NCBI GenBank assembly: GCA_946497035.1
Contig: CAMMIW010000005.1
Span: forward strand, 1-64,000
DNA length: 64,000 nucleotides
Reading direction: 5' to 3'
DNA from: an uncultured Eubacteriaceae bacterium
Lineage (GTDB): Bacteria > Bacillota > Clostridia > Lachnospirales > CAG-274
In this document: positions 1-64,000 of the stretch, piece by piece
How positions within the stretch are numbered: the first letter of the stretch is position 1
Layout of the letters: each line of letters begins with the position of its first letter
Translations under genes and position numbers: made by a program
Notes under the pieces: generated by a model
What the model was told of the DNA's origin: nothing
The model's input: only the letters and a program-made list of their open reading frames with translations
The model's database searches: none

Positions 1-216
1 TTCATTATCTTCAAATAACGATTTTGATAACATTGATGACGAACCTTTAACTAACGATAGCCCTACAGAAAGTGTTTCTTCATTATCTTCAAATAACGAT
101 TTTGATAACATTGATGACGAACCTTTAACTAACAATATCCCTACAGAAAGTGTTTCTTCATTATCTTCAAATAACGATTTTGATAATATTGATAATGAAC
201 TTTTAACCAACGATAA
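1..216 (+). repeat. 78-bp in-frame tandem repeats
   Basis: Copies begin at 1, 79 and 157. The first two differ at only a few positions; the third matches for about 40 bases and then decays. The period is 26 codons, in frame with the LRR gene, so a change in copy number would lengthen or shorten the protein without a frameshift. The array continues off the left edge, so the total copy number is unknown. Confidence 0.9.
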
Positions 217-916
217 TGATACTAATAATAATGATACTTACAATATGGATATATTAGACGCATCTAAAGAAAGTATTAAAAATATGGTTAATGATTCACA
301 AGCAGAAGAAGATACAAGCGTTATATTACCAGATAACTATATAGAAGATGAAATTCGCTATCAACTATGTTTAACTAACAAAGAACCTATAACAAAAAAT
401 GTTTTAAAAAAGCTTGAAAGAATAGATTTTTTTGAAATAAATGATAGTGATTTAGATGTATATTGCCATTTTTTATCAGAATATACAAATATAAAATCAA
501 TCGTTATAGATTCTTTAAACCCATTAAAATATGATGGTAAAATAGATAAAAATGATAACAATCTTGGTTTAAAAAATATTGCTCCATTAAATAGCCTTGC
601 AAATTTAGAAGAATTAAGCTTTAATTGGGGTATAGAAAATATAGATTTTTCATCTTTATCAAGTTTACCTACGTTAAAAAAATTAGAAATAAAATTTGGT
701 ATGTTAAATGATATAAATTTTGTATCTGGTTTTGAAAACTTAGAGCATTTAGAAATTATGTTGTCAAATAATGTTCAAGATTTATCACCTTTAACAAATT
801 TATCAAAATTAAATAAATTATATTTGTATACAAATAAAAAATTATATATAGAAATATTAAAAAATCTTAAAAATTTAAAATATCTATATATAAATGGCGA
901 AAGCGTAAACTTATAA
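2..916 (+). CDS. Leucine-rich-repeat protein, 5' end missing
   Basis: The reading frame is open from the window edge to the TAA at 914-916, so the start lies outside the window. The first ~60 visible residues are two full and one decaying copy of a 26-residue Asp/Asn/Ser-rich unit. The rest is a run of short leucine-rich repeats, with pieces such as LANLEELSF, LPTLKKLEI, FENLEHLEI and LSKLNKLYL. Internalin-like LRR proteins usually bind other proteins at the cell surface, but no signal peptide or anchor is visible in this fragment, so location and partner are unknown. The ATG at 245 is internal: it has no ribosome binding site and the frame continues upstream. The gene ends at a strong hairpin shared with the convergent polyamine cluster. 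Confidence 0.75.
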   Translation, partial: SLSSNNDFDNIDDEPLTNDSPTESVSSLSSNNDFDNIDDEPLTNNIPTESVSSLSSNNDFDNIDNELLTNDNDTNNNDTYNMDILDASKESIKNMVNDSQAEEDTSVILPDNYIEDEIRYQLCLTNKEPITKNVLKKLERIDFFEINDSDLDVYCHFLSEYTNIKSIVIDSLNPLKYDGKIDKNDNNLGLKNIAPLNSLANLEELSFNWGIENIDFSSLSSLPTLKKLEIKFGMLNDINFVSGFENLEHLEIMLSNNVQDLSPLTNLSKLNKLYLYTNKKLYIEILKNLKNLKYLYINGESVNL

Positions 917-922
917 TAGTTA

Positions 923-960
923 AAAAAGGCAATGTTTTATATATTAAACGTTGCCTTTTT
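923..960. terminator. Bidirectional intrinsic terminator
   Basis: A 15-bp stem (923-937 with 946-960, one G-T pair) closes an 8-base loop. It has an A-run on the left and a T-run on the right, so it can serve both the rightward LRR gene and the leftward polyamine cluster. Confidence 0.85.
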
Positions 961-990
961 ATTAACATTTATAATAAAAATAACTTTATT

Positions 991-2127
991 TTATGACAAT
1001 CTATTTTTAAAATCTTCATAGCCAAAACTTTTTATTAATTTTATACCATATTTTTCTGTATTAAAATATATAGAAGGTAAATTTATACCATTAAAAGTAT
1101 TGTTTTTTACCATAGAATAAATAGCCATATCACAAAAAACTAATCTGTCCCCTTCTTTTAAAGGTTTTTTAAAAGAATAATCTCCTATAACATCTCCAGA
1201 TAAACAAGTAGGGCAACCAAGACGATATGTATATTCATATTGGTTAGGCTCTCCTGCTCCTATTATTTTAGGCCTATAAGGCATTTCTAAAACATCTGGC
1301 ATATGGCAAGTGGCAGATGTATCTAATATAGCTATATCCATACCATTTTTCATTGTATCTAAAACAGTAGCTACCAAAAATCCTGTATTTAAGGCGATAG
1401 CCTCTCCTGGTTCTAAATATACATCTATATTATATTTATTTTTTATAAACATTATACACTCTATAAGAGTATCTATATCATAATCTTCTCTAGTAATATG
1501 ATGGCCACCACCAAAATTTAACCATTTCATATTTTTAATATATTTACCAAATTTCTCATCTACTACTTTTAATGTACGTTTTAATGTATCTGAATTTTGC
1601 TCACACATAGTATGAAAATGTAAGCCATCTAAACCTTCTATATACTCTTTTTCAAAATTTTCTAATGTTATGCCCATTCTAGAATTTTCAAAACATGGGT
1701 TATACATATCTGTTTCTATCTCAGAATATTCTGGGTTAATTCTAATACCTACCTCTACCTTTTTATCATAATTTTTTATTTTTTCTTTATATTTTTTATA
1801 TTGATTAAAATTATTAAAAACTATATGATCGCTATATTTTAATATATCGTCAAAATCTCTTTCTAAATATGCTGGCGAATATATGTGAACCTCTTTGCCC
1901 ATTTCTTCATAACCTAGCCTAGCTTCAAACAATGAGCTAGATGTTACCCCTTTTAAATATTCACCTACAATATTAAAAGTAGAAAACATAGAAAAAGCTT
2001 TTGTAGCGAGCAAAATTTTTGCTCCTGTTTTATCTTGCACATATTTTAAAATTTCAAGATTTTTTCTAAGTAATTTTTCATCTACAATATAACAAGGTGT
2101 TTCTACCTTATTAAAATCTATATTCAT
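991..2127 (-). CDS. nspC: Carboxynorspermidine decarboxylase
   Basis: This is a PLP-dependent fold-III decarboxylase that converts carboxynorspermidine or carboxyspermidine to norspermidine or spermidine, the last step of the aspartate-semialdehyde route to polyamines. The PLP lysine lies in LLATKAFSMF near residue 43. Other family signatures are HFHTMCEQ, the glycine loop FGGGHH, EPGEA and the C-terminal CPTCLSGDVIGDY with the active-site cysteine. Length (378 aa) is normal. The start follows AAGGAGG. It lies 11 bp after the acetyltransferase and downstream of the carboxynorspermidine synthase, so the three genes probably form one leftward operon. Whether the product is spermidine or norspermidine cannot be told from sequence. 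Confidence 0.92.
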   Translation of the reverse strand: MNIDFNKVETPCYIVDEKLLRKNLEILKYVQDKTGAKILLATKAFSMFSTFNIVGEYLKGVTSSSLFEARLGYEEMGKEVHIYSPAYLERDFDDILKYSDHIVFNNFNQYKKYKEKIKNYDKKVEVGIRINPEYSEIETDMYNPCFENSRMGITLENFEKEYIEGLDGLHFHTMCEQNSDTLKRTLKVVDEKFGKYIKNMKWLNFGGGHHITREDYDIDTLIECIMFIKNKYNIDVYLEPGEAIALNTGFLVATVLDTMKNGMDIAILDTSATCHMPDVLEMPYRPKIIGAGEPNQYEYTYRLGCPTCLSGDVIGDYSFKKPLKEGDRLVFCDMAIYSMVKNNTFNGINLPSIYFNTEKYGIKLIKSFGYEDFKNRLS

Positions 2128-2138
2128 TTTTTTCCTCC

Positions 2139-2594
2139 TTAAAATTTTTTAACCATAACAAGCTCTCCGTTTATATCTTTTTCCCCATTAAAATTAAAAC
2201 CTAATTTTTTATAAAAATTAATAGCTATAATGTTATTTTCATATACACTTAAATAAACTTTGTTATAGTTATAGTTATATTCATTTTTTATTTTTTCTAA
2301 GAGAATAGGTAAAATTATTTTAGCATATCCTTTATTTTGATATTTTTTATCTATTAAAAATCTATCAAGCCAAACTCTGCCATTTTTACCTTCATTTTTA
2401 AATAAACCATACATAGCAAAACCTACATATACATTGTCTATTTTTAAAATAGTAGGCCTCCAATAATTTTTCTTTCTAGCCTCTTTTATACAATTATAAA
2501 CTGTTTCTATATTATTTTTTTGATTTTTAGCAACTTTTAGTTTATATGCTTTTGTTCTATTTTTTTTATTAACTTTTTCAAATTGTATTTGCAA
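2139..2594 (-). CDS. GNAT acetyltransferase, BltD-like (spermine/spermidine type)
   Basis: A 151-aa GNAT-fold protein. The RPTILKIDNVYVGFAMYG, WLDRFLIDKKYQNKGYAK (acetyl-CoA loop) and LSVYENNIIAINFYKKLGF segments resemble Bacillus BltD-type spermine/spermidine N-acetyltransferases. The start is TTG at 2594, preceded by AAGGTG; no ATG lies in a suitable place. Its position between two polyamine synthesis genes supports a polyamine substrate, presumably to limit excess product. The substrate is inferred from resemblance and context only. Confidence 0.78.
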   Translation of the reverse strand: MQIQFEKVNKKNRTKAYKLKVAKNQKNNIETVYNCIKEARKKNYWRPTILKIDNVYVGFAMYGLFKNEGKNGRVWLDRFLIDKKYQNKGYAKIILPILLEKIKNEYNYNYNKVYLSVYENNIIAINFYKKLGFNFNGEKDINGELVMVKKF

Positions 2595-2616
2595 AATTAC
2601 ACCTTCAAACTATTAT

Positions 2617-2641
2617 AGGCCAAAGACATTGTCTTTAGCCT
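2617..2641 (-). other. Intercistronic hairpin in the polyamine operon
   Basis: In the leftward transcript an 11-bp stem (one G-U pair) closes a 3-base loop, between the synthase stop and the acetyltransferase TTG start. No U-run follows it in the direction of transcription, so it does not look like a simple terminator. It could stabilise or process the mRNA, or damp the downstream genes. Confidence 0.5.
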
Positions 2642-2654
2642 TTTGTTTTAAATA

Positions 2655-3854
2655 TTAATCTACCATATCAGGGTTAAAGCTTTCTTTCCAAGGAAGTCCC
2701 CATTTATTAAGCTCTTCCATAAATGGATCTGGATCAAACTCTTCTATGTTATATACACCCGCTTTATCCCATTTTTTAGTCATAATCATCATAGCACCAA
2801 TCATAGCAGGAACACCTGTTGTATAAGAAATAGCTTGAGAACCTACCTCTTTATAACACTCTTGATGATCACAAACATTATAAAGATAATATGTTTTCTC
2901 TTTACCATCTTTTATCCCTTTAAATATACAGCCTATATTTGTTTTACCTTTAGTTCTAGGACCTAAGCTAGCAGGATCTGGTAAAATAGCTTTTAAAAAT
3001 TGAATAGGTACAATTTCTTTACCTTCAAAATTGATAGGCTCAATGCTTGTCATACCTACATTTTCTAAAACTCTAAGATGAGTTAAATATTTTTCAGAAA
3101 ATGTCATAAAAAATCTTATTCTTTTAATACCAGTTATATTTAAAGCTAAAGATTCTAGCTCTTCATGGTATAAAAGATACATATCTTTTTCACCTATTTC
3201 AGGAAAATTATAAACTCTTTTAATCTCCATAGGCTCAGTTTCTACAAATTCACCATTTTCAAAATATCTACCTTTAGATGTTATCTCACGAATATTTATT
3301 TCTGGGTTAAAATTTGTAGCAAAATGATGGCCGTGATCACCTGCGTTTGCATCTAATATATCTATATAATGTATTTCATCAAAATGGTGTTTTAAAGCAT
3401 ATGCCGAAAATACCCCTGTAACACCAGGATCAAAACCGCTACCTAAAAGAGCTGTTATGCCTGCCTCTTTAAATTTTTCTCTATAAGCCCATTGCCATTT
3501 ATATTCAAATTTGGCAGTATCTAAAGGCTCATAATTAGCCGTATCAACATAATGCACCTTTGTAGCAAGGCAAGCGTCCATTATAGTTAAATCTTGATAA
3601 GGCAATGCAAGGTTAATAACAACATCTGGCTTAAAATCATTAATTAAAGCAATAATTTCGTCAACATCATCTGCATCAAGCTGAGCTGTTGATATTTTAG
3701 TGCGTCCTCCGTCAAGCTTCTCTTTTAAAGCATCACATTTAGACTTTGTACGGCTAGCGATACAAATTTCTTCAAAAACATCTGGATTTTGGCAGCATTT
3801 ATGAACTGTAACACTAGCAACTCCACCAGCACCAATAATTAAGGCTTTTCCCAT
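2655..3854 (-). CDS. Carboxynorspermidine synthase (saccharopine dehydrogenase family)
   Basis: A 399-aa NAD(P)-dependent enzyme that reductively condenses aspartate semialdehyde with a diamine, giving carboxy(nor)spermidine. The Rossmann nucleotide loop is at the N terminus (ALIIGAGGVASV). Family segments include CIASRTKSKC, GSGFDPGVTGVFSAYA, DANAGDHGHHFATNFNPEIN and the C-terminal TTGVPAMIGAMM. The start is ATG at 3854, with TCCTCC (GGAGGA on this strand) at 3865-3870; the 17 upstream in-frame residues are unlikely to be translated. It is the first gene of the leftward polyamine operon and is divergent from coaBC. Lysine-pathway saccharopine dehydrogenases are homologous, but neighbouring nspC settles the role. 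Confidence 0.9.
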   Translation of the reverse strand: MGKALIIGAGGVASVTVHKCCQNPDVFEEICIASRTKSKCDALKEKLDGGRTKISTAQLDADDVDEIIALINDFKPDVVINLALPYQDLTIMDACLATKVHYVDTANYEPLDTAKFEYKWQWAYREKFKEAGITALLGSGFDPGVTGVFSAYALKHHFDEIHYIDILDANAGDHGHHFATNFNPEINIREITSKGRYFENGEFVETEPMEIKRVYNFPEIGEKDMYLLYHEELESLALNITGIKRIRFFMTFSEKYLTHLRVLENVGMTSIEPINFEGKEIVPIQFLKAILPDPASLGPRTKGKTNIGCIFKGIKDGKEKTYYLYNVCDHQECYKEVGSQAISYTTGVPAMIGAMMIMTKKWDKAGVYNIEEFDPDPFMEELNKWGLPWKESFNPDMVD

Positions 3855-4076
3855 TTCTTTTTTATCCTCCAAAAAAATAATTATTTTTAATATACAACAA
3901 TACAAATATTGTTTTTGTAAATCTAATTATACAAAATAAAACCTAATTAATCAAGATTTTTAAAAAAATAATTAAAAAAATTTTTTAATATATACAAATA
4001 ATATATTTTTTATGATAAAATATATAAAAAATATTTAACTAAATTTAAAAATACTCTAAAATTTAAGGAGAAAAAT

Positions 4077-5273
4077 ATGTTAAAAGGAAAATGTGTTGTA
4101 ATAGGTGTTACAGGTGGTATAGCTTGCTATAAGGTTGCAAATCTAGTTAGTATGTTAAAAAAATCTGGTGCAGATGTAAATGTTATAATGACAAAAAATG
4201 CTACCCAGTTTATATCTCCTTTAACTTTTGAAACTTTAAGTGGAAATAAATGTATTATAGATACTTTTGAAAGAAAAGCTAACTATGATGTTGAGCATAT
4301 ATCTTTAGCAAAAAAAGCAGATATTATAATGATAGCCCCTGCCACTGCCAATATTATAGCAAAAATAGCTAACGGCATAGCAGATGATATGCTTACTACT
4401 ACTATTTTAGCTTCTAAGTGTAAAAAAATAGTAGCCCCTGCTATGAATACTAATATGTATGAAAATAAAATAACTCAAGATAATATAGAAAAACTAAAAT
4501 ATTATGATTTTGAGATTATAGAGCCTGCTTGTGGCCTTTTAGCTTGTAAAGATATAGGTATTGGTAAAATGCCTGAACCTAATATTTTATTTGAATATAT
4601 ATTAAAAGAATTGGCTTTTGAAAAAACTATGAAAGGTAAAAATGTTTTAATATCTGCAGGTGCTACTTGTGAATATATAGACCCTGTTAGATATATAACA
4701 AATCCTTCTAGCGGTAAAATGGGATTTTCTCTTGCTAAAGTATGTATGTTAAAAGGTGCTAATGTTACATTAGTTTGTGGAAAAACAAGTGTAGAACCGC
4801 CTATGTTCACTAATATTATTAATGTTGTATCTGCTCAAGATATGTTTAATACTTTTAAAGATATACATAAAAATTTTGATATAATTTTTATGACAGCAGC
4901 CGTATCTGATTTTACACCTGCAAATATTCATACAGAAAAAGTAAAAAAACATATGGTAAATGATAATAATTTACAATTAAAACAAACACAAGATATTTTA
5001 AAATATTTAGGAGAAAATAAACCAAAAGAGCAAATATTATGCGGTTTTTCTATGGAAACAGAAAATCTTTTAGAAAATTCTAAAATAAAGCTTAATAAAA
5101 AAAATTTAGATTATATTGTAGCTAATAATTTAAAAGAAGAAGGTGCGGGTTTTGGTGTAGATACAAATATAGCTACATTAATATCAAAAGATAATTGTAT
5201 ATCTTTTGATAAACTAACAAAATTTGAACTTGCCAACAAAATTGTAGATAATATATTAAATAATATGATCTAA
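4077..5273 (+). CDS. coaBC: Bifunctional phosphopantothenoylcysteine decarboxylase / phosphopantothenate-cysteine ligase
   Basis: Two steps of coenzyme A synthesis in one 398-aa protein. The N-terminal FMN decarboxylase half shows GVTGGIACYKVANLV, the catalytic His in HISLAKKAD, PAMNTNMYEN and the cysteine flap EPACGLLACKDIG. The C-terminal ligase half shows SAGATCEYIDPVRYITNPSS and TAAVSDFTP. The start follows AAGGAG at 4065-4070. It is a stand-alone rightward gene, divergent from the polyamine operon, ending at a strong terminator. Confidence 0.95.
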   Translation: MLKGKCVVIGVTGGIACYKVANLVSMLKKSGADVNVIMTKNATQFISPLTFETLSGNKCIIDTFERKANYDVEHISLAKKADIIMIAPATANIIAKIANGIADDMLTTTILASKCKKIVAPAMNTNMYENKITQDNIEKLKYYDFEIIEPACGLLACKDIGIGKMPEPNILFEYILKELAFEKTMKGKNVLISAGATCEYIDPVRYITNPSSGKMGFSLAKVCMLKGANVTLVCGKTSVEPPMFTNIINVVSAQDMFNTFKDIHKNFDIIFMTAAVSDFTPANIHTEKVKKHMVNDNNLQLKQTQDILKYLGENKPKEQILCGFSMETENLLENSKIKLNKKNLDYIVANNLKEEGAGFGVDTNIATLISKDNCISFDKLTKFELANKIVDNILNNMI

Positions 5274-5277
5274 TAAT

Positions 5278-5324
5278 AAAAAGACAAGAAATAAAATTAA
5301 ACATATTTTATATCTTGTCTTTTT
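5278..5324. terminator. Bidirectional intrinsic terminator
   Basis: A perfect 12-bp stem (5278-5289 with 5313-5324) begins with five A and ends with five T. It lies between convergent coaBC and the DUF2085 gene. Confidence 0.85.
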
Positions 5325-5332
5325 CTTTAAAA

Positions 5333-5740
5333 TTAATTTAAAAAATGGCTATATTTATATAACCAAGGATTATCTGGCTGTATAACACTAACAATTTTTA
5401 AAGCAGTTTCAAAAGCAAAATAATGAAATTTTAAAAATAAAAATATAAAAGCTATACCAAATAAAAAACCTGTTATTACTCTTTTTAAATTGTTACTTTC
5501 ATAGCTAGTTAAAAGTTGTATAAATCCATCTAAAACTAAAGGTAAGCTTAATAAAATAATATAAAACCAGTTTAAATCTTTTATTTTAATAGCAATAAAT
5601 ATACCTAATATCATACCTATAAGCTCCCCTGTACATCTAGCACAAATAGGAAACTGTTTACCTTTATAAAAAAATGATCTATCTTTTCTACAATGGCACA
5701 TAAAAAATATTTTTAAAAATTTGGATAATTTATTATACAT
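5333..5740 (-). CDS. DUF2085 membrane protein
   Basis: A 135-aa membrane protein with the DUF2085 signature: an N-terminal cysteine/histidine cluster (MCHCRKDRSFF, FPICARCTGELIG), then three hydrophobic segments at about residues 40-52, 58-78 and 88-103. The paired Cys-His motifs suggest a bound metal, but the family has no established function. AGGTG precedes the ATG. It is a short leftward gene. Confidence 0.8.
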   Translation of the reverse strand: MYNKLSKFLKIFFMCHCRKDRSFFYKGKQFPICARCTGELIGMILGIFIAIKIKDLNWFYIILLSLPLVLDGFIQLLTSYESNNLKRVITGFLFGIAFIFLFLKFHYFAFETALKIVSVIQPDNPWLYKYSHFLN

Positions 5741-5831
5741 AATGCACCTAAATAATAATTTAATATTAAATAAAATATTTATAAATAATTTTTTTCATTT
5801 AACTCACATAATAAAAATAACTATAAAGCAT

Positions 5832-5880
5832 AAAAAACAAGTTTTTATAATAATAATATATCCTTATAAACCTGCTTTTT
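5832..5880 (-). terminator. Intrinsic terminator for the zinc-ribbon membrane gene
   Basis: Read leftward, 5868-5880 pairs with 5832-5844 through an A/T-rich stem with two G-U pairs, and the T-run comes last. Read rightward, the same positions are A-C mismatches, so the hairpin suits only leftward transcription. Confidence 0.6.
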
Positions 5881-5908
5881 ATATTAAAAAATACATAAAT
5901 AGATTATT

Positions 5909-6193
5909 TTAAACCTCTAACATAAGGCTTAACAAAACTATCATTATAACATATAAAATGCAGAAAACTAAATATATAAAGAAACCAATTATACATTTTT
6001 TAGCAGTATTTGGCTTTTGATCTTTCCATACAAAATATAAAACCAAGCCTGCAACAGGCACACAACACCCTAAAAAAGCCCAACCTACATTACCTGTATC
6101 TACAACATTGTTAATTTGTGCACCACAATTTTGGCAAGCTATACAATTATCAGGTAGCTCCTTACCACAATTTTGACAAAACATCACTTTCAC
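5909..6193 (-). CDS. Small zinc-ribbon membrane protein
   Basis: The N-terminal zinc ribbon has two CxxC pairs (FCQNCGKELP, IACQNCGAQI), followed by two hydrophobic segments at about residues 36-54 and 66-92. Proteins of this layout are common in Clostridia and have no assigned role. The start is uncertain: GTG at 6193 or ATG at 6184 (MFCQNCG), neither with a good Shine-Dalgarno sequence. I favour the ATG on family grounds. A dedicated leftward terminator follows. Confidence 0.7.
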   Translation of the reverse strand: MKVMFCQNCGKELPDNCIACQNCGAQINNVVDTGNVGWAFLGCCVPVAGLVLYFVWKDQKPNTAKKCIIGFFIYLVFCILYVIMIVLLSLMLEV

Positions 6194-6495
6194 TCATTGC
6201 AATATTATAAAAAATAACAAAACAATATATGTCAAATTAATATAAATTATACCATTATTTTTTATTTTTTTCAATAACTCTTTTATTTATATGTAATTTT
6301 TAACTATATTATTGTAATACTTTACAAAAAATATTTATTATATAATTATATAATACAATAATTAAATATATTAATAAAAATAAATTAAAACTATTTTTCT
6401 ATAAAATATATAATAATTATTGATTTTATGTTTAAAACAATATATAATAAATTATTATATATTATTTATAAATTATTGATAAGTAAGGAGATAAA
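6194..6495. other. A+T-rich intergenic region with a long dyad
   Basis: Divergent upstream region of the zinc-ribbon gene and the XRE regulator. The clearest structure is a perfect 12-bp inverted repeat with a 1-base centre (6439-6450 and 6452-6463), about 30 bp before the regulator's start codon. It consists only of A and T, so chance is a real possibility. I cannot point to one convincing promoter. Confidence 0.4.
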
Positions 6496-6834
6496 ATGTG
6501 TATTAATAAAAAACTAACAGAACTTAGAAAAGAGCTAAATTTAAGCAAGAAAAAGCTTTCAGAAATATTAGATATGAAATATACTACTTATGTAAACTAT
6601 GAAGGTGGCCTAAGAGAGCCTAGCTTTGAATTTTTAATAAAAATAGCAAAGTTTTATAACGTATCTATAGATTATATTTTTGGTGTTACTGATGTAAAGC
6701 TACCTTTTTATGATAAAAGTTTAAACATTGTAGAAGAAGATTTAGATTTTATAAAAAAATATAAACAATTAGATGATTATAGCAAAATTGTAGTAAATAA
6801 TATAATAGACTTAGAGCTAAAAAGAAATGAATAA
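6496..6834 (+). CDS. XRE-family helix-turn-helix regulator
   Basis: A 112-aa DNA-binding protein with an N-terminal Cro/C1-type HTH (residues ~7-62: LTELRKELNLSKKKLSEILD, then the VSIDYIFGVTD end typical of this family). A short C-terminal tail resembles the dimerisation tails of SinR-like regulators. The start follows AAGGAG at 6485-6490. It sits alone between two terminators, so no target gene is implied by position; the dyad upstream may be its own operator. Confidence 0.85.
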   Translation: MCINKKLTELRKELNLSKKKLSEILDMKYTTYVNYEGGLREPSFEFLIKIAKFYNVSIDYIFGVTDVKLPFYDKSLNIVEEDLDFIKKYKQLDDYSKIVVNNIIDLELKRNE

Positions 6835-6873
6835 ATAAAATTAAGCTCTTTTTAAATATCTGTTATAAAATCT

Positions 6874-6905
6874 AAAAAGCTGTAGATTTTTACCTACAGC
6901 TTTTT
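6874..6905. terminator. Bidirectional intrinsic terminator
   Basis: A perfect 12-bp stem (6874-6885 with 6894-6905), flanked by A- and T-runs, lies between the convergent XRE regulator and the DUF4364 gene. Confidence 0.9.
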
Positions 6906-6907
6906 TA

Positions 6908-7438
6908 TTATTTTTCATCATTATTTAATAAATTTTTAATAAAAGATAAATAATATTTAGATGCATCTTTTTTCCAGTTATCACAAATAGTATTTGCATA
7001 TTTTTTAGAAGCAACTTTCAAATTTAGCTCCATAAGGGTAGATTTATTTTCATATACAGCACATTTTACAATATATTCGTTATCTTTTTCTGTAAAATTA
7101 GCTACTATATCTAAATCTTTTTTTATTTGATTTTTATTAACAGCTACATATTCATTTATTTTTTCTTTTGTAGCAATAGGTATAAGATTTTCAAAAAGGC
7201 TTAATGTTTTATACCCTTTTTTAGATATTGTATAAGTAGTTTTATTATGTTCTACATTTTTTATAATATATTCACTTTCTGTTAGCTCGCTAAGATAATT
7301 AGAAAGGGAAAAATAATCCATATATTCAGAAGCTAAAGCAAACTCTTGTATATAAGATAAAGACATAGGCAAATTTATTTTATGTAACATATACATTATT
7401 ATAAGTTTACTTTCTGCTAATTTTGAAGAGTTTTTCAT
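6908..7438 (-). CDS. DUF4364 family protein (winged-helix-like)
   Basis: A 176-aa protein matching the DUF4364 family found across Clostridia. The N-terminal half (residues ~1-75) reads like a winged helix of the PadR/MarR kind (KLIIMYMLHKINLPMSLSYI, YTISKKGYKTLSLF). The C-terminal half is a conserved domain of unknown role. AGAGGTG precedes the ATG. DNA binding is inferred from the fold only; target and ligand are unknown. Confidence 0.75.
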   Translation of the reverse strand: MKNSSKLAESKLIIMYMLHKINLPMSLSYIQEFALASEYMDYFSLSNYLSELTESEYIIKNVEHNKTTYTISKKGYKTLSLFENLIPIATKEKINEYVAVNKNQIKKDLDIVANFTEKDNEYIVKCAVYENKSTLMELNLKVASKKYANTICDNWKKDASKYYLSFIKNLLNNDEK

Positions 7439-7549
7439 TTATAACACCTCTTAAATTTTTATAGTCAATAATCATTATACAATAAAAATTTTATTATGTC
7501 GATAATATTTAATAATAATTTATAATATTTTTTATATAAAAAACAATAC

Positions 7550-8467
7550 TTATATAAATTTTTTACCTTGAAATGTATCTCTCTTTATAAGCTCTTTATT
7601 TATGCTATTAAGTACAACTTTTTTATTTAAACTCCATTTAGGCTCTATTAAAGTATTTTTATCGCCATCACCAGTTATTCTATGTATAATTATATTAGGT
7701 GGCAGTATTTCTATACAAGATACAACTATATCTACATAATCTTCTAATGTTAATACATAAAAAGGCTTTTTTATATATAATTTATGTAAAGGTGTACCTT
7801 CTATAATGTGAAGTAACTGTAGCTTAATACCACTAATATTAAATTTTGATACATATTTTACAGTGTTTAACATATCTTCTTTTGTTTCATAAGGTAAGCC
7901 TAAAATAGTATGCACTATAATATCTAAATTATATTTATTTAATATTTTAACACAATTTTCAAAAACAATATTTTCATAACATCTATTTATTAGCTTAATT
8001 GTTTCATTTTTAGACGTTTGAAAGCCTAGCTCTATACATACGTATATTTTTTCGTTTAATCTAGCTAAAAAACTAGCTATTTCTTCAGTTATACAATCTG
8101 GCCTTGTAGCTATAAAAATACCTACCACATAAGGCAAATTAGCCGCTTTTTCAAAAAGATTTTGCAAATATTCTAACGGTGCATAAGTATTTGTAAAAGC
8201 TTGAAAATAAGCTATATATTTGCCTTCTTTCCATTTTTTATTCATTTTTTCTTTACTTTGGTAAAATTGTTTTTCTAAATCTAAAGCTCTATCTCCTGCA
8301 AAATCTCCAGAGCCTTTCTCACTACAAAATATACAACCGCTATAAGATAGCTTACCATCTCTATTTGGACAAGTAAAACCACCATCTAAAGAAACTTTTA
8401 TTATTTTATGTCCAAATTTTTCTCTAAAAAATTTATTAGCATTATTATATCTTATTTTATTTTCCAT
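7550..8467 (-). CDS. Radical SAM protein, TIGR01212/YhcC family
   Basis: A 305-aa radical SAM enzyme. The [4Fe-4S] cysteines lie in GGFTCPNRDGKLSYSGCIFC, the spacing of the TIGR01212 subfamily. Other conserved pieces are FQAFTNTYAP, IATRPDCI and ELGFQT. The reaction of this subfamily is not firmly established. The start is ATG at 8467, directly behind AGGAGG; the five codons further upstream would place the ribosome site inside the gene. Confidence 0.85.
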   Translation of the reverse strand: MENKIRYNNANKFFREKFGHKIIKVSLDGGFTCPNRDGKLSYSGCIFCSEKGSGDFAGDRALDLEKQFYQSKEKMNKKWKEGKYIAYFQAFTNTYAPLEYLQNLFEKAANLPYVVGIFIATRPDCITEEIASFLARLNEKIYVCIELGFQTSKNETIKLINRCYENIVFENCVKILNKYNLDIIVHTILGLPYETKEDMLNTVKYVSKFNISGIKLQLLHIIEGTPLHKLYIKKPFYVLTLEDYVDIVVSCIEILPPNIIIHRITGDGDKNTLIEPKWSLNKKVVLNSINKELIKRDTFQGKKFI

Positions 8468-8545
8468 ATAACCTCCTAACACTATATATAGTTTTTAATT
8501 TTTTTATCTACAATAATATTTTATTAAAATATGGCTATTTTCTAA

Positions 8546-8655
8546 CTTTCCACAAAGTTATCAACATTCCCACAATAATTAATATACCTAAATATAGTGT
8601 TTATATTGATAAAATGTTAATAAATGATGAGTTTTCAACATATACTTGTGGATAA
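8546..8655. promoter_or_regulatory. Cluster of DnaA-box-like sites
   Basis: In the 271-bp gap between comF and the radical SAM gene there is one perfect DnaA box (TTATCCACA on the minus strand, 8647-8655) and one with a single mismatch (TTATCAACA, 8558-8566). Looser matches with two mismatches lie at 8546-8554, near 8603-8612 and at 8632-8640. No dnaA, dnaN or rpmH is nearby, so this is more likely a DnaA-titration or regulatory site than the replication origin. Confidence 0.45.
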
Positions 8656-8753
8656 CACTAAATATTGTAATAATATTTAATTTTTTTACAAATGTAGTTT
8701 TATAATAAATAAGCCTTAAATTATCTTTTTATTTAAACCACTATAATAAAAAA

Positions 8754-9416
8754 TTAATCTAAATCTAAATTTTTTTTATATATTACTTTAGCTAACGTAT
8801 AATAACATATAATACTAGCTCCTGCATCTTTAAGAGCTTTACCACAACAATTTATAGTATTACCTGTTGTATAAATATCATCTATAAGTAAAATATTTTT
8901 ATCTTTTAACCTTTCTGGTTTTAAAACCTTAAATACACCTTCAACATTTTTAGCTCTATCTTCAAAAGAAACTTTACTTTGAGGCAAAGTATTTTTTGTT
9001 CTTATAAGGTTATCTTTTTCTATAGGTATATTACATAATTTAGAAAGTTCTTCTGCTATAACCTCTGCTTGATCATAACCTCTTTTTTTCTTCTTTTTAA
9101 TATACATAGGAACATAAAGTATATAGTCATATTTTTTATTATCTATTTTTAACAATTTGTTATACATCATATTAGCAAATATTTTACCATAATGTATTTT
9201 ATTATAATATTTTAATCTTAATATAGAAAATCTAGTTAAATCATCATAAGAAAATAAAGATAAATTAGGCTCTCTATCATCCGTTATAAATTCTATTTTT
9301 AAATAACAATGTTTACATATACTATCTTTTTCATTTATTGGCAAAACTTCTTCACAAAATACACATTTAGTAGGATATATAAAATCTAATAAATTATTAA
9401 AAAATTTTATAAGCAT
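8754..9416 (-). CDS. comF: ComF family protein (phosphoribosyltransferase-like)
   Basis: A 220-aa protein of the ComF/GntX family, needed for uptake or processing of transforming DNA in competent Bacillus. It has an N-terminal zinc finger (CVFCEE, ICKHC) and a type-I phosphoribosyltransferase core with KRGYDQAEVIAEELS and the PRPP loop ILLIDDIYTTGNT near residue 175. It begins 7 bp after recD2 with no clear ribosome site of its own, so translation is probably coupled. Outside competent species the role is uncertain. Confidence 0.88.
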   Translation of the reverse strand: MLIKFFNNLLDFIYPTKCVFCEEVLPINEKDSICKHCYLKIEFITDDREPNLSLFSYDDLTRFSILRLKYYNKIHYGKIFANMMYNKLLKIDNKKYDYILYVPMYIKKKKKRGYDQAEVIAEELSKLCNIPIEKDNLIRTKNTLPQSKVSFEDRAKNVEGVFKVLKPERLKDKNILLIDDIYTTGNTINCCGKALKDAGASIICYYTLAKVIYKKNLDLD

Positions 9417-9423
9417 AAGTAAT

Positions 9424-11676
9424 TTATATAAATTTAGATAAATTTATTATCCTATTTTTTAAATATGTGTATCTGTTTATTTCTTTGTTGTTATCTACCA
9501 TTTTATATAAGGTACTTTCTATACCAACTATAACTGCCAATTCTTTAGCCCTTGTAACTCCAGTATATAATAAATTTCTTGTAAGTAACATAGGTGCACC
9601 ACTATGTATAGGCATTATAATAGCCTTATATTCGCTCCCTTGAGATTTATGTATAGTTATTGCATATGACAATGTTATCTCATCTAATTGTGTAAAATCA
9701 TATCTTACATATTTACAATCATCAAATAAAACTTCTATATACTCGCCTTGATTGTTTATTTTAGTTATAATGCCTTCATCTCCATTAAATACCCCTAAGC
9801 CTTCATCTATACAAACATTATTTTGTATAATTTTCCAACACATACTATAATTATTTTTTATTTGCATAACTTTATCATTTTCCCTAAAAATAATATTTCT
9901 AAATTCTTTTTCATTTTTTTCATTATTAGGAGGATTAATTGCCTTTTGTAAAATATTATTAAGATTTTCAACACCTATAGCAGTTTTTTTCATAGGGGCT
10001 AAAATCTGTATAGCTTTTGGATCGTCAATATTTAAAAATTTAGGTAAACGTTTTGTTACAAGCTCTACAATTGTTTTGCTAAGCTCATCTACATTATGTC
10101 GCTTTAAAAAGAAAAAATCATTATTAGCTTGGTTTAAAATAGGATATTGTCCGTTATTTATCCTGTGAGCGTTCATTATAATAGCACTTTCTCTAGCTTG
10201 TCTAAATATTTCATTTAACCTTACAACATTTATACAACCACTATTTATTATATCTTTTAAAACATTACCTGCGCCAACAGAAGGCAACTGATCTACATCT
10301 CCTACCAATATAAGCCTTGTACCATTAGCTATAGCTTTTAAAAGGCTACTCATTAATAATATATCTATCATAGAGCATTCATCTACTATAACTACATCTG
10401 CCTCTATAGGCATATCTTCATCTTTTTCAAAAGATTGACTTTTTTTATCATCACCCATAAAATTTATGCCTAAAAGTCTATGTATAGTTTGAGCTTCTAG
10501 TCCTGTTGCTTCAGACATTCTCTTAGCAGCTCTGCCTGTAGGTGCACATAGCTCTATTTCATATCCTTCATTTTTAAACATAGCTATAATAGAATTTATA
10601 GTAGTAGTTTTACCTGTTCCTGGCCCACCTGTTATAACTAATACACCATTTATCATAGCTTCTTTTATAGCTTCTTTTTGGTTATTAGCCAGCTCTATTT
10701 TGTTATCTCTTTCTATATTTTCTATCCATAAATCATAGTTTTTGTTATATTCTATTTTATTTTTAGCAAGCTCTAATATTTTTTTAGCTACATAACTTTC
10801 TGCATAGTAATAAGAGTTTAAAAAAACAATATTTTCATTTTCTGTCTTTTCAATACAAAGTTGTCTTTCCATTTGTAAATTAGATAAATTAGGCTTTAAT
10901 ATATCATCTGTAACATCTAATAAATCTTTTGTTTCTTGTAATAATATTTCTTCAGGCAAATATACGTTGCCAAAATTGTTACAATTTTGATTTAATATAT
11001 ATTTTATACCTGCTTTTATTCTATATTCGGAATTTTTGTCTATTCCAACTTTTTCTGCTATATTGTCGGCAATTTTAAAGCCAATACCAAACATTTCATC
11101 TGCTAGTCTATAAGGGTTTGTTTCTATAATTCTTATAGTATTTTCTTTAAAATGTTTATAAACTCTCATAGCAAAAATAGGGGCTATACCATATTGTTGT
11201 AAATATATCATCACTTTTCTAAGTCCTTCTTGCTCTGCAAATATCTCCCCTATTTCCATAGCCTTTCTTAGGCTTATACCTTTTATTTTAGATAGTTTTT
11301 CTGGGCTATTTTCTATTATATCTAATGTATCTATACCAAATTTAGCAACTATCCTTTCTGCTATTGTTTTCCCTATACCTTTTATAGCACCAGATGCTAA
11401 ATATTTCTCTATGCCTTTTTCTGTTTTTGGTATGCTTTTTTCATAAGCTTCTACCTTAAATTGCTTTCCATATGTAGAATGGTTTGTTATAGTTCCTATT
11501 AAAGTTACATTTTCACCTACGTTCAAATTTGCTACATATCCAACACAAACAATCTCTGCATCAGAAAAAAACTCACCATAATCTTCAGAGCTTATAGAAA
11601 AAACCATATAACCATTTTCTTCATTTTTATATATAATATTTTCAACTGGTCCTTCTATTTTTATAGTATTTATCAT
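9424..11676 (-). CDS. recD2: RecD-like DNA helicase RecD2
   Basis: A 750-aa 5'-3' DNA helicase of the SF1B family, acting in DNA repair without RecBC. Layout: N-terminal OB-like region; helix-hairpin-helix repeats at ~95-210 (SGAIKGIGKTIAERIV, FGIGFKIADNIAEKVG); Walker A GGPGTGKTTT at ~350; DEAD-like DECSMID; and the C-terminal UvrD-type LSYAITIHKSQGSEY. The ATG at 11676 is preferred over an in-frame TTG at 11688 because GGTGAT lies between them. It is the first gene of a recD2-comF pair. Confidence 0.93.
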   Translation of the reverse strand: MINTIKIEGPVENIIYKNEENGYMVFSISSEDYGEFFSDAEIVCVGYVANLNVGENVTLIGTITNHSTYGKQFKVEAYEKSIPKTEKGIEKYLASGAIKGIGKTIAERIVAKFGIDTLDIIENSPEKLSKIKGISLRKAMEIGEIFAEQEGLRKVMIYLQQYGIAPIFAMRVYKHFKENTIRIIETNPYRLADEMFGIGFKIADNIAEKVGIDKNSEYRIKAGIKYILNQNCNNFGNVYLPEEILLQETKDLLDVTDDILKPNLSNLQMERQLCIEKTENENIVFLNSYYYAESYVAKKILELAKNKIEYNKNYDLWIENIERDNKIELANNQKEAIKEAMINGVLVITGGPGTGKTTTINSIIAMFKNEGYEIELCAPTGRAAKRMSEATGLEAQTIHRLLGINFMGDDKKSQSFEKDEDMPIEADVVIVDECSMIDILLMSSLLKAIANGTRLILVGDVDQLPSVGAGNVLKDIINSGCINVVRLNEIFRQARESAIIMNAHRINNGQYPILNQANNDFFFLKRHNVDELSKTIVELVTKRLPKFLNIDDPKAIQILAPMKKTAIGVENLNNILQKAINPPNNEKNEKEFRNIIFRENDKVMQIKNNYSMCWKIIQNNVCIDEGLGVFNGDEGIITKINNQGEYIEVLFDDCKYVRYDFTQLDEITLSYAITIHKSQGSEYKAIIMPIHSGAPMLLTRNLLYTGVTRAKELAVIVGIESTLYKMVDNNKEINRYTYLKNRIINLSKFI

Positions 11677-11840
11677 ATATATCACCAAATTTTTTATTTT
11701 AATTTTACCATAAAAGGCTATTTTAGTAAATTAATAAATTTTCTACATATTTATTAGTTCTATATTTTCATTTACACTATTTAATTAAATAAATTTTAAA
11801 GCCTTTTTTTCACTTAAAAAATAATAATTAAAATATAAAA

Positions 11841-11868
11841 AAATAACTACTTATAAAAGTAGCTATTT
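11841..11868 (-). terminator. Intrinsic terminator
   Basis: An 11-bp stem (11858-11868 with 11841-11851, one G-U pair on the leftward strand) is followed leftward by a T-rich tail. It ends the gene at 11915-12529 and so the long envelope block. Confidence 0.7.
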
Positions 11869-11914
11869 TATAAAATAATATTATAATTTTGACAAAAACC
11901 CTTTTAAAATAAAG

Positions 11915-12529
11915 TTATTGTTTAGGTTCTTTTTCTGGAACATCTTTTCCTTGCCATTTATCAAATGTTTCCATAACTTTATCATAAGTTTTTTGAGATA
12001 TTTCTGGCAATTCGTCGCCCCACATTCTTTCTGCTTGTTTAAAGCCTTTTTCTACCGCATCACGCATTTCTTGTATTTTTTTAGGGTTATCACCTGCAAC
12101 AGCTTTTGCAAAGCTTAATATTCTATCAGATGTTTGGTTAACGCCATAATAACCATCTTCAGATACGGCTTCTTTAGCTTTAGCTACAGTTTGAGCATCT
12201 ACAGTTAAATTTTGATAAAAAGCTTTTAAATTGTTGCTCTCTGCCATATTAATAAGGCCAACTTTGTTAGCTTGCTTTGAAAATATGCTAGATACTAATT
12301 TTTCAAAATTTTTTGTCTGTCTTTCTGCTTGATCTAACATATAAGATATTTTTTTATCTCTTTCATAATTAGAAAGTGGTTTTTCATACTTATCTGTTTC
12401 GTTTTCTGTTTTTGATGTTTGTTCATTTTTTTGTGCTTGTTTAACTTCCTTGTTATCTTCTGCTCTTACGTTTCTACTTTGAGCTTGAGGAGCGTAACTA
12501 ACAGAAGATTTAAAAATACCATTTATCAT
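11915..12529 (-). CDS. Conserved protein of unknown function (DUF5610-like C-terminal region)
   Basis: A 204-aa protein with no signal peptide or membrane segment. The N-terminal ~60 residues are polar and low-complexity (Lys, Gln, Glu, Asn). The C-terminal part (residues ~105-195) holds DGYYGVNQTSDRILSFAKA, GFKQAERMWG and ELPEISQKTYDKVME, a pattern I associate with the DUF5610 type; this link is from memory and should be verified. It is 64 bp after yycI with its own GGAGGT site, and may share the block's transcript. Confidence 0.6.
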   Translation of the reverse strand: MINGIFKSSVSYAPQAQSRNVRAEDNKEVKQAQKNEQTSKTENETDKYEKPLSNYERDKKISYMLDQAERQTKNFEKLVSSIFSKQANKVGLINMAESNNLKAFYQNLTVDAQTVAKAKEAVSEDGYYGVNQTSDRILSFAKAVAGDNPKKIQEMRDAVEKGFKQAERMWGDELPEISQKTYDKVMETFDKWQGKDVPEKEPKQ

Positions 12530-12593
12530 AAAAATACCTCCTTGTAATTTATAAATTATATATCGACATATTAAAATAAAATATTAACCATAA

Positions 12594-13475
12594 TTAGTAA
12601 AAAATTTCTTCAGCATTTATTATCGTTGTTTCATATTCAAAGCTATTGGTATATGCATTAACATAAAAAGGCATTTCGTTACCTTTTATATAAAACCTAT
12701 AATAAGGATAAAAAGAAAAAGTTATATTTTCATTATCCATTTTTAAATAATATCCTAAATCTATATCTCTTATATATATTTCACTATCTGGTATAAGATT
12801 TTTTATTTCTTTAGAAAATGTATAAAGAGCCTCATCAACAGAACATATATTTATTTTTTCGCTTATTATATCTGTTTTTTGATAATTGTTAAAATATATT
12901 TTAATTTTACCATCTTTATATATTTTTACATTTAATACATTATTAAATATTTTATAATTTTCTATTTTTTGTATATAAGATATAAAAAAATAGTCTTCTT
13001 CTTCTATAACTCTATCTAAATACATTTTTCCATAAATTTGCTCTAGAGGTTTCATATAGCTTTCTGCTATATTAAGGCTATTTTCTCTATTATATTTAAA
13101 ATTTTCTTTTATCTCTAAATCTTGAAAATATATAAATAAATTATTTATTCTTAAAGTTTTTTCTCCTTGTTTAAATATTGTATCTTCAAATTTTTCTGTT
13201 CTAATAAGATCAATATTATTTTTAAAAAATATATTTTGTAAAGCTAAATCGTCGTGTTTAGTTTTTTTCATACTAATTTGTGGCATAGGCTCATATTTTT
13301 TAGGTATATCTGCATAAATTTTAATATTTTCTTTTTCTAAATAAGCAATAATTGTTTTTTCTTGTTCTTTTGTTATTTTATATTTTTCTTCTAACAAAAA
13401 GCTTAAAAAAAATAAAAGTATGTTTAATATTAATAAAAATATAATTGTATAATTTTTAGCTAACTTTGTATCCAT
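12594..13475 (-). CDS. yycI: YycI-like WalK regulator protein
   Basis: A 293-aa protein with one N-terminal membrane anchor (residues ~10-26) and an extracytoplasmic domain, located directly after yycH. In Bacillus, YycH and YycI act outside the membrane to adjust WalK activity. Sequence similarity is weak, as usual for this family; the call rests on the anchor topology, the closing region (SFYPYYRFYIKG) and synteny walR-walK-(x)-yycH-yycI. Its ribosome site overlaps the end of yycH, leaving a 2-bp gap, so the two are coupled. Confidence 0.75.
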   Translation of the reverse strand: MDTKLAKNYTIIFLLILNILLFFLSFLLEEKYKITKEQEKTIIAYLEKENIKIYADIPKKYEPMPQISMKKTKHDDLALQNIFFKNNIDLIRTEKFEDTIFKQGEKTLRINNLFIYFQDLEIKENFKYNRENSLNIAESYMKPLEQIYGKMYLDRVIEEEDYFFISYIQKIENYKIFNNVLNVKIYKDGKIKIYFNNYQKTDIISEKINICSVDEALYTFSKEIKNLIPDSEIYIRDIDLGYYLKMDNENITFSFYPYYRFYIKGNEMPFYVNAYTNSFEYETTIINAEEIFY

Positions 13476-13477
13476 AC

Positions 13478-14836
13478 TTATCCTCCATAAGTTACTGTAT
13501 CAAAATAAATTTTATCTTCTGCATCTATAAACCATTTTATATTCATAGTGTTTTCTGCATTATCAAATTTATAAACTAATTTCATTTCATCTATATAAAT
13601 ATTGGGTTTACCTAAGTTTACTAAAAAATTATCTATAGCATCTATAAAAGATTTTTCTACTATATCATAATCATCTTCTACATAAAAATCATATATAATC
13701 CTTCTATATTTTGAAACTATGTTATCTTCTACAGTAACTTCTATCATACTATCCATACCTGTTTGTAATTTCTTATCTTCAGATAAAATTATAGGAAAAT
13801 TATTTATTTTATAATTAAAATAAAATATAACTTTATTTTCTTCTATTTTATAATCTTGCAAATAATATTCGTTTTTAATATTATTATCTTTAGCTAAAAA
13901 TTGTAAAGCTATATTATAAGGGCTATCTTCACTACCTATGCCTATATTACTTTTATATTTTACATATTCTAAAACACCATTAGGATAATATTTTACAATA
14001 ACATTTTCATCATTATATGTGTAAGTGTTGTTTATAAAAGAGCTAGATTTTGTGATAGGGCTATCAAAAAATACATCTACATATTTTTCACTTTCAGATA
14101 ATAAAATGCCACCATCTTGCTCTAAAGGGTTATCAACAGCTATTTTATTAACATTAAATGTTTCGTTTCTGGCCTTTGGTAAAAATTGGTTTGTACTAAA
14201 TAAAGATATACCGCTTTCTTCACTGGATATATAATAAAAATCTTTAGCCTCTAGGCTATTAAAATCGTTTATAATATTGAAAATATTTTGGCTTAAAATA
14301 TCTTTAGAAACTTTAAGCTCATAAGCATTTAAAGTTTTAGAAGATAAAAAAATAGTTTTTATATTATATTTTTCATCTATCATTGGTACTATAATAATAG
14401 TGTCGAACTGTTTTATTTTAGATAAATGATTAGCCTTAATATTAAATATTTTAGACATTTCTTCGCCTTTTATATTAAAATCATAAGTATAAATTATAGA
14501 TCTTTTGTTTAAAACATTTTTTATATCAAAATGTTCTATATAAGAAAAGTCACCATTTTTTATAGATAAATATATAGCCTCATCAAATATTTTTTTATAA
14601 TCTGCATTTGATATATTGTTATATTTTCTAATAAATTTATTATTACCTGTATTTATTAATATACTTTCTGTTAAATATAACGTATCTTTTTGTATGTTAG
14701 CATTTTCAAATTTATTTTTTATTAAGTAAAAAAAGCTATGGGTTGAAAAATTTTCAAACCATAGCCCAGTAGTCTGATAAATAGCTAAAAATATTAAAAA
14801 AGTTATAATAAAATTTTTCCATTTGCTTAAATACAT
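13478..14836 (-). CDS. yycH: YycH-like WalK regulator protein
   Basis: A 452-aa protein with a single N-terminal membrane anchor (residues ~7-24) and a large extracytoplasmic region, as in YycH, which with YycI controls the WalK kinase at the membrane. The region around DNPLEQDGGILLSESEKYVD and YTYNDENVIVKYYPNGVLEY resembles YycH domain boundaries. AAAGGTGAT precedes the ATG. It lies between the small secreted protein and yycI, all leftward. Confidence 0.8.
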   Translation of the reverse strand: MYLSKWKNFIITFLIFLAIYQTTGLWFENFSTHSFFYLIKNKFENANIQKDTLYLTESILINTGNNKFIRKYNNISNADYKKIFDEAIYLSIKNGDFSYIEHFDIKNVLNKRSIIYTYDFNIKGEEMSKIFNIKANHLSKIKQFDTIIIVPMIDEKYNIKTIFLSSKTLNAYELKVSKDILSQNIFNIINDFNSLEAKDFYYISSEESGISLFSTNQFLPKARNETFNVNKIAVDNPLEQDGGILLSESEKYVDVFFDSPITKSSSFINNTYTYNDENVIVKYYPNGVLEYVKYKSNIGIGSEDSPYNIALQFLAKDNNIKNEYYLQDYKIEENKVIFYFNYKINNFPIILSEDKKLQTGMDSMIEVTVEDNIVSKYRRIIYDFYVEDDYDIVEKSFIDAIDNFLVNLGKPNIYIDEMKLVYKFDNAENTMNIKWFIDAEDKIYFDTVTYGG

Positions 14837-14859
14837 ATTATCACCTTTAAGTTAATAAG

Positions 14860-15318
14860 CTATTTTCTAGATCTAGGTAAGATAATAGCTTGCTCAAGTT
14901 CATTTTTTATTTCACTTTTTTTACGAATAATAGATGTTGATATGTTGGCAGATTTATCGTTTATATCTGTAACATTTATATCTATAATATTTTCACCAAC
15001 GTTAAGATTTATTGTTTGGCTAAAATATCCAGATGCTCCAACAACTATTTCATATTTATCAATCTCTTTTAATTCTTCCTCTTTTTCAAGTAATTTTTCA
15101 TAAACAGTTATAGTAACGGTAGAACCTTCTTTAGCTTTACCTGTAACTATTCTAGATTTATCGAAAGTAGATTTAGCCCCTTTAGAAAAATCTAAACCAC
15201 TTGTTATAGAAAAACTGCTATTAACCTCACTATCAGAAATAGAGGCTGCATAAGCTAAAAAGCTATTAGAAAGCGTTAAAAGAAAGATTGTAGCTAATAT
15301 TAAGATTAACTTTTTCAT
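14860..15318 (-). CDS. Small secreted Ig-like protein in the walRK locus
   Basis: A 152-aa exported protein. It has a Sec signal peptide (residues 1-24, hydrophobic core ILILATIFLLTLS, probable cleavage after AYA), then one bacterial Ig-like module of about 90 residues (VTGKAKEGSTVTITVYEK, LNVGENIIDINVTDIND) and a basic tail. Such modules bind envelope components or act as spacers; no catalytic motif is seen. AAGGAGG precedes the start. It is the first gene after a WalR-like site and is followed by yycH and yycI, so it may be a WalR target or sensor accessory. Confidence 0.75.
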   Translation of the reverse strand: MKKLILILATIFLLTLSNSFLAYAASISDSEVNSSFSITSGLDFSKGAKSTFDKSRIVTGKAKEGSTVTITVYEKLLEKEEELKEIDKYEIVVGASGYFSQTINLNVGENIIDINVTDINDKSANISTSIIRKKSEIKNELEQAIILPRSRK

Positions 15319-15356
15319 AACAGTCCTCCTTCCCTATTTAAATTACTACTAATACC

Positions 15357-15390
15357 ATTATATAATAATATTATTACAATTGTGTTACAA
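15357..15390 (-). promoter_or_regulatory. WalR-box-like site overlapping a putative promoter
   Basis: On the minus strand 15389-15373 reads TGTAAC-N5-TGTAAT, a perfect match to the WalR consensus TGTWAH-N5-TGTWAH. A possible promoter overlaps it: TTGTAA at 15390-15385, a 17-bp spacer and TATTAT at 15367-15362. Overlap with the -35 would fit repression, though WalR acts both ways. It would give the secreted-protein/yycH/yycI genes their own start, separate from walRK. Confidence 0.6.
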
Positions 15391-15461
15391 TACCCTTACT
15401 TTTAATTTACATTATAAACTAATTAAACACAATATTGGCATTTAGGGAAGATTTTTGTCAT

Positions 15462-17288
15462 TTAAAAGTTTTGGTTTTCATAATTAAATTTTAATGTATT
15501 TTCTATGTTTTGTTCACCTTTATATTTTTTAAATATTACTTGCATAGTTGTACCATCACCTACTTTGCTAAAGGCTTTTATATCACCGCTATGCTCAACC
15601 ATTATCTCTTTGGCAATAGATAGACCTAGGCCATTACCTCCCATTGCTCTGCTTCTAGCTTTATCTACACGATAAAACCTTTCAAATATACGCCCTATAT
15701 CTTCTTTAGGTATACCTATACCGTTATCTTTTATATTTACAATAAAATTATCTCTATTTTCATCTATAGATATATTTATATCTTTACCTTCATAGCTATA
15801 TTTTATAGCATTGGATAAAATATTATTTAAAACTTGGTTTATTCTTCCTGTATCCACTTTTACAAACATATTTTTGTTGTTAGGCTCATTTAATATTATT
15901 TGTTGATTTTTTTTATTAGCAATAATAATATTTTGTTTTACACAACCTAAAACTATATCATATAAATTTGCAATTTTAAAATTAAAGCTAATTTTACCAC
16001 CATCTAAACGAGAAAGCTCTAAAAGATCATCTGTTAAAAATTTCATTCTATCTGCCGCCTCATTTATAGTGTTTAAAAAATCTATAGCTAAATCTTTTTC
16101 TTCTATTGCACCTTCTAAAAGAGTTTCTGTATAGCTTTTTATAGTAGTTATAGGTGTTCTAATTTCGTGAGAAACGTTGGCAACAAATTCTTTTCTCATA
16201 TCGTCTAATTTTTTTTGTTTTGTTATATCTTTTAAAACAATCATTATACCTTCTATAAAATTATTTTTACCTGTATATGGTATAAGCACAACCTGTATAT
16301 ATTTTCCACCTTCATCTATTAATATTTCAGTATTTTTATTAAGTCTTATTTGGTTTTTAGGTAAATTTATTTTATATAAAAAATAATCTAAATTTATTTT
16401 ATATTGTTCCTCTTCATCTAAGCCCATAAGCTCATAAAATTCTTTATTAGCGTGTATAAGGCTACCTATCTCATCAAAAGCTACCACTCCATCTGTCATA
16501 TTATGCAAAACTATTTCTAGCTTATTATTTTCATTTTCCATTTCAGAAACGGTTTTTCTAAGCTCTCTAGCCATATGGTTAAAGCTCCTTGTTAGCTGGC
16601 CTATTTCGTCTTCACCTTTTACAATTATATGTTGCTCAAGGTGGCCTTTAGCTAACAAATTTGCCTTTCTAGTTAAAAGAGATATAGGTGCTGTTATCGT
16701 ATTAGAAAACATACCACCTAACGTTATAGCTAAAACTAAAGCTATTATAGATGCTATACCTATAGTATTTGTTGTTTGCTTTAATGTATCGTTTATATTA
16801 GTTGCATCCATTTGAACATATATAACATATTTTAAATTATTATTTTCATCTAAAACAGGGTAACCATAGCTTAACCATTCTTTTACAACTTGGTTTTCAT
16901 CTAGGCTTTTTTTAGATTTTTCAAAATTTTCTTTACCAGATAAAGCAGATATTATTACCGAGTTTTTATATTGGTAAGGACCTTGTGTTTCAGAAAAGTT
17001 AGTCGCTGCAACGGTTTTTCCATCTTTATCTATAATAGCCCCTTGTATATTTTGTGTAAAAATTCTTTTCATAAAAAGATCTGTAAAACCGCTTTGAAAA
17101 TCGCTAGGGTCTTCATATTGATCTATTATTTGCTCTTTTATAGCCTTAGAAAAACTTTTAAGCTCTTCTTCTATTTTTATAGTTTCTTGCTTTTGTATGG
17201 TAAAAATTATAAAAGTACCGCTTATTATCATTACTATAAAAACTAATATAAAATATATAAAAATTAATTTAAAACGTACACTTTTCAT
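15462..17288 (-). CDS. walK: Sensor histidine kinase WalK
   Basis: A 608-aa cell-wall-homeostasis sensor kinase. Layout: TM1 (7-30), extracellular PDC/Cache-like domain (~32-172), TM2 (174-193), HAMP (~195-250), PAS (~256-360), HisKA with phospho-acceptor His374 in NVSHEIRTPI, then the ATPase domain with N-box NNILSNAIKYS, G1 DNGIGI, F-box ERFYRVDKA and G2 GGNGLGLSIAKEI. All catalytic boxes are intact. It begins 15 bp after walR. The presence of both HAMP and PAS, and the downstream yycH/yycI, separate it from PhoR-like kinases. Confidence 0.92.
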   Translation of the reverse strand: MKSVRFKLIFIYFILVFIVMIISGTFIIFTIQKQETIKIEEELKSFSKAIKEQIIDQYEDPSDFQSGFTDLFMKRIFTQNIQGAIIDKDGKTVAATNFSETQGPYQYKNSVIISALSGKENFEKSKKSLDENQVVKEWLSYGYPVLDENNNLKYVIYVQMDATNINDTLKQTTNTIGIASIIALVLAITLGGMFSNTITAPISLLTRKANLLAKGHLEQHIIVKGEDEIGQLTRSFNHMARELRKTVSEMENENNKLEIVLHNMTDGVVAFDEIGSLIHANKEFYELMGLDEEEQYKINLDYFLYKINLPKNQIRLNKNTEILIDEGGKYIQVVLIPYTGKNNFIEGIMIVLKDITKQKKLDDMRKEFVANVSHEIRTPITTIKSYTETLLEGAIEEKDLAIDFLNTINEAADRMKFLTDDLLELSRLDGGKISFNFKIANLYDIVLGCVKQNIIIANKKNQQIILNEPNNKNMFVKVDTGRINQVLNNILSNAIKYSYEGKDINISIDENRDNFIVNIKDNGIGIPKEDIGRIFERFYRVDKARSRAMGGNGLGLSIAKEIMVEHSGDIKAFSKVGDGTTMQVIFKKYKGEQNIENTLKFNYENQNF

Positions 17289-17303
17289 TTTTCTTGTCCT
17301 TAT

Positions 17304-17999
17304 CTATGACATAAAGTAATATCCTATGCCTCTTTTAGTTAAAATATATTTAGGCTTGCTAGCATCATCTTCTATCTTTTCTCTAAGTCTTCTTATTGTA
17401 ACATCTACCGCTCTAACATCTCCAAAATATTCATATCCCCAAACCTGAGATAATAAAGCCTCTCTTGTAAAAATCTGATTTTTTTTAAGCGCTAAAAATT
17501 TTAAAAGCTCAAATTCTCTAATAGTTAAATTTATAGGTTCGTTTCTTTTAAAAACCTCATATCTATCAAAATCTATTGTAAGCTCACCAAAATTATTTGT
17601 ATTTTCATTAATTGGTATTTCTTCTTGTTTTGCCGAAGTTTTTCTTCTAAGGTTAGCTTTAACGCGTGCCATAAGCTCACGGTTACTAAAAGGCTTTGTA
17701 ACATAGTCATCTGCCCCTATTTCAAGGCCTAAAACCTTGTCTACCTCATCTGCACGGGCAGTAAGCATAATAATAGGAACATCACTTTTATCTCTTATCC
17801 TTCTACAAACTCCATATCCATCTATTTTGGGCATCATTATATCTAAAAGTATTAAATCTGGCTTTTCTTCTTCAAAAACTTTTATAGCCATCTCTCCATC
17901 TTCAGCACATACAACAGTATAACCTTCTTTTTTTAAATTAAAGGCAATAATATTCATTATGCTTTGCTCATCATCAACAACTAAAACTTTATTAGACAA
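17304..17999 (-). CDS. walR: Response regulator WalR
   Basis: A 231-aa OmpR-family regulator that controls peptidoglycan hydrolase and envelope genes when phosphorylated by WalK. The receiver domain has the acidic pair Asp9-Asp10, phospho-acceptor Asp53 (LILLDIMMP) and the Lys of VTKPFSNRELMARV. The C-terminal winged helix ends with RAVDVTIRRLREKIE and TKRGIGYYF. The start is TTG at 17999, six bases after AGGAGGG (18006-18012); the ATG at 18017 lies upstream of that ribosome site. A perfect 12-bp palindrome, GTTAAATTTAAC at 18032-18043, precedes the gene. Confidence 0.95.
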   Translation of the reverse strand: MSNKVLVVDDEQSIMNIIAFNLKKEGYTVVCAEDGEMAIKVFEEEKPDLILLDIMMPKIDGYGVCRRIRDKSDVPIIMLTARADEVDKVLGLEIGADDYVTKPFSNRELMARVKANLRRKTSAKQEEIPINENTNNFGELTIDFDRYEVFKRNEPINLTIREFELLKFLALKKNQIFTREALLSQVWGYEYFGDVRAVDVTIRRLREKIEDDASKPKYILTKRGIGYYFMS

Positions 18000-18077
18000 A
18001 AAAATCCCTCCTAACATACTTTATATTAAACGTTAAATTTAACCATTTTGTTCCATTATTTATAATAATGTTATTTA

Positions 18078-19307
18078 TTAATTTAATATTATTTTTTTAT
18101 TAGCCTCATCTATATTAAAATTTATATTATTATTTTTTAAAATATCATCTAGGCTATAATATTTTTTATTATCTATAATTAAACTATTTTTTAAATATGT
18201 TTCATCTAATGATAAATTGTTAATATTAAAATAGCTTTCATCTACAAAAAACTTACCATCAATTTTATAAGCTAAACAATTTAATTTATATTCTTGTAAT
18301 ATTTCTCTTTCATTATTTGCAAATATTACAGAATCTAAAAATAAATCACTATTTAAAATTTTTGTAAAACTTTCTAATATTTTTTTATTATCTGTTATTA
18401 AATAGTTTTGTTTATTAACACTTGGTGTTTTAAATGTATCATAATTTATATAGTTTATCATTTTTATTCTTTTATATTTATTTGGTATATAATTAAAATA
18501 TCTATTAATCTCATTTATTTTATCATTTATATTATAGTTATAAGAGGTGTTACCAAAATGAGATATTGCAACATTTAAAAAAATAGACTTCCTATAGGCA
18601 TAATTTTTATAAAAAAAATCTAATTCTTTAAACATTATATCTAACTTATTATTTTCATCTATATTTTCATATATATCAAGACCTACCCAGTCTACATAAT
18701 TATCACCAGGATAAAAATTTTTTTCATTATAAGCAAAATCTTTATCTATGCTCCAAACAATAGAAACATTAGGTGCATAAAGCTCAAAATAGTTTTTAGC
18801 ATCTTGAAAAAACTTTATATATTGTTGGCTTTTATCTTTAAAATAATTGTTAACAGGATATATACTAACAAACATAGGTATTTGCAAGTTGCCAAAATCT
18901 TTAGCTACATTTTTTATAAGCCTTTCATTAAAAAGATTTTTTTCTTCTTTTGGTGGCAATATAGTTATATATGGTGTTTTCATATTAGAATAACAGTTTA
19001 AAACCCAAGAAAGAGGATAGCTATCATCTAGCCTTTGACTATACATATATACGCTAGGGCTTGTCTTTGTATAGCTTTCAAATTCTTCTATAAAGTTTCC
19101 TTCTGTTTGTTCTAAAAAAACACCTAAATAAACTTTTTCTTCTGGCTCATATTTTTTTAAAATATATTTATCTTTTTTATAAATATTATAAAGCTCTATA
19201 TTATTATAATTATTTTGCACATTTACCGCAACGGTATCTTTCATTTGTATGTTATTGCTACAACCTACTAATATAAAACATAATATAAATATACATATTT
19301 TTTTCAA
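18078..19307 (-). CDS. Lipoprotein with a degenerate GH26-like domain
   Basis: A 409-aa lipoprotein: signal peptide with lipobox LVGC (Cys16), then a domain resembling GH26 beta-mannanases (residues ~50-300), recognisable from YVDWVGLDIYEN and flanking pattern. Where active GH26 enzymes carry the acid/base His-Glu and the nucleophile Glu, this protein reads VSIYPVNN and FLNVAISHFG, so both glutamates appear lost. The last ~100 residues resemble stalk domains. It lies directly upstream of walR in the same direction and is probably a glycan-binding surface protein rather than an enzyme. Confidence 0.65.
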   Translation of the reverse strand: MKKICIFILCFILVGCSNNIQMKDTVAVNVQNNYNNIELYNIYKKDKYILKKYEPEEKVYLGVFLEQTEGNFIEEFESYTKTSPSVYMYSQRLDDSYPLSWVLNCYSNMKTPYITILPPKEEKNLFNERLIKNVAKDFGNLQIPMFVSIYPVNNYFKDKSQQYIKFFQDAKNYFELYAPNVSIVWSIDKDFAYNEKNFYPGDNYVDWVGLDIYENIDENNKLDIMFKELDFFYKNYAYRKSIFLNVAISHFGNTSYNYNINDKINEINRYFNYIPNKYKRIKMINYINYDTFKTPSVNKQNYLITDNKKILESFTKILNSDLFLDSVIFANNEREILQEYKLNCLAYKIDGKFFVDESYFNINNLSLDETYLKNSLIIDNKKYYSLDDILKNNNINFNIDEANKKIILN

Positions 19308-19321
19308 AAAAACACCTTCTT

Positions 19322-19855
19322 TTAAAAGTTTTCTTTTAAGTATGTGTTTAATGCTTCTAAATAATGTATATAAAATTTACCGCTTTGTTTTATAATATAT
19401 TTTTTATCAAAGGCTTTATATGGTATAGATTTTCTACCACCATTTTTAGCATCTTCCCAAAATTTTAATATATGTTTAAAAGGTAAATAATAATATTCGT
19501 TATACATTTTAAAATATACTAATATAAAAGCTATGCCCTCTTGCTTTTCAAAATCTTTCATAAAATCAATCTGATGTTGATGTATATTTTGTAAAGGCAA
19601 AAATCCTTTTGTTGTTTCTTTAGCATCAAAACATACTGGTATACCTTGAACTACCCCCATATAATCAACTGTGCTCTTTTCATTAAAATAAGCAAGACTT
19701 ATAGTTTTATTTTCATTGTTTATTTTAACAGGAGTTATTGGGGTTGGTATCTTTTGGATTATTGCCAAATTTTTTTCTCTATATACCTGATTGGTAATAT
19801 TTATAAATTGTTCTAAGCCACTACCTCTAAGGCCTCTACTATTAAAATATGCCAT
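19322..19855 (-). CDS. recU: Holliday junction resolvase RecU
   Basis: A 177-aa endonuclease that cuts Holliday junctions in low-GC Gram-positives, the counterpart of RuvC. Signatures: N-terminal NSRGLRGSGLEQFINIT, and the metal site STVDYMGVVQGIPVCFDAKET (Asp, and the DAK-E pair) near residue 85, followed by HQIDFM. Slightly shorter than Bacillus RecU. AAAGGTG precedes the ATG. In Bacillus it neighbours ponA; here it sits between queG and the envelope lipoprotein. Confidence 0.92.
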   Translation of the reverse strand: MAYFNSRGLRGSGLEQFINITNQVYREKNLAIIQKIPTPITPVKINNENKTISLAYFNEKSTVDYMGVVQGIPVCFDAKETTKGFLPLQNIHQHQIDFMKDFEKQEGIAFILVYFKMYNEYYYLPFKHILKFWEDAKNGGRKSIPYKAFDKKYIIKQSGKFYIHYLEALNTYLKENF

Positions 19856-19859
19856 TTTT

Positions 19860-20840
19860 TCACCTTTTATTATTTAGTTTATTTATAGCCCATAAGGCAT
19901 AATTTTTTATATCTTCTCTGCTATCATTTTTTAGGCTGTCTAATATATTAATAGCTTTTTCACTATATTTATAGTTAGCTAAAGCTATTATAGCGTTACG
20001 TTGTAAAATTTTTTTACCTCGCCAACCGCAAGCAGATTTTTTATAAGTATTTTCAAATTGTTTATTTGTCATATTTAAAATATCTTCAATATTAGGATAA
20101 AAAATATCTACATCAAAAATCTCTTCTACATAAACATCTTTATTATAAGGGCAAACTTTTTGGCAAATATCACAACCGTATATTTGCCTATTAATAAGTG
20201 ATTTTTCTTTTTCTGTTTCAAGCTGTTTTTTTTGGGTAAGATAAGATATACACATTTTATAATTAAAGCCATCTTCTAATATAGAACCACTAGGGCAAGC
20301 TACTATACATTTATTACAATCTTTACATAAATCTTCGTTATATATATTTTTTGTAGGCTTAAGCTCTATATCAGTTACTATATATCCTATAAAAAATATA
20401 GAGCCTAGCTTTTTATTAATTATATTACCGCTTTTACCTATTTGTCCAAGTCCACATCTTTTAGCCACCTCTCTATCAACTAAAGGGCCTGTATCTACAA
20501 ATATATCTCCATCTATATTAAGTTTACTTTTTATATATTCAAGCTTTTCTTTTATAATTATATGATAATCTATACCCATAGCACCTATAGATATTTTGCC
20601 TCTTATTTTATTATCTATATTGCCTTTAAAAATTTTATTATAACTAACACCTAATGCTATAATACTTTTAGCATCTTCTCTTATAAGTTTAGGATTTATT
20701 CTTTTTTCTATATCCTTTTCTACAAAAGGTATTTCTGTTTTTTCTAACATAGGTTTTATATTATAAAAAGGTGATGCATCTCCTATCCCTATAACTGTGT
20801 TTTCTTCTTCAAAAGAATAAATTTTTTCTTCTATTGTCAT
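19860..20840 (-). CDS. queG: Epoxyqueuosine reductase QueG
   Basis: A 326-aa cobalamin- and Fe-S-dependent enzyme that reduces epoxyqueuosine to queuosine in tRNA. Two ferredoxin-like [4Fe-4S] motifs are present (CKDCNKCIVACPSGSI and CDICQKVCPYNK), along with the catalytic Asp region FVDTGPLVDREVAKRCGLG. A short HEAT-like tail (GKKILQRNAIIALANYK) closes the protein. The start is 3 bp after the GH18 gene, so they are likely cotranscribed. No other queuosine genes are in the window. Confidence 0.93.
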   Translation of the reverse strand: MTIEEKIYSFEEENTVIGIGDASPFYNIKPMLEKTEIPFVEKDIEKRINPKLIREDAKSIIALGVSYNKIFKGNIDNKIRGKISIGAMGIDYHIIIKEKLEYIKSKLNIDGDIFVDTGPLVDREVAKRCGLGQIGKSGNIINKKLGSIFFIGYIVTDIELKPTKNIYNEDLCKDCNKCIVACPSGSILEDGFNYKMCISYLTQKKQLETEKEKSLINRQIYGCDICQKVCPYNKDVYVEEIFDVDIFYPNIEDILNMTNKQFENTYKKSACGWRGKKILQRNAIIALANYKYSEKAINILDSLKNDSREDIKNYALWAINKLNNKR

Positions 20841-20843
20841 AAT

Positions 20844-22553
20844 CTAATCCTTTAATTTATATTGTAATAAACTCCATATTTCTTCTTTTTCTAAGCCTCT
20901 TTTCCAAGCTCCAGAACCTGCTATATCATATTGTAATATTAAATCAAGCCTTTTAGCTATACTTGTTTCATCTTCAAGCCAAACTTTATATGTTTTATTG
21001 CCTTCTTTAGCTTCTCCATAGTTTTGTCCTGTTTTTTCATCAAAAGTAAAAGTTCCACCTTTTTCTTCTATAAAATCATATGCCCCTTGCATACTATAAG
21101 CTTTAGACGTAAGCTTAGTTTGTCCATTTTCTAGTGTTTCTGTCCATAACCTACAATAAAAAGGTATGCCTAATATAAGCTTATCTTTAGGTACTCCCTC
21201 TGCTAAAGTGTCTTTTATAGCTATTTCGGACCAGTTCATAGAAGCAACAGAACCTGCATTTTTAGAACCTGCATAATGTTCATCATATCCCATTACTATA
21301 ACATAATCGACTATTTTACCAACATCATTTCTGTTATAATGAGCAGTCCAAGGCTTAGGCACAAATAAATCTACCGATAAAACAGCCCCTTCTTCTCTTA
21401 AAGGTGGTGCTAATTCTCTTAAAAATTGTATAAAATTATCTCCATCATCTGTTGGCACACTTTCAAAATCTATATTTATACCATCTAAATCATACATAGA
21501 AACATAAGCTAAAAGTTGCTTTATAACATATTCTCTCGTCTCTGTAGAAGATAATACGCTATGAGATATTTTTTTATCAAAATTATCTGTTAAAAGCCCC
21601 CAAACTTTATAACCATTGCTATGAGCCCAATCTACATAACCTTTATCTGCTATATTTAATATTTTGCCTGTTTCATCTTTAAAAGAAAACCAAGTAGGTA
21701 CTAAAACATCTACCCCTTCACGATAAGTTCTTCTACTTTCTGAGCTATTGGCAACAACTTTTTGCATTTGATCAAAAATAAGGTTTATTTTGCCATTATC
21801 TACAGTCCAAGGAGCTTCTGCTACATAATCATTTTCATAATCATTTTCAATAGATATATTTTCTATATTTTTTAATATTTTTGTAGGTATATAACCTTCA
21901 TAACCGCTTTTAGATATTACTTTTGTATAGCCATTTATATCATTTTCATAAAAAGATACAGTATCTCCCCTTTTAAGCTTTTCTACATAAGGAGATTTTT
22001 TGTCTGGGCCTTTTCTAAGCCTAGCATTTTTAGATAAAGTTGCTATTTTATAGTCATCTTTTATTATATTTAACATTTTGGTAGGCTCTATGTATTCAAA
22101 TTGTAATTGGTAAAAATCTTCTAAAAAAGATTTAGGCATATAGGCTACACCATTTATATTATATATAGGTAAATCTAGCTCTAAAGGTTCATTATTAACA
22201 AAATACTCTAACTCATCTGTTTTCATTCTTATAACGTTATGTTCATTTGTTATTGTAAGTGTATTCTCTTCTTTATCCCAATAAATATAATTATCTATAT
22301 GTTTTTGCACAAAATCTACAGGTAAATATATTTCTCCATTTTCATATAAAGGTATATTTTTCATAGGTATATAGTCTAGCTGCATATTTATACCTACCTC
22401 ATCTTTAGCAAGCTTTACACTATCTCTATAGTTTATTTTTTCAAAGCTTGGTAAATATATTTTAGCAAAAACCAATAAAGCTATAATAAAAATAAATAAA
22501 CAAAATATGTTAACTATTTTTTTTAATAATATATTCCCTTTTTTATGTTTCAT
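20844..22553 (-). CDS. Membrane-anchored GH18 protein with stalk and SH3 domains
   Basis: A 569-aa envelope protein: TM anchor (11-30), copper-amine-oxidase-N-like stalk domain (~60-165), bacterial SH3 domain (~168-228) and a C-terminal GH18 domain (~255-565). The catalytic strand is DLDGINIDFE with acid Glu364, typical of the YaaH/SleL/YdhD group that cleaves N-acetylglucosamine linkages in peptidoglycan or cortex. ATG at 22553 follows GGGAGGAAG; the TTG five codons upstream lies inside that site. It heads the leftward envelope block. Substrate (vegetative wall or spore cortex) is not decided by sequence. Confidence 0.85.
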   Translation of the reverse strand: MKHKKGNILLKKIVNIFCLFIFIIALLVFAKIYLPSFEKINYRDSVKLAKDEVGINMQLDYIPMKNIPLYENGEIYLPVDFVQKHIDNYIYWDKEENTLTITNEHNVIRMKTDELEYFVNNEPLELDLPIYNINGVAYMPKSFLEDFYQLQFEYIEPTKMLNIIKDDYKIATLSKNARLRKGPDKKSPYVEKLKRGDTVSFYENDINGYTKVISKSGYEGYIPTKILKNIENISIENDYENDYVAEAPWTVDNGKINLIFDQMQKVVANSSESRRTYREGVDVLVPTWFSFKDETGKILNIADKGYVDWAHSNGYKVWGLLTDNFDKKISHSVLSSTETREYVIKQLLAYVSMYDLDGINIDFESVPTDDGDNFIQFLRELAPPLREEGAVLSVDLFVPKPWTAHYNRNDVGKIVDYVIVMGYDEHYAGSKNAGSVASMNWSEIAIKDTLAEGVPKDKLILGIPFYCRLWTETLENGQTKLTSKAYSMQGAYDFIEEKGGTFTFDEKTGQNYGEAKEGNKTYKVWLEDETSIAKRLDLILQYDIAGSGAWKRGLEKEEIWSLLQYKLKD

Positions 22554-22902
22554 AAATCTTCCTCCCAAAAATTTCAGTATTTATAAATTATACGACATTT
22601 TTTAAGAAAAGTATATACCTATATAAAATGATTTTAATTAAAAAATAGGCTAAATTTTTTAAAATTTTATTTTTTATAAAACCAACAATGTTAAACCTTA
22701 TTAATAATATGTTATTTTTTATATAAAATAACATTTATATTAAGTTTATTTTAATATTTATATATAATTTTTTCATAAAAATATTTTAATATTTATATTT
22801 TTTTAAATATTTTATACTAAAAAATAATAGGAATAGCTATAATGTAATATTAATAATTTATATATAATAAAATAATTAATATAGCTTTTTTGGAGGTATA
22901 TT
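22554..22902. other. A+T-rich divergent intergenic region
   Basis: Between the leftward GH18 block and the rightward amidase. A 10-bp inverted repeat (22709-22718 with 22725-22734) lies in the middle, almost all A and T. I see no convincing vegetative promoter and no WalR-type direct repeat here, despite the amidase being a typical WalR target class. Confidence 0.35.
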
Positions 22903-23433
22903 ATGAAAATATTTATAGATCCAGGACACGGTGGTAAAAATCCTGGTGCGATAGGGCCTAACGGACTATATGAAGCAAATGTAAATTTAGATATAGGCTT
23001 AAAGCTAGGAAGAATACTTTCAAATTGGGGATATGAAATAAAATACTCTAGAACAACAGATACAACGGTAACTCTATCTGAAAGAGCTAGAATGGCTAAT
23101 GAATGGGGAGCAAATTATTTTGTTAGTATACATTGTAATTCAAATGTAAACCCTGAAGCAAACGGTACATCTACTTATTTTTATAGAGTGGGTACAATAG
23201 CAGAAAGTTTTGCACTAATTGTAAACGATAATTTAGTAAGACAAATAGAAAGAAAAAATTTAGGTATATTTTCTGCAAATTTTGCTGTTCTTCGTCTCAC
23301 TAGAATGCCTGCTATTCTTGTAGAAACAGCCTTTATATCTAACCCTGAAGAGGCAGAGCTATTAGCAACAAACTCTTTTAGACAAAATTGTGCTATAGGT
23401 ATAGCTAACGGTATTGCCCAATTTACAACATAA
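22903..23433 (+). CDS. N-acetylmuramoyl-L-alanine amidase without signal peptide
   Basis: A 176-aa Amidase_3 domain and nothing else. Zinc ligands are His9 (DPGHGG), Glu24 (YEANVN) and His77 (SIHCNS), with the catalytic Glu in VETAFISNPEE; all are present. It cleaves the amide between N-acetylmuramic acid and L-alanine. There is no signal peptide, anchor or wall-binding repeat, so it is made in the cytoplasm. That fits a mother-cell lysis role (as for late sporulation amidases) or release through a holin, but neither is shown. GGAGGT precedes the ATG. Confidence 0.9.
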   Translation: MKIFIDPGHGGKNPGAIGPNGLYEANVNLDIGLKLGRILSNWGYEIKYSRTTDTTVTLSERARMANEWGANYFVSIHCNSNVNPEANGTSTYFYRVGTIAESFALIVNDNLVRQIERKNLGIFSANFAVLRLTRMPAILVETAFISNPEEAELLATNSFRQNCAIGIANGIAQFTT

Positions 23434-23438
23434 GCTAA

Positions 23439-23464
23439 TAGGCTATAGAAAAAGTCTATAGCCT
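23439..23464. terminator. Hairpin between convergent genes
   Basis: A perfect 10-bp stem (23439-23448 with 23455-23464) and 6-base loop lie between the amidase and the purine permease. T-runs on either side are weak. Confidence 0.6.
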
Positions 23465-23476
23465 AAATGTTAAGTT

Positions 23477-24811
23477 TTATTGTAATATTAATTTTATAAC
23501 AAATAATACAGATAATATGTACATTACTTTACTAACATCTTTAAATTTGCCTGTTAAAACTTTAAGAAATACATAGCTTAAAAAACCAAATATTAAGCCA
23601 TCTGCTATGCTATATGCAAAAGGCATCATTATTATAGTTATAAAAGCTGGCAAACCTTCTGTATAGTCGCTAAAATCTATATTAACAACGTTTTCTATCA
23701 TAAATAAACCTACAATAATAAGAGTAGGAGCTGTTGCAAAACCAGGTATAGCAATAAATATAGGTGAAAATATTAATGCTATTAAAAATAATAAACCTGT
23801 AACGGTAGATGTTAAACCTGTTCTACCACCTTCTGCAACACCAGAAGCACTTTCAACAAATGTAGTAGTAGTTGATGTACCAAGCATAGCACCTGCTGTT
23901 GTAGCAACTGCATCTGCTAAAAGAGCTTGTTTTAATTTAGGTAATTTACCATTTTTATCTAAAAAATTTGCCTTTTCAGAAACGCCTATAAGAGTACCTA
24001 TAGTATCAAACATATCTACAAATAAAAAAGCAAAAACAATAATAATAATATCTGTTATTTTAACTAGCTCAAAATCTATACTTTCGATAGCCGCAAAAAT
24101 ATTAATATCTTTTATAGATGGTGGTAACGATACAAAGCCCTCTGGTATAAGGCTAAATTGTCCTTGTTCTATATTTACTTGATATAAACCTGTTAATTGA
24201 CAAACTATACCAAGCCCCCAAGTGATTAATATACCCCAAAATAATGCTCCTTTAATCTTTTTTATAGTTAAAACCGCCGTAATAATAACACCTATCATAG
24301 CTAAAGCAGGTGCTACCGATTTAATATTACCAAGAGCTACCGCCGTTGATGGGTCTTTTACAATAATACCTGCATTTTGTAAGCCTATAAATGTTATAAA
24401 TACCCCCAAGCCTACACTAACCGCATTTTTTAGATTTTTTGGAACAGAATTAAATATAGCTTCTCTAATATTAAAAAATGAAAAAAGTAAAAATACAATA
24501 CCTTCAATAAATACTGCAAAAAGAGCCAATTGCCAACCATATTCATTAGCAACTGTATAAGCAAAATAAGCATTAAGCCCCATACCAGGTGCTAAACCAA
24601 AAGGATAATTAGCTAAAAGAGCCATCATTAAACAACCTAAAAAAGCTGCTATTGCCGTTGCTGTAAAAACCGCCCCTTTATCCATACCTGTTGAGCTTAA
24701 AATGTTTGGATTTACAACCAAAATATAAGCCATTGTCATAAATGTTGTAATACCTGCAAAAACTTCTGTTGAAACATTAGTTCCATTTTCTTTGAGCTTA
24801 AATAAGTTCAT
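23477..24811 (-). CDS. NCS2 family guanine/hypoxanthine permease
   Basis: A 444-aa transporter of the AzgA/PbuG branch of the NCS2 family, with about 12-14 hydrophobic segments. Signatures: N-terminal VSTEVFAGITTFMTMAYILV, GLAPGMGLNAYFAYT (substrate region), VFITFIGLQNAGI and the C-terminal ALLADAVATTAGAMLGTST. It imports purine bases by proton symport. The 5' region is under 80 bp and I could not find a purine riboswitch in it. Confidence 0.9.
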   Translation of the reverse strand: MNLFKLKENGTNVSTEVFAGITTFMTMAYILVVNPNILSSTGMDKGAVFTATAIAAFLGCLMMALLANYPFGLAPGMGLNAYFAYTVANEYGWQLALFAVFIEGIVFLLFSFFNIREAIFNSVPKNLKNAVSVGLGVFITFIGLQNAGIIVKDPSTAVALGNIKSVAPALAMIGVIITAVLTIKKIKGALFWGILITWGLGIVCQLTGLYQVNIEQGQFSLIPEGFVSLPPSIKDINIFAAIESIDFELVKITDIIIIVFAFLFVDMFDTIGTLIGVSEKANFLDKNGKLPKLKQALLADAVATTAGAMLGTSTTTTFVESASGVAEGGRTGLTSTVTGLLFLIALIFSPIFIAIPGFATAPTLIIVGLFMIENVVNIDFSDYTEGLPAFITIIMMPFAYSIADGLIFGFLSYVFLKVLTGKFKDVSKVMYILSVLFVIKLILQ

Positions 24812-24890
24812 TTTTCTACTCTCCTATATTTATATAGATTTGGTATATTACCCTCTTTAAATATATCAAATTTTGTAATATTGTCAAGTT

Positions 24891-25397
24891 TTATATTAAC
24901 ATTTTTTCATAGGCAACTCTATTAGAATAATCTTCTGTTTTTATTATGCCACAATATGTAAAATTATTTTTATCTATAAATTTTCTCATTGGTAAGTTTA
25001 ATTCTTTTGTGTCTATTCTAATACTTTTTATTTTATTTTCTCTACAATATTTTTCACTATATTGTATAATTTTATTACCTATACCTTGCCTTTTATAAGC
25101 ATTACTAATAGCTAATCTATGAATAGTAGCATATACATCATCTGATAACCATTTGCCATCATATATATTTTTATAGCAATTATCTTCCCCTATTGTTAAT
25201 GAAAATGTACCAATTATTTTATCATTGTCTACAACTACAAAGCTTGTATCTTTATCTATATCATTTTTTATAACATCATTATTTGGATAATGAGGGCTCC
25301 ATTGAAAAATTTGATTGTCAATAAAAAATTGTTTTGCCTCATTTATTACTTTCATTATATTTTCTATATCTTCATATTGTGATTTTCTAATTTCCAT
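24891..25397 (-). CDS. GNAT acetyltransferase
   Basis: A 168-aa GNAT-fold protein with the acetyl-CoA loop AISNAYKRQGIGNKIIQYSE and a typical IRIDTKELNLPMRKFIDKNNF segment (an internal position resembling alanine or amino-acid acetyltransferases). Substrate unknown. The start is ATG at 25397, preceded by AAAGGAG; the frame is open for 34 codons further upstream, but those lack a ribosome site and cover a structured leader. It follows the HPr-like gene in the same direction. Confidence 0.8.
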   Translation of the reverse strand: MEIRKSQYEDIENIMKVINEAKQFFIDNQIFQWSPHYPNNDVIKNDIDKDTSFVVVDNDKIIGTFSLTIGEDNCYKNIYDGKWLSDDVYATIHRLAISNAYKRQGIGNKIIQYSEKYCRENKIKSIRIDTKELNLPMRKFIDKNNFTYCGIIKTEDYSNRVAYEKMLI

Positions 25398-25501
25398 AGT
25401 ATCTCCTTTCATATAAATAAGCCACCATTTTTGGTAGCTTATATTAAAAGGTTCTATAATAATATTGGGGTTTTGCCCTAATAATTTAAAAAGAACCAAA
25501 A
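25398..25501 (-). other. Structured leader between the HPr-like gene and the acetyltransferase
   Basis: The 104-base leftward gap can form two structures. One is an outer GGTTCT/AGAACC pairing around a GGG-CAAAA-CCC hairpin. The other is a 10-bp stem (25442-25433 with 25427-25418 approximately, one G-U pair) just before the ribosome site. It does not match a riboswitch class I know. Confidence 0.35.
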
Positions 25502-25747
25502 TTATTGTGTTAAAAATTGGGCTAGCTCTTTAATAGCATCTTCTTCATCATTTCCCTCTGCCGAAATAGTAACATCTTTGCCGTCTAGGCCACCAAGGGC
25601 AATAAGACCCATTATACTCTTTGCATTTACCTTTTTATCATCAAGTATAATTTTTATACTGCTTGTAAACTTGCTAGCTGTTTGTACAATTAAAGCAACC
25701 TCTCTTGCCTCTATAGATGCTGTTATTTTTAAATTTTGTTGTTTCAT
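25502..25747 (-). CDS. HPr-like protein lacking His15 (Crh-type)
   Basis: An 81-aa protein with the full HPr fold pattern (IVQTASKF, VNAKSIMGLIALG). The catalytic GLHARP motif of PTS phosphocarriers is replaced by SIEAREV, putting Glu13 where His15 belongs. The HprK target serine (Ser46 in HPr) is kept as Ser44 in KSIMG. Bacillus Crh has Gln at this place and acts only as a CcpA co-regulator, so this protein is probably Crh-like. It overlaps whiA by 4 bp, matching the whiA-crh order of Bacillus, and HprK is encoded in the same block. Confidence 0.85.
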   Translation of the reverse strand: MKQQNLKITASIEAREVALIVQTASKFTSSIKIILDDKKVNAKSIMGLIALGGLDGKDVTISAEGNDEEDAIKELAQFLTQ

Positions 25748-26649
25748 CTTATTTTCCCCCTTAGGTTTTCTGCTATACTATTTATTTTTTTAAGCCTGTG
25801 GTTAACACCTGACTTTGTTATAACAGGGTTAGTCATTTGGCTAAGCTCTTGAAGGCTTACATCGGGATTGTTTAGTCTTAATATTGCTATTTCTTTAAGA
25901 GGCTTTGGCAAATAATCTAGCCCTACAGTTTTTTTAATAAATTCGATATTTTCTTTTTGTTTAACGCTTGCTGACACAATTTTATTAAGATTAGCTGTTT
26001 CACAGTTTACTATTCTGTTAATATTATTTCTAACATCTTTAAATATTCTTATATTTTCAAGCTCTAATAAAGCTTGATGAGCTTCTATAATATTTAATAA
26101 TTCTACTATTTGTTCTGCTTCTTTTATATAAACTATAAAGTTATCTTTTTTTTCAATAATTTTAGCATCTATATCAAAAAAGTTTATTAAATTTTTAAGA
26201 TTTTCTGCTTGAAAATAAGCATCACATATAAACTCTAAGTGATAATTTTTTTGTGGCGAACAAATATAACCAACACTTAAAAAAGCTCCTCTTATATATG
26301 CTCTTTTGCAACATATTTTATTTACAATTAAAGAGCTATAAAGCTCTTCTTCATAAATATTTTTATTAATAATATTAAATATTTTATGTATCAAATCTTC
26401 TTCATATATAAATATTTTAAAAGATTTGCCATTATCTGTGCTAACTAAAATATCCACATTAAAAATATATTTTATAATATTTTTAAATTTATCCAATATA
26501 AAGTGATTTTCTGATGATATACTAATAAAAAGCGGATTATAGCTTATATCTGCACAGTAATCTACAATAGCAGCCAACTCGGCAATGGCACAGTGCCTAT
26601 TATTAATTATTTTATAAATTTCTTTTTTCGTATTTAAAGAAAAGGACAT
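25744..26649 (-). CDS. whiA: WhiA sporulation/cell-division regulator
   Basis: A 301-aa DNA-binding protein with an N-terminal LAGLIDADG-like domain (RHCAIAELAAIVDYCADIS, KRAYIRGAFLSVGYICSP) and a C-terminal helix-turn-helix (SLQELSQMTNPVITKSGVNH, then RLKKI). It influences cell division and nucleoid behaviour in Gram-positives. It lies directly after rapZ and overlaps the HPr-like gene. The yvcK gene that usually sits between rapZ and whiA is absent. Confidence 0.95.
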   Translation of the reverse strand: MSFSLNTKKEIYKIINNRHCAIAELAAIVDYCADISYNPLFISISSENHFILDKFKNIIKYIFNVDILVSTDNGKSFKIFIYEEDLIHKIFNIINKNIYEEELYSSLIVNKICCKRAYIRGAFLSVGYICSPQKNYHLEFICDAYFQAENLKNLINFFDIDAKIIEKKDNFIVYIKEAEQIVELLNIIEAHQALLELENIRIFKDVRNNINRIVNCETANLNKIVSASVKQKENIEFIKKTVGLDYLPKPLKEIAILRLNNPDVSLQELSQMTNPVITKSGVNHRLKKINSIAENLRGKIR

Positions 26650-26672
26650 TTTATACCACCTATTGTACTATA

Positions 26673-27539
26673 CTACTTCTTGCTATCTTTGTCAATATCT
26701 CTATGGGTAATAATAGTGCCATGTTTTAGGTTATTAAGCTCATTGTAAAGCTCGTTAGCTAATGTTACCGAGCGGTGCTTTCCACCTGTGCAACCAATAG
26801 CTATAACTAACTGATTTTTGCCTTCTTTTATATAGTTAGGTATTAAAAAATTTATCATATCTAATAGTTTATTTAAAAATATGTTGCTTTCTTCATATTT
26901 CATAACATAATCATGAACCGATACATCATTACCTGTTAAAGGTTTAAGCTCATCTATATAAAATGGATTAGGTAAAAATCTTACATCAAAAACTAAATCT
27001 GCATCACTAGGTATACCATATTTAAAGCCAAAAGATAAAATATTTATCATAAGGCTATCAAAATCTTTATTTTCTATAAATATGTCGTTTATCTTTTGTT
27101 TTAGTTGTCTAGCTAAAATATGGCTCGTATCTATAATATAATCTGATTTTCTTCTTATGTCGCTTAAAAGCTCTCTTTCTCTAACTATGCCTGTTATTAT
27201 TCTTTCGCCTTTAGCGAGAGGGTGTCTTCTTCTTGTTTCTTTATATCTTTTTAACAAAACCTCATCTGAACAATCTAAAAATAATATTTCAAAAGAATGG
27301 TTTTCGTTTTTTATCTCTGATAAATAGGTAAAAAAATCATCAAAAAGTTTTCCCCCTCTTATATCTATACCTATAGCTACCTTTTCTATCTCTGTAGCTG
27401 GTTTATCACATAGCTCTATAAATTTTGGTATTAAAGAAGGAGGCAAATTGTCTACACAAAAATAGCCTATATCTTCAAAAAATTTTAAAACACTACTTTT
27501 ACCTGCTCCAGACATACCTGTTAAAATAACATATTTCAT
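26673..27539 (-). CDS. rapZ: RapZ/YvcJ nucleotide-binding protein
   Basis: A 288-aa RNase-adapter-like protein. P-loop GMSGAGKSS at 8-16, Walker B region LFLDCSDEVLLKRYKETRR, and the C-terminal domain with VAIGCTGGKHRSV. In enterobacteria RapZ steers decay of the GlmZ RNA; in Bacillus YvcJ affects competence, so the target here is unknown. It lies 8 bp after murB and 23 bp before whiA. Confidence 0.95.
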   Translation of the reverse strand: MKYVILTGMSGAGKSSVLKFFEDIGYFCVDNLPPSLIPKFIELCDKPATEIEKVAIGIDIRGGKLFDDFFTYLSEIKNENHSFEILFLDCSDEVLLKRYKETRRRHPLAKGERIITGIVRERELLSDIRRKSDYIIDTSHILARQLKQKINDIFIENKDFDSLMINILSFGFKYGIPSDADLVFDVRFLPNPFYIDELKPLTGNDVSVHDYVMKYEESNIFLNKLLDMINFLIPNYIKEGKNQLVIAIGCTGGKHRSVTLANELYNELNNLKHGTIITHRDIDKDSKK

Positions 27540-27547
27540 ATTATCAC

Positions 27548-28441
27548 CTAGCTTTCACCTATAACACGAATTTCTTTTTCAAGATTTATATTAAATTTTT
27601 CTTTAACTGTTCTACAAGCAAAATCTGCCAGTTTCAAAACATCTTCACAAGTAGCACCACCATTATTTATTATAAATCCACAATGTTTTTTTGATATACA
27701 AGCACCTCCTATAGTTTTACCAGAAAGACCTGCCTCCATAATAAGCTTACCTGCAAAATTATTAGGTGGCCTTTTAAATGTGCTACCCGCACTAGGATAT
27801 TCTATAGGTTGTTTTTCGTTTCTAGTTTTATTATTTTGTTTCATTTTTAAAAGTATATCTTCTTTTTTACCCTTTTTAAGCTCTATTGTAACATCTAATA
27901 CTAATAGTTTTTCTTCTAATATTTTGCTGTTACGATATTCAAAATTACATTGTTCATTATTTAAGACAACTATATCATTATGCTTTAATATTGTTACTTG
28001 TTTTACAACATCTTTAAGCTCTCCGCCATAAGCACCTGCATTCATACATACCCCACCACCAATAGTACCTGGTATGCCAGATGCAAACTCTAACCCTTCT
28101 AAGCTATTATCATAAGCCTTTTTAGCTATAGCGCTTAACGTTGCCCCAGATTGAGCTTTTATTATATTTTGGTTTATCTCTATTTTATTAAAATTTTTAA
28201 ATAGCTTTATTATAGCACCTCTAAAGCCTTTATCAGAAACTAAAAGGTTGCTTCCATTACCAATAATATAATATTGCATATTATTTTCTTTACAAATTTT
28301 TATACAATTTAATATTTGTTCTATACAATTTGGCAATAATAAAAAATCGGCATTTCCACCTATTTTAAAAGTTGTATGATTTTTCATAGGTTCATTTATA
28401 AAAATTTGTTCTTTATTTAAAACATTTTCAAATATATTCAA
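27548..28441 (-). CDS. murB: UDP-N-acetylenolpyruvoylglucosamine reductase MurB
   Basis: A 297-aa FAD enzyme making UDP-N-acetylmuramic acid, an early cytoplasmic step of peptidoglycan synthesis. FAD-binding motifs NGSNLLVSDKGF and GIPGTIGGGVCMNAGAYG; the catalytic Ser in YPSAGSTFKRP and the terminal Glu in EKEIRVIG are present. It is the type IIb short form. GGAGGAG precedes the start. Murein genes commonly sit beside hprK/rapZ in Clostridia. Confidence 0.96.
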   Translation of the reverse strand: MNIFENVLNKEQIFINEPMKNHTTFKIGGNADFLLLPNCIEQILNCIKICKENNMQYYIIGNGSNLLVSDKGFRGAIIKLFKNFNKIEINQNIIKAQSGATLSAIAKKAYDNSLEGLEFASGIPGTIGGGVCMNAGAYGGELKDVVKQVTILKHNDIVVLNNEQCNFEYRNSKILEEKLLVLDVTIELKKGKKEDILLKMKQNNKTRNEKQPIEYPSAGSTFKRPPNNFAGKLIMEAGLSGKTIGGACISKKHCGFIINNGGATCEDVLKLADFACRTVKEKFNINLEKEIRVIGES

Positions 28442-28501
28442 TATAAAGCTCCTCCAAGTCTAACAATATAATTTTAATATATATATTCTAAAATTTATTT
28501 A

Positions 28502-29446
28502 TTATGCTTTGCTAATCATAGCCGCACCTATAATACCTGCATCATTACCTAAAATAGCAGGTACTATTTTCGTTTTAAAACCGCCTCCATAAATCATTTT
28601 TTGAGCTATATCTTCTATAGGTTTTGTGAGAGCTTCTCCTCTTGCCGAAGCACCACCACCAATAGAAATTACATCTGGCCTAAATATATTAATAAAGTTT
28701 ACTATACCGATAGCTAAATATGTGTTAAATCTTTCTATAACACGAGCAGCTATTTCATCTTTTAAATCATATGCATCAAAAATATTTTTAGCGTTAATAT
28801 CATCGAAGCTTTCTGCTAATTGTAAAATTTTGCTATCTCTATTATCTTTTAAAAGTTCTTTTGCATATTTTATTATAGAATTGGCAGAGCAAAAGGTTTC
28901 TAAGCAACCTTTTTGCCCACAACCACAATATCCGCCGCCGCTATAATCTACAATAGTGTGGCCTAGCTCACCTTCACCAAGATAGCTACCTTTTGCTAAT
29001 TTACCATCTAATATTATGCCACCGCCTATACCTGTTCCTATAGTGATCACTATACCGTTGTTATAGCCTTTAATACTACCACATACAAATTCGGCTATTG
29101 TAGCACAATTTGCATCATTTTCTAAATATATAGGCAAATCTATATATTTTTTCATTTCTTTTTCAACATTATTATTTATAAAATTAATGTTACTAGATGT
29201 TACTATTAATTTATTTTTACTATCTACAAGACCTGGTGCTCCAATACCTACACAATGTATTTCTTTTAAATCTATTTTTTCTTCGTTTATAAGCTCTAAG
29301 GTAAGGTCAGCAATAGACTTTATTATTTCATTACCATCTCTTTGTGGCAAAGTTGGGTAGCATTTGCTTTTTATAATTTTACCTTCTTCTGTTACAATGC
29401 CACCTTTTATAGTTGTACCACCTAAGTCAATGCCTATATAATACAT
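28502..29446 (-). CDS. glcK: ROK family glucokinase
   Basis: A 314-aa sugar kinase, probably phosphorylating cytosolic glucose. ATP-binding DLGGTTIKGGIV at the N terminus, sugar-binding LENDANCATIAEF, GTGIGGGIILDG, and the ROK zinc motif CGCGQKGCLETFCS. GGAGGTAAAAAT precedes the ATG. Its place after hprK links it to carbon catabolite control. ROK kinases for other sugars look alike, so the sugar is inferred. Confidence 0.88.
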   Translation of the reverse strand: MYYIGIDLGGTTIKGGIVTEEGKIIKSKCYPTLPQRDGNEIIKSIADLTLELINEEKIDLKEIHCVGIGAPGLVDSKNKLIVTSSNINFINNNVEKEMKKYIDLPIYLENDANCATIAEFVCGSIKGYNNGIVITIGTGIGGGIILDGKLAKGSYLGEGELGHTIVDYSGGGYCGCGQKGCLETFCSANSIIKYAKELLKDNRDSKILQLAESFDDINAKNIFDAYDLKDEIAARVIERFNTYLAIGIVNFINIFRPDVISIGGGASARGEALTKPIEDIAQKMIYGGGFKTKIVPAILGNDAGIIGAAMISKA

Positions 29447-29468
29447 ATTTTTACCTCCCCAAAACTTA

Positions 29469-30386
29469 TTATTCCATATTTTCCATTATTCTATCATTTA
29501 GAGCTTGTGCCGCATTATATCCCATTTTTTTCTGTCTTCTATTAACTGCGGCAGATTCACATATCATAGCAAGGTTACGGCCTGGCCTAACTGGTAAAGT
29601 TTGGCAAACTATCTCATTGCCTAATATATCCATATATTCTTCGTTAAGACCTAATCTATCATATTGTTTGCCTTTTTCCCAAGACTCTAACTTTATTATG
29701 AGGTCTATTGCCTGTGTATCTTTAACCGACTGAACACCAAACATTTGTTTTACATTTATTATACCAATGCCCCTAAGCTCTATAAAATATCTTATAATTT
29801 TAGGACAACTACCTACAAGTGTATTATGAGAAACTTTTTTTATCTCTACCGCATCATCTGCTACAAGCCTATGGCCTCTTTTTATAAGCTCTAAAGCTGT
29901 TTCGCTTTTTCCTACTCCGCTTTCTCCTATTATAAGAACACCTTCCCCATATATATCTACTAAAACACCGTGCATAGTAACCCTTGGTGCAAGTTGAACC
30001 CTAAGCCATCTTATAAGCTCACTTTCAAATTCAGATGTAGAATCTTTTGTTTGAAATATAGGCACACTATATTTAATAGCCGCATCTATAAGCTCTTGTG
30101 GTGGCTCGAGGCTTCTACAAAACACTATACCAGGAACTTTATAAGAGCATATTTTATCAAATATTTTTTCTTTATCTTCTTTTGATAAAGTAGCTATGTA
30201 AGAGTATTCTACAAGGCCTATTATTTGTATTCTTTCTGATGAAAAATATTCAAAAAAACCTACTAATTGTAAGGCTGGCCTATTTACCTCTGGGTGGCAT
30301 AAAACTTTGTCTGATAAATCCACACTAGGAGTTATATTTTTTAGCTCATACTCTTTAACCATCTCTTCTATTTTTACAGAATACAT
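29469..30386 (-). CDS. hprK: HPr kinase/phosphorylase
   Basis: A 305-aa bifunctional enzyme that phosphorylates HPr and Crh on Ser46 in response to glycolytic intermediates and reverses this with phosphate. Walker A GESGVGKS at 154-161, the preceding catalytic histidine in MHGVLVDIYGEG, and the family signature ELRGIGIINVKQMFG are intact. It lies 22 bp upstream of the glucokinase. Its substrate in this block is the His-less HPr-like protein at 25502-25747. Confidence 0.96.
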   Translation of the reverse strand: MYSVKIEEMVKEYELKNITPSVDLSDKVLCHPEVNRPALQLVGFFEYFSSERIQIIGLVEYSYIATLSKEDKEKIFDKICSYKVPGIVFCRSLEPPQELIDAAIKYSVPIFQTKDSTSEFESELIRWLRVQLAPRVTMHGVLVDIYGEGVLIIGESGVGKSETALELIKRGHRLVADDAVEIKKVSHNTLVGSCPKIIRYFIELRGIGIINVKQMFGVQSVKDTQAIDLIIKLESWEKGKQYDRLGLNEEYMDILGNEIVCQTLPVRPGRNLAMICESAAVNRRQKKMGYNAAQALNDRIMENME

Positions 30387-30404
30387 ATATTTTCTCCTTA
30401 AATT

Positions 30405-30704
30405 TTAACTTTGCTTAATTGTTTTTTTAATAAAAAATTCTCCATATTCTAGCTCTATTTTTCTAGTGCCATTTTTATCAATAACAAATATTTCACATTC
30501 ATCAACTAAAGATATTCTAAGTTTTTTAGTTAAATTGTTGTTAAGCTGCTTTAATATTTCTAAAACGGCACAGTCTTCTAAAATATCTTCAGATTTTATG
30601 TTTATAACAAATTCTTCTTTTATAACATTAATATTTATATGCACATTTTTAAAATCGTTATTTTCCTCATCAAAATATACATAATCTGTTACAAAATTAT
30701 CCAT
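30405..30704 (-). CDS. Small protein of unknown function upstream of hprK
   Basis: A 99-aa acidic protein, predicted alternating strands and helices, no signal peptide, membrane segment or cysteine pair. I do not recognise a family. It has a good ribosome site (GAGGTGAT) and lies 18 bp before hprK in the same direction, so it is real and probably the first gene of the carbon-control operon. Confidence 0.65.
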   Translation of the reverse strand: MDNFVTDYVYFDEENNDFKNVHININVIKEEFVINIKSEDILEDCAVLEILKQLNNNLTKKLRISLVDECEIFVIDKNGTRKIELEYGEFFIKKTIKQS

Positions 30705-31050
30705 AAAGCATCACCTCAAAAAATAGTTTATACTAATAATAATATAACAAATTTTATATTTTTTCAATATTAATATTTACTTATAATATATTTTTATATA
30801 AAACTATCAAATAAATTATAACCTTTAAAATTTACTTTATAATTTATTTATAAAAACCAAATTATAGCATAAAAAAATAAAAGCTTAAAACGTTATTTAT
30901 ACCATATAAAAATTTAACTTAAATTTTTTTATATAAAATTTAAAATTATTATAATTTAAAGTTGACTTTTTGTCTTTAAGGTTATAAAATTGTAGGATAG
31001 AATAGTTTTTTATAACTATTTGTAAAAATAACTTTTTTAGGAGGCTTAGT
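30705..31050 (+). promoter_or_regulatory. Divergent intergenic region with a promoter for the LysM-rho genes
   Basis: A good SigA-type promoter points right: TTGACT (30962-30967), a 17-bp spacer and TAAAAT (30985-30990). The transcript leader has a weak A/T hairpin around 31001-31018, then AGGAGG just before the LysM gene. The left part, towards the hprK block, is featureless A+T. Confidence 0.6.
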
Positions 31051-31959
31051 ATGTCCAGCAAGGATAACGAAAATAAAAATTCACAACAACTTTTTAGCGA
31101 AGATATTACTAAAAGATTAGTAAAAAAAATTTTAGATGATGATAATGATAATATGCAACAAGATAATACAAAAAATACAAATAAATCTGATTTTAACATA
31201 GAATACGAAGAATATGACAACCAACAATTTGATGAACATTATGAAAATTATGACGAAGATGCTTATTATGAAGAATATGAAGAAGATTTTTATGACGATC
31301 AAGAATATGAAGATTATAAACCTAAAAGAACTAAAAGAGCTCAACCTGTAAGAGAACAATCTAAAAGAAAACAAAGAGCCCAGGATCGTGAAACCAACTA
31401 TAGAAAAAATATAGAAAAATATGGCAAAGAGTTTTTTGATGACGACTATGACGATTATGAAGATAACTCTCCTTCTCTATTAGGCAGGGTTATATCTTTT
31501 TCTGTTATTGTTGTTTTAACAATATCTACAGCCTTTTTAGCTTTTAGCTTAATATCTACAAAAAAAGATCTTACAGAAGCTAAAGCTCAAATACAAGAGC
31601 TATTAGATAGCAAAGAAGAAACAGAAAATAAAATAGCAGCAGATACTTTAAAACAAGAAAATGAAACTTTAAAACAAGAAAACGAAGATTTAAAAGCTCA
31701 ATTAAACCCTAATCAAAATAATAGTGCTAGTCAAAGCCAACAAACTACAAAACCTTCAAATAATTCTAACTCTGGAAATAATAGTAATAATTCTTCTGCA
31801 TCTGAATATATTGTTCAAGAAGGCGACGTTATTTGGAACATTAGCAAAAAAGTTTATGGTAATGGTAGCCATTTTCAAAAAATATTAGATGCTAACGGCC
31901 TTAAAGAAAATAGTGTTTTAAAACCTGGCCAAAAACTTATTATTCCAAAGCTTAATTAG
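31051..31959 (+). CDS. Membrane-anchored LysM protein with a long acidic cytoplasmic region
   Basis: A 302-aa protein with its only membrane segment at ~146-168. The first ~145 residues, predicted cytoplasmic, contain a strongly acidic Tyr/Glu/Asp region (50-90) and then a basic patch (91-120). After the membrane come a coiled coil (170-218), a Ser/Asn/Gln linker and a LysM domain (252-300: [28 protein letters not shown]) that binds peptidoglycan. It is 8 bp from rho. The layout suggests a link between the wall and something in the cytoplasm; the partner is unknown. Confidence 0.82.
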
Positions 31960-31967
31960 GAGGAAAT

Positions 31968-33347
31968 ATGGATTATAACAATCTTACTTTAGCACAACTT
32001 AGAGATATAGCTAAAGAAAATAACATAAAATCTATTACAACTTATAAAAAAAATGAGCTTATAGAAATTTTAAATAACCTAAAAAATGAAAACAACAAAA
32101 ACGAAAACTGTGTAATAGAAAATGAAAAAATAACATTAAACAAAAATTGTGATAAAATAGAAATAGACAAGCCCTATGATAAATCTGAAAAAGCCTCTTA
32201 TTTAAAAGAGCTTGATAGTGGCATAGAGGCAGAAGGCATATTAGAGGTATTATCAGATGGATATGGCTTTTTAAGAAGCAACAATTATCTTTCTGGCTCA
32301 AATGATGTATATGTATCACCTGCTCACATTAGAAGGTTTAATTTAAGAACTGGCGATTATATAAAAGGCACTTTAAGAATACCAAAAGAAAATGAAAAAT
32401 TTGCCGCCCTTTTATTTGTAAAAACAGTTAATGGTGATTCTCCCCTTTCTATTACAAATAGGCCTATTTTTGAAAAACTAACACCTATTTATCCACAAGA
32501 AAAAATAAACCTAGAGATTAAGCAAAATAGCTTATCTGGTAGAATTATAGATATTATTTGCCCTATAGGTAAAGGCCAAAGAGGTATGATAGTTGCCCCA
32601 CCTAAAACAGGTAAAACTACTTTGCTTAAATCTATCGCAAATTCTATAACAAAAAATCACCTAGATATACATCTTATCGTACTTTTAATAGATGAACGTC
32701 CTGAAGAAGTTACAGATATGCAACGTTCTATCGTTGGCGATAACGTAGAAGTTATATATTCTACATTTGATGAACAACCAGATCATCATAGGAGAGTTGC
32801 GGAGATGGTTTTAGAGCGTGCTAAAAGATTGGCAGAGCAAGGAAAAGATTTAGTAATTTTATTAGATAGTATAACAAGGTTATCTAGAGCTTATAATATT
32901 TTAACACCATCTAGTGGTAGAACCTTATCTGGTGGTTTAGATCCTGCTACCTTATATATGCCAAAAAAATTTTTTGGTGCTGCTAGAAATATAGAAGAAG
33001 GTGGTAGTCTTACTATTCTTGCAACAGCTCTAGTAGATACAGGTAGCAAAATGGATGATGTTATTTTTGAAGAATTTAAAGGCACTGGCAATATGGAGCT
33101 TATACTTGATAGAAAAATAGCAGAAAGAAGAATTTTTCCTGCCGTAGATATATCAAAATCTAGCACAAGAAAAGAAGATCTCCTATTAGATAAAGATTTT
33201 ATAGAAGCTTCTTATTACATTAGAAAACTTTTTGGAAATAATATTGCCCAAAATATAGATATAACCGAAAAAATATTATCTCTTTTAAAATCTACAAAAG
33301 ATAATAAAGAATTTTTTAAAGTTTTACAAAAAACAGAATTAAACTAA
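31968..33347 (+). CDS. rho: Transcription termination factor Rho
   Basis: A 459-aa hexameric RNA helicase. Rho N-terminal SAP-like domain ([20 protein letters not shown]), a charged linker (38-80), the cold-shock RNA-binding domain ([16 protein letters not shown]), then the ATPase with Walker A PPKTGKTT at ~211-218 and Walker [16 protein letters not shown]. All active residues are present. It is cotranscribed with the LysM gene and followed by rpmE, which has its own promoter. Confidence 0.97.
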
Positions 33348-33370
33348 AAGTTTATTTGGTAAAAAAATTA

Positions 33371-33399
33371 TTGCAATATACTATTTTATATGCTATAAT
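33371..33399 (+). promoter_or_regulatory. SigA promoter of rpmE
   Basis: TTGCAA (33371-33376), 17-bp spacer, TATAAT (33394-33399). It lies after the rho stop codon and before the leader hairpin, giving rpmE independent transcription. Confidence 0.75.
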
Positions 33400-33419
33400 C
33401 TATTTGTTATGTAAATATC

Positions 33420-33447
33420 GAGATGCCAAAATGTATCTCAATTTTTT
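33420..33447 (+). terminator. rpmE leader hairpin (attenuator-like)
   Basis: A 7-bp stem (33420-33426 with 33433-33439, one G-U pair) is followed by AA and six T. It ends rho transcripts, but it also lies downstream of the rpmE promoter, so it can act as an attenuator. It may belong to the L31 leader class described for Firmicutes; I cannot confirm the match. Confidence 0.6.
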
Positions 33448-33465
33448 AGAAAGAGGTGTTTTACA

Positions 33466-33678
33466 ATGAGAGAAGGAATTCATCCAGAATACTTCCAAGC
33501 TAAAGTAAAATGTAACTGTGGTAACGAGTTTGTAACTGGTTCTACAAATGAAGAAATCCGCGTTGAGGTTTGCTCTAAATGCCACCCATATTATACTGGT
33601 AGCCAAAAACTTTTACTTGACGCTGGTGGCCGTGTTGATAAATTTAACAAAAAATACGGTAGAACTAACCAACAATAA
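33466..33678 (+). CDS. rpmE: Ribosomal protein L31 (zinc-binding type)
   Basis: A 70-aa 50S subunit protein. The start [10 protein letters not shown], then the zinc cysteines (CNCG and CSKCHP) mark it as the zinc-containing type, which can be exchanged for a non-zinc paralogue in zinc starvation. GAGGTG precedes the ATG. Codon use is richer in G and C than its neighbours, as expected of a highly expressed gene. Confidence 0.97.
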
Positions 33679-33696
33679 TCTTTTTAAACCATTACG

Positions 33697-33722
33697 CCCT
33701 AAAGATATTTCTTTAGGGTTTT
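33697..33722 (+). terminator. Terminator of rpmE
   Basis: A perfect 9-bp stem (33697-33705 with 33710-33718) with a 4-base loop, followed by a T-rich tail. Confidence 0.85.
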
Positions 33723-33848
33723 GTTATTTTTAATATTTTTCAATTACTAAAGTTTAATAAAAATAAAATATCTAATGTATATATAAGCCTACTAATCGCT
33801 CCTTTTGATATATTAATCGTATAAATCATTATGCTAAATCGACATAAA

Positions 33849-33929
33849 ATTACAAAAGTGTTACAAATTTTAATAAATTGTAAAAAAAGCTCTTTTTACC
33901 TTGAAAAAAGGGGTATATTTTGATATACT
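33849..33929 (+). promoter_or_regulatory. WalR-box-like site and SigA promoter of the LCP gene
   Basis: Promoter: TTGAAA (33901-33906), 17-bp spacer, TATACT (33924-33929). Thirty-five bases upstream of the -35, 33849-33865 reads ATTACA-N5-GTTACA, the complement of TGTAAC-N5-TGTAAT, a perfect WalR consensus match. It differs from the site at 15373-15389 only in the spacer. Its position upstream of the promoter would fit activation. Confidence 0.65.
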
Positions 33930-33961
33930 TTAATTCGATTAATATTTTAGGAGTTTATTTT

Positions 33962-35038
33962 ATGGAAAATTTTGAAAACAAATATAAAAAGAAATTTTTA
34001 TCAATATTTTTTACTGTTTTTAGTGTTTTTTTTGTAATTTTATTATTTATTTTCTTTGGTTTTAAATTTTTAAATGCTGAACCTGCTTATGATCCAACTA
34101 AACAAAGAGATTCTACCCTTATAACAGAAAAAGAGCTAAAGCAACAAACGGAGCAAACATCTAACAGTATTTTTACACCACCTATAAGAACTAATGTTTT
34201 AATAACAGGTGTTGATAAACAAGAAAATTTAACAGATGTTTTGATGGTAGCTAGCTTTATTAGCACAACAGGCCAAATAAATTTAATATCTATACCTAGA
34301 GACACATATATTTCATATGAGGGAGAAAGTTTAAAAGCTCTTAGAGAGATAAATAGTGGTGCTCCTAGATATATGAAAGCAAACTCTGTATATGCATACA
34401 CTAAAAAAAGCGGTATGGAACATTTAAAATCAACTATAGAAGATCTTTTAGGCATAAAAATAGATTATTATGTTAAAGTAGATTTAAAAGCCTTCAAATC
34501 TATTGTAGACGCGGTAGGCGGTATATATTTTGATGTTCCTAAAGGTGGCCTTAAATATAGCGATCCTACACAAGGTTTATACATAAATTTAAAAGAAGGT
34601 TATCAACTTTTAGATGGAGAAGCTGCAGAAGGTTTAGTACGTTTTAGAAAAGGATATGCTAGGCAAGATTTACAAAGAGTAGAGGTGCAACAACAGTTTA
34701 TAAAAGAATTTATATCACAGGTTTTAAGCAAAGATACTTTAGTTAACAATTTAGGCGAAATAACATTAAGCCTCATAAAATATGTAGAAACCGACTTTAG
34801 CGTATCTGATTTACCAAAATATTTAACTAGCATAACTAGTATTGATACTAGCAAAATAAAAACTGCTACCCTACCAGGAACACCTCAAACTATAGATGGC
34901 CTATCTTATTATGTTTCAAACAGTAATGACACTAAAGAAATTGTTGATGAATTTTTTTACGGAAATACCAATCCTGAAGAAGAACCAATCTCTCAAACAA
35001 CTTTAGAACAAAATGAAAGTAGCTCTGTTAGTGAGTAG
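33962..35038 (+). CDS. LytR-CpsA-Psr family protein
   Basis: A 358-aa membrane-anchored enzyme (TM at ~13-34) of the LCP family, which attaches teichoic acids or other glycopolymers to peptidoglycan. Family motifs: RTNVLITGVDKQENLTDVL, SIPRDTYI with the phosphate-binding Arg, the central DYYVKVDLKAFKSIVDAVGG and VRFRKGYARQDLQRVEVQQ. ATG at 33962 (GGAG upstream) is chosen because the earlier in-frame codon at 33920 lies before the predicted transcription start. It is followed 25 bp later by the phosphodiester glycosidase gene. Confidence 0.92.
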   Translation: MENFENKYKKKFLSIFFTVFSVFFVILLFIFFGFKFLNAEPAYDPTKQRDSTLITEKELKQQTEQTSNSIFTPPIRTNVLITGVDKQENLTDVLMVASFISTTGQINLISIPRDTYISYEGESLKALREINSGAPRYMKANSVYAYTKKSGMEHLKSTIEDLLGIKIDYYVKVDLKAFKSIVDAVGGIYFDVPKGGLKYSDPTQGLYINLKEGYQLLDGEAAEGLVRFRKGYARQDLQRVEVQQQFIKEFISQVLSKDTLVNNLGEITLSLIKYVETDFSVSDLPKYLTSITSIDTSKIKTATLPGTPQTIDGLSYYVSNSNDTKEIVDEFFYGNTNPEEEPISQTTLEQNESSSVSE

Positions 35039-35063
35039 TCTTTAATAGAATTGGAGGAAACCT

Positions 35064-37931
35064 ATGAAAAAGAAATTTTTAACATATATACTAGCTTTTG
35101 CTTTAAGTTTATCTGCTTTTACCCCTAAAAATATTTTAGCAGATTCTAACCTTTTATATGTAGAAAAAGAAACTCAAACTATAACAGATGGCCTTATTTA
35201 TGAAAAAAGCCAACGTCTTTATAAATCGGGCTGGAAAGATGTTTATGTTTTAACAGCAGATTTAACTAACCCTAATATAGATATAGAAATTTTAGATTCT
35301 ACAACAGAACACGGCCTTAAAAAAAATGTTGAAACTCTTACAAAAGAAAATAACGCTGTTTTTGGCATAAATGCAGACTTTTTTGGTGCAGGTAACCCTA
35401 CATCTAGTATGGGGCAAATAATAGTAGATGGCAACGTTAACGAAGCTCAAAACTATTATAACGCATCTTCTAATAAATATGCAGGTATATTTTTAGATAA
35501 ATATGGTAATGCATTTATAGACTATATAAAATCTAATTTAAGGCTTTACAATGAAAAAGTATCTTTGGAGCTTCAAGCTAAAAATAAAATAACAGATTTT
35601 AAAAAACCTGTATATTTTGATAGAAGCATAATAACTAACACACAAGATTTAGATAAAAGAAGAAAAGATTTATTTAAAATTGTTGTAGAAGATAAAAAAA
35701 TAGTTAAAAAAGTAGGCGCAGGAGAGGTTGTAGAAATACCAGAAAATGGCTATATAATAGTTATGGATAAAGCTACCGCATCAGAAAAACTAACTCTATT
35801 TAATGTGGGAGATAGCTTAAATTTTACAGAAAGTTATAAATTTGTTTTTAGAGAAGGAAAAGATATATCTGAAGTAATGACAGGTATATCTGCTGGTGGT
35901 GAAATTTTAAGAAATGGTAAACCTATATCTACAGGTTTAGCTATTTCTCCAAAAACTAGAAACCCTCGTAGTGCAGTTGGTGTAAATAAAGAAAAAAACA
36001 AACTAATACTTGTTGCTATTGATGGCCGTGGCCAAAGCATAGGTGCTACTCATGATGAAATGGCTAATATATTGTTAGAATATGGTGCTTATGATGCTAT
36101 ACATCTTGATGGCGGTGGCTCTACAACTGTTGCTCTAAGAGAAGAAGGCGAAAGAGATGTTAAAATAGTAAATAATGTATCTGATAAATCGCCTAGGCTT
36201 GTTCCTAATGCTATAGGGGTAAAATCTACTAATGCTCCTGGAGAAGTAGCCTCTTTATTAGTTACTATAAATAAAAATGACGAAGAAGCTATTATAGCTG
36301 GAGAAACTTACACATTAAACGTTACTGGTGTAGACGCTAACAAAAACCCCGTAGATATAGATCCAAACCAAGTTACGTTTACTTTTGCAAATGAAGGTGA
36401 TGGCACTATAAACGGCAAACATTTTTTAAGCAACAAAGTTGGAGATTTAACTATAAACGCCACATATCCAAATGGTGCAACAGGACAAATTTCATTTAAA
36501 GTAGTAGATCCTTTTACATCTATTATACCTAAAGTTAGTAGCAACTCTTTATATATTGGAGAAAGCACTAATCTATCTTTAGAAACTATAAATAAAAATG
36601 GCTTTTCTAAGCCTGTTGATAGCTCTTTAGTATCTTGGACGGTAGATAACCCAGACTTAGGATATATACAAAATAACAGTTTTTATGCTAAAGGAGAAGG
36701 CATAGCAACTTTAACAGCAAATTATAATAATCTTACTGCCTCTATAACTATAGCTATAGGTAGTAGCCCTACTCCTGTTACATCTTTTGAAGAAACAAGA
36801 GATTTATTTATGATGTATTTTCCTGCCGATAAATCTGTATCTGGTGGTGCTGGCATAGCAAATGGTGTTGCATCTGATGGTAAAAGTAGCCTTTTATTAA
36901 GCTACAATTTTAAAGAAAATGTAGACACACCTCAAGTTAGCTATGTTTGTTTTGAAAAACAACCTATTATATTAAATGGCTCACCTAATGCTATACAAAT
37001 GCAAATTAAAGGTGATAGTAGCAAAAATATGGTTAAAATGGTGCTTAAAGATAAAAATAATAAGGAATATGTATTGCCTGTTTTACCAGAAATGACATCT
37101 AGCGATTGGGTAACTGCATTAGTTGACTTGCCAGATGAAGTAGCTTATCCTGTTAGAATTGATAAGCTATACGTTGCATCTCAAAGTACAGATGAAAAAG
37201 AAAGTGGTACTATTTATATAGATAATATTAATGGTATGCATAAAAGAACTGATGGCGGTGTTCTTACAAATTCTTATCAAGACCCTCTTAACCAACCTAT
37301 AAGCCAATCTGCCCCTACAAGCACAGAGGAAGATATAAACGTTTTTGGACAAACAGCTAATAAACCTCATTCTAATTCTAAAAAAGTTTTACAAGATAGC
37401 ATAAATATTATGAAAAATAATGCAAGGGCTATTGTTTTTGCAGGTTCTACTAATTTAGATGGTATAAATACAGGTGTTTCTACTGTATCTTGGGATAATA
37501 AATATACTACAACTAATACAAGCAATTTATCAATTATAAATCTTGCTACAAAAAGTGGCATTATGAGAACAGAAAGTCCAGATCAATGGAGATGGTTGCA
37601 AAGTTATTTAGAAAATCAAAGTAAAAATAATATTCTTATAAATATGGATAAAAATATATGGGATAGCAAAAACGGATTAAAAGGCCCTAGAGAAAACGAA
37701 CTTTTACACAAAATTTTAAAAGACTTTGTATCTAAAACAGGCAAAAATGTAATTGTTGTATCTGCCGTATCTGATAAAACTAATGTTTTTGTTAAAGATG
37801 GTGTTAGATATATAACATTAAATGGCTTAACTAATTCAAACCCTAACAACCTAAATAACTATAAATATTTAAAAATAAGAGCAACTGAAAATGACTTAAA
37901 ATATGAAATTTGTAACGTATATAACAATTAA
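35064..37931 (+). CDS. Secreted phosphodiester glycosidase (NAGPA domain) with Ig-like repeats
   Basis: A 955-aa exported protein. Signal peptide 1-26; NAGPA/DUF2233 domain (~55-390) with GINADFFGAG, RNPRSAVGVNK, AIDGRGQSIGATHDEMANI and HLDGGGSTTV; two Ig-like (Big2-type) modules (~395-570); a beta-sandwich (~580-730); and a C-terminal domain (~765-955) resembling degraded metallophosphoesterases. NAGPA enzymes cleave sugar phosphodiesters, so this may trim a phosphate-linked wall polymer, fitting its pairing with the LCP gene. No cell-wall anchor is seen. Confidence 0.85.
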   Translation: MKKKFLTYILAFALSLSAFTPKNILADSNLLYVEKETQTITDGLIYEKSQRLYKSGWKDVYVLTADLTNPNIDIEILDSTTEHGLKKNVETLTKENNAVFGINADFFGAGNPTSSMGQIIVDGNVNEAQNYYNASSNKYAGIFLDKYGNAFIDYIKSNLRLYNEKVSLELQAKNKITDFKKPVYFDRSIITNTQDLDKRRKDLFKIVVEDKKIVKKVGAGEVVEIPENGYIIVMDKATASEKLTLFNVGDSLNFTESYKFVFREGKDISEVMTGISAGGEILRNGKPISTGLAISPKTRNPRSAVGVNKEKNKLILVAIDGRGQSIGATHDEMANILLEYGAYDAIHLDGGGSTTVALREEGERDVKIVNNVSDKSPRLVPNAIGVKSTNAPGEVASLLVTINKNDEEAIIAGETYTLNVTGVDANKNPVDIDPNQVTFTFANEGDGTINGKHFLSNKVGDLTINATYPNGATGQISFKVVDPFTSIIPKVSSNSLYIGESTNLSLETINKNGFSKPVDSSLVSWTVDNPDLGYIQNNSFYAKGEGIATLTANYNNLTASITIAIGSSPTPVTSFEETRDLFMMYFPADKSVSGGAGIANGVASDGKSSLLLSYNFKENVDTPQVSYVCFEKQPIILNGSPNAIQMQIKGDSSKNMVKMVLKDKNNKEYVLPVLPEMTSSDWVTALVDLPDEVAYPVRIDKLYVASQSTDEKESGTIYIDNINGMHKRTDGGVLTNSYQDPLNQPISQSAPTSTEEDINVFGQTANKPHSNSKKVLQDSINIMKNNARAIVFAGSTNLDGINTGVSTVSWDNKYTTTNTSNLSIINLATKSGIMRTESPDQWRWLQSYLENQSKNNILINMDKNIWDSKNGLKGPRENELLHKILKDFVSKTGKNVIVVSAVSDKTNVFVKDGVRYITLNGLTNSNPNNLNNYKYLKIRATENDLKYEICNVYNN

Positions 37932-37934
37932 AAT

Positions 37935-37961
37935 AAGGGTGTAGACTTTATCTACACCCTT
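37935..37961 (+). terminator. Terminator hairpin, copy A of a shared sequence
   Basis: An 11-bp stem (37935-37945 with 37951-37961) and 5-base loop. The sequence is almost the same as the hairpin after the solute-binding protein gene at 55068-55095. Confidence 0.75.
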
Positions 37962-37995
37962 TCATTAGTAGCTCCATTTTATCAAATTATTAAAT

Positions 37996-38037
37996 AAAAA
38001 AGACAAAGTTTAAAAATTTTTTACCATTGTCTTTTTT
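37996..38037. terminator. Bidirectional intrinsic terminator
   Basis: A perfect 11-bp stem (37996-38006 with 38027-38037) has A- and T-runs at the ends and lies between convergent genes. Confidence 0.75.
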
Positions 38038-38041
38038 TACA

Positions 38042-38209
38042 TTATTTATTAAAAAATATTAAGCATAATCCACCTATAAATAAACCTAAAGCTAATATAT
38101 AGCCCCACCAAGGTATTATTAATACTAACAACATGCCAAAACCTATAGATGCTAATATTATACCTATTAATGTTGATAAAGATATCATATGTCTACAAGG
38201 CCTACCCAT
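38042..38209 (-). CDS. Small two-helix membrane protein
   Basis: A 55-aa protein: short basic N terminus (MGRPCRHM) and two hydrophobic stretches (~8-30 and 33-52). I do not recognise a family, although small proteins of this shape are common in Clostridia. The ATG at 38209 is chosen with GGAG about 11 bases upstream; an in-frame TTG at 38230 would add seven residues that cover this site. Confidence 0.65.
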   Translation of the reverse strand: MGRPCRHMISLSTLIGIILASIGFGMLLVLIIPWWGYILALGLFIGGLCLIFFNK

Positions 38210-38280
38210 TTTATTATCATCTCCAAACAAACATATTTAATCATATATTTATAGTATATTCTTATAAATATATTTGTTTA

Positions 38281-38973
38281 CTAACCTATTATTACATCTA
38301 CTTTATCTTTTAACAATATTTCATTATAATCTACAAAACAATCATAAGCTAAAATATTTATTCCCCTATTTTTAGCATTTTTTAAAGCTTCATAAAAAGC
38401 ATAATGGGTATCTTTATTAGGGGTAAAATATTTTGCCCCTTTTAATTGTATAACAAAAATTATATATGTTTCATATCCTTCTTTTTTAGCCTCTATTAGT
38501 TCATTTATATGTTTTATAGCTCTTTCTGATGGTGCATCTGGAAATTTAACAACTCCGTCTTCTTCTAAAGTTACCCCTTTTATTTCTATAAAACCTTTTA
38601 AGCCATTTTTTCTTTCAAAATATATATCAAATCTAGAATTTTTATATTTTACCTCTTGTTTTACATTTATAGCATCTTTTAGCTCACATATAATACCTTT
38701 TTCAATAGCCTCTTTAACTACATAATTAGGGATATGGCTATCTATATTTACAAGCAAATCTCCCTTTTTAACACATATAAGAGAATATTCTGTTTTTCTA
38801 TTTACATTATTATGTTTTTCCACAAAAATATCTACATTTTTTATTAATAGTTCTTTACATCTACCTGTATTTTTAACGTGGCAAAGTTGTATTTTATTAT
38901 TTATTTCTATTTCTGCTATAAATCTATTTTTTCTATTTATAAATTTAGCAGGCTCTATATTATTATATTTCAT
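38281..38973 (-). CDS. sfsA: SfsA family protein
   Basis: A 230-aa protein of the sugar fermentation stimulation family: N-terminal RKNRFIAEIEINN, HVKNTGRCKELL and the nuclease-like core FDIYFERKNGLKGFIEIKGV, GVVKFPDAPSERAIKHI. The core resembles PD-(D/E)XK folds, and the E. coli protein binds DNA, but the physiological role is unclear. AAGGAG precedes the ATG. Stand-alone leftward gene. Confidence 0.93.
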   Translation of the reverse strand: MKYNNIEPAKFINRKNRFIAEIEINNKIQLCHVKNTGRCKELLIKNVDIFVEKHNNVNRKTEYSLICVKKGDLLVNIDSHIPNYVVKEAIEKGIICELKDAINVKQEVKYKNSRFDIYFERKNGLKGFIEIKGVTLEEDGVVKFPDAPSERAIKHINELIEAKKEGYETYIIFVIQLKGAKYFTPNKDTHYAFYEALKNAKNRGINILAYDCFVDYNEILLKDKVDVIIG

Positions 38974-39022
38974 ATTTTCTCCTTATGTTATATTTTATGT
39001 AAAGTTAATAAAAAATTATTTA

Positions 39023-39060
39023 AAAATAAAGAGAAATTTCTCTAAATCTCTCTTTATTTT
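39023..39060 (-). terminator. Intrinsic terminator
   Basis: A 12-bp A/T-rich stem (39023-39034 with 39049-39060), near-symmetric. It ends the leftward DUF378 gene. Confidence 0.65.
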
Positions 39061-39075
39061 ATATGGTATAATCTA

Positions 39076-39294
39076 CTAATTTGTAGATTGGGTATTACCA
39101 ATTTTAGCATATAAAGTTATACAATATAACCCTGCAAGTCCTACTAAAGCGTAAACAATCCTACTTACTAGAGAATCCATACCACCAAAAAGTGTTGCAA
39201 CTAAATCAAATTTAAAAAAACCAATAAGCCCCCAGTTTATAGCACCTATTACCACAAGAGTAAGAGCAGTCCAATCTAAAGGTCTGGCTTGCAT
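39076..39294 (-). CDS. DUF378 small membrane protein
   Basis: A 72-aa protein with two membrane helices matching DUF378 (LDWTALTLVVIGAINWGLIG, then IVYALVGLAGLYCITLY). Function unknown; widespread and often stand-alone. AAGGAGG lies upstream of the ATG. Confidence 0.88.
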   Translation of the reverse strand: MQARPLDWTALTLVVIGAINWGLIGFFKFDLVATLFGGMDSLVSRIVYALVGLAGLYCITLYAKIGNTQSTN

Positions 39295-39436
39295 AAAAAA
39301 TACCTCCTTAAAATAAGAATGTTTTTTAGGTTATATAATAAATATTAATATCCAAATATTTAAAAACAACCTATTTTATTTATAAGAGCATTATTAATGC
39401 TACAGCTTTAGTTTAACCATTTTTATTAAATTTATG

Positions 39437-40684
39437 TTACAAATTTTCTATTTTTATGTCATCTACTTTACCTACTAAAGATATGCTCATTTTTTCAATG
39501 TTAAAAACGGTATCTATAACATAATCTATGTCTTCTTTTTTTATTAAATCTACCTCTTCTATTATTTCATCTGGCGTTTTTATTTTATCTATTAAAATTT
39601 TTGATCTACCTATGCTAGACATTCTATTAGATGTACTTTCCAGCCCCATTATATAATTACTTTTTAATTGTTCTTTTGTTTTTTCTATTTGTTCTTTTGT
39701 TATTTTATTATCTTTAATAGTTTTTATTTCTCTTTTAATTATATTAATAGTTTTATCTAATTGGCTTTTATTAAGCCCTACATATATATTAAAAACACCA
39801 TTATTAATATATCCATTATTATAAGAATATATAGAATAAGCTAGTCCATTTTCTTCTCTTACCTTTTGAAAAAGTATAGAGCTCATACCACCACCAAATA
39901 TAGTATTTAAAAGACTCATACTATAATTATGTTTATCTTTAATAGATATACCTTCAAAAACTATAGCAAGGTGCAACTGTTCTATATCTTTAAAGGTTTT
40001 AACTTTTGAAGGAACATAAATATATTTACTATTAGCCTCTAAATTAGGTTTGCCTTTTGGCATAGATAAAACTTTTTGTTTTATCATATCTACTACCTTT
40101 TCTTTATTAAAGCTACCAGCTATAGCTATAACTATATTTTCTCCCACATATTTTTCATTTATATATTTAAAAAAATCTTCTCTTTTAAAGCTAGATACAT
40201 TTTCTTTGCTACCTAAAACACTATAACCTAATGGAGAGTTTTTCCATACTTGTTTTTGTAGCTCATTAAAAACTATATCATCTGGGCTATCTTCATACAT
40301 ACTTATCTCTTCTAATATAACTTTAGCCTCTTTTTCTATATCTATATTATCAAATTTAGAGTTAAAAAGCATATCTGTTAAAATATCTATAGCTATATCT
40401 ATATGTGTATCTAAAACTCTAGCATAATAACAAGTATATTCTTTAGATGTAAAAGCATTTAATTGTCCACCTATATTGTCCATTTCTTCGGCTATATCTT
40501 TAGATGTTCTCTTTTCTGTACCTTTAAAAAGCATATGTTCAATAAAATGTGATATACCATTAGTTTTTTCTGTTTCATTTATAGAGCCATTTTTTATAAA
40601 TATACCTAAAGATACAGAACGAACAGAGGCCATTTTTTCTGTAACAATAGATATTCCATTTTCTAACTTTATTACATCAAACAT
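39437..40684 (-). CDS. M16 family zinc peptidase
   Basis: A 415-aa processing-peptidase-like protein. The inverted zinc motif HFIEHMLF (HxxEH) and the distal glutamate region (EEISMYEDSPDD) are intact in the N-terminal half; the C-terminal half carries the GGGMSSILFQKVREE segment of active M16B enzymes. It lies downstream of pnp in the same direction, as the mlpA (ymxG) peptidase does in Bacillus. Substrate unknown. Confidence 0.92.
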   Translation of the reverse strand: MFDVIKLENGISIVTEKMASVRSVSLGIFIKNGSINETEKTNGISHFIEHMLFKGTEKRTSKDIAEEMDNIGGQLNAFTSKEYTCYYARVLDTHIDIAIDILTDMLFNSKFDNIDIEKEAKVILEEISMYEDSPDDIVFNELQKQVWKNSPLGYSVLGSKENVSSFKREDFFKYINEKYVGENIVIAIAGSFNKEKVVDMIKQKVLSMPKGKPNLEANSKYIYVPSKVKTFKDIEQLHLAIVFEGISIKDKHNYSMSLLNTIFGGGMSSILFQKVREENGLAYSIYSYNNGYINNGVFNIYVGLNKSQLDKTINIIKREIKTIKDNKITKEQIEKTKEQLKSNYIMGLESTSNRMSSIGRSKILIDKIKTPDEIIEEVDLIKKEDIDYVIDTVFNIEKMSISLVGKVDDIKIENL

Positions 40685-40839
40685 AAATTTCTCCTTTAAT
40701 ATTTTTTAATGTAAAATATAATTTTAAAGCTTTATAATAGACATTAATTTTTTAATTTAATATTTATTATAACCTTTTTATTATTAATATTTTACCCTAA
40801 AATTATTATATTATTAAGAGCAAAAATTAAATTTATACT

Positions 40840-40869
40840 AAAAGCCTTACAGTAAACTATAAGGCTTTT
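40840..40869 (-). terminator. Terminator of pnp
   Basis: A perfect 10-bp stem (40840-40849 with 40860-40869) starts with an A-run that gives a leftward T-run. It lies just after the pnp stop and separates pnp from the M16 gene. Confidence 0.8.
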
Positions 40870-40896
40870 AATGTAAATTATAATTTATAAAAAATT

Positions 40897-43005
40897 TTAG
40901 CTTAAAGCATCTTTTATAGATAAATTAATTCTACCTTGTTCATCTATTTCTATAACCTTTACGATAACTTCATCGCCAACTTTAACAACATCTTCTACTT
41001 TAGCTACTCGCTCTTTTGAAAGCTTAGATATATGCACTAAACCTTCTTTTTCTGGTGCAATTTCTACAAAAGCTCCAAAATTTGTTATTCTTACAACCTT
41101 TCCTGTAAAAATCTCGCCAACCTCTACATCTTTAGCTATAGCTTTTATAATAGATAAAGCTTTATCTATTTTTTCTTGATCGTTAGAAGAAACAAAAATT
41201 CTACCACCGTCTTCTGTATCTATTTTATCAACACCTGTTTGCTCTAATATTTTATTAATAGTTTTACCTCTAGGGCCTATCACATCTGCCATTTTTTCCG
41301 GATCTATTTGTAAAAATCCTATTTTAGGAGCATATTTAGAAAGCTCTTTTCTAGGCTCTTCTATAGCTTTAAGCATAACCTCATCCAATATATATTGTCT
41401 AGCTTCATTAGTTTTTTGTAAAGATTGTTTTATTATCTCTGGTGTTAAACCATCTATTTTTATATCCATCTGTATAGCAGTTATACCTTTATGGCTACCT
41501 GCCACTTTAAAGTCCATATCCCCAAAAAAGTCTTCTAAACCTTGTATATCTGTAAGAAGAACAAAATCGTCATCTGTATCGCCTGTTACAAGGCCAACAG
41601 ATATACCTGCTACTGGCCTTTTTATAGGAACACCAGCTGCCATAAGAGAAAGGGTAGAACCACAAACACTAGCTTGTGATGTAGAACCATTTGAGCTTAA
41701 AACTTCAGATACAAGCCTTATAGCATATGGAAATTCTTCCTCTGATGGTATAACAGGAACTAAAGCTCGCTCTGCTAAAGCACCGTGACCTATCTCTCTT
41801 CTACCTGGGCCTCTTGAAGGTCTTGTTTCTCCAACAGAATAGCTAGGGAAATTATAATGATGAATATATCTTTTTGTAACCTCTAGCTCATCTAAACCAT
41901 CTAATTTTTGAGCCTCACCTATAGAGCCTAAAGTTGTAACAGTAAGCACCTGTGTTTGGCCTCTACTAAATATGGCCGAGCCGTGTGTTCTTGGTAAAAT
42001 ATCTATTTCTGCTGTAAGCTTTCTAATATCTTCAAGGCCTCTACCATCTGGTCTTTTATGATCTTTTAAAATCATTCTTCTAACTGTTTCTTTTTCATAT
42101 TTATATATAGCCTCATTTATTTGTGCTACATAGTCTTCTTGGTTTTCTCCTTCATAGCTTTGTAAAAGCTTTTCTATAACCTCTTCTTTAAGAGCTGTAA
42201 CTTGCTCATCTCTAACCTGTTTTAAATCTGTAAAAACAGCATCTTCCATTCTTTCATCTGTAATAATATCTATTACATTTTTATATAAATCTTTATCTAC
42301 TGTGTGTTCTTCATAACTATGTTTTTCTTTGCCTATTTCTTTAGCTATACCTTCTATAAATTCAGCTATTTTTATATTTTCTTGGTGAGCAAGCATAATA
42401 GCATTATACATAGTTTCATCATCTATCTCATTTGCTCCTGCCTCTATCATCATAACTTTTTGTTTTGTAGATGCAACAGTTAAAGATAAATCGCTTATTT
42501 CTCTTTGCTCTGCCGTTGGATTTATTATAAAATTGCCATCTATAAGCCCAACCATAACAGCACCTGTAGGCCCATTAAAAGGTATATCTGATATAGATAA
42601 AACGATAGATGAACCTATCATAGCTACAATCTCTGGGCTACAATCTTGATCTACTGATAAAACTGTGGCTACTAAGCCTACATCATTTCTATAGTCTTTA
42701 GGGAACAATGGCCTAATAGGTCTATCTATAAGACGAGATGTTAAAACGGCTTTTTCTGTAGGTTTGCCCTCTCTTTTAATAAAACCTCCTGGTATTTTAC
42801 CAACAGAATATAATTTTTCTTCATAGTCTATGCTAAGTGGAAAAAAGTCAATTCCATCTCTTGGTTTTTCTGATGCAGTAACTGCTACTAAAACAACTGT
42901 TTCGCCATATCTTACAATAGCTGCCCCATTAGCTAACTCAGCAACTCTTCCTATTTCTACTGAAAGTTCTCTTCCTGCTAGTGTTGTAGAATAAGTATTA
43001 TACAT
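40897..43005 (-). CDS. pnp: Polyribonucleotide nucleotidyltransferase
   Basis: A 702-aa 3'-5' phosphorolytic exoribonuclease. Layout: RNase PH domain 1 (ELSVEIGRVAELANGAAIVRYG), all-alpha linker, RNase PH domain 2 with GQTQVLTVTTLGS and the catalytic Asp region FGDMDFKVAGSHKGITAIQMD, KH domain (DVIGPRGKTINKILEQTG) and S1 domain (GKVVRITNFGAFVEIAP). Full length. No rpsO precedes it in the window, unlike the usual rpsO-pnp pair. Confidence 0.97.
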   Translation of the reverse strand: MYNTYSTTLAGRELSVEIGRVAELANGAAIVRYGETVVLVAVTASEKPRDGIDFFPLSIDYEEKLYSVGKIPGGFIKREGKPTEKAVLTSRLIDRPIRPLFPKDYRNDVGLVATVLSVDQDCSPEIVAMIGSSIVLSISDIPFNGPTGAVMVGLIDGNFIINPTAEQREISDLSLTVASTKQKVMMIEAGANEIDDETMYNAIMLAHQENIKIAEFIEGIAKEIGKEKHSYEEHTVDKDLYKNVIDIITDERMEDAVFTDLKQVRDEQVTALKEEVIEKLLQSYEGENQEDYVAQINEAIYKYEKETVRRMILKDHKRPDGRGLEDIRKLTAEIDILPRTHGSAIFSRGQTQVLTVTTLGSIGEAQKLDGLDELEVTKRYIHHYNFPSYSVGETRPSRGPGRREIGHGALAERALVPVIPSEEEFPYAIRLVSEVLSSNGSTSQASVCGSTLSLMAAGVPIKRPVAGISVGLVTGDTDDDFVLLTDIQGLEDFFGDMDFKVAGSHKGITAIQMDIKIDGLTPEIIKQSLQKTNEARQYILDEVMLKAIEEPRKELSKYAPKIGFLQIDPEKMADVIGPRGKTINKILEQTGVDKIDTEDGGRIFVSSNDQEKIDKALSIIKAIAKDVEVGEIFTGKVVRITNFGAFVEIAPEKEGLVHISKLSKERVAKVEDVVKVGDEVIVKVIEIDEQGRINLSIKDALS

Positions 43006-43436
43006 ATATTTCTCCTTTCGTAACTAATTTATATTTAATTATTTTAATATAACTTAATATTTTCATAAATTATACATTAAGTATAATTATACCACCATTT
43101 ATAAATTTTAACAATGTTTTTTAAATATTTTTAATTTTAAAAAATATATATTAAAAGTTTTTAATAAAATATATATACAATATTTTTATATATTATAAAT
43201 ATTTGGTATAATTATATAAATTATTTAAAATAAAAAAAATATATTGACAAATAAATAACAATGGTATATAATGTAATTGTTAAATAAATATCAAATAAAT
43301 TTAACAAATTATTTGCCTTTAATATTAGGTGCTAAAATCTAAAGTTTTATAATTTTATTATTTTTTGTTAGATTGTTTTTTGTTATTATTTAACTTTAGA
43401 TTATTGAATATATTACATTTTTAGGAGGAAAATTTT
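43006..43436 (+). promoter_or_regulatory. adhE promoter and long structured leader
   Basis: A consensus SigA promoter: TTGACA (43244-43249), 17-bp spacer, TATAAT (43267-43272). The leader of about 155 bases holds a perfect 9-bp inverted repeat (TTGTTAAAT 43277-43285 with ATTTAACAA 43299-43307) whose halves resemble Rex half-sites, and an 11-bp inverted repeat (43336-43346 with 43392-43402) that can form a large stem-loop. AGGAGG ends the leader. The left part, before pnp, is featureless. Confidence 0.7.
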
Positions 43437-46061
43437 ATGGCTACTAAAAAGCAACCTGTAACTATTGTTAATAGTGTAGAAACTTTAAAAGCTAGAATGA
43501 ACGAGCTTAAAGAGGCTCAAAAAATATTCGCTACTTATAATCAAGAGCAAGTAGATGAAATCTTTGCTGCTGCTGCATTAGCTGCTAACAAACAAAGAAT
43601 TTACCTTGCTAAAATGGCCGTTAAAGAAACTGGTATGGGTATTGTAGAAGATAAAGTTATTAAAAATCATTATGCTTCTGAATATATTTACAATAAATAC
43701 AAAAATACTAAAACTTGCGGTGTTTTAGAAGAAGATAAATCTTATGGTACAAAGGTTATAGCAGAGCCTATTGGTACAATAGCTGCTGTTATCCCTACTA
43801 CTAACCCTACTTCTACTGCAATTTTTAAAACATTACTTGCTTTAAAAACAAGAAATGCTATTATCATAAGCCCTCACCCTCGTGCTAAAGGTGCTACTAT
43901 TGAAGCTGCTAAAATAGTTTTAGAAGCTGCTGTTAAAGCTGGTGCTCCTGAAGGTATTATCGGTTGGATAGATGAGCCATCTTTAGAGCTTACAAACCAA
44001 GTTATGGCAAATGCAGATATTATATTAGCTACTGGTGGCCCTGGTATGGTTAAAGCAGCTTATTCTTCTGGTAAACCTGCCCTTGGCGTTGGTGCTGGTA
44101 ACGTTCCTGCTATTTTTGATGAAACGGCTAACGTTAAACTTGCTGTAAACTCTGTTATTCTTTCTAAAACTTTCGATAATGGTATGATTTGTGCTTCTGA
44201 ACAATCTGTTATCGTTCACGAAAAAATTTATAAAGAAGTTAAACAAGAATTTATTGATAGAGGTTGCTACGTATTAAAAGATAGTGAAATACAAAAAGTT
44301 AAAGAAACTATCTTAATTAAAAAAGGTGATACTTGTGCATTAAATGCAGATATAGTTGGTCAACCTGCTTATAAAATTGCAGAAATGGCAGGTATAAAAG
44401 TTCCTAAAGAAACTAAAATATTAATTGGTGAGGTTACATCTGTTGACCCTTCTGAACCTTTCGCTCACGAAAAATTATCTCCTGTTTTAGCTATGTATAA
44501 ATTTAAATCTTTTGATGATGCTTTAGAAAAAGCAGATACATTAGTTAAAGACGGTGGTTATGGTCATACTTCTTCTATCTTTATAGATACATTAGTTGGC
44601 AAAGAAAGATTAGATAAATTTACAGATATGATGAAAACTGGACGTATCGTTGTAAATACACCTTCTACTCACGGTGGTATTGGTGATCTTTTCAACTTTA
44701 ACCTTGCTCCTTCTTTAACTCTTGGTTGTGGTACTTGGGGTGGAAACTCTGTTTCTGAAAACGTTGGTGTTAAACACTTAATCAATACTAAACTAGTTGC
44801 TGAGAGGAGAGAAAATATGCTTTGGTTTAGAACTCCACAAAAAGTTTACTTTAAAAAAGGTTGTTTACCAGTTGCTCTTGATGAACTTAAGTCAGTTATG
44901 GATAAAAAGAGAGCATTTATCGTTACAGACTCTTTCTTATTCAAATCTGGTGTAACAAAACAAATTACTGATAGATTAGACAATATGGGTATTAAACACG
45001 CTACATTCTTTGAGGTTGAGCCAGACCCTACTCTTGCTTGTGCAAAAACTGGTGCTGAAGCTATGAGAGCTTTTGAGCCAGATTGTATTATAGCTGTTGG
45101 TGGTGGTTCTGCTATGGACGCTGCTAAAATTATGTGGGTTATGTATGAACACCCAGAAGTAGACTTTTTAAATATGGCTATGAGATTTATGGATATTAGA
45201 AAACGTATTTATACATTCCCTAAAATGGGCGAAAAAGCTTACTTTATAGCTATTCCTACATCTTCTGGTACAGGTTCTGAGGTTACACCTTTTGCTGTTA
45301 TTACAGACGAAACTACTGGAACTAAATATCCATTAGCAGATTATGAGCTTCTTCCTAATATGGCTATCGTTGATGCAGACTTAATGATGAGCCAACCTAA
45401 AGGTTTAACTGCTGCTTCTGGTATAGATGCTTTAACTCACTCTTTAGAGGCTTATGCTTCTATATTAGCTACAGACTATACAGATGGTCTTGCTCTTAAA
45501 GCTCTTAAAAATATTTTTGGTTATTTACCAAGAGCTTTTGAACAAGGTGAGACAGACGTTGAAGCTAGAATTAAAATGGCAGATGCTTCTACTTTAGCTG
45601 GTATGGCTTTTGCTAACTCATTTTTAGGTATTTGCCACTCTATGGCACATAAATTAGGTGGTTACCACCATTTACCACACGGTGTTGCTAATGCATTATT
45701 AATAACTGAAGTTATGAAATTTAATGCTTCTGAAGCACCTACAAAAATGGGTACATTTGCCCAATATGAATACCCTAAAGCTATTGAAAGATATGCAGAA
45801 GTTGCTGATTTCTTAGGCCTTAAAGGTAACTCTAACAAAGAAAAATTTGATAACCTTATTAAAGCTATTGAAGAATTAAAAGCTAAAGTTGGTATTAAAA
45901 AATGTATCAAAGATTATAACATTGATGAAAAAGTATTTTTAGAGTCTCTTGATCAAATGGTTGAAGATGCTTTTGATGATCAATGTACTGGCGCTAACCC
46001 AAGATATCCTCTTATGAGCGAAATGAAAGAGATATTCTTAAAAGTTTACTACGGTAAGTAA
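43437..46061 (+). CDS. adhE: Bifunctional aldehyde-alcohol dehydrogenase
   Basis: An 874-aa fermentation enzyme that reduces acetyl-CoA to acetaldehyde and then ethanol, regenerating NAD+. The N-terminal CoA-acylating aldehyde dehydrogenase domain has catalytic Cys252 (DNGMICASEQ); the C-terminal iron alcohol dehydrogenase has GGGSAMDAAKIMW and the metal histidines in HSMAHKLGGYHHLPHG. Both halves are intact. Codon choice is richer in G/C-ending codons than its neighbours, fitting high expression. The start is ATG behind AGGAGG. Confidence 0.97.
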   Translation: MATKKQPVTIVNSVETLKARMNELKEAQKIFATYNQEQVDEIFAAAALAANKQRIYLAKMAVKETGMGIVEDKVIKNHYASEYIYNKYKNTKTCGVLEEDKSYGTKVIAEPIGTIAAVIPTTNPTSTAIFKTLLALKTRNAIIISPHPRAKGATIEAAKIVLEAAVKAGAPEGIIGWIDEPSLELTNQVMANADIILATGGPGMVKAAYSSGKPALGVGAGNVPAIFDETANVKLAVNSVILSKTFDNGMICASEQSVIVHEKIYKEVKQEFIDRGCYVLKDSEIQKVKETILIKKGDTCALNADIVGQPAYKIAEMAGIKVPKETKILIGEVTSVDPSEPFAHEKLSPVLAMYKFKSFDDALEKADTLVKDGGYGHTSSIFIDTLVGKERLDKFTDMMKTGRIVVNTPSTHGGIGDLFNFNLAPSLTLGCGTWGGNSVSENVGVKHLINTKLVAERRENMLWFRTPQKVYFKKGCLPVALDELKSVMDKKRAFIVTDSFLFKSGVTKQITDRLDNMGIKHATFFEVEPDPTLACAKTGAEAMRAFEPDCIIAVGGGSAMDAAKIMWVMYEHPEVDFLNMAMRFMDIRKRIYTFPKMGEKAYFIAIPTSSGTGSEVTPFAVITDETTGTKYPLADYELLPNMAIVDADLMMSQPKGLTAASGIDALTHSLEAYASILATDYTDGLALKALKNIFGYLPRAFEQGETDVEARIKMADASTLAGMAFANSFLGICHSMAHKLGGYHHLPHGVANALLITEVMKFNASEAPTKMGTFAQYEYPKAIERYAEVADFLGLKGNSNKEKFDNLIKAIEELKAKVGIKKCIKDYNIDEKVFLESLDQMVEDAFDDQCTGANPRYPLMSEMKEIFLKVYYGK

Positions 46062-46079
46062 TTTTAATTAACACATAAT

Positions 46080-46110
46080 AAAAAGAGAAGATTTTTTGTC
46101 TTCTCTTTTT
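46080..46110. terminator. Bidirectional intrinsic terminator
   Basis: A perfect 12-bp stem (46080-46091 with 46099-46110) with flanking A and T runs, between convergent adhE and gerC. Confidence 0.9.
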
Positions 46111-46205
46111 ATTTAGTTATTTTCAATTATTGAAGTTTAAACGAAATATATATAATACCCCTAAAATATCTATTTTAGTAAAATTATTTAAGCTATATTA
46201 ATTTT

Positions 46206-47393
46206 TTATTTTATACTACCCGAACCTTTTATTTTTGTATTAAATTGTATATCAAAATCTACATAATCATAAACATTATTATTTTCTAAGTTATATTTAT
46301 CATATAAATTATAAGCATTTTTTCTTATAAGCTCTTTTAATCCTATTATATCAACATCTAATTGTTTTATAGCATTAATAGAGCTTTCTATTTCTTTTTT
46401 ACCGTAGCTAGAAATTTCATCTTCTATCATTTTATATTTTTCTGTATCTATCATTATATTTTTACCTAATGTATATTCTGATATGTTACCTTCTATATTT
46501 ATAACAAATTGACAAACTATTTTATTATCTTTTTCATAAAAATCTTTATCTATTTTTTTCTTAAATATAGATGTAGATACATATCCATTTTCAAAAGGTA
46601 TAGATATTTCTCCTAAAGATTTTTTATCTATTATCCATAAAAGACCTTTTGTTGTGGTATCATCTAAATAGCCTACATATTTACTATCTTTTAAAGCTAT
46701 TAGCCCTGTTAACCTTACATCATCATCTACTATCTGTATATTAGGTATAGCTGTATCTCCTATAGAAAGTAATTGCTGAACAACATCTTCTAAATCTATA
46801 CTATAAGTAAAGGCAGAATTTTTTTTATTATTTTTATAATAATCGTTTATATATATACCAAGCATTTTTTCATCTTTTGGTATAGTTTGTAATATTTCTT
46901 GTGCTTTTCCTTCTGTACCTAAAACTATAATTTTTCTACTTATTTCGTTACTTCTTTCTAAAGCATCTATTGTTTCTTTTAAAAGTGTTTCATCTTCTAA
47001 TATTTCTTTGCCTAAAACAACAACTTTTGTATGGCCATAATATAAATTTTTGCTCATATAAGTTCCTATTAAATCTATTGTAGATGCAATAGAAGATCCC
47101 TCTGCCATTTTTATAGCCTCATTTACATTTTTATCTTTATCTTCTCCCATAGGGTTTGTTGCTTCTTTATTATTTCCACTTTTTTCACCTTCAGAAACTT
47201 CTGGCATAGCCATAGATACAATAAATCTTTTTTCTTCTCCTGTTTTTTCTGTGCTAGTGTCGTTTTCTTGGCTATATTTATCTATACCTATCGCTAAAAC
47301 TAAAGCCCTTTCTTCTAGCTCCACTTTATCAAAACAACCTGTCAAAAATGTAGTAAAAGTTAAAAATAAACATATAATTTTAATTATCTTCAT
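46206..47393 (-). CDS. Spore germination lipoprotein GerC
   Basis: A 395-aa Ger(x)C family lipoprotein: signal peptide with lipobox LTGC (Cys20), then CFDKVELEERALVLAIGIDK and SSIASTIDLIGTYMSKNLYYGH typical of the family. It is the C subunit of a germinant receptor in the inner spore membrane. Its start overlaps the gerB end by 14 bp. A Glu/Ser/Lys-rich stretch (~45-90) is longer than usual. Confidence 0.9.
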   Translation of the reverse strand: MKIIKIICLFLTFTTFLTGCFDKVELEERALVLAIGIDKYSQENDTSTEKTGEEKRFIVSMAMPEVSEGEKSGNNKEATNPMGEDKDKNVNEAIKMAEGSSIASTIDLIGTYMSKNLYYGHTKVVVLGKEILEDETLLKETIDALERSNEISRKIIVLGTEGKAQEILQTIPKDEKMLGIYINDYYKNNKKNSAFTYSIDLEDVVQQLLSIGDTAIPNIQIVDDDVRLTGLIALKDSKYVGYLDDTTTKGLLWIIDKKSLGEISIPFENGYVSTSIFKKKIDKDFYEKDNKIVCQFVINIEGNISEYTLGKNIMIDTEKYKMIEDEISSYGKKEIESSINAIKQLDVDIIGLKELIRKNAYNLYDKYNLENNNVYDYVDFDIQFNTKIKGSGSIK

Positions 47394-48483
47394 TTTTTAA
47401 CCCCCTTACCTTAGCTACTGTATATAAAACTAGCGGTAAAATAACTATATAAAAAATACCAAATGTAAAATAAAATATATCCATTATTTTATATACTACT
47501 GTTATATTAGCAGGCAAAAAAGATATAAAATAAACTATAGGTACACAAATACATATAAATTTAGTATGGGTGCCTATTTTTGCTATATCTTTAAATATTA
47601 GAGAAGAAAAAAACATACCCGCATTTATCATCATAAAAATAGATATTATCCAAAAAGTCATTATAAGGGCATCTTGTCTTTCTATAAACGAGCCAGGTAA
47701 GTCTATTGTATCCATTATCTCTAAAACAGGCCACATCTGATGCATTATATCATATTTGCCAAACCTAGCTATAGTTAACATTGTAATAGCCGTCATTATT
47801 AACCCTACTGTTATTATAGCTCCTATTGTAGCTTTTTGTACTTTTTCTTTTTCTCTAATATAAGGATAAACTAAAAATATAAACTCTATCCCTGTAAAAT
47901 AAAATAACATATAACCCCCACCTTTTAAAGTGTCTATAGCGTTTATCTCTTTAAAAAATGGTTTTAAATTAGAAAAATCTATATCAAAAATAGATATAAA
48001 AAATACAAAAGCTAATGGTATAAAAACTATAAATACAAGAATTTCTGCTATACGTCCCCTAGCCTCATAACCTTTGCTAGCCATATAAGATCCTAAAACT
48101 AACATACTAAAAGATATTATCCAAAAAGGTGTATTAAAAAGCATTATTTCTTTAAGTATTTCAGAAAAAACCCTTACCTCCATTGCAACACCTATTATTA
48201 TTTTTATAATAAAGCCAAAGCTTATAAAAATACCTAAAGGCCTTCCTAAAATTTTACAAGTATAATCTACAAAGCTATCATTAGGGTATATTTTAGCCAC
48301 TTGGTTTATTATAGTTAAAAAAAACAAAGATAAAACTAAACCTATTAAAATAAGTAACCAACCATTTTGACCACCAAAATATACAGCCTTTTGAGGTAAT
48401 ATAGTTATGCCCATGCCAAAAATATCTAATATTAAAAGTAATTTTAATTGTCTTATAGTTATAAAATTGTTATCTGAAAACAT
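47380..48483 (-). CDS. Germinant receptor permease subunit GerB
   Basis: A 367-aa membrane protein of the APC-like spore germination permease family, about ten helices (ITIRQLKLLLILDIFGMGIT start, EIMDTIDLPGSFIERQDALI near the end). It probably binds the germinant. ATG at 48483 follows GGGAGGT; the fourteen codons upstream lie within the gerA end and lack a ribosome site. Middle gene of the gerA-gerB-gerC operon. Confidence 0.92.
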   Translation of the reverse strand: MFSDNNFITIRQLKLLLILDIFGMGITILPQKAVYFGGQNGWLLILIGLVLSLFFLTIINQVAKIYPNDSFVDYTCKILGRPLGIFISFGFIIKIIIGVAMEVRVFSEILKEIMLFNTPFWIISFSMLVLGSYMASKGYEARGRIAEILVFIVFIPLAFVFFISIFDIDFSNLKPFFKEINAIDTLKGGGYMLFYFTGIEFIFLVYPYIREKEKVQKATIGAIITVGLIMTAITMLTIARFGKYDIMHQMWPVLEIMDTIDLPGSFIERQDALIMTFWIISIFMMINAGMFFSSLIFKDIAKIGTHTKFICICVPIVYFISFLPANITVVYKIMDIFYFTFGIFYIVILPLVLYTVAKVRGLKNEDN

Positions 48484-48493
48484 TGCTACCTCC

Positions 48494-50008
48494 CTAGTTA
48501 ATATCTTCTTTTTTATTTTTTTCAAGGCTTAATCTTGTTTTTTGGCTATCTTTTGCAAAAATAGGCCTCTTTCTAAGCATAAATATTGGCAATTTTATTA
48601 TAGTATCTTTAACATCGTTTAATCCATATTCTTTTACAGATACAAAAGGATATAAATAAGGTATACCAAAGCTTTTTAACGTTACAAGATGTATAAGACA
48701 AACTAATATAGCTAACCAAAAACCAAAAAATCCTAAAAGTGATGATAATAATATTATAAAATATTTAGTAAGCCTATAACCTGCCGTTAGAGCTATATTA
48801 GGTATAGCAAAACTACAAATAGCTGTAAGAGCTATAACTATTACTACTATAGGGCTAACAAGACCTGCCTCTACCGCCGCTTGTCCTATTATTATCCCCC
48901 CTACTATACCGAGAGTGCTACCTATAGCTGAAGGTAACCTTATACCTGCCTCTCTTAATGTTTCAAAGGCAAGCTCCATTAAAATTATTTCTAACACAGC
49001 TGGTATTGGCACAGTTTGTCTAGCTTCTGCCATTTTTAAAATAAGTTCCATAGGTATCATAGCAGGGTGATAAACAGATATAGCTATATAAAGACCTGGC
49101 AAACATACACATAAAAACCCTGCTATATATCTTATTATCCTTGTAAAGCTCATTATCTCCCATCTTTGATAATAATCTTCTGAAGATTGATAAAAGCTAG
49201 CTAATATAGTAGGCACAATTATTACAAAAGGGCTATTATCTACAACGATAGCTATTCTACCTTCTAAAAGGGCAGCCGCCACTTTATCTGGTCTTTCTGT
49301 TAGTTGCATTTGAGGAAAAGGTGATTTATAATCATCTTCTATAAATTGCTCTATATAGCCACTATCTATAATTCCATCTATATCTATCATATCAAGACGT
49401 TTTTCTACTTCTTTTAATATTTCTGGCCTTGCTATATCTTCCATATACATTATGCCTATATCAGTTTTACTTCTTTTACCTACCCTTATTTGCTTTAGCT
49501 TTAAATTTGTATCTCTTATTCTTCTTCTTATAAGAACTGTATTTACCCTAAAAGTTTCTGTAAAAGCTTCTTTAGAGCCTTGAACAACCACCTCTGTATC
49601 TGCGGTAGATACGCTTCTTCTAGGAAATCCCTTTGTAGATAATATTATAGCTTTATCAAAACCATCTATTAATAATAGTGTATTGCCCGCTAATATTTCA
49701 TCTATAACCTTTTCAAAATCTGTTTCTTCAAAAAAGTCGGCTGTGGCTATACCCCCATTTTTTAAAGCATCAAATATATTTTCTTTAAGATTATCTCCCG
49801 TAGGTTTAACTTGCCTTATATCTATCATAAGTATGTCTATAAGCTCATCTATAAATGCTCTATCTGTCATTACATCTATATAGCTTATATAAAGGTTAGT
49901 TTCTCTATTTTCTCCAACAGGAAATTTTCTTTTTACTATATCACCAAAATCTTTAAATCTTATATCTAAATATTGTATATTTTTATCTATATCTTTATTT
50001 ATGTTCAA
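48494..50008 (-). CDS. Germinant receptor subunit GerA
   Basis: A 504-aa GerA family protein with a soluble N-terminal region (1-~290: YISYIDVMTDRAFIDELIDI, LIRRRIRDTNLKLKQIRVGK) and four to five membrane helices at ~300-460 with EIILMELAFETLREAGIRLP. It forms the membrane channel part of the receptor. TTG at 50008 is used as start: GGGAGGG lies six bases upstream, and no ATG is available. Sporulation-specific promoter not identified. Confidence 0.92.
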   Translation of the reverse strand: MNINKDIDKNIQYLDIRFKDFGDIVKRKFPVGENRETNLYISYIDVMTDRAFIDELIDILMIDIRQVKPTGDNLKENIFDALKNGGIATADFFEETDFEKVIDEILAGNTLLLIDGFDKAIILSTKGFPRRSVSTADTEVVVQGSKEAFTETFRVNTVLIRRRIRDTNLKLKQIRVGKRSKTDIGIMYMEDIARPEILKEVEKRLDMIDIDGIIDSGYIEQFIEDDYKSPFPQMQLTERPDKVAAALLEGRIAIVVDNSPFVIIVPTILASFYQSSEDYYQRWEIMSFTRIIRYIAGFLCVCLPGLYIAISVYHPAMIPMELILKMAEARQTVPIPAVLEIILMELAFETLREAGIRLPSAIGSTLGIVGGIIIGQAAVEAGLVSPIVVIVIALTAICSFAIPNIALTAGYRLTKYFIILLSSLLGFFGFWLAILVCLIHLVTLKSFGIPYLYPFVSVKEYGLNDVKDTIIKLPIFMLRKRPIFAKDSQKTRLSLEKNKKEDIN

Positions 50009-50146
50009 CTTTTTCCCTCCCAAAATTTATTTATAAATTTAGCTTTTACCAGTATTTTTTATTTATACATATTTTTATTAGACTTTTTTTATTTTTTGTT
50101 GTAAAATATAATTAAGTACAATTAAATATATATTAGGAGAGATATT

Positions 50147-50653
50147 ATGAAAAAAGTAAACTTTGATAATATTTATAAAATTTTAGAAAGTTCTTTTGAG
50201 CCATTTTTACACAGAGGCTATGAAAGACAAAAAAAACTCTTAGATAATGAAAAATATAATATAATTACTTATGAAGAAAATGATGAAATACTAGGTTTTT
50301 TAACCTATTGGAAACTAGATAAAGATACTTTATTTGTTGAACATTTTGCAGTTGCCCCTGAAAAAAGAGGATATGGTATTGGCAAAAAAATATTTAATGA
50401 TTTTTTAAAGCTAGATGGAGATAAATTTTTAGAAGTAGAACCACCTCATACAGAAATAGATAAAAAGAGAATTAAACTATATGAAAGTTTTGGTTTTATA
50501 TTTAATGATAATGAATATTATCAACCTATATATAATGAAGGAGATGATAAAACAAGACTACATATTATGTCTAGCAGAAAATTAGATGAAAATGAATTTG
50601 AAAATATTTACAAAAAAATACACGATTTAGATTCTAGTATAAAAAATATTTAA
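50147..50653 (+). CDS. GNAT acetyltransferase
   Basis: A 168-aa GNAT protein. Acetyl-CoA loop EKRGYGIGKKIFNDF and the YESFGF segment are clear; the C-terminal part (DDKTRLHIMSSRKLDENEF) is family-typical. Substrate unknown. AGGAGAG precedes the ATG. It is 11 bp upstream of the YesL-like gene, so they may be cotranscribed. Confidence 0.8.
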   Translation: MKKVNFDNIYKILESSFEPFLHRGYERQKKLLDNEKYNIITYEENDEILGFLTYWKLDKDTLFVEHFAVAPEKRGYGIGKKIFNDFLKLDGDKFLEVEPPHTEIDKKRIKLYESFGFIFNDNEYYQPIYNEGDDKTRLHIMSSRKLDENEFENIYKKIHDLDSSIKNI

Positions 50654-50664
50654 GAGGTGATTAA

Positions 50665-51270
50665 TTGAAAGACTACTTTAATATAGACCGTATTATGACA
50701 TATTGTAACTATATTTTTTATTTTTTATGTATTAATTTATTTTGCATAATATTAAATACACCTTTATTTTTATTTATAGTTTTTATAGGTATAAAACAAA
50801 TACATATTTATATGCCTTTATTTTTAGTTTGTTGCATACCTTTGCCTGTATCTTTTTGTGCTTGTTTTTATTGTATGGCAAAATTTTTAAAAAATAAAGA
50901 CTTAAATGTTTTTAAAGATTTTTTTAAAGGTATAAAAAATAGCTTTTTTCAAAGTACTCTAATAGGCATTATATATTTATTTATAATATTTATTTTATAT
51001 AGCAACATTATATATAGCATAAATAGCAAATTAAATATTACTCTTATATTTTTTTTTATAATATTGCTTGCATTTATTTTATTATCAAGTATAAATTCTT
51101 TATTATTAATAAGCAAATTTTCTATAAAAACTTTTCAAATATTAAAATATTCTTTTATAATAACTTTTACAAAGCCAACATTAACCTTATCTAATGGTTT
51201 TTGCTTTGTTTTTGGTATATATATTTTTACTATATATCCTGTTCAAATGTTTTTTTCTTATTTAGCTTAA
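50665..51270 (+). CDS. YesL-like (DUF624) membrane protein
   Basis: A 201-aa protein with five hydrophobic segments (~15-35, 45-65, 95-115, 120-145, 170-195). The central SFCACFYCMAKFLKNKDLNV and FKDFFKGIKNSFFQ segments resemble DUF624 proteins, which commonly accompany Lpl-type sugar importers, as it does here. The start is TTG at 50665 behind GAGGTGATT. Function of the family is not known. Confidence 0.65.
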   Translation: MKDYFNIDRIMTYCNYIFYFLCINLFCIILNTPLFLFIVFIGIKQIHIYMPLFLVCCIPLPVSFCACFYCMAKFLKNKDLNVFKDFFKGIKNSFFQSTLIGIIYLFIIFILYSNIIYSINSKLNITLIFFFIILLAFILLSSINSLLLISKFSIKTFQILKYSFIITFTKPTLTLSNGFCFVFGIYIFTIYPVQMFFSYLA

Positions 51271-51654
51271 TATCTTTTTTTATTTACCTAATTAACAAAC
51301 ATTTTTTAAACTATTTAGAAGAAAATAACTATAAAAAAGTAAACTAAAATTTTAGTTTACTTTTTTATTTTATATATTATTTATAGAATTTTTTTATTTT
51401 ATATCATTAGTATTATTTGTATTATTTATATAAATTTATAGTAATATTTTTGTGCATTTAGACATGATTTTTATTCTTATCACATATAAATATTAACCAA
51501 ATCGTATATTTTAGCTAATAAAATAGTTGATTTTTATATTATATGTATTATAATATAAATATATAAAACATTAAAGTTATTTAACAAATAAATTGACTAA
51601 TTATTATATAAAAATATAATAACTTTAAATTATTACATAAAGGAGGTTTTTATA
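51271..51654 (+). promoter_or_regulatory. Terminator-promoter region before the ABC importer
   Basis: After the strong terminator at 51333-51366 comes A+T-rich DNA, then a SigA promoter: TTGACT (51593-51598), 16-bp spacer, TATAAT (51615-51620). An 11-bp inverted repeat (51571-51581 with 51618-51628) flanks this promoter and could be an operator. The leader is short and ends with AGGAGG. Confidence 0.55.
51333..51366. terminator. Strong intrinsic terminator
   Basis: A perfect palindrome of two 17-base arms (51333-51349 with 51350-51366), giving a long stem with a small loop and A/T runs at both ends. It ends the YesL-like gene. Confidence 0.85.
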
Positions 51655-52593
51655 TTGAGCAAAAGGAAAAAGAAATTTTTATCGAGAGATGATATAGAAT
51701 TAACCTTACTATCTTTACCTACTCTCATATGGTTTGTTGTATTTAGTTTTATCCCTATGATAGGTATATTAATAGCTTTTAAAGATTTTAGAATTTTGCC
51801 AGGCCAAAACTTTATAGAAAGCCTTATAACTAGCGAAAACGTTGGTCTTAAAAATTTTGAATTTTTATTTAAAACACCTGATGCCGCTATAATAATAAGA
51901 AACACATTGCTTTATAATATATTATTTATTATTATTGGTACAGTTATACCTGTTGTATTGGCTATAGCTATCACTCAATTATATAGCAAAAAGCTAGCTA
52001 AAGTATGTCAAACAGCAATGTTTTTACCACATTTTTTATCTTGGGTTGTTGTTAGCTATTTTGTTTTTTCTTTTTTAAGCTATGACAAAGGTATTTTTAA
52101 TCAAATTTTAACTAAATTTGGTGCCGAGCCTGTTCAATGGTATATGGAAAATAAATATTGGCCTTACATAATAATTTTTATGAATACCTGGAAAGGCATG
52201 GGCTATGGTATGGTTGTATACTTAGCTGCTATAACTGGTATTGACCAAAGTTATTATGAAGCTGCTTTGATAGATGGTGCTAAAAAATGGGAACAAATAA
52301 AATATATTACTATACCTCTTATAAAGCCTATTATAATAATTATGTTTATTATGGCAGTTGGTAATATATTTAAGTCTGATTTTGGTTTATTTTATCAAGT
52401 ACCTAGAAACTCTGGCCTTTTATTCCCTACAACTGCTACTATAGACACTTATGTTTATAAAGCTATTGAAGGTACTGGTAGTATGGCTATGAGCTCTGCG
52501 GCAAGCTTTTTACAATCTGTTATTGGTTGTATAACAATCATTATAGCTAATACTATTGTTAAAAAAATAGACGGCGAAAACGGTCTTTTCTAG
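51655..52593 (+). CDS. ABC sugar transporter permease, LplB type
   Basis: A 312-aa membrane permease with six helices. The cytoplasmic EAA loop is YYEAALIDGAKKWEQIKYIT, which docks the ATPase. LplB/YtcP-type permeases import oligosaccharides, often uronate- or xylan-derived. The start is TTG at 51655 behind AGGAGG. First gene of the importer; a shared MsmX-type ATPase encoded elsewhere is expected. Confidence 0.9.
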   Translation: MSKRKKKFLSRDDIELTLLSLPTLIWFVVFSFIPMIGILIAFKDFRILPGQNFIESLITSENVGLKNFEFLFKTPDAAIIIRNTLLYNILFIIIGTVIPVVLAIAITQLYSKKLAKVCQTAMFLPHFLSWVVVSYFVFSFLSYDKGIFNQILTKFGAEPVQWYMENKYWPYIIIFMNTWKGMGYGMVVYLAAITGIDQSYYEAALIDGAKKWEQIKYITIPLIKPIIIIMFIMAVGNIFKSDFGLFYQVPRNSGLLFPTTATIDTYVYKAIEGTGSMAMSSAASFLQSVIGCITIIIANTIVKKIDGENGLF

Positions 52594-52604
52594 GAGGTAT
52601 GTAT

Positions 52605-53534
52605 ATGAAATTAAGCAAAAATAAATTAGGTGGCTTTGAAAAATTTAATCGTGTATCACCTTATGCTAATAGTATAATAGCTGCTATATTTATTGCTTTA
52701 GCTATTATATGTATTTTACCTGTTGTATTGGTTTTTATGGTATCTATTAGCTCAGAAAAGTCAATACAAAATTTTGGCTATAGGTTTTGGCCTGCCGAGT
52801 TTTCTTCTCAAGCATATACCTTCCTTGCAGAATCTAAAGATAGCATATTAAGATCTTTTGGTGTATCTATTTTAGTTACTGTTTTAGGTACAATAGTTGG
52901 GCTTATATTAAATACAACTATTGCCTATGCTTTATCAAGAAAAAACTTTAAATTTAAAACTTTTTTCACTTGGGTTATATTTATACCTATGTTATTTAAC
53001 GGTGGTATGATATCTTCTTATATAGTTGTTTCTACTATGTTAAATTTAAAAGATACTATCTGGGCTTTAATTTTACCTATGGCCGTATCTTCTTTTAACA
53101 TTATCATTTTAAGAACATTTTTTCAAACAACTATACCAGATTCTCTCATAGAATCGGCAAAGTTAGACGGTGCTACACAGCTTAGAATTTTTACAACAAT
53201 TGTTTTACCTATATCTCTTCCTGCTATTGCTACTATAGGGCTTTTTCTCACTTTTGCATATTGGAACGATTGGTATAACGCATTATTATATATAGATAAT
53301 AATTCTTTAGTACCTATCCAAGCTCTTTTAAATAGAATACAAGGTGATATAGAATTTATGAACCAAAACGTATCTTTACTAGGTGCTTCCGCTACAGAGG
53401 TTTTAGAGAAGCTCCCTTCAGAATCTGTTAGAATGGCTATTGTTATAGTTGTTGTTTTACCTATAGCTTGTTCATATCCATTCTTTCAAAAATATTTTAT
53501 ATCTGGTTTAACAATTGGTGCGGTTAAAGAATAA
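52605..53534 (+). CDS. ABC sugar transporter permease, LplC type
   Basis: A 309-aa six-helix permease, partner of the preceding gene. The EAA loop is LIESAKLDGATQLRIFTTIV; the C-terminal IACSYPFFQKYFISGLTIGA is typical of the LplC/YtcP group. ATG at 52605 is preferred to ATG at 52599, which would sit only one base after AGGAGG (52592-52597). The stop codon of the upstream permease overlaps that ribosome site. Confidence 0.9.
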   Translation: MKLSKNKLGGFEKFNRVSPYANSIIAAIFIALAIICILPVVLVFMVSISSEKSIQNFGYRFWPAEFSSQAYTFLAESKDSILRSFGVSILVTVLGTIVGLILNTTIAYALSRKNFKFKTFFTWVIFIPMLFNGGMISSYIVVSTMLNLKDTIWALILPMAVSSFNIIILRTFFQTTIPDSLIESAKLDGATQLRIFTTIVLPISLPAIATIGLFLTFAYWNDWYNALLYIDNNSLVPIQALLNRIQGDIEFMNQNVSLLGASATEVLEKLPSESVRMAIVIVVVLPIACSYPFFQKYFISGLTIGAVKE

Positions 53535-53610
53535 ATTTTTATAAAAATGATTTTTAAACTATCTTTTGATAGGTTAATATAAAATAATTTTAAGAAAAGA
53601 GGTTTTGCTT

Positions 53611-55062
53611 ATGTTAAAGAAAGTTATAAAAAAATCATTAGCATTAGCTGCTACAGGTGCTCTTTTAATGAGCACATTGGCAGGTTGTGGTGCTTCTACA
53701 AATAGTGGTAATAGCAAATCTGCTAGTTCTGATAAGCCTATAGATTTAGTTTGGTGGACTATAGGTAATGAGCCTAAAGATTATGCTTTAGTTAGCGAAA
53801 AAATTAATGAATATACTATGGAAAAATTAAATGTAAATCTTCAAATTAAATATGCTAGCTGGGGCGAATATAACACTAAAATGTCTAAAATAGTACAAAG
53901 TGGAGAGCCATTTGATATTGTCTTTACATCTGGTATAGAAAATTATCAAGATTTATTAAATAAAGGTTATTTTTTAGATTTAACTGAGCTTTTACCTACT
54001 GTAACTCCTGATTTATACAACCTTTTACCAGAAGATTTATGGGAAGGTGTTACTATTGATGGTAAAATTTTAGGTGTTCCTGCTTATAAAGATTCTGCTC
54101 AAGCTCAATATTGGATTTGGGATAAAGCTACTGTTGAAGAGCTTGGCATAGATTATCAAAATATAGAAACTTTAAAAGATTTAGAGCCTGCTTTACAAAA
54201 AATGAAAGAAGCTAGCCCTAACGAATACCCTTTAATACTTAATGCTAACGAAGGTATAAATGGTTTTAATGCGGCTATAAATGGATATGATGAAATAGTT
54301 GTTAAGCCTGCTATTGGTATATCTTATGATGATGAATCTGCTAAAGTTGTTGGAATTTGGGAGCAACAAAATGTTATGGACAATTTAAAAATTTTACACG
54401 ACTGGTTTAACAAAGGTTATATTAATCCAGATGCGGCTACATTATTAGAGCTCCCTAAAACTCGCAAAGTATCTTCTGCTCAATCTTTTGAAGGTGGTTG
54501 GAAAGATACAGAAGTAGGACATAAATATTTTGGCCCTGCTTATTCTACTAGAACTATACAAGGTTCTTTCCTTTCAATATCTGCAGGTTGTAAAAATCCT
54601 GAAGCTGCTTTAAAAGTTATAGAATTAGTTAACACAGACGAATATTTTAGAAATCTTTTAGCTTTTGGTATTGAAGGCACTCATTATGAAAAAACTGGCG
54701 ATAACACTATTAAAAAATTAAACGATAAATATGAAGTTCCTGCTTATACACAAGGTACATTCTTTAATATGTATGTGCAAGATCCTAACCCTTCTGATCA
54801 ATGGACAAAATTACAAGAATTACAAGAAACTGCTTTTTCTTCTCCTGTTTTAGGCTTCACATTCGATTCTAGCAGTGTGCAAAATCAAATTTCTGCTTGT
54901 GCTAACATAGAAGCTAAATATGGTAGCTCTTTAATTACTGGTTCTGTTAATCCAGAAGAAGCTATACCAAAAATGATGGCAGAATTAAATGCCGCTGGTT
55001 ATCAAGATATTATTGCAGAAGCACAAAGACAAGTTGATGAATTTTTAGCTAATAAAAAATAA
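53611..55062 (+). CDS. ABC sugar transporter solute-binding lipoprotein
   Basis: A 483-aa lipoprotein: signal peptide with lipobox LAGC (Cys ~25), then an extracellular substrate-binding fold of the LplA-like group (DLVWWTIGNEPKDYALVSEK, KMSKIVQSGEPFDIVFTSG, VNTDEYFRNLLAFGIEG). It delivers the sugar to the two permeases. ATG at 53611 follows AGAGG; the TTG two codons earlier is less likely. Like adhE it uses more G/C-ending codons than its neighbours, so it may be highly expressed. No glycosidase gene lies nearby to name the substrate. Confidence 0.9.
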   Translation: MLKKVIKKSLALAATGALLMSTLAGCGASTNSGNSKSASSDKPIDLVWWTIGNEPKDYALVSEKINEYTMEKLNVNLQIKYASWGEYNTKMSKIVQSGEPFDIVFTSGIENYQDLLNKGYFLDLTELLPTVTPDLYNLLPEDLWEGVTIDGKILGVPAYKDSAQAQYWIWDKATVEELGIDYQNIETLKDLEPALQKMKEASPNEYPLILNANEGINGFNAAINGYDEIVVKPAIGISYDDESAKVVGIWEQQNVMDNLKILHDWFNKGYINPDAATLLELPKTRKVSSAQSFEGGWKDTEVGHKYFGPAYSTRTIQGSFLSISAGCKNPEAALKVIELVNTDEYFRNLLAFGIEGTHYEKTGDNTIKKLNDKYEVPAYTQGTFFNMYVQDPNPSDQWTKLQELQETAFSSPVLGFTFDSSSVQNQISACANIEAKYGSSLITGSVNPEEAIPKMMAELNAAGYQDIIAEAQRQVDEFLANKK

Positions 55063-55067
55063 AATAA

Positions 55068-55095
55068 GGGGTGTAGACTTTGTCTACACCCTTTT
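55068..55095 (+). terminator. Terminator hairpin, copy B of a shared sequence
   Basis: A 10-bp stem (55069-55078 with 55082-55091), 3-base loop, then four T. Near-identical to the hairpin at 37935-37961. Confidence 0.8.
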
Positions 55096-55103
55096 AAAAA
55101 TAT

Positions 55104-57563
55104 TTATTGTTTATTAAATTCGAATTGTTCTGTATAGTCTACAACAATATTATCGCCGCTTTTAAAATCTTCATCAAGATATTTTTCGGCAAAAGTATCT
55201 TCTATATTAGTTTGAATAGCTCTTCTAAGTGGTCTTGCACCATAGCTACTATCATAGCCTACTTCTGCTATTTTATCCATAGCTTTCTCTGTAAAAGATA
55301 TACTTATATTTAAATTATCTTTTATCCTTTTTACAAGCTCATCTAACATTATTTTAGATATTTCTTTAACCTCTTCTTTATTTAAAGTATGGAACACTAT
55401 TATATCATCTATTCTATTTAAAAATTCTGGTTTAAAAGTCTTCTTAACTTGCTCCATAACATTTTTTTTCATATCTTCATATTTTTTAACTTCATCTTCT
55501 GATTGAGTAAAGCCAAGTTTTTTATTTTCTGTTATACTTCTTGCTCCTACATTAGATGTCATTATTATAACTGCATTTTTAAAGTCTACTTTTCTACCTT
55601 GAGAGTCTGTTATATGTCCATCATCTAAAACTTGTAATAATATATTAAATACATCTGGGTGAGCTTTTTCTATTTCATCAAATAATATAACAGAATAAGG
55701 TTTTCTTCTTATTTTTTCGCTTATTTGCCCTCCATCATCATAACCTACATATCCTGGTGGTGAGCCTATAAGTTTAGAAACACTATGTTTCTCCATAAAT
55801 TCACTCATATCAACCCTTATCATAGAGTCTTCATCACCAAATAATACTTCGCTTAATGTTTTAGATAATTCTGTTTTACCAACACCTGTTGGGCCTAAAA
55901 ATAAGAAAGAACCGATAGGTCTTTTAGGATTTTTTAGCCCTACTCTACCTCTTCTTATAGCTTTAGCAACTGCCTTAACCGCCTCTTCTTGCCCTATAAC
56001 TCTTTTATGAAGAATTTGCTCCATATTTTTTAACCTTTGGCTTTCTTCTTCTTGCATTTTTTTAACAGGTATACCCGTCCAACCAGATATAATATCGGCT
56101 ATTTCTTCTGGTGTTACAACTTGAGCCTCGTTACCATTTTTATCTTTCCAATTATTTTTCTCTTCATCTAGTTTAGCTTTTATTTCTTGCTCTTTTATTT
56201 TTATTTGGCTAGCTCTTTCATAATTTTCTGTTTTAATAGCCTCTTCTTTTTCTTTAGACAAATCTAATAGTTGCTCTTCTAAATTTTTAATATCTGGTGG
56301 CATTGTAAATGTTGTAAGCCTTACTTTAGAAGATGCTTCATCTAAAACATCTATAGCTTTATCTGGTAAAAATCTATCTGTTATATATCTGTTAGATAAT
56401 TTTACCGCAGATATTATAGCATCATCTGTAATTTTTACACTATGATGAACTTCATACTTATCTCTTAAACATTTTAACATTTTAATAGCCTCTTCTTCTG
56501 TAGGTTCTTCAACTTTAACAGGTTGAAACCTTCTTTCTAAAGCTGCATCTTTTTCTATATGTTTTCTATATTCATTTAAAGTAGTAGCACCTATTATTTG
56601 AATTTCGCCTCTAGCAAGTGAAGGTTTTAATATGTTAGACGCATCTATAGCACCTTCTGCACCACCTGCACCTATTATAGTGTGTATTTCATCTATAAAT
56701 AATATTACATTGTTGCTTTCTTTTACCTCTTTAATAATTTTTTTAATACGATCTTCAAATTCACCACGATATTTAGAGCCAGCTACAACAGATGCAATAT
56801 CTAAAGAAACCACCCTTTTATCTTTTAATATTTCTGGAACATCACCTTTTACAATTTTTTGTGCTAATCCTTCTGCTATAGCCGTTTTACCAACACCAGG
56901 CTCACCTACTAAACAAGGGTTATTTTTTGTTCTTCTAGATAATATTTGTATAACACGCTCAATCTCTGTATCTCTACCATCAATAGGGTCAAATTTATGC
57001 TCTATAGCAAGGCTTGTAAAATCTCTGCTATATTGATCTAATGTTTTTGTATTAGTATTTTTATTGTTATTTTTAGAGCTTCTATTTATAGGTGTCCCTG
57101 TAGAGTTTTCTGCCTCTCCAAGCATAACTAATATATCATCATATAAAGCTTGTGGGTTTACATTAAGATTTTGTAATATTTTTATAGCTATGCTATCTCC
57201 ATATAAAGCGGTAGATTCTTTTATTAAAGCTATAATTATATGCTCTGTTCCTATATAGTTTGTGCCCATTCCTACCGCTTCATCACAGCTTCTGTTTAAA
57301 ATTCTTTTCATTCGTGGTGTAAAAGCATCTGAAGATATTTTACCTTTAAGGCTAGACTCACCTACTAAATTTATTATCTCTTGTTTTACGTTATCATATG
57401 TTACATTTTTCATCTCTAAAGCTTTAGATGCAACGCTATTTTTAACGTATACTAAACCAAGTAACAAATGCTCTGTACCTATATAATTATGACCAAAATC
57501 TGATGCACTTTTACCTGCATAATTAATAACATCTTCTGCTTTTTTTGTAAATTTTAACTGCAT
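55104..57563 (-). CDS. clpC: ClpC, AAA+ unfoldase of the Clp protease
   Basis: An 819-aa Hsp100 protein. Two Clp N repeats (1-145), AAA-1 with Walker A GEPGVGKTAI, a UVR/coiled-coil middle domain (EEAIKTENYERASQIKIKEQ), AAA-2 with GPTGVGKTELSKT and the C-terminal D2-small domain. It unfolds substrates, including arginine-phosphorylated proteins marked by McsB, for ClpP. It lies 11 bp after mcsB. All ATPase motifs are present. Confidence 0.96.
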   Translation of the reverse strand: MQLKFTKKAEDVINYAGKSASDFGHNYIGTEHLLLGLVYVKNSVASKALEMKNVTYDNVKQEIINLVGESSLKGKISSDAFTPRMKRILNRSCDEAVGMGTNYIGTEHIIIALIKESTALYGDSIAIKILQNLNVNPQALYDDILVMLGEAENSTGTPINRSSKNNNKNTNTKTLDQYSRDFTSLAIEHKFDPIDGRDTEIERVIQILSRRTKNNPCLVGEPGVGKTAIAEGLAQKIVKGDVPEILKDKRVVSLDIASVVAGSKYRGEFEDRIKKIIKEVKESNNVILFIDEIHTIIGAGGAEGAIDASNILKPSLARGEIQIIGATTLNEYRKHIEKDAALERRFQPVKVEEPTEEEAIKMLKCLRDKYEVHHSVKITDDAIISAVKLSNRYITDRFLPDKAIDVLDEASSKVRLTTFTMPPDIKNLEEQLLDLSKEKEEAIKTENYERASQIKIKEQEIKAKLDEEKNNWKDKNGNEAQVVTPEEIADIISGWTGIPVKKMQEEESQRLKNMEQILHKRVIGQEEAVKAVAKAIRRGRVGLKNPKRPIGSFLFLGPTGVGKTELSKTLSEVLFGDEDSMIRVDMSEFMEKHSVSKLIGSPPGYVGYDDGGQISEKIRRKPYSVILFDEIEKAHPDVFNILLQVLDDGHITDSQGRKVDFKNAVIIMTSNVGARSITENKKLGFTQSEDEVKKYEDMKKNVMEQVKKTFKPEFLNRIDDIIVFHTLNKEEVKEISKIMLDELVKRIKDNLNISISFTEKAMDKIAEVGYDSSYGARPLRRAIQTNIEDTFAEKYLDEDFKSGDNIVVDYTEQFEFNKQ

Positions 57564-57574
57564 ATAAAAACCTC

Positions 57575-58588
57575 CTATTTATTAAAAATTTCGTTAAGAT
57601 ATTTTGCTCTATATTGTTCTATATTGTCTTTATCTTTTATATTAAAATTATCTATAATACTAGCCGATTGTATATTCATAATAACATTATAAATATTAAT
57701 AGGTATGTTATCTAATATATTTAAATCTATACCTAACCATATATTAGATAAATGATTTATAGCATCTTCAAATTTTATCTTCTTACAATACTTTATTATA
57801 CCATAAGAACGGTAAATTTTATCTATAATATCTAAATTTTTTTCTTCTTTTAATATTTTTCTAAAATTTTGCTCTTTTTCAACTATTTGCATAGTTATAT
57901 TTTTTAAATCTTCTATTATTTCATTTTCGGTTTTACCTAAAGTTATTTGATTAGATATTTGATATATGCTACCAAAAGTTTTTGTGCCTTCTCCATGCAT
58001 ACCTCTTAATGTCATACCAAATTTTGCTATGCTTTCACATATATTTTTTATATGTCCAAATTTCTCAAGCATTGGTATATAAAGCATAAATGATGCTCTA
58101 AGGCCTGTGCCTACATTAGATATACAAGATGTAAGATAACCATATTGGTTATCAAAAGCATAGGCTAATGTTTCTTCTAAAAGATTATCTACTCTATTTG
58201 CTTCTTCAAAACATTTTTCTATATTATAGCCACTATTTATAGATTGTATTCTTATGTGGTCTTCTTCATTTATCATAATATTAATATTGCTATTTTTTTC
58301 TAATATAAGAGCTTTAGGTTTTTTACTTTCAATAAAATTATGGCTTATAATATATTTATCTAACATAACATATTGTTTTATTTTATCTAGATTATCAAAA
58401 TCTATTTTTTCAAAACATACTTGGCTATTAAGCCTTTCATTAAATATAGCCTTTGTTACTTTTTCTATTACTTCTTTAGATTGGGCTTCGTTTATAAAAT
58501 TATAAAAAGGGTAATCTTTAAGGTTTCTTGCAAGACGAACTCTGCTAGATATAATAACGTTATTATTATTTTTTTCTTCATACCACAT
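57575..58588 (-). CDS. mcsB: Protein arginine kinase McsB
   Basis: A 337-aa phosphagen-kinase-fold enzyme that phosphorylates arginines on damaged proteins and marks them for ClpCP. NVIISSRVRLARNLKDYPF at the start (ATP/arginine binding), the loop TSCISNVGTGLRASFMLY, and RGMHGEGTKTFGSIYQIS. A 1-base overlap of the mcsA stop and this start (TAATG) indicates coupled translation. Slightly short compared with Bacillus McsB. Confidence 0.94.
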   Translation of the reverse strand: MWYEEKNNNNVIISSRVRLARNLKDYPFYNFINEAQSKEVIEKVTKAIFNERLNSQVCFEKIDFDNLDKIKQYVMLDKYIISHNFIESKKPKALILEKNSNINIMINEEDHIRIQSINSGYNIEKCFEEANRVDNLLEETLAYAFDNQYGYLTSCISNVGTGLRASFMLYIPMLEKFGHIKNICESIAKFGMTLRGMHGEGTKTFGSIYQISNQITLGKTENEIIEDLKNITMQIVEKEQNFRKILKEEKNLDIIDKIYRSYGIIKYCKKIKFEDAINHLSNIWLGIDLNILDNIPINIYNVIMNIQSASIIDNFNIKDKDNIEQYRAKYLNEIFNK

Positions 58589-59034
58589 TAAATATCACCT
58601 CTTTCTATAGCTTTTATTTTATCTCTAATCTTAATAGCTTCTTCATAATCTTCATTTTTAATAGCTATATTAAGCTTCTCTTTTAAAATTTGTATAGTAT
58701 CTACATTAGGTTTATATGTTTTTAAATTTTTAGGCGATTTACCTGTATGAATATTTTTTTGTTGCATATTATTAAATATAGGGTTTAATTTTTCTTTAAA
58801 TATGTTATAACAATTACAACAGCCCATTTTGCCAGTATGTTTAAAATTTTCAAAGGTATTACCACAAATATTACAATCTATATTATGGCTATATAAAAAG
58901 CTATTAAAAAAACTATTAGTATAATTAATGTGGTTAAAACACTTTTCACATAAATTATAATCAATTTTTATACCATTTAAAACTTGGCTATATTTAATAT
59001 TAGCTTTATTTTGGTTGCATTTTTCACATAACAT
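58588..59034 (-). CDS. mcsA: McsA, activator of McsB
   Basis: A 148-aa protein with two zinc-binding cysteine clusters (MLCEKCNQ and LCEKCF; CNICGNTF and CCNCYN) and a C-terminal UVR motif (AIKNEDYEEAIKIRDKIKAI). It activates McsB. ATG at 59034 follows GGGGGA; the seventeen upstream in-frame residues would begin before the promoter's transcription start. No ctsR gene precedes it, although ctsR-mcsA-mcsB-clpC is the usual order. Confidence 0.9.
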   Translation of the reverse strand: MLCEKCNQNKANIKYSQVLNGIKIDYNLCEKCFNHINYTNSFFNSFLYSHNIDCNICGNTFENFKHTGKMGCCNCYNIFKEKLNPIFNNMQQKNIHTGKSPKNLKTYKPNVDTIQILKEKLNIAIKNEDYEEAIKIRDKIKAIERGDI

Positions 59035-59075
59035 AAAAGTCCCCCTTTTTAATAAATATAACTTACTACATTTAT

Positions 59076-59114
59076 ATAATAACATTATTAGCCGAGTTTG
59101 TCAATGAGTGCTAA
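59076..59114 (-). promoter_or_regulatory. mcsA promoter with a CIRCE-like operator
   Basis: On the minus strand: TTGACA (59104-59099), 17-bp spacer, TATTAT (59081-59076). Overlapping it, 59088-59114 has the geometry of CIRCE: TTAGC-CGAG, nine bases, then a perfect GAGTGCTAA. The left half keeps TTAGC but has four mismatches to TTAGCACTC. This suggests HrcA control in place of CtsR. Confidence 0.65.
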
Positions 59115-59130
59115 TAATTATTTTAAAATA

Positions 59131-59162
59131 TAGCTTACATAAGTAAAATTATATGTAAGCTA
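59131..59162 (-). terminator. Hairpin between the mcs operon and the zinc-ribbon genes
   Basis: A perfect 11-bp stem (59131-59141 with 59152-59162) lies downstream of the leftward zinc-ribbon pair. Its following leftward sequence is T-rich but not a pure run. Confidence 0.65.
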
Positions 59163-59200
59163 ATTTTTAAAGGGTTTTTCTATACCCCCAATTATTAATA

Positions 59201-59350
59201 TTATATTTTTTTTAAACATTTTATACATCTTTTTTTATTTATATTATTGCCAATATTACAATTAGGACATATTTTAAGCTTTCTAATGCCATCTTTATTT
59301 TTACATATTTTCAAAGAATACGTAAAACTTTTACTTTTTATATTACTCAT
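59201..59350 (-). CDS. Cysteine microprotein (possible zinc ribbon), 49 aa
   Basis: A short gene from ATG at 59350 to TAA at 59201. The product carries Cys16, a CPNC pair (28-31) and a CIKC pair (42-45), with many Lys residues. This spacing fits a treble-clef or zinc-ribbon metal site. A strong ribosome site (AGGAG, six bases before the ATG) lies in the 9-bp gap after the stop of the larger zinc-ribbon gene, so translation is coupled. I know no named family for it. Confidence 0.68.
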   Translation of the reverse strand: MSNIKSKSFTYSLKICKNKDGIRKLKICPNCNIGNNINKKRCIKCLKKI

Positions 59351-59359
59351 ACCTTTCTC

Positions 59360-59773
59360 CTATAAAACTCTACCACATTTTAAGCAAAATCTATCGTTAA
59401 GTCCATTTTTTTGGCCACAAGATTGACATATTCTACATTCTTCTACAGTAGATATTTGTCTTTTATCAACAATATTTTGACTATTATCCACTTGATCGTT
59501 TGTATTTTTATTTTGAGCCATTTTTTCTTTTATAATAGCTATTTCTCTTTCCACTTGTACCATCTGCTTATATTTTTCTTCAAAAAAATCTCCTATATTT
59601 CCACCATAAGAATATATTTCATATACCTTTTTACCTGTTTCTATATATAAATTTTTAAGCTTTTCTTCTTCAGATGATAATTGCATAGAAAGCTTAGTAT
59701 TTTTTATTATATCTTTAGATGTTTTTGTAATATTTTTACCTATTTTATTAATCATAGATTTTATTTCTTCCAT
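59360..59773 (-). CDS. Coiled-coil zinc-ribbon protein
   Basis: A 137-aa protein: long helix/coiled coil (~1-90) with basic N terminus (MINKIGKNITKTSKDIIKNT), a polar linker and a C-terminal zinc ribbon (CRICQSCGQKNG, FCLKCGRVL). No membrane segment. Such proteins are common and unassigned in Clostridia. Ribosome site GAGTGAG. It forms a pair with the 49-aa cysteine microprotein. Confidence 0.75.
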   Translation of the reverse strand: MEEIKSMINKIGKNITKTSKDIIKNTKLSMQLSSEEEKLKNLYIETGKKVYEIYSYGGNIGDFFEEKYKQMVQVEREIAIIKEKMAQNKNTNDQVDNSQNIVDKRQISTVEECRICQSCGQKNGLNDRFCLKCGRVL

Positions 59774-59792
59774 AAACTCACTCTTTCATAAA

Positions 59793-60872
59793 TTAATCTA
59801 TTATTACACAATTTTTAGTTGTTGTTTTACCTTTATATAAATTTACATCTGCTTTTTTTAAAATTTCATCTATATTATCATTTTTTAAATTAAGCTCTGC
59901 AACCCCCATAGTCATAGTAACCTTTATATAATTATTATTATATTTTATGCCCTGTTTTCTTGTTTCGTCTAATATTTTTTGACAAACTCTTTCAGCACCA
60001 ATAATAGTATCTCTTATTAAAATCAAAAACTCTTCTCCACCCCATCTACATACTTCTATATCCCTTTTTTTACTTTCTTCCATCAAAATTTGAGATATCA
60101 TTTTTAATACCATATCTCCACAGTCATGCCCATAAGTATCATTTATGCTTTTAAAATTATCTATATCACAAATAGCAATACAAAAAGATTTTTTATCTAT
60201 TTTAAATTTATCTACATACTCTTTTATTTTATCATTCATACATCTTCTGTTGCTAATACCTGTGAGCAAATCTATATTAGCCATATCTTTTAAAGCTTTA
60301 TTTTTTTCTTCTAAAGCTTCCTGTGTATCTCTCATCTCTGATAAAAAAGCATACATTAAAAAAGCATATATACTACTACCACTAATTGTATTAAACATAT
60401 AAAGAATATCATTTATAGGCATAACCATATGCTCATATTGTGCCATTCTACCTTGTGAAAATATTTTTGCAATTTGATATATAACAAATGTTAGTATAAC
60501 TAATATATGTCCGTATTTTTCTTTTTTTAATATATTTATTGTAACAAAATATATTATAGGTATTAAACATAGCGGGTATACATAAAATCCATTACCCCAT
60601 CCAATAAAGTATACATAAAATAACGTCTGAATAGAACATTCTATAAAGGTAATAATTGTAGCTAATACTATATTTTTATTAATATAAAAAACAGAGAAAT
60701 ATAAAAATAATATAATAACACAAATATTAAATATTACTAAGGGAGTTATACCTTTTATATAAAACATAATTAAAAATATAATATTTAATAAAGTTATTAT
60801 TGCCGTACTTATTCTAAATGAATTTATAAATGTAAATTTTAGTTTTCTACATTTTTTTGTTTTTTTATGCAT
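59793..60872 (-). CDS. Membrane diguanylate cyclase (GGDEF)
   Basis: A 359-aa protein: about six membrane helices (~20-180), a short coiled linker (182-198) and a GGDEF domain. The active site is RWGGEEFLIL with GGEEF at ~278-282, so cyclase activity (two GTP to cyclic di-GMP) is expected. The inhibitory I-site RxxD is RDIE, one residue off consensus, so product inhibition may be weak. No EAL/HD-GYP partner nearby. The sensed signal is unknown. Confidence 0.9.
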   Translation of the reverse strand: MHKKTKKCRKLKFTFINSFRISTAIITLLNIIFLIMFYIKGITPLVIFNICVIILFLYFSVFYINKNIVLATIITFIECSIQTLFYVYFIGWGNGFYVYPLCLIPIIYFVTINILKKEKYGHILVILTFVIYQIAKIFSQGRMAQYEHMVMPINDILYMFNTISGSSIYAFLMYAFLSEMRDTQEALEEKNKALKDMANIDLLTGISNRRCMNDKIKEYVDKFKIDKKSFCIAICDIDNFKSINDTYGHDCGDMVLKMISQILMEESKKRDIEVCRWGGEEFLILIRDTIIGAERVCQKILDETRKQGIKYNNNYIKVTMTMGVAELNLKNDNIDEILKKADVNLYKGKTTTKNCVIID

Positions 60873-60903
60873 TATTTTATTACCATTTCCTATATTATCT
60901 TTA

Positions 60904-61899
60904 TTAATTGTTTTTATCTATTCCTTTAACGCCAACTTCAAAATTCATATTACTAAGGCTCTCTTTAAGAGATATATCGGCTTTTGTTTTTTCTAAATTA
61001 TAGTAATCTAAAACACCCATATTACCATTTTTTAAAGCCTGTGCAATAGCCGTTGGTATCATAGCTTCTGCCTCTATTACTTTTGCTTTCATCTCTTCAA
61101 CTTGGGCTTTCATCTCCTGCTCCATAGCTATAGCTAATGCTCTTCTTTCTTCTGCTTTTGCTTGAGCTATTTTTTTATCTGCATCTGCTTGCTCTATTTG
61201 TAAATGTGCACCAATGTTTCTACCAATATCTATGTCTGCTATATCTATAGATAGAATTTCAAAAGCTGTGCCAGAGTCTAATCCTTTGCTTAAAACAACT
61301 TGAGATATTTTATCTGGATTTTCTAAAACTTCTTTATGGCTTTTTGATGAACCAACAGTCGTAACTATACCTTCACCTACACGAGCTACAATAGTTTCTT
61401 CACCTGCACCACCAACAAGCCTTGAAAGATTAGCTCTAACAGTAACTCTAGCTACTACCTTAACCTCTATACCATCTACCGCAACGGCAGATATCCACGG
61501 TGTTTCTATTATTTTAGGATTTACACTCATTCTTACTGCTTCAAATACATCTCTACCTGCAAGATCTATAGCCGCCGCTTTTTCAAAAGAGAGCTCAAGG
61601 TTTGCTCTGTGAGCTGCTATTAAAGCATCTACAACATTATCTACCCTACCACCAGATAATAAATGTGATTCTAATTGGTTTGTGTTTATATCTAAGCCTG
61701 CTTTTGTTCCTTTTATAAGTGGTTTTATAATTTTATCTGGTCTTACTCTTCTAAGCCTCATACCTATTAAAGAAAATATACTAACTTTAACACCTGCCGC
61801 AGCCGCCGATACCCAAAGGCCAACTGGTATAAAATTAAGCACCATAATAATTAAAACTATAACTAGAAAAAATAAACCAGCAAAAATAACAATTTCCAT
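60904..61899 (-). CDS. floA: Flotillin-like protein FloA
   Basis: A 331-aa lipid-raft scaffold protein. N-terminal hydrophobic hairpin (1-35), SPFH-like domain (~40-220: [40 protein letters not shown]) and a C-terminal coiled coil rich in Ala and Glu ([20 protein letters not shown]). Starts behind AAGGAGGGG, 13 bp after nfeD. Flotillins organise membrane regions and signalling proteins. Confidence 0.95.
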
Positions 61900-61912
61900 A
61901 CAAATCCCCTCC

Positions 61913-62389
61913 TTAATTGCTATTTAACAACTTAACATAAAGTTTATTTTCTTCAAACTTTGTTATTTTTATTAAAGAATTTTTTTTAATATAGCCATCA
62001 TCTGATAAAACGTCTAAAACTACCCCATTAAATTCTCCACTTCCAAATGGCCTTAAATCTGTTTTACAAATGCCTTCTTTACCGATAAAATCTTCCATAT
62101 TGCCCACTTGTTTTTTCTCTTTTTCTAAAACATCTGATAAAATAAATTTACCATATATTTGCTTATTTTTAAGCTTTTTTATAACTATAAATAAACCTAA
62201 AGCCATAATAACTATTTCAACTAAAACTATAAAAATACCAAGAGCTTTAAATATAAATATAGTTACACCCCAAGATAAAATTATTAAACCTAAACCTATT
62301 ATGCCAAAAATACCAAAACCAGGCATTAATAATTCTATAATTAAAAAAGTTACACCAACTAGTAATGTTAGTATTGCTAGCATTTCCAT
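61913..62389 (-). CDS. NfeD-like protein, short form
   Basis: A 158-aa protein with three or four membrane helices (1-75) and a C-terminal OB-fold beta domain (~90-158: [20 protein letters not shown], then [18 protein letters not shown]). It lacks the protease domain of long NfeD proteins. NfeD and FloA pairs are functionally linked in Bacillus (YqeZ-YqfA). GGAGGAG precedes the ATG. Confidence 0.88.
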
Positions 62390-62501
62390 ACAATCTCCTC
62401 CTTTATAAGTAAGATTTTGAAAAACACCTAAAATAATATTAATTATCCTATATATATAAATATTTTTAAATTAAATTTATATTTTTTATATAATATAAAA
62501 A

Positions 62502-63599
62502 TTAAACATTAAATCTAAATAAAATAACATCACCATCTTTAACGATATATTCTTTACCTTCACTTCTAACAAGGCCTTGTTCTTTAGCTTGTGTTAAAGA
62601 TCCAAGCCTTACTAAATCTTCGTAAGATACTACCTCTGCTCTAATAAAGCCTCTTTCAAAATCTGAATGTATTTTTCCTGCTGCTTGAGGGGCTTTTGTA
62701 CCATTTGTTATAGTCCAAGCTCTAACCTCTTGTGGCCCTGCTGTTAAATAGCTTATAAGCCCAAGTAAAGAATAGCTAGCGCTTATAAGCCTATCTAAAC
62801 CGCTTGTTTCACAACCTAAATCTGCTAAAAATTCTTTTTTCTCGTCATTATCAAGCTCTGCTATTTCTTCTTCTATTTTAGCACAAACAACAAATACCTC
62901 TGAGCCTTCTTCTTTTGCTAATTGTCTTACCTCATTAACAAAACTGTTATCTTTAGCATCATCTGCTAGCTCTTCTTCTGCAACATTTGTAGCATATAAA
63001 ACAGGTTTAAAAGTAAGAAGGTTTAGCTCCTTTACAAAGCTTACTTCTTCTTCATCATTAAGCTCTATATTTCTAGCAACAATACCTTGCTCAAGGCTAG
63101 CTTTTAACCTTTCTAAAACATTAAGCTCTTTTTGTAAAGATTTATCTGCTTTTGCTGCTTTTGATGTTCTTGCTATTCTTCTATCTATAACCTCTATATC
63201 AGAAAAAATAAGCTCAAGGTTTATAGTTTCTATATCTCTAACAGGGTTTACAGAAGCATCAACATGAACAATGTTTCCATCTTCAAAACATCTAACCACG
63301 TGAACTATAGCATCTACTTCTCTAATATGTGATAAAAACTTATTGCCAAGACCTTCACCTTTACTAGCCCCTCTTACAAGTCCTGCTATATCTACAAACT
63401 CTATAACAGCAGGTAAAACCTTTTTAGAGTCATATATATCTCTTAATTTTTCAAGCCTCTCATCTGGCACAGGTACAATACCCACATTAGGGTCTATCGT
63501 ACAAAATGGATAATTTGCCGACTCTGCACCACCTTGCGTAAGAGAGTTAAATAATGTACTTTTACCAACATTAGGTAAACCAACAATACCTAGTTTCAT
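62502..63599 (-). CDS. ychF: YchF/Ola1-type GTPase
   Basis: A 365-aa Obg-related nucleotidase that prefers ATP and binds ribosomes. G1 GLPNVGKSTL (6-15), G3 DIAGLVRGASKGEGLGN, NVAEEE in place of the classical NKxD, and the C-terminal TGS domain (TAGPQEVRAWTITNGTKAPQ, DGDVILFRFNV). Complete. A weak ribosome site (GGAAG) precedes the ATG. Confidence 0.96.
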   Translation of the reverse strand: MKLGIVGLPNVGKSTLFNSLTQGGAESANYPFCTIDPNVGIVPVPDERLEKLRDIYDSKKVLPAVIEFVDIAGLVRGASKGEGLGNKFLSHIREVDAIVHVVRCFEDGNIVHVDASVNPVRDIETINLELIFSDIEVIDRRIARTSKAAKADKSLQKELNVLERLKASLEQGIVARNIELNDEEEVSFVKELNLLTFKPVLYATNVAEEELADDAKDNSFVNEVRQLAKEEGSEVFVVCAKIEEEIAELDNDEKKEFLADLGCETSGLDRLISASYSLLGLISYLTAGPQEVRAWTITNGTKAPQAAGKIHSDFERGFIRAEVVSYEDLVRLGSLTQAKEQGLVRSEGKEYIVKDGDVILFRFNV

Positions 63600-63696
63600 A
63601 AATTTATCTTCCTTTCAACAACTAATCATATTTATATATATAGTATACTTTATATTCCCTTTTTCTTCAAGATAAATATTGTATTTTTATATATTG

Positions 63697-63725
63697 TTTA
63701 CAAAAATGTATTTAAAGGTTATAAT
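63697..63725 (+). promoter_or_regulatory. Promoter of the rqcH-like gene
   Basis: TTTACA (63697-63702), 17-bp spacer, TATAAT (63720-63725), about 32 bases before the start codon. Confidence 0.6.
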
Positions 63726-63757
63726 ATAAAAAATATAGTTATAAAGGAGATTATTTT

Positions 63758-64000
63758 ATGGCTTTAGATGGTTTTTCCATTTCAAATATAATTTATGAAT
63801 TAAAAAACACTATTATAGGTGGTAGAGTAGATAAAATTTACCAACCAGAAAAAGATGAAATAATCATGCAAATAAGAAACAAAGGTAATGCTTATAAGCT
63901 TTTGCTCACAGCAAATGCATCTAGCCCTAGGCTACATTTTACAAATATACAAAAAGAAAATCCTATTAATGCACCTTTGTTTTGTATGGTTCTTAGAAAA
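63758..64000 (+). CDS. rqcH: RqcH/NFACT family protein, 3' end missing
   Basis: The first 81 codons run to the window edge. The start follows AAGGAGA (63744-63750). The opening MALDGFSISNIIYELKN, GGRVDKIYQPEKDEIIMQIR and ASSPRLHFTN are the N-terminal NFACT signature (also annotated FbpA/Rqc2). The family recruits tRNA-Ala to stalled 50S subunits and adds alanine tails for degradation. The rest of the gene is outside the window. Confidence 0.88.
   Translation, partial: MALDGFSISNIIYELKNTIIGGRVDKIYQPEKDEIIMQIRNKGNAYKLLLTANASSPRLHFTNIQKENPINAPLFCMVLRK

Follow-up and report, generated by a model that had tools for sequence, protein, structure and literature searches.

A direct repeat lies upstream of a putative LytR-CpsA-Psr (LCP) gene in this stretch of DNA, raising the question of which regulator reads it and how it might act on the genes downstream. 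The repeat, at 33849–33865, reads ATTACAAAAGTGTTACA on the plus strand (ATTACA-N5-GTTACA) and TGTAACACTTTTGTAAT on the reverse strand. Read in the latter direction, it is a predicted WalR-type operator, TGTAAC-N5-TGTAAT, and matches perfectly the direct-repeat consensus of the response regulator WalR, TGTWAH-N5-TGTWAH (PMC4168254, PMC5062060). A sister copy, ATTACAATTGTGTTACA, is found at 15373–15389 of the window (the whole 64,000-nucleotide stretch that was analysed), and it too reads TGTAAC-N5-TGTAAT on the reverse strand, again a perfect WalR consensus. The two copies are identical at 15 of 17 bases, or 16 of 18 when the next A is counted, confirming the pair of near-identical repeats described in an earlier note on this DNA. 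Their orientations relative to the genes that they may serve are opposite: 15373–15389 presents TGTAAY-N5-TGTAAY on the coding strand of a minus-strand gene, while 33849–33865 reads RTTACA-N5-RTTACA relative to its own gene, LCP. Our preferred reading, to which we assign a probability of roughly 0.78, is that the repeat upstream of LCP is an operator through which the WalR encoded in the window activates LCP and the NAGPA gene that follows it.

The putative operator is positioned ahead of a SigA promoter, TTGAAA-N17-TATACT, the −35 box of which lies at 33901–33906 and the −10 box at 33924–33929 (both plus strand, and both kept in all 8 genomes of the genus). The gap between the repeat and the −35 box is exactly 35 bp, the same distance as given in the earlier note, and the centre of the operator falls ~80 bp ahead of the probable start of transcription, a long way for direct polymerase contact. 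Adjoining the operator is a degenerate pair in the other orientation, TTTTAA-N5-TGTAAA (33868–33884, plus strand), which has one mismatch to the consensus, is largely conserved and may possibly represent a second WalR contact. The LCP gene (33962–35038, plus strand) encodes a predicted glycopolymer transferase of 358 aa, with an LCP domain at residues 91–255 (PF03816, E value 1.7e-36) after a hydrophobic N-terminus visible in the sequence. Starting 25 bp past LCP, a second gene (35064–37931, plus strand; 955 aa) encodes a NAGPA-family protein with a phosphodiester glycosidase domain (PF09992, E value 7.9e-31). The two genes are probably co-transcribed as one operon, and the putative tie of NAGPA to the operator is solely that of the gene beginning directly after LCP. 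An LCP paralog on contig C2 carries no operator site.

The broad WalR consensus was rejected as stand-alone evidence, as it occurs at chance level within the window. Perfect matches to TGTWAH-N5-TGTWAH number 3 against 1.4 expected (P ~0.18, no enrichment), matches with one mismatch number 46 against 45 expected, and 45 of the 75 matches in the organism's own genome are intragenic. The narrow form behaves differently: ATTACA-N5-GTTACA occurs twice in the window against 0.02 expected, a count reached by none of 200 Markov shuffles, and three times in the whole 2.0-Mb genome, where the reversed control is absent (0 copies). The gene mreB was considered as a further target and not retained; a perfect TGTWAH-N5-TGTWAH match (TGTAACAAAAATGTTAA) is found 100 bp before its start codon in the own genome (G000:C1:84537-84553, L007), and relatives keep it partly, in a comparison in which three mreB starts were not located.

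Each of the 8 genus genomes has an LCP ortholog, and seven of them carry a perfect ATTACA-N5-RTTACA that ends 95–97 bp before the LCP start codon; since the genomes are related, such counts are not independent, and the close named relatives are metagenome-assembled genomes. Across the seven, the half-site columns are 97.6 % conserved, compared with 51–63 % for the 60 bp upstream and 82–91 % for the DNA running from the site towards the start codon. Both the repeat and its position in the promoter of an envelope gene are thus kept in these seven relatives. The eighth genome, G042, lacks the LCP site, though the promoter and a downstream NAGPA-like gene are present, and forms the first branch of the genus on the WalK tree (moderate support, 83/94). 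No such site was seen within the 300 bp examined upstream of LCP genes of other genera. Absence from the basal G042 and from the LCP genes of other genera makes a genus-level gain the simplest explanation, and the LCP operator was probably gained within the genus; a loss in G042 could also account for its absence there. Conservation in relatives, on which the earlier note had let its proposal depend, holds at the same distance in seven genus members, but extends neither to G042 nor to other genera.

The sister copy at 15373–15389 sits inside an operon with the gene order walR, walK, walX, yycH-like and yycI, all on the minus strand. The walR gene (17304–18017) encodes an OmpR-type response regulator, identified by domain match and proposed here as the binder, while walK (15462–17288) encodes a sensor histidine kinase with HAMP, PAS, HisKA and HATPase domains. 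At the other end, yycI (12594–13475) was assigned by Pfam (PF09648, E value 2.1e-08), whereas the yycH-like gene (13478–14836) returned no Pfam match and was assigned by position only. Between walK and the yycH-like gene lies walX (14860–15318; name coined here), encoding a secreted protein of 152 aa for which modelling predicted a signal peptide followed by a beta-sandwich (mean pLDDT 71) and a fold search returned generic beta-sandwich matches only; it is apparently an undescribed protein and a possible new WalK accessory. The gene occurs in four genera, but neither in G042 nor in the other genera examined. A gene at 18078–19307, immediately upstream of walR and in the same orientation, encodes a secreted protein with a weak match to glycosyl hydrolase 26 and possibly belongs to the wal operon.

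The second predicted operator is located between walK and walX, with a TATAAT −10 box (15357–15362, minus strand) 10 bp downstream of it on the coding strand and no good −35 box. All genus genomes except G042 (7 of 8) retain the site, and genus members display the same layout of TGTAAY-N5-TGTAAY ~10 bp before a TATAAT-like box without a good −35. Genera g5, g2 and g3 have like sites ahead of walX, with three half-sites in tandem in the g2 genomes. This arrangement suggests an internal walX-yycH-yycI promoter driven by the second copy, in which WalR half-sites would substitute for the −35 box. WalR may then control part of its own operon, with the output feeding back on WalK-tuning proteins, and a single operator gain may have extended the network to LCP-NAGPA in this genus; we consider the odds of this broader scenario to be about even.

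Beyond these two loci, RTTACA-N5-RTTACA returned 79 matches in the 8 genomes (~10 per genome), compared with 29 for the reversed motif. Sites upstream of exported-protein genes accounted for 55 of the 79, against 3 of 23 classified controls (Fisher P 1.6e-6); exported proteins were called from a hydrophobic N-terminus by a crude hydrophobicity rule, only classifiable controls were counted and one of the 3 exported-type controls overlaps the LCP site itself. Ortholog groups with the site comprise LCP, walX, two copper-amine-oxidase-N proteins, an S-layer-like protein (two sites), BspA-type LRR proteins, an SLH protein, a CAP protein and a GDSL lipase divergent from an acyltransferase. In G042, the site is carried by the gene for an M23-G5-LysM peptidase. 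Most of the classical WalR targets, the peptidoglycan hydrolases, were not recovered among the conserved targets of the 8 genomes. Promoter layouts differ between the groups. The S-layer-like exported-protein gene has two successive promoters, with a site 15 bp upstream of each −35 box (loci L011, L181, L189 and L207), while in the SLH gene the site immediately follows TATAAT (loci L176, L147, L183, L190 and L199), for which the positional rule from Staphylococcus aureus predicts repression (PMC10746227).

From the sequence, we infer WalR as the binder at the LCP site and activation as the direction of its effect. A dimer of phosphorylated WalR would occupy the TGTAAC and TGTAAT half-sites, one helical turn apart, and from 35 bp upstream of the intact SigA promoter would raise transcription of LCP and the downstream NAGPA, such that glycopolymer attachment and trimming would track WalK signalling. 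Alternatively, WalR may bind here with an effect on LCP that is weak, negative or structural instead of activating, which we consider unlikely. This reading stems from the large upstream distance between the site and a promoter whose own −35 and −10 boxes are good, and G042, without the site, keeps that promoter intact; moreover, the sites of the S-layer-like gene stand closer to the −35 box, at 15 bp instead of 35 bp. Weighing against it, S. aureus WalR sites upstream of the −35 box are associated with activation (PMC10746227), and the block between the site and the promoter, including the second degenerate pair, is itself conserved.

A second alternative questions the regulator: the operator may belong to another OmpR-type protein of the genome, e.g. 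a PhoP-like regulator with a similar direct-repeat box. The genome encodes five OmpR-type regulators, and the one aligned regulator other than WalR shares 52 % identity with Bacillus subtilis WalR in its DNA-binding domain, making cross-binding possible. PhoP boxes are likewise hexamer repeats with 11-bp periodicity. However, the WalR encoded in the window is closer, with 61 % identity to B. subtilis WalR across the DNA-binding domain, for which VicR/WalR are the nearest solved structures. The genome that holds the sites thus also has walR and walK, with a WalR-type DNA-binding domain in the regulator. The pst genes of the genus also argue against a PhoP-like reader. Upstream of pstS, seven genus genomes carry TTTACA-N5-TTTACA (loci L015, L305, L293, L288, L296, L331 and L332), likely a PhoP box close to the WalR form, and no pstS is found among the RTTACA sites, which argues that a PhoP-like protein reads another box. 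Whether the half-site begins with R (RTTACA) or T (TTTACA) does not separate WalR from PhoP cleanly: pstS suggested such a split, but the CAP gene of G040, which carries the TTTACA form, breaks it. The RTTACA form, on the other hand, occurs within the wal operon of four genera and has envelope genes as its targets. We regard a different OmpR-type reader as improbable. The WalR-type assignment proposed in the earlier note gains support from the domain match of the window's walR, the wal-operon site in four genera and the envelope-dominated targets; it is on location, domain and target set that we infer the identity of the regulator.

Chance resemblance in AT-rich DNA, for which the chance-level frequency of the broad consensus in the window would speak, was rejected as very improbable, given that the position is kept in seven genomes despite diverged flanks and that the narrow motif exceeds its reversed control genome-wide and is biased to exported-protein genes.

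Read as a WalR operator, the site can be set beside known systems. The WalR (YycF/VicR) operators of B. subtilis, S. aureus and Streptococcus mutans are likewise TGTWAH pairs with a 5-bp spacer, found on either strand and upstream of envelope genes, and the recognition helix of these regulators is near-identical to that of the regulator here. In contrast, the form enriched here is TGTAAY-N5-TGTAAY, and the predicted targets are LCP-NAGPA, SLH, copper-amine-oxidase-N and BspA-type proteins, whereas classical regulons consist mainly of peptidoglycan hydrolases. A tie between WalR and the synthesis or decoration of anionic polymers has precedent, as ltaS is under WalR control in S. aureus (PMC10746227) and a WalR site is predicted before dlt in Clostridioides difficile (PMC9210968); in the present case, the site belongs to the genes for LCP, a predicted attachment enzyme, and for a phosphodiester glycosidase. 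A literature search, which did not extend to the S. mutans VicR/brpA papers, turned up no paper that names either LCP or NAGPA as a direct target of WalR. The operon itself resembles S. aureus walRKHI (PMC4801191) and C. difficile walA-walR-walK-truA2 (PMC9210968) in combining walR and walK with membrane or secreted accessory genes, but differs in having the extra secreted walX between walK and yycH, with a conserved site and −10 box ahead of it. PhoB/PhoP pho boxes are also direct repeats with 11-bp periodicity, and in PhoB-type promoters, as at walX, the site takes the place of the −35 box ~10 bp before the −10 box; the half-sites differ, being TGTAAY here and TGTCA or TTTACA there, as do the target genes.

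The LCP link would add a member to a known regulon, and greater novelty lies in the operator within the wal operon. That operator is also the more unexpected, since the wal operons in the literature are described as lacking autoregulation (PMC9210968, PMC4801191) and the promoter region of the S. aureus operon is reported to lack a site. If true, the wal-operon site would run counter to this general statement, and it offers a concrete promoter at which autoregulation would occur. The eight genomes also yield a list of predicted targets with their promoter layouts, which predict activation for LCP, the S-layer-like gene and walX, and repression for the SLH gene. If WalR does activate LCP-NAGPA, attachment by LCP and the predicted phosphodiester glycosidase would share the wall-remodelling switch in this Clostridia genus, and polymer load would be coupled to wall growth.
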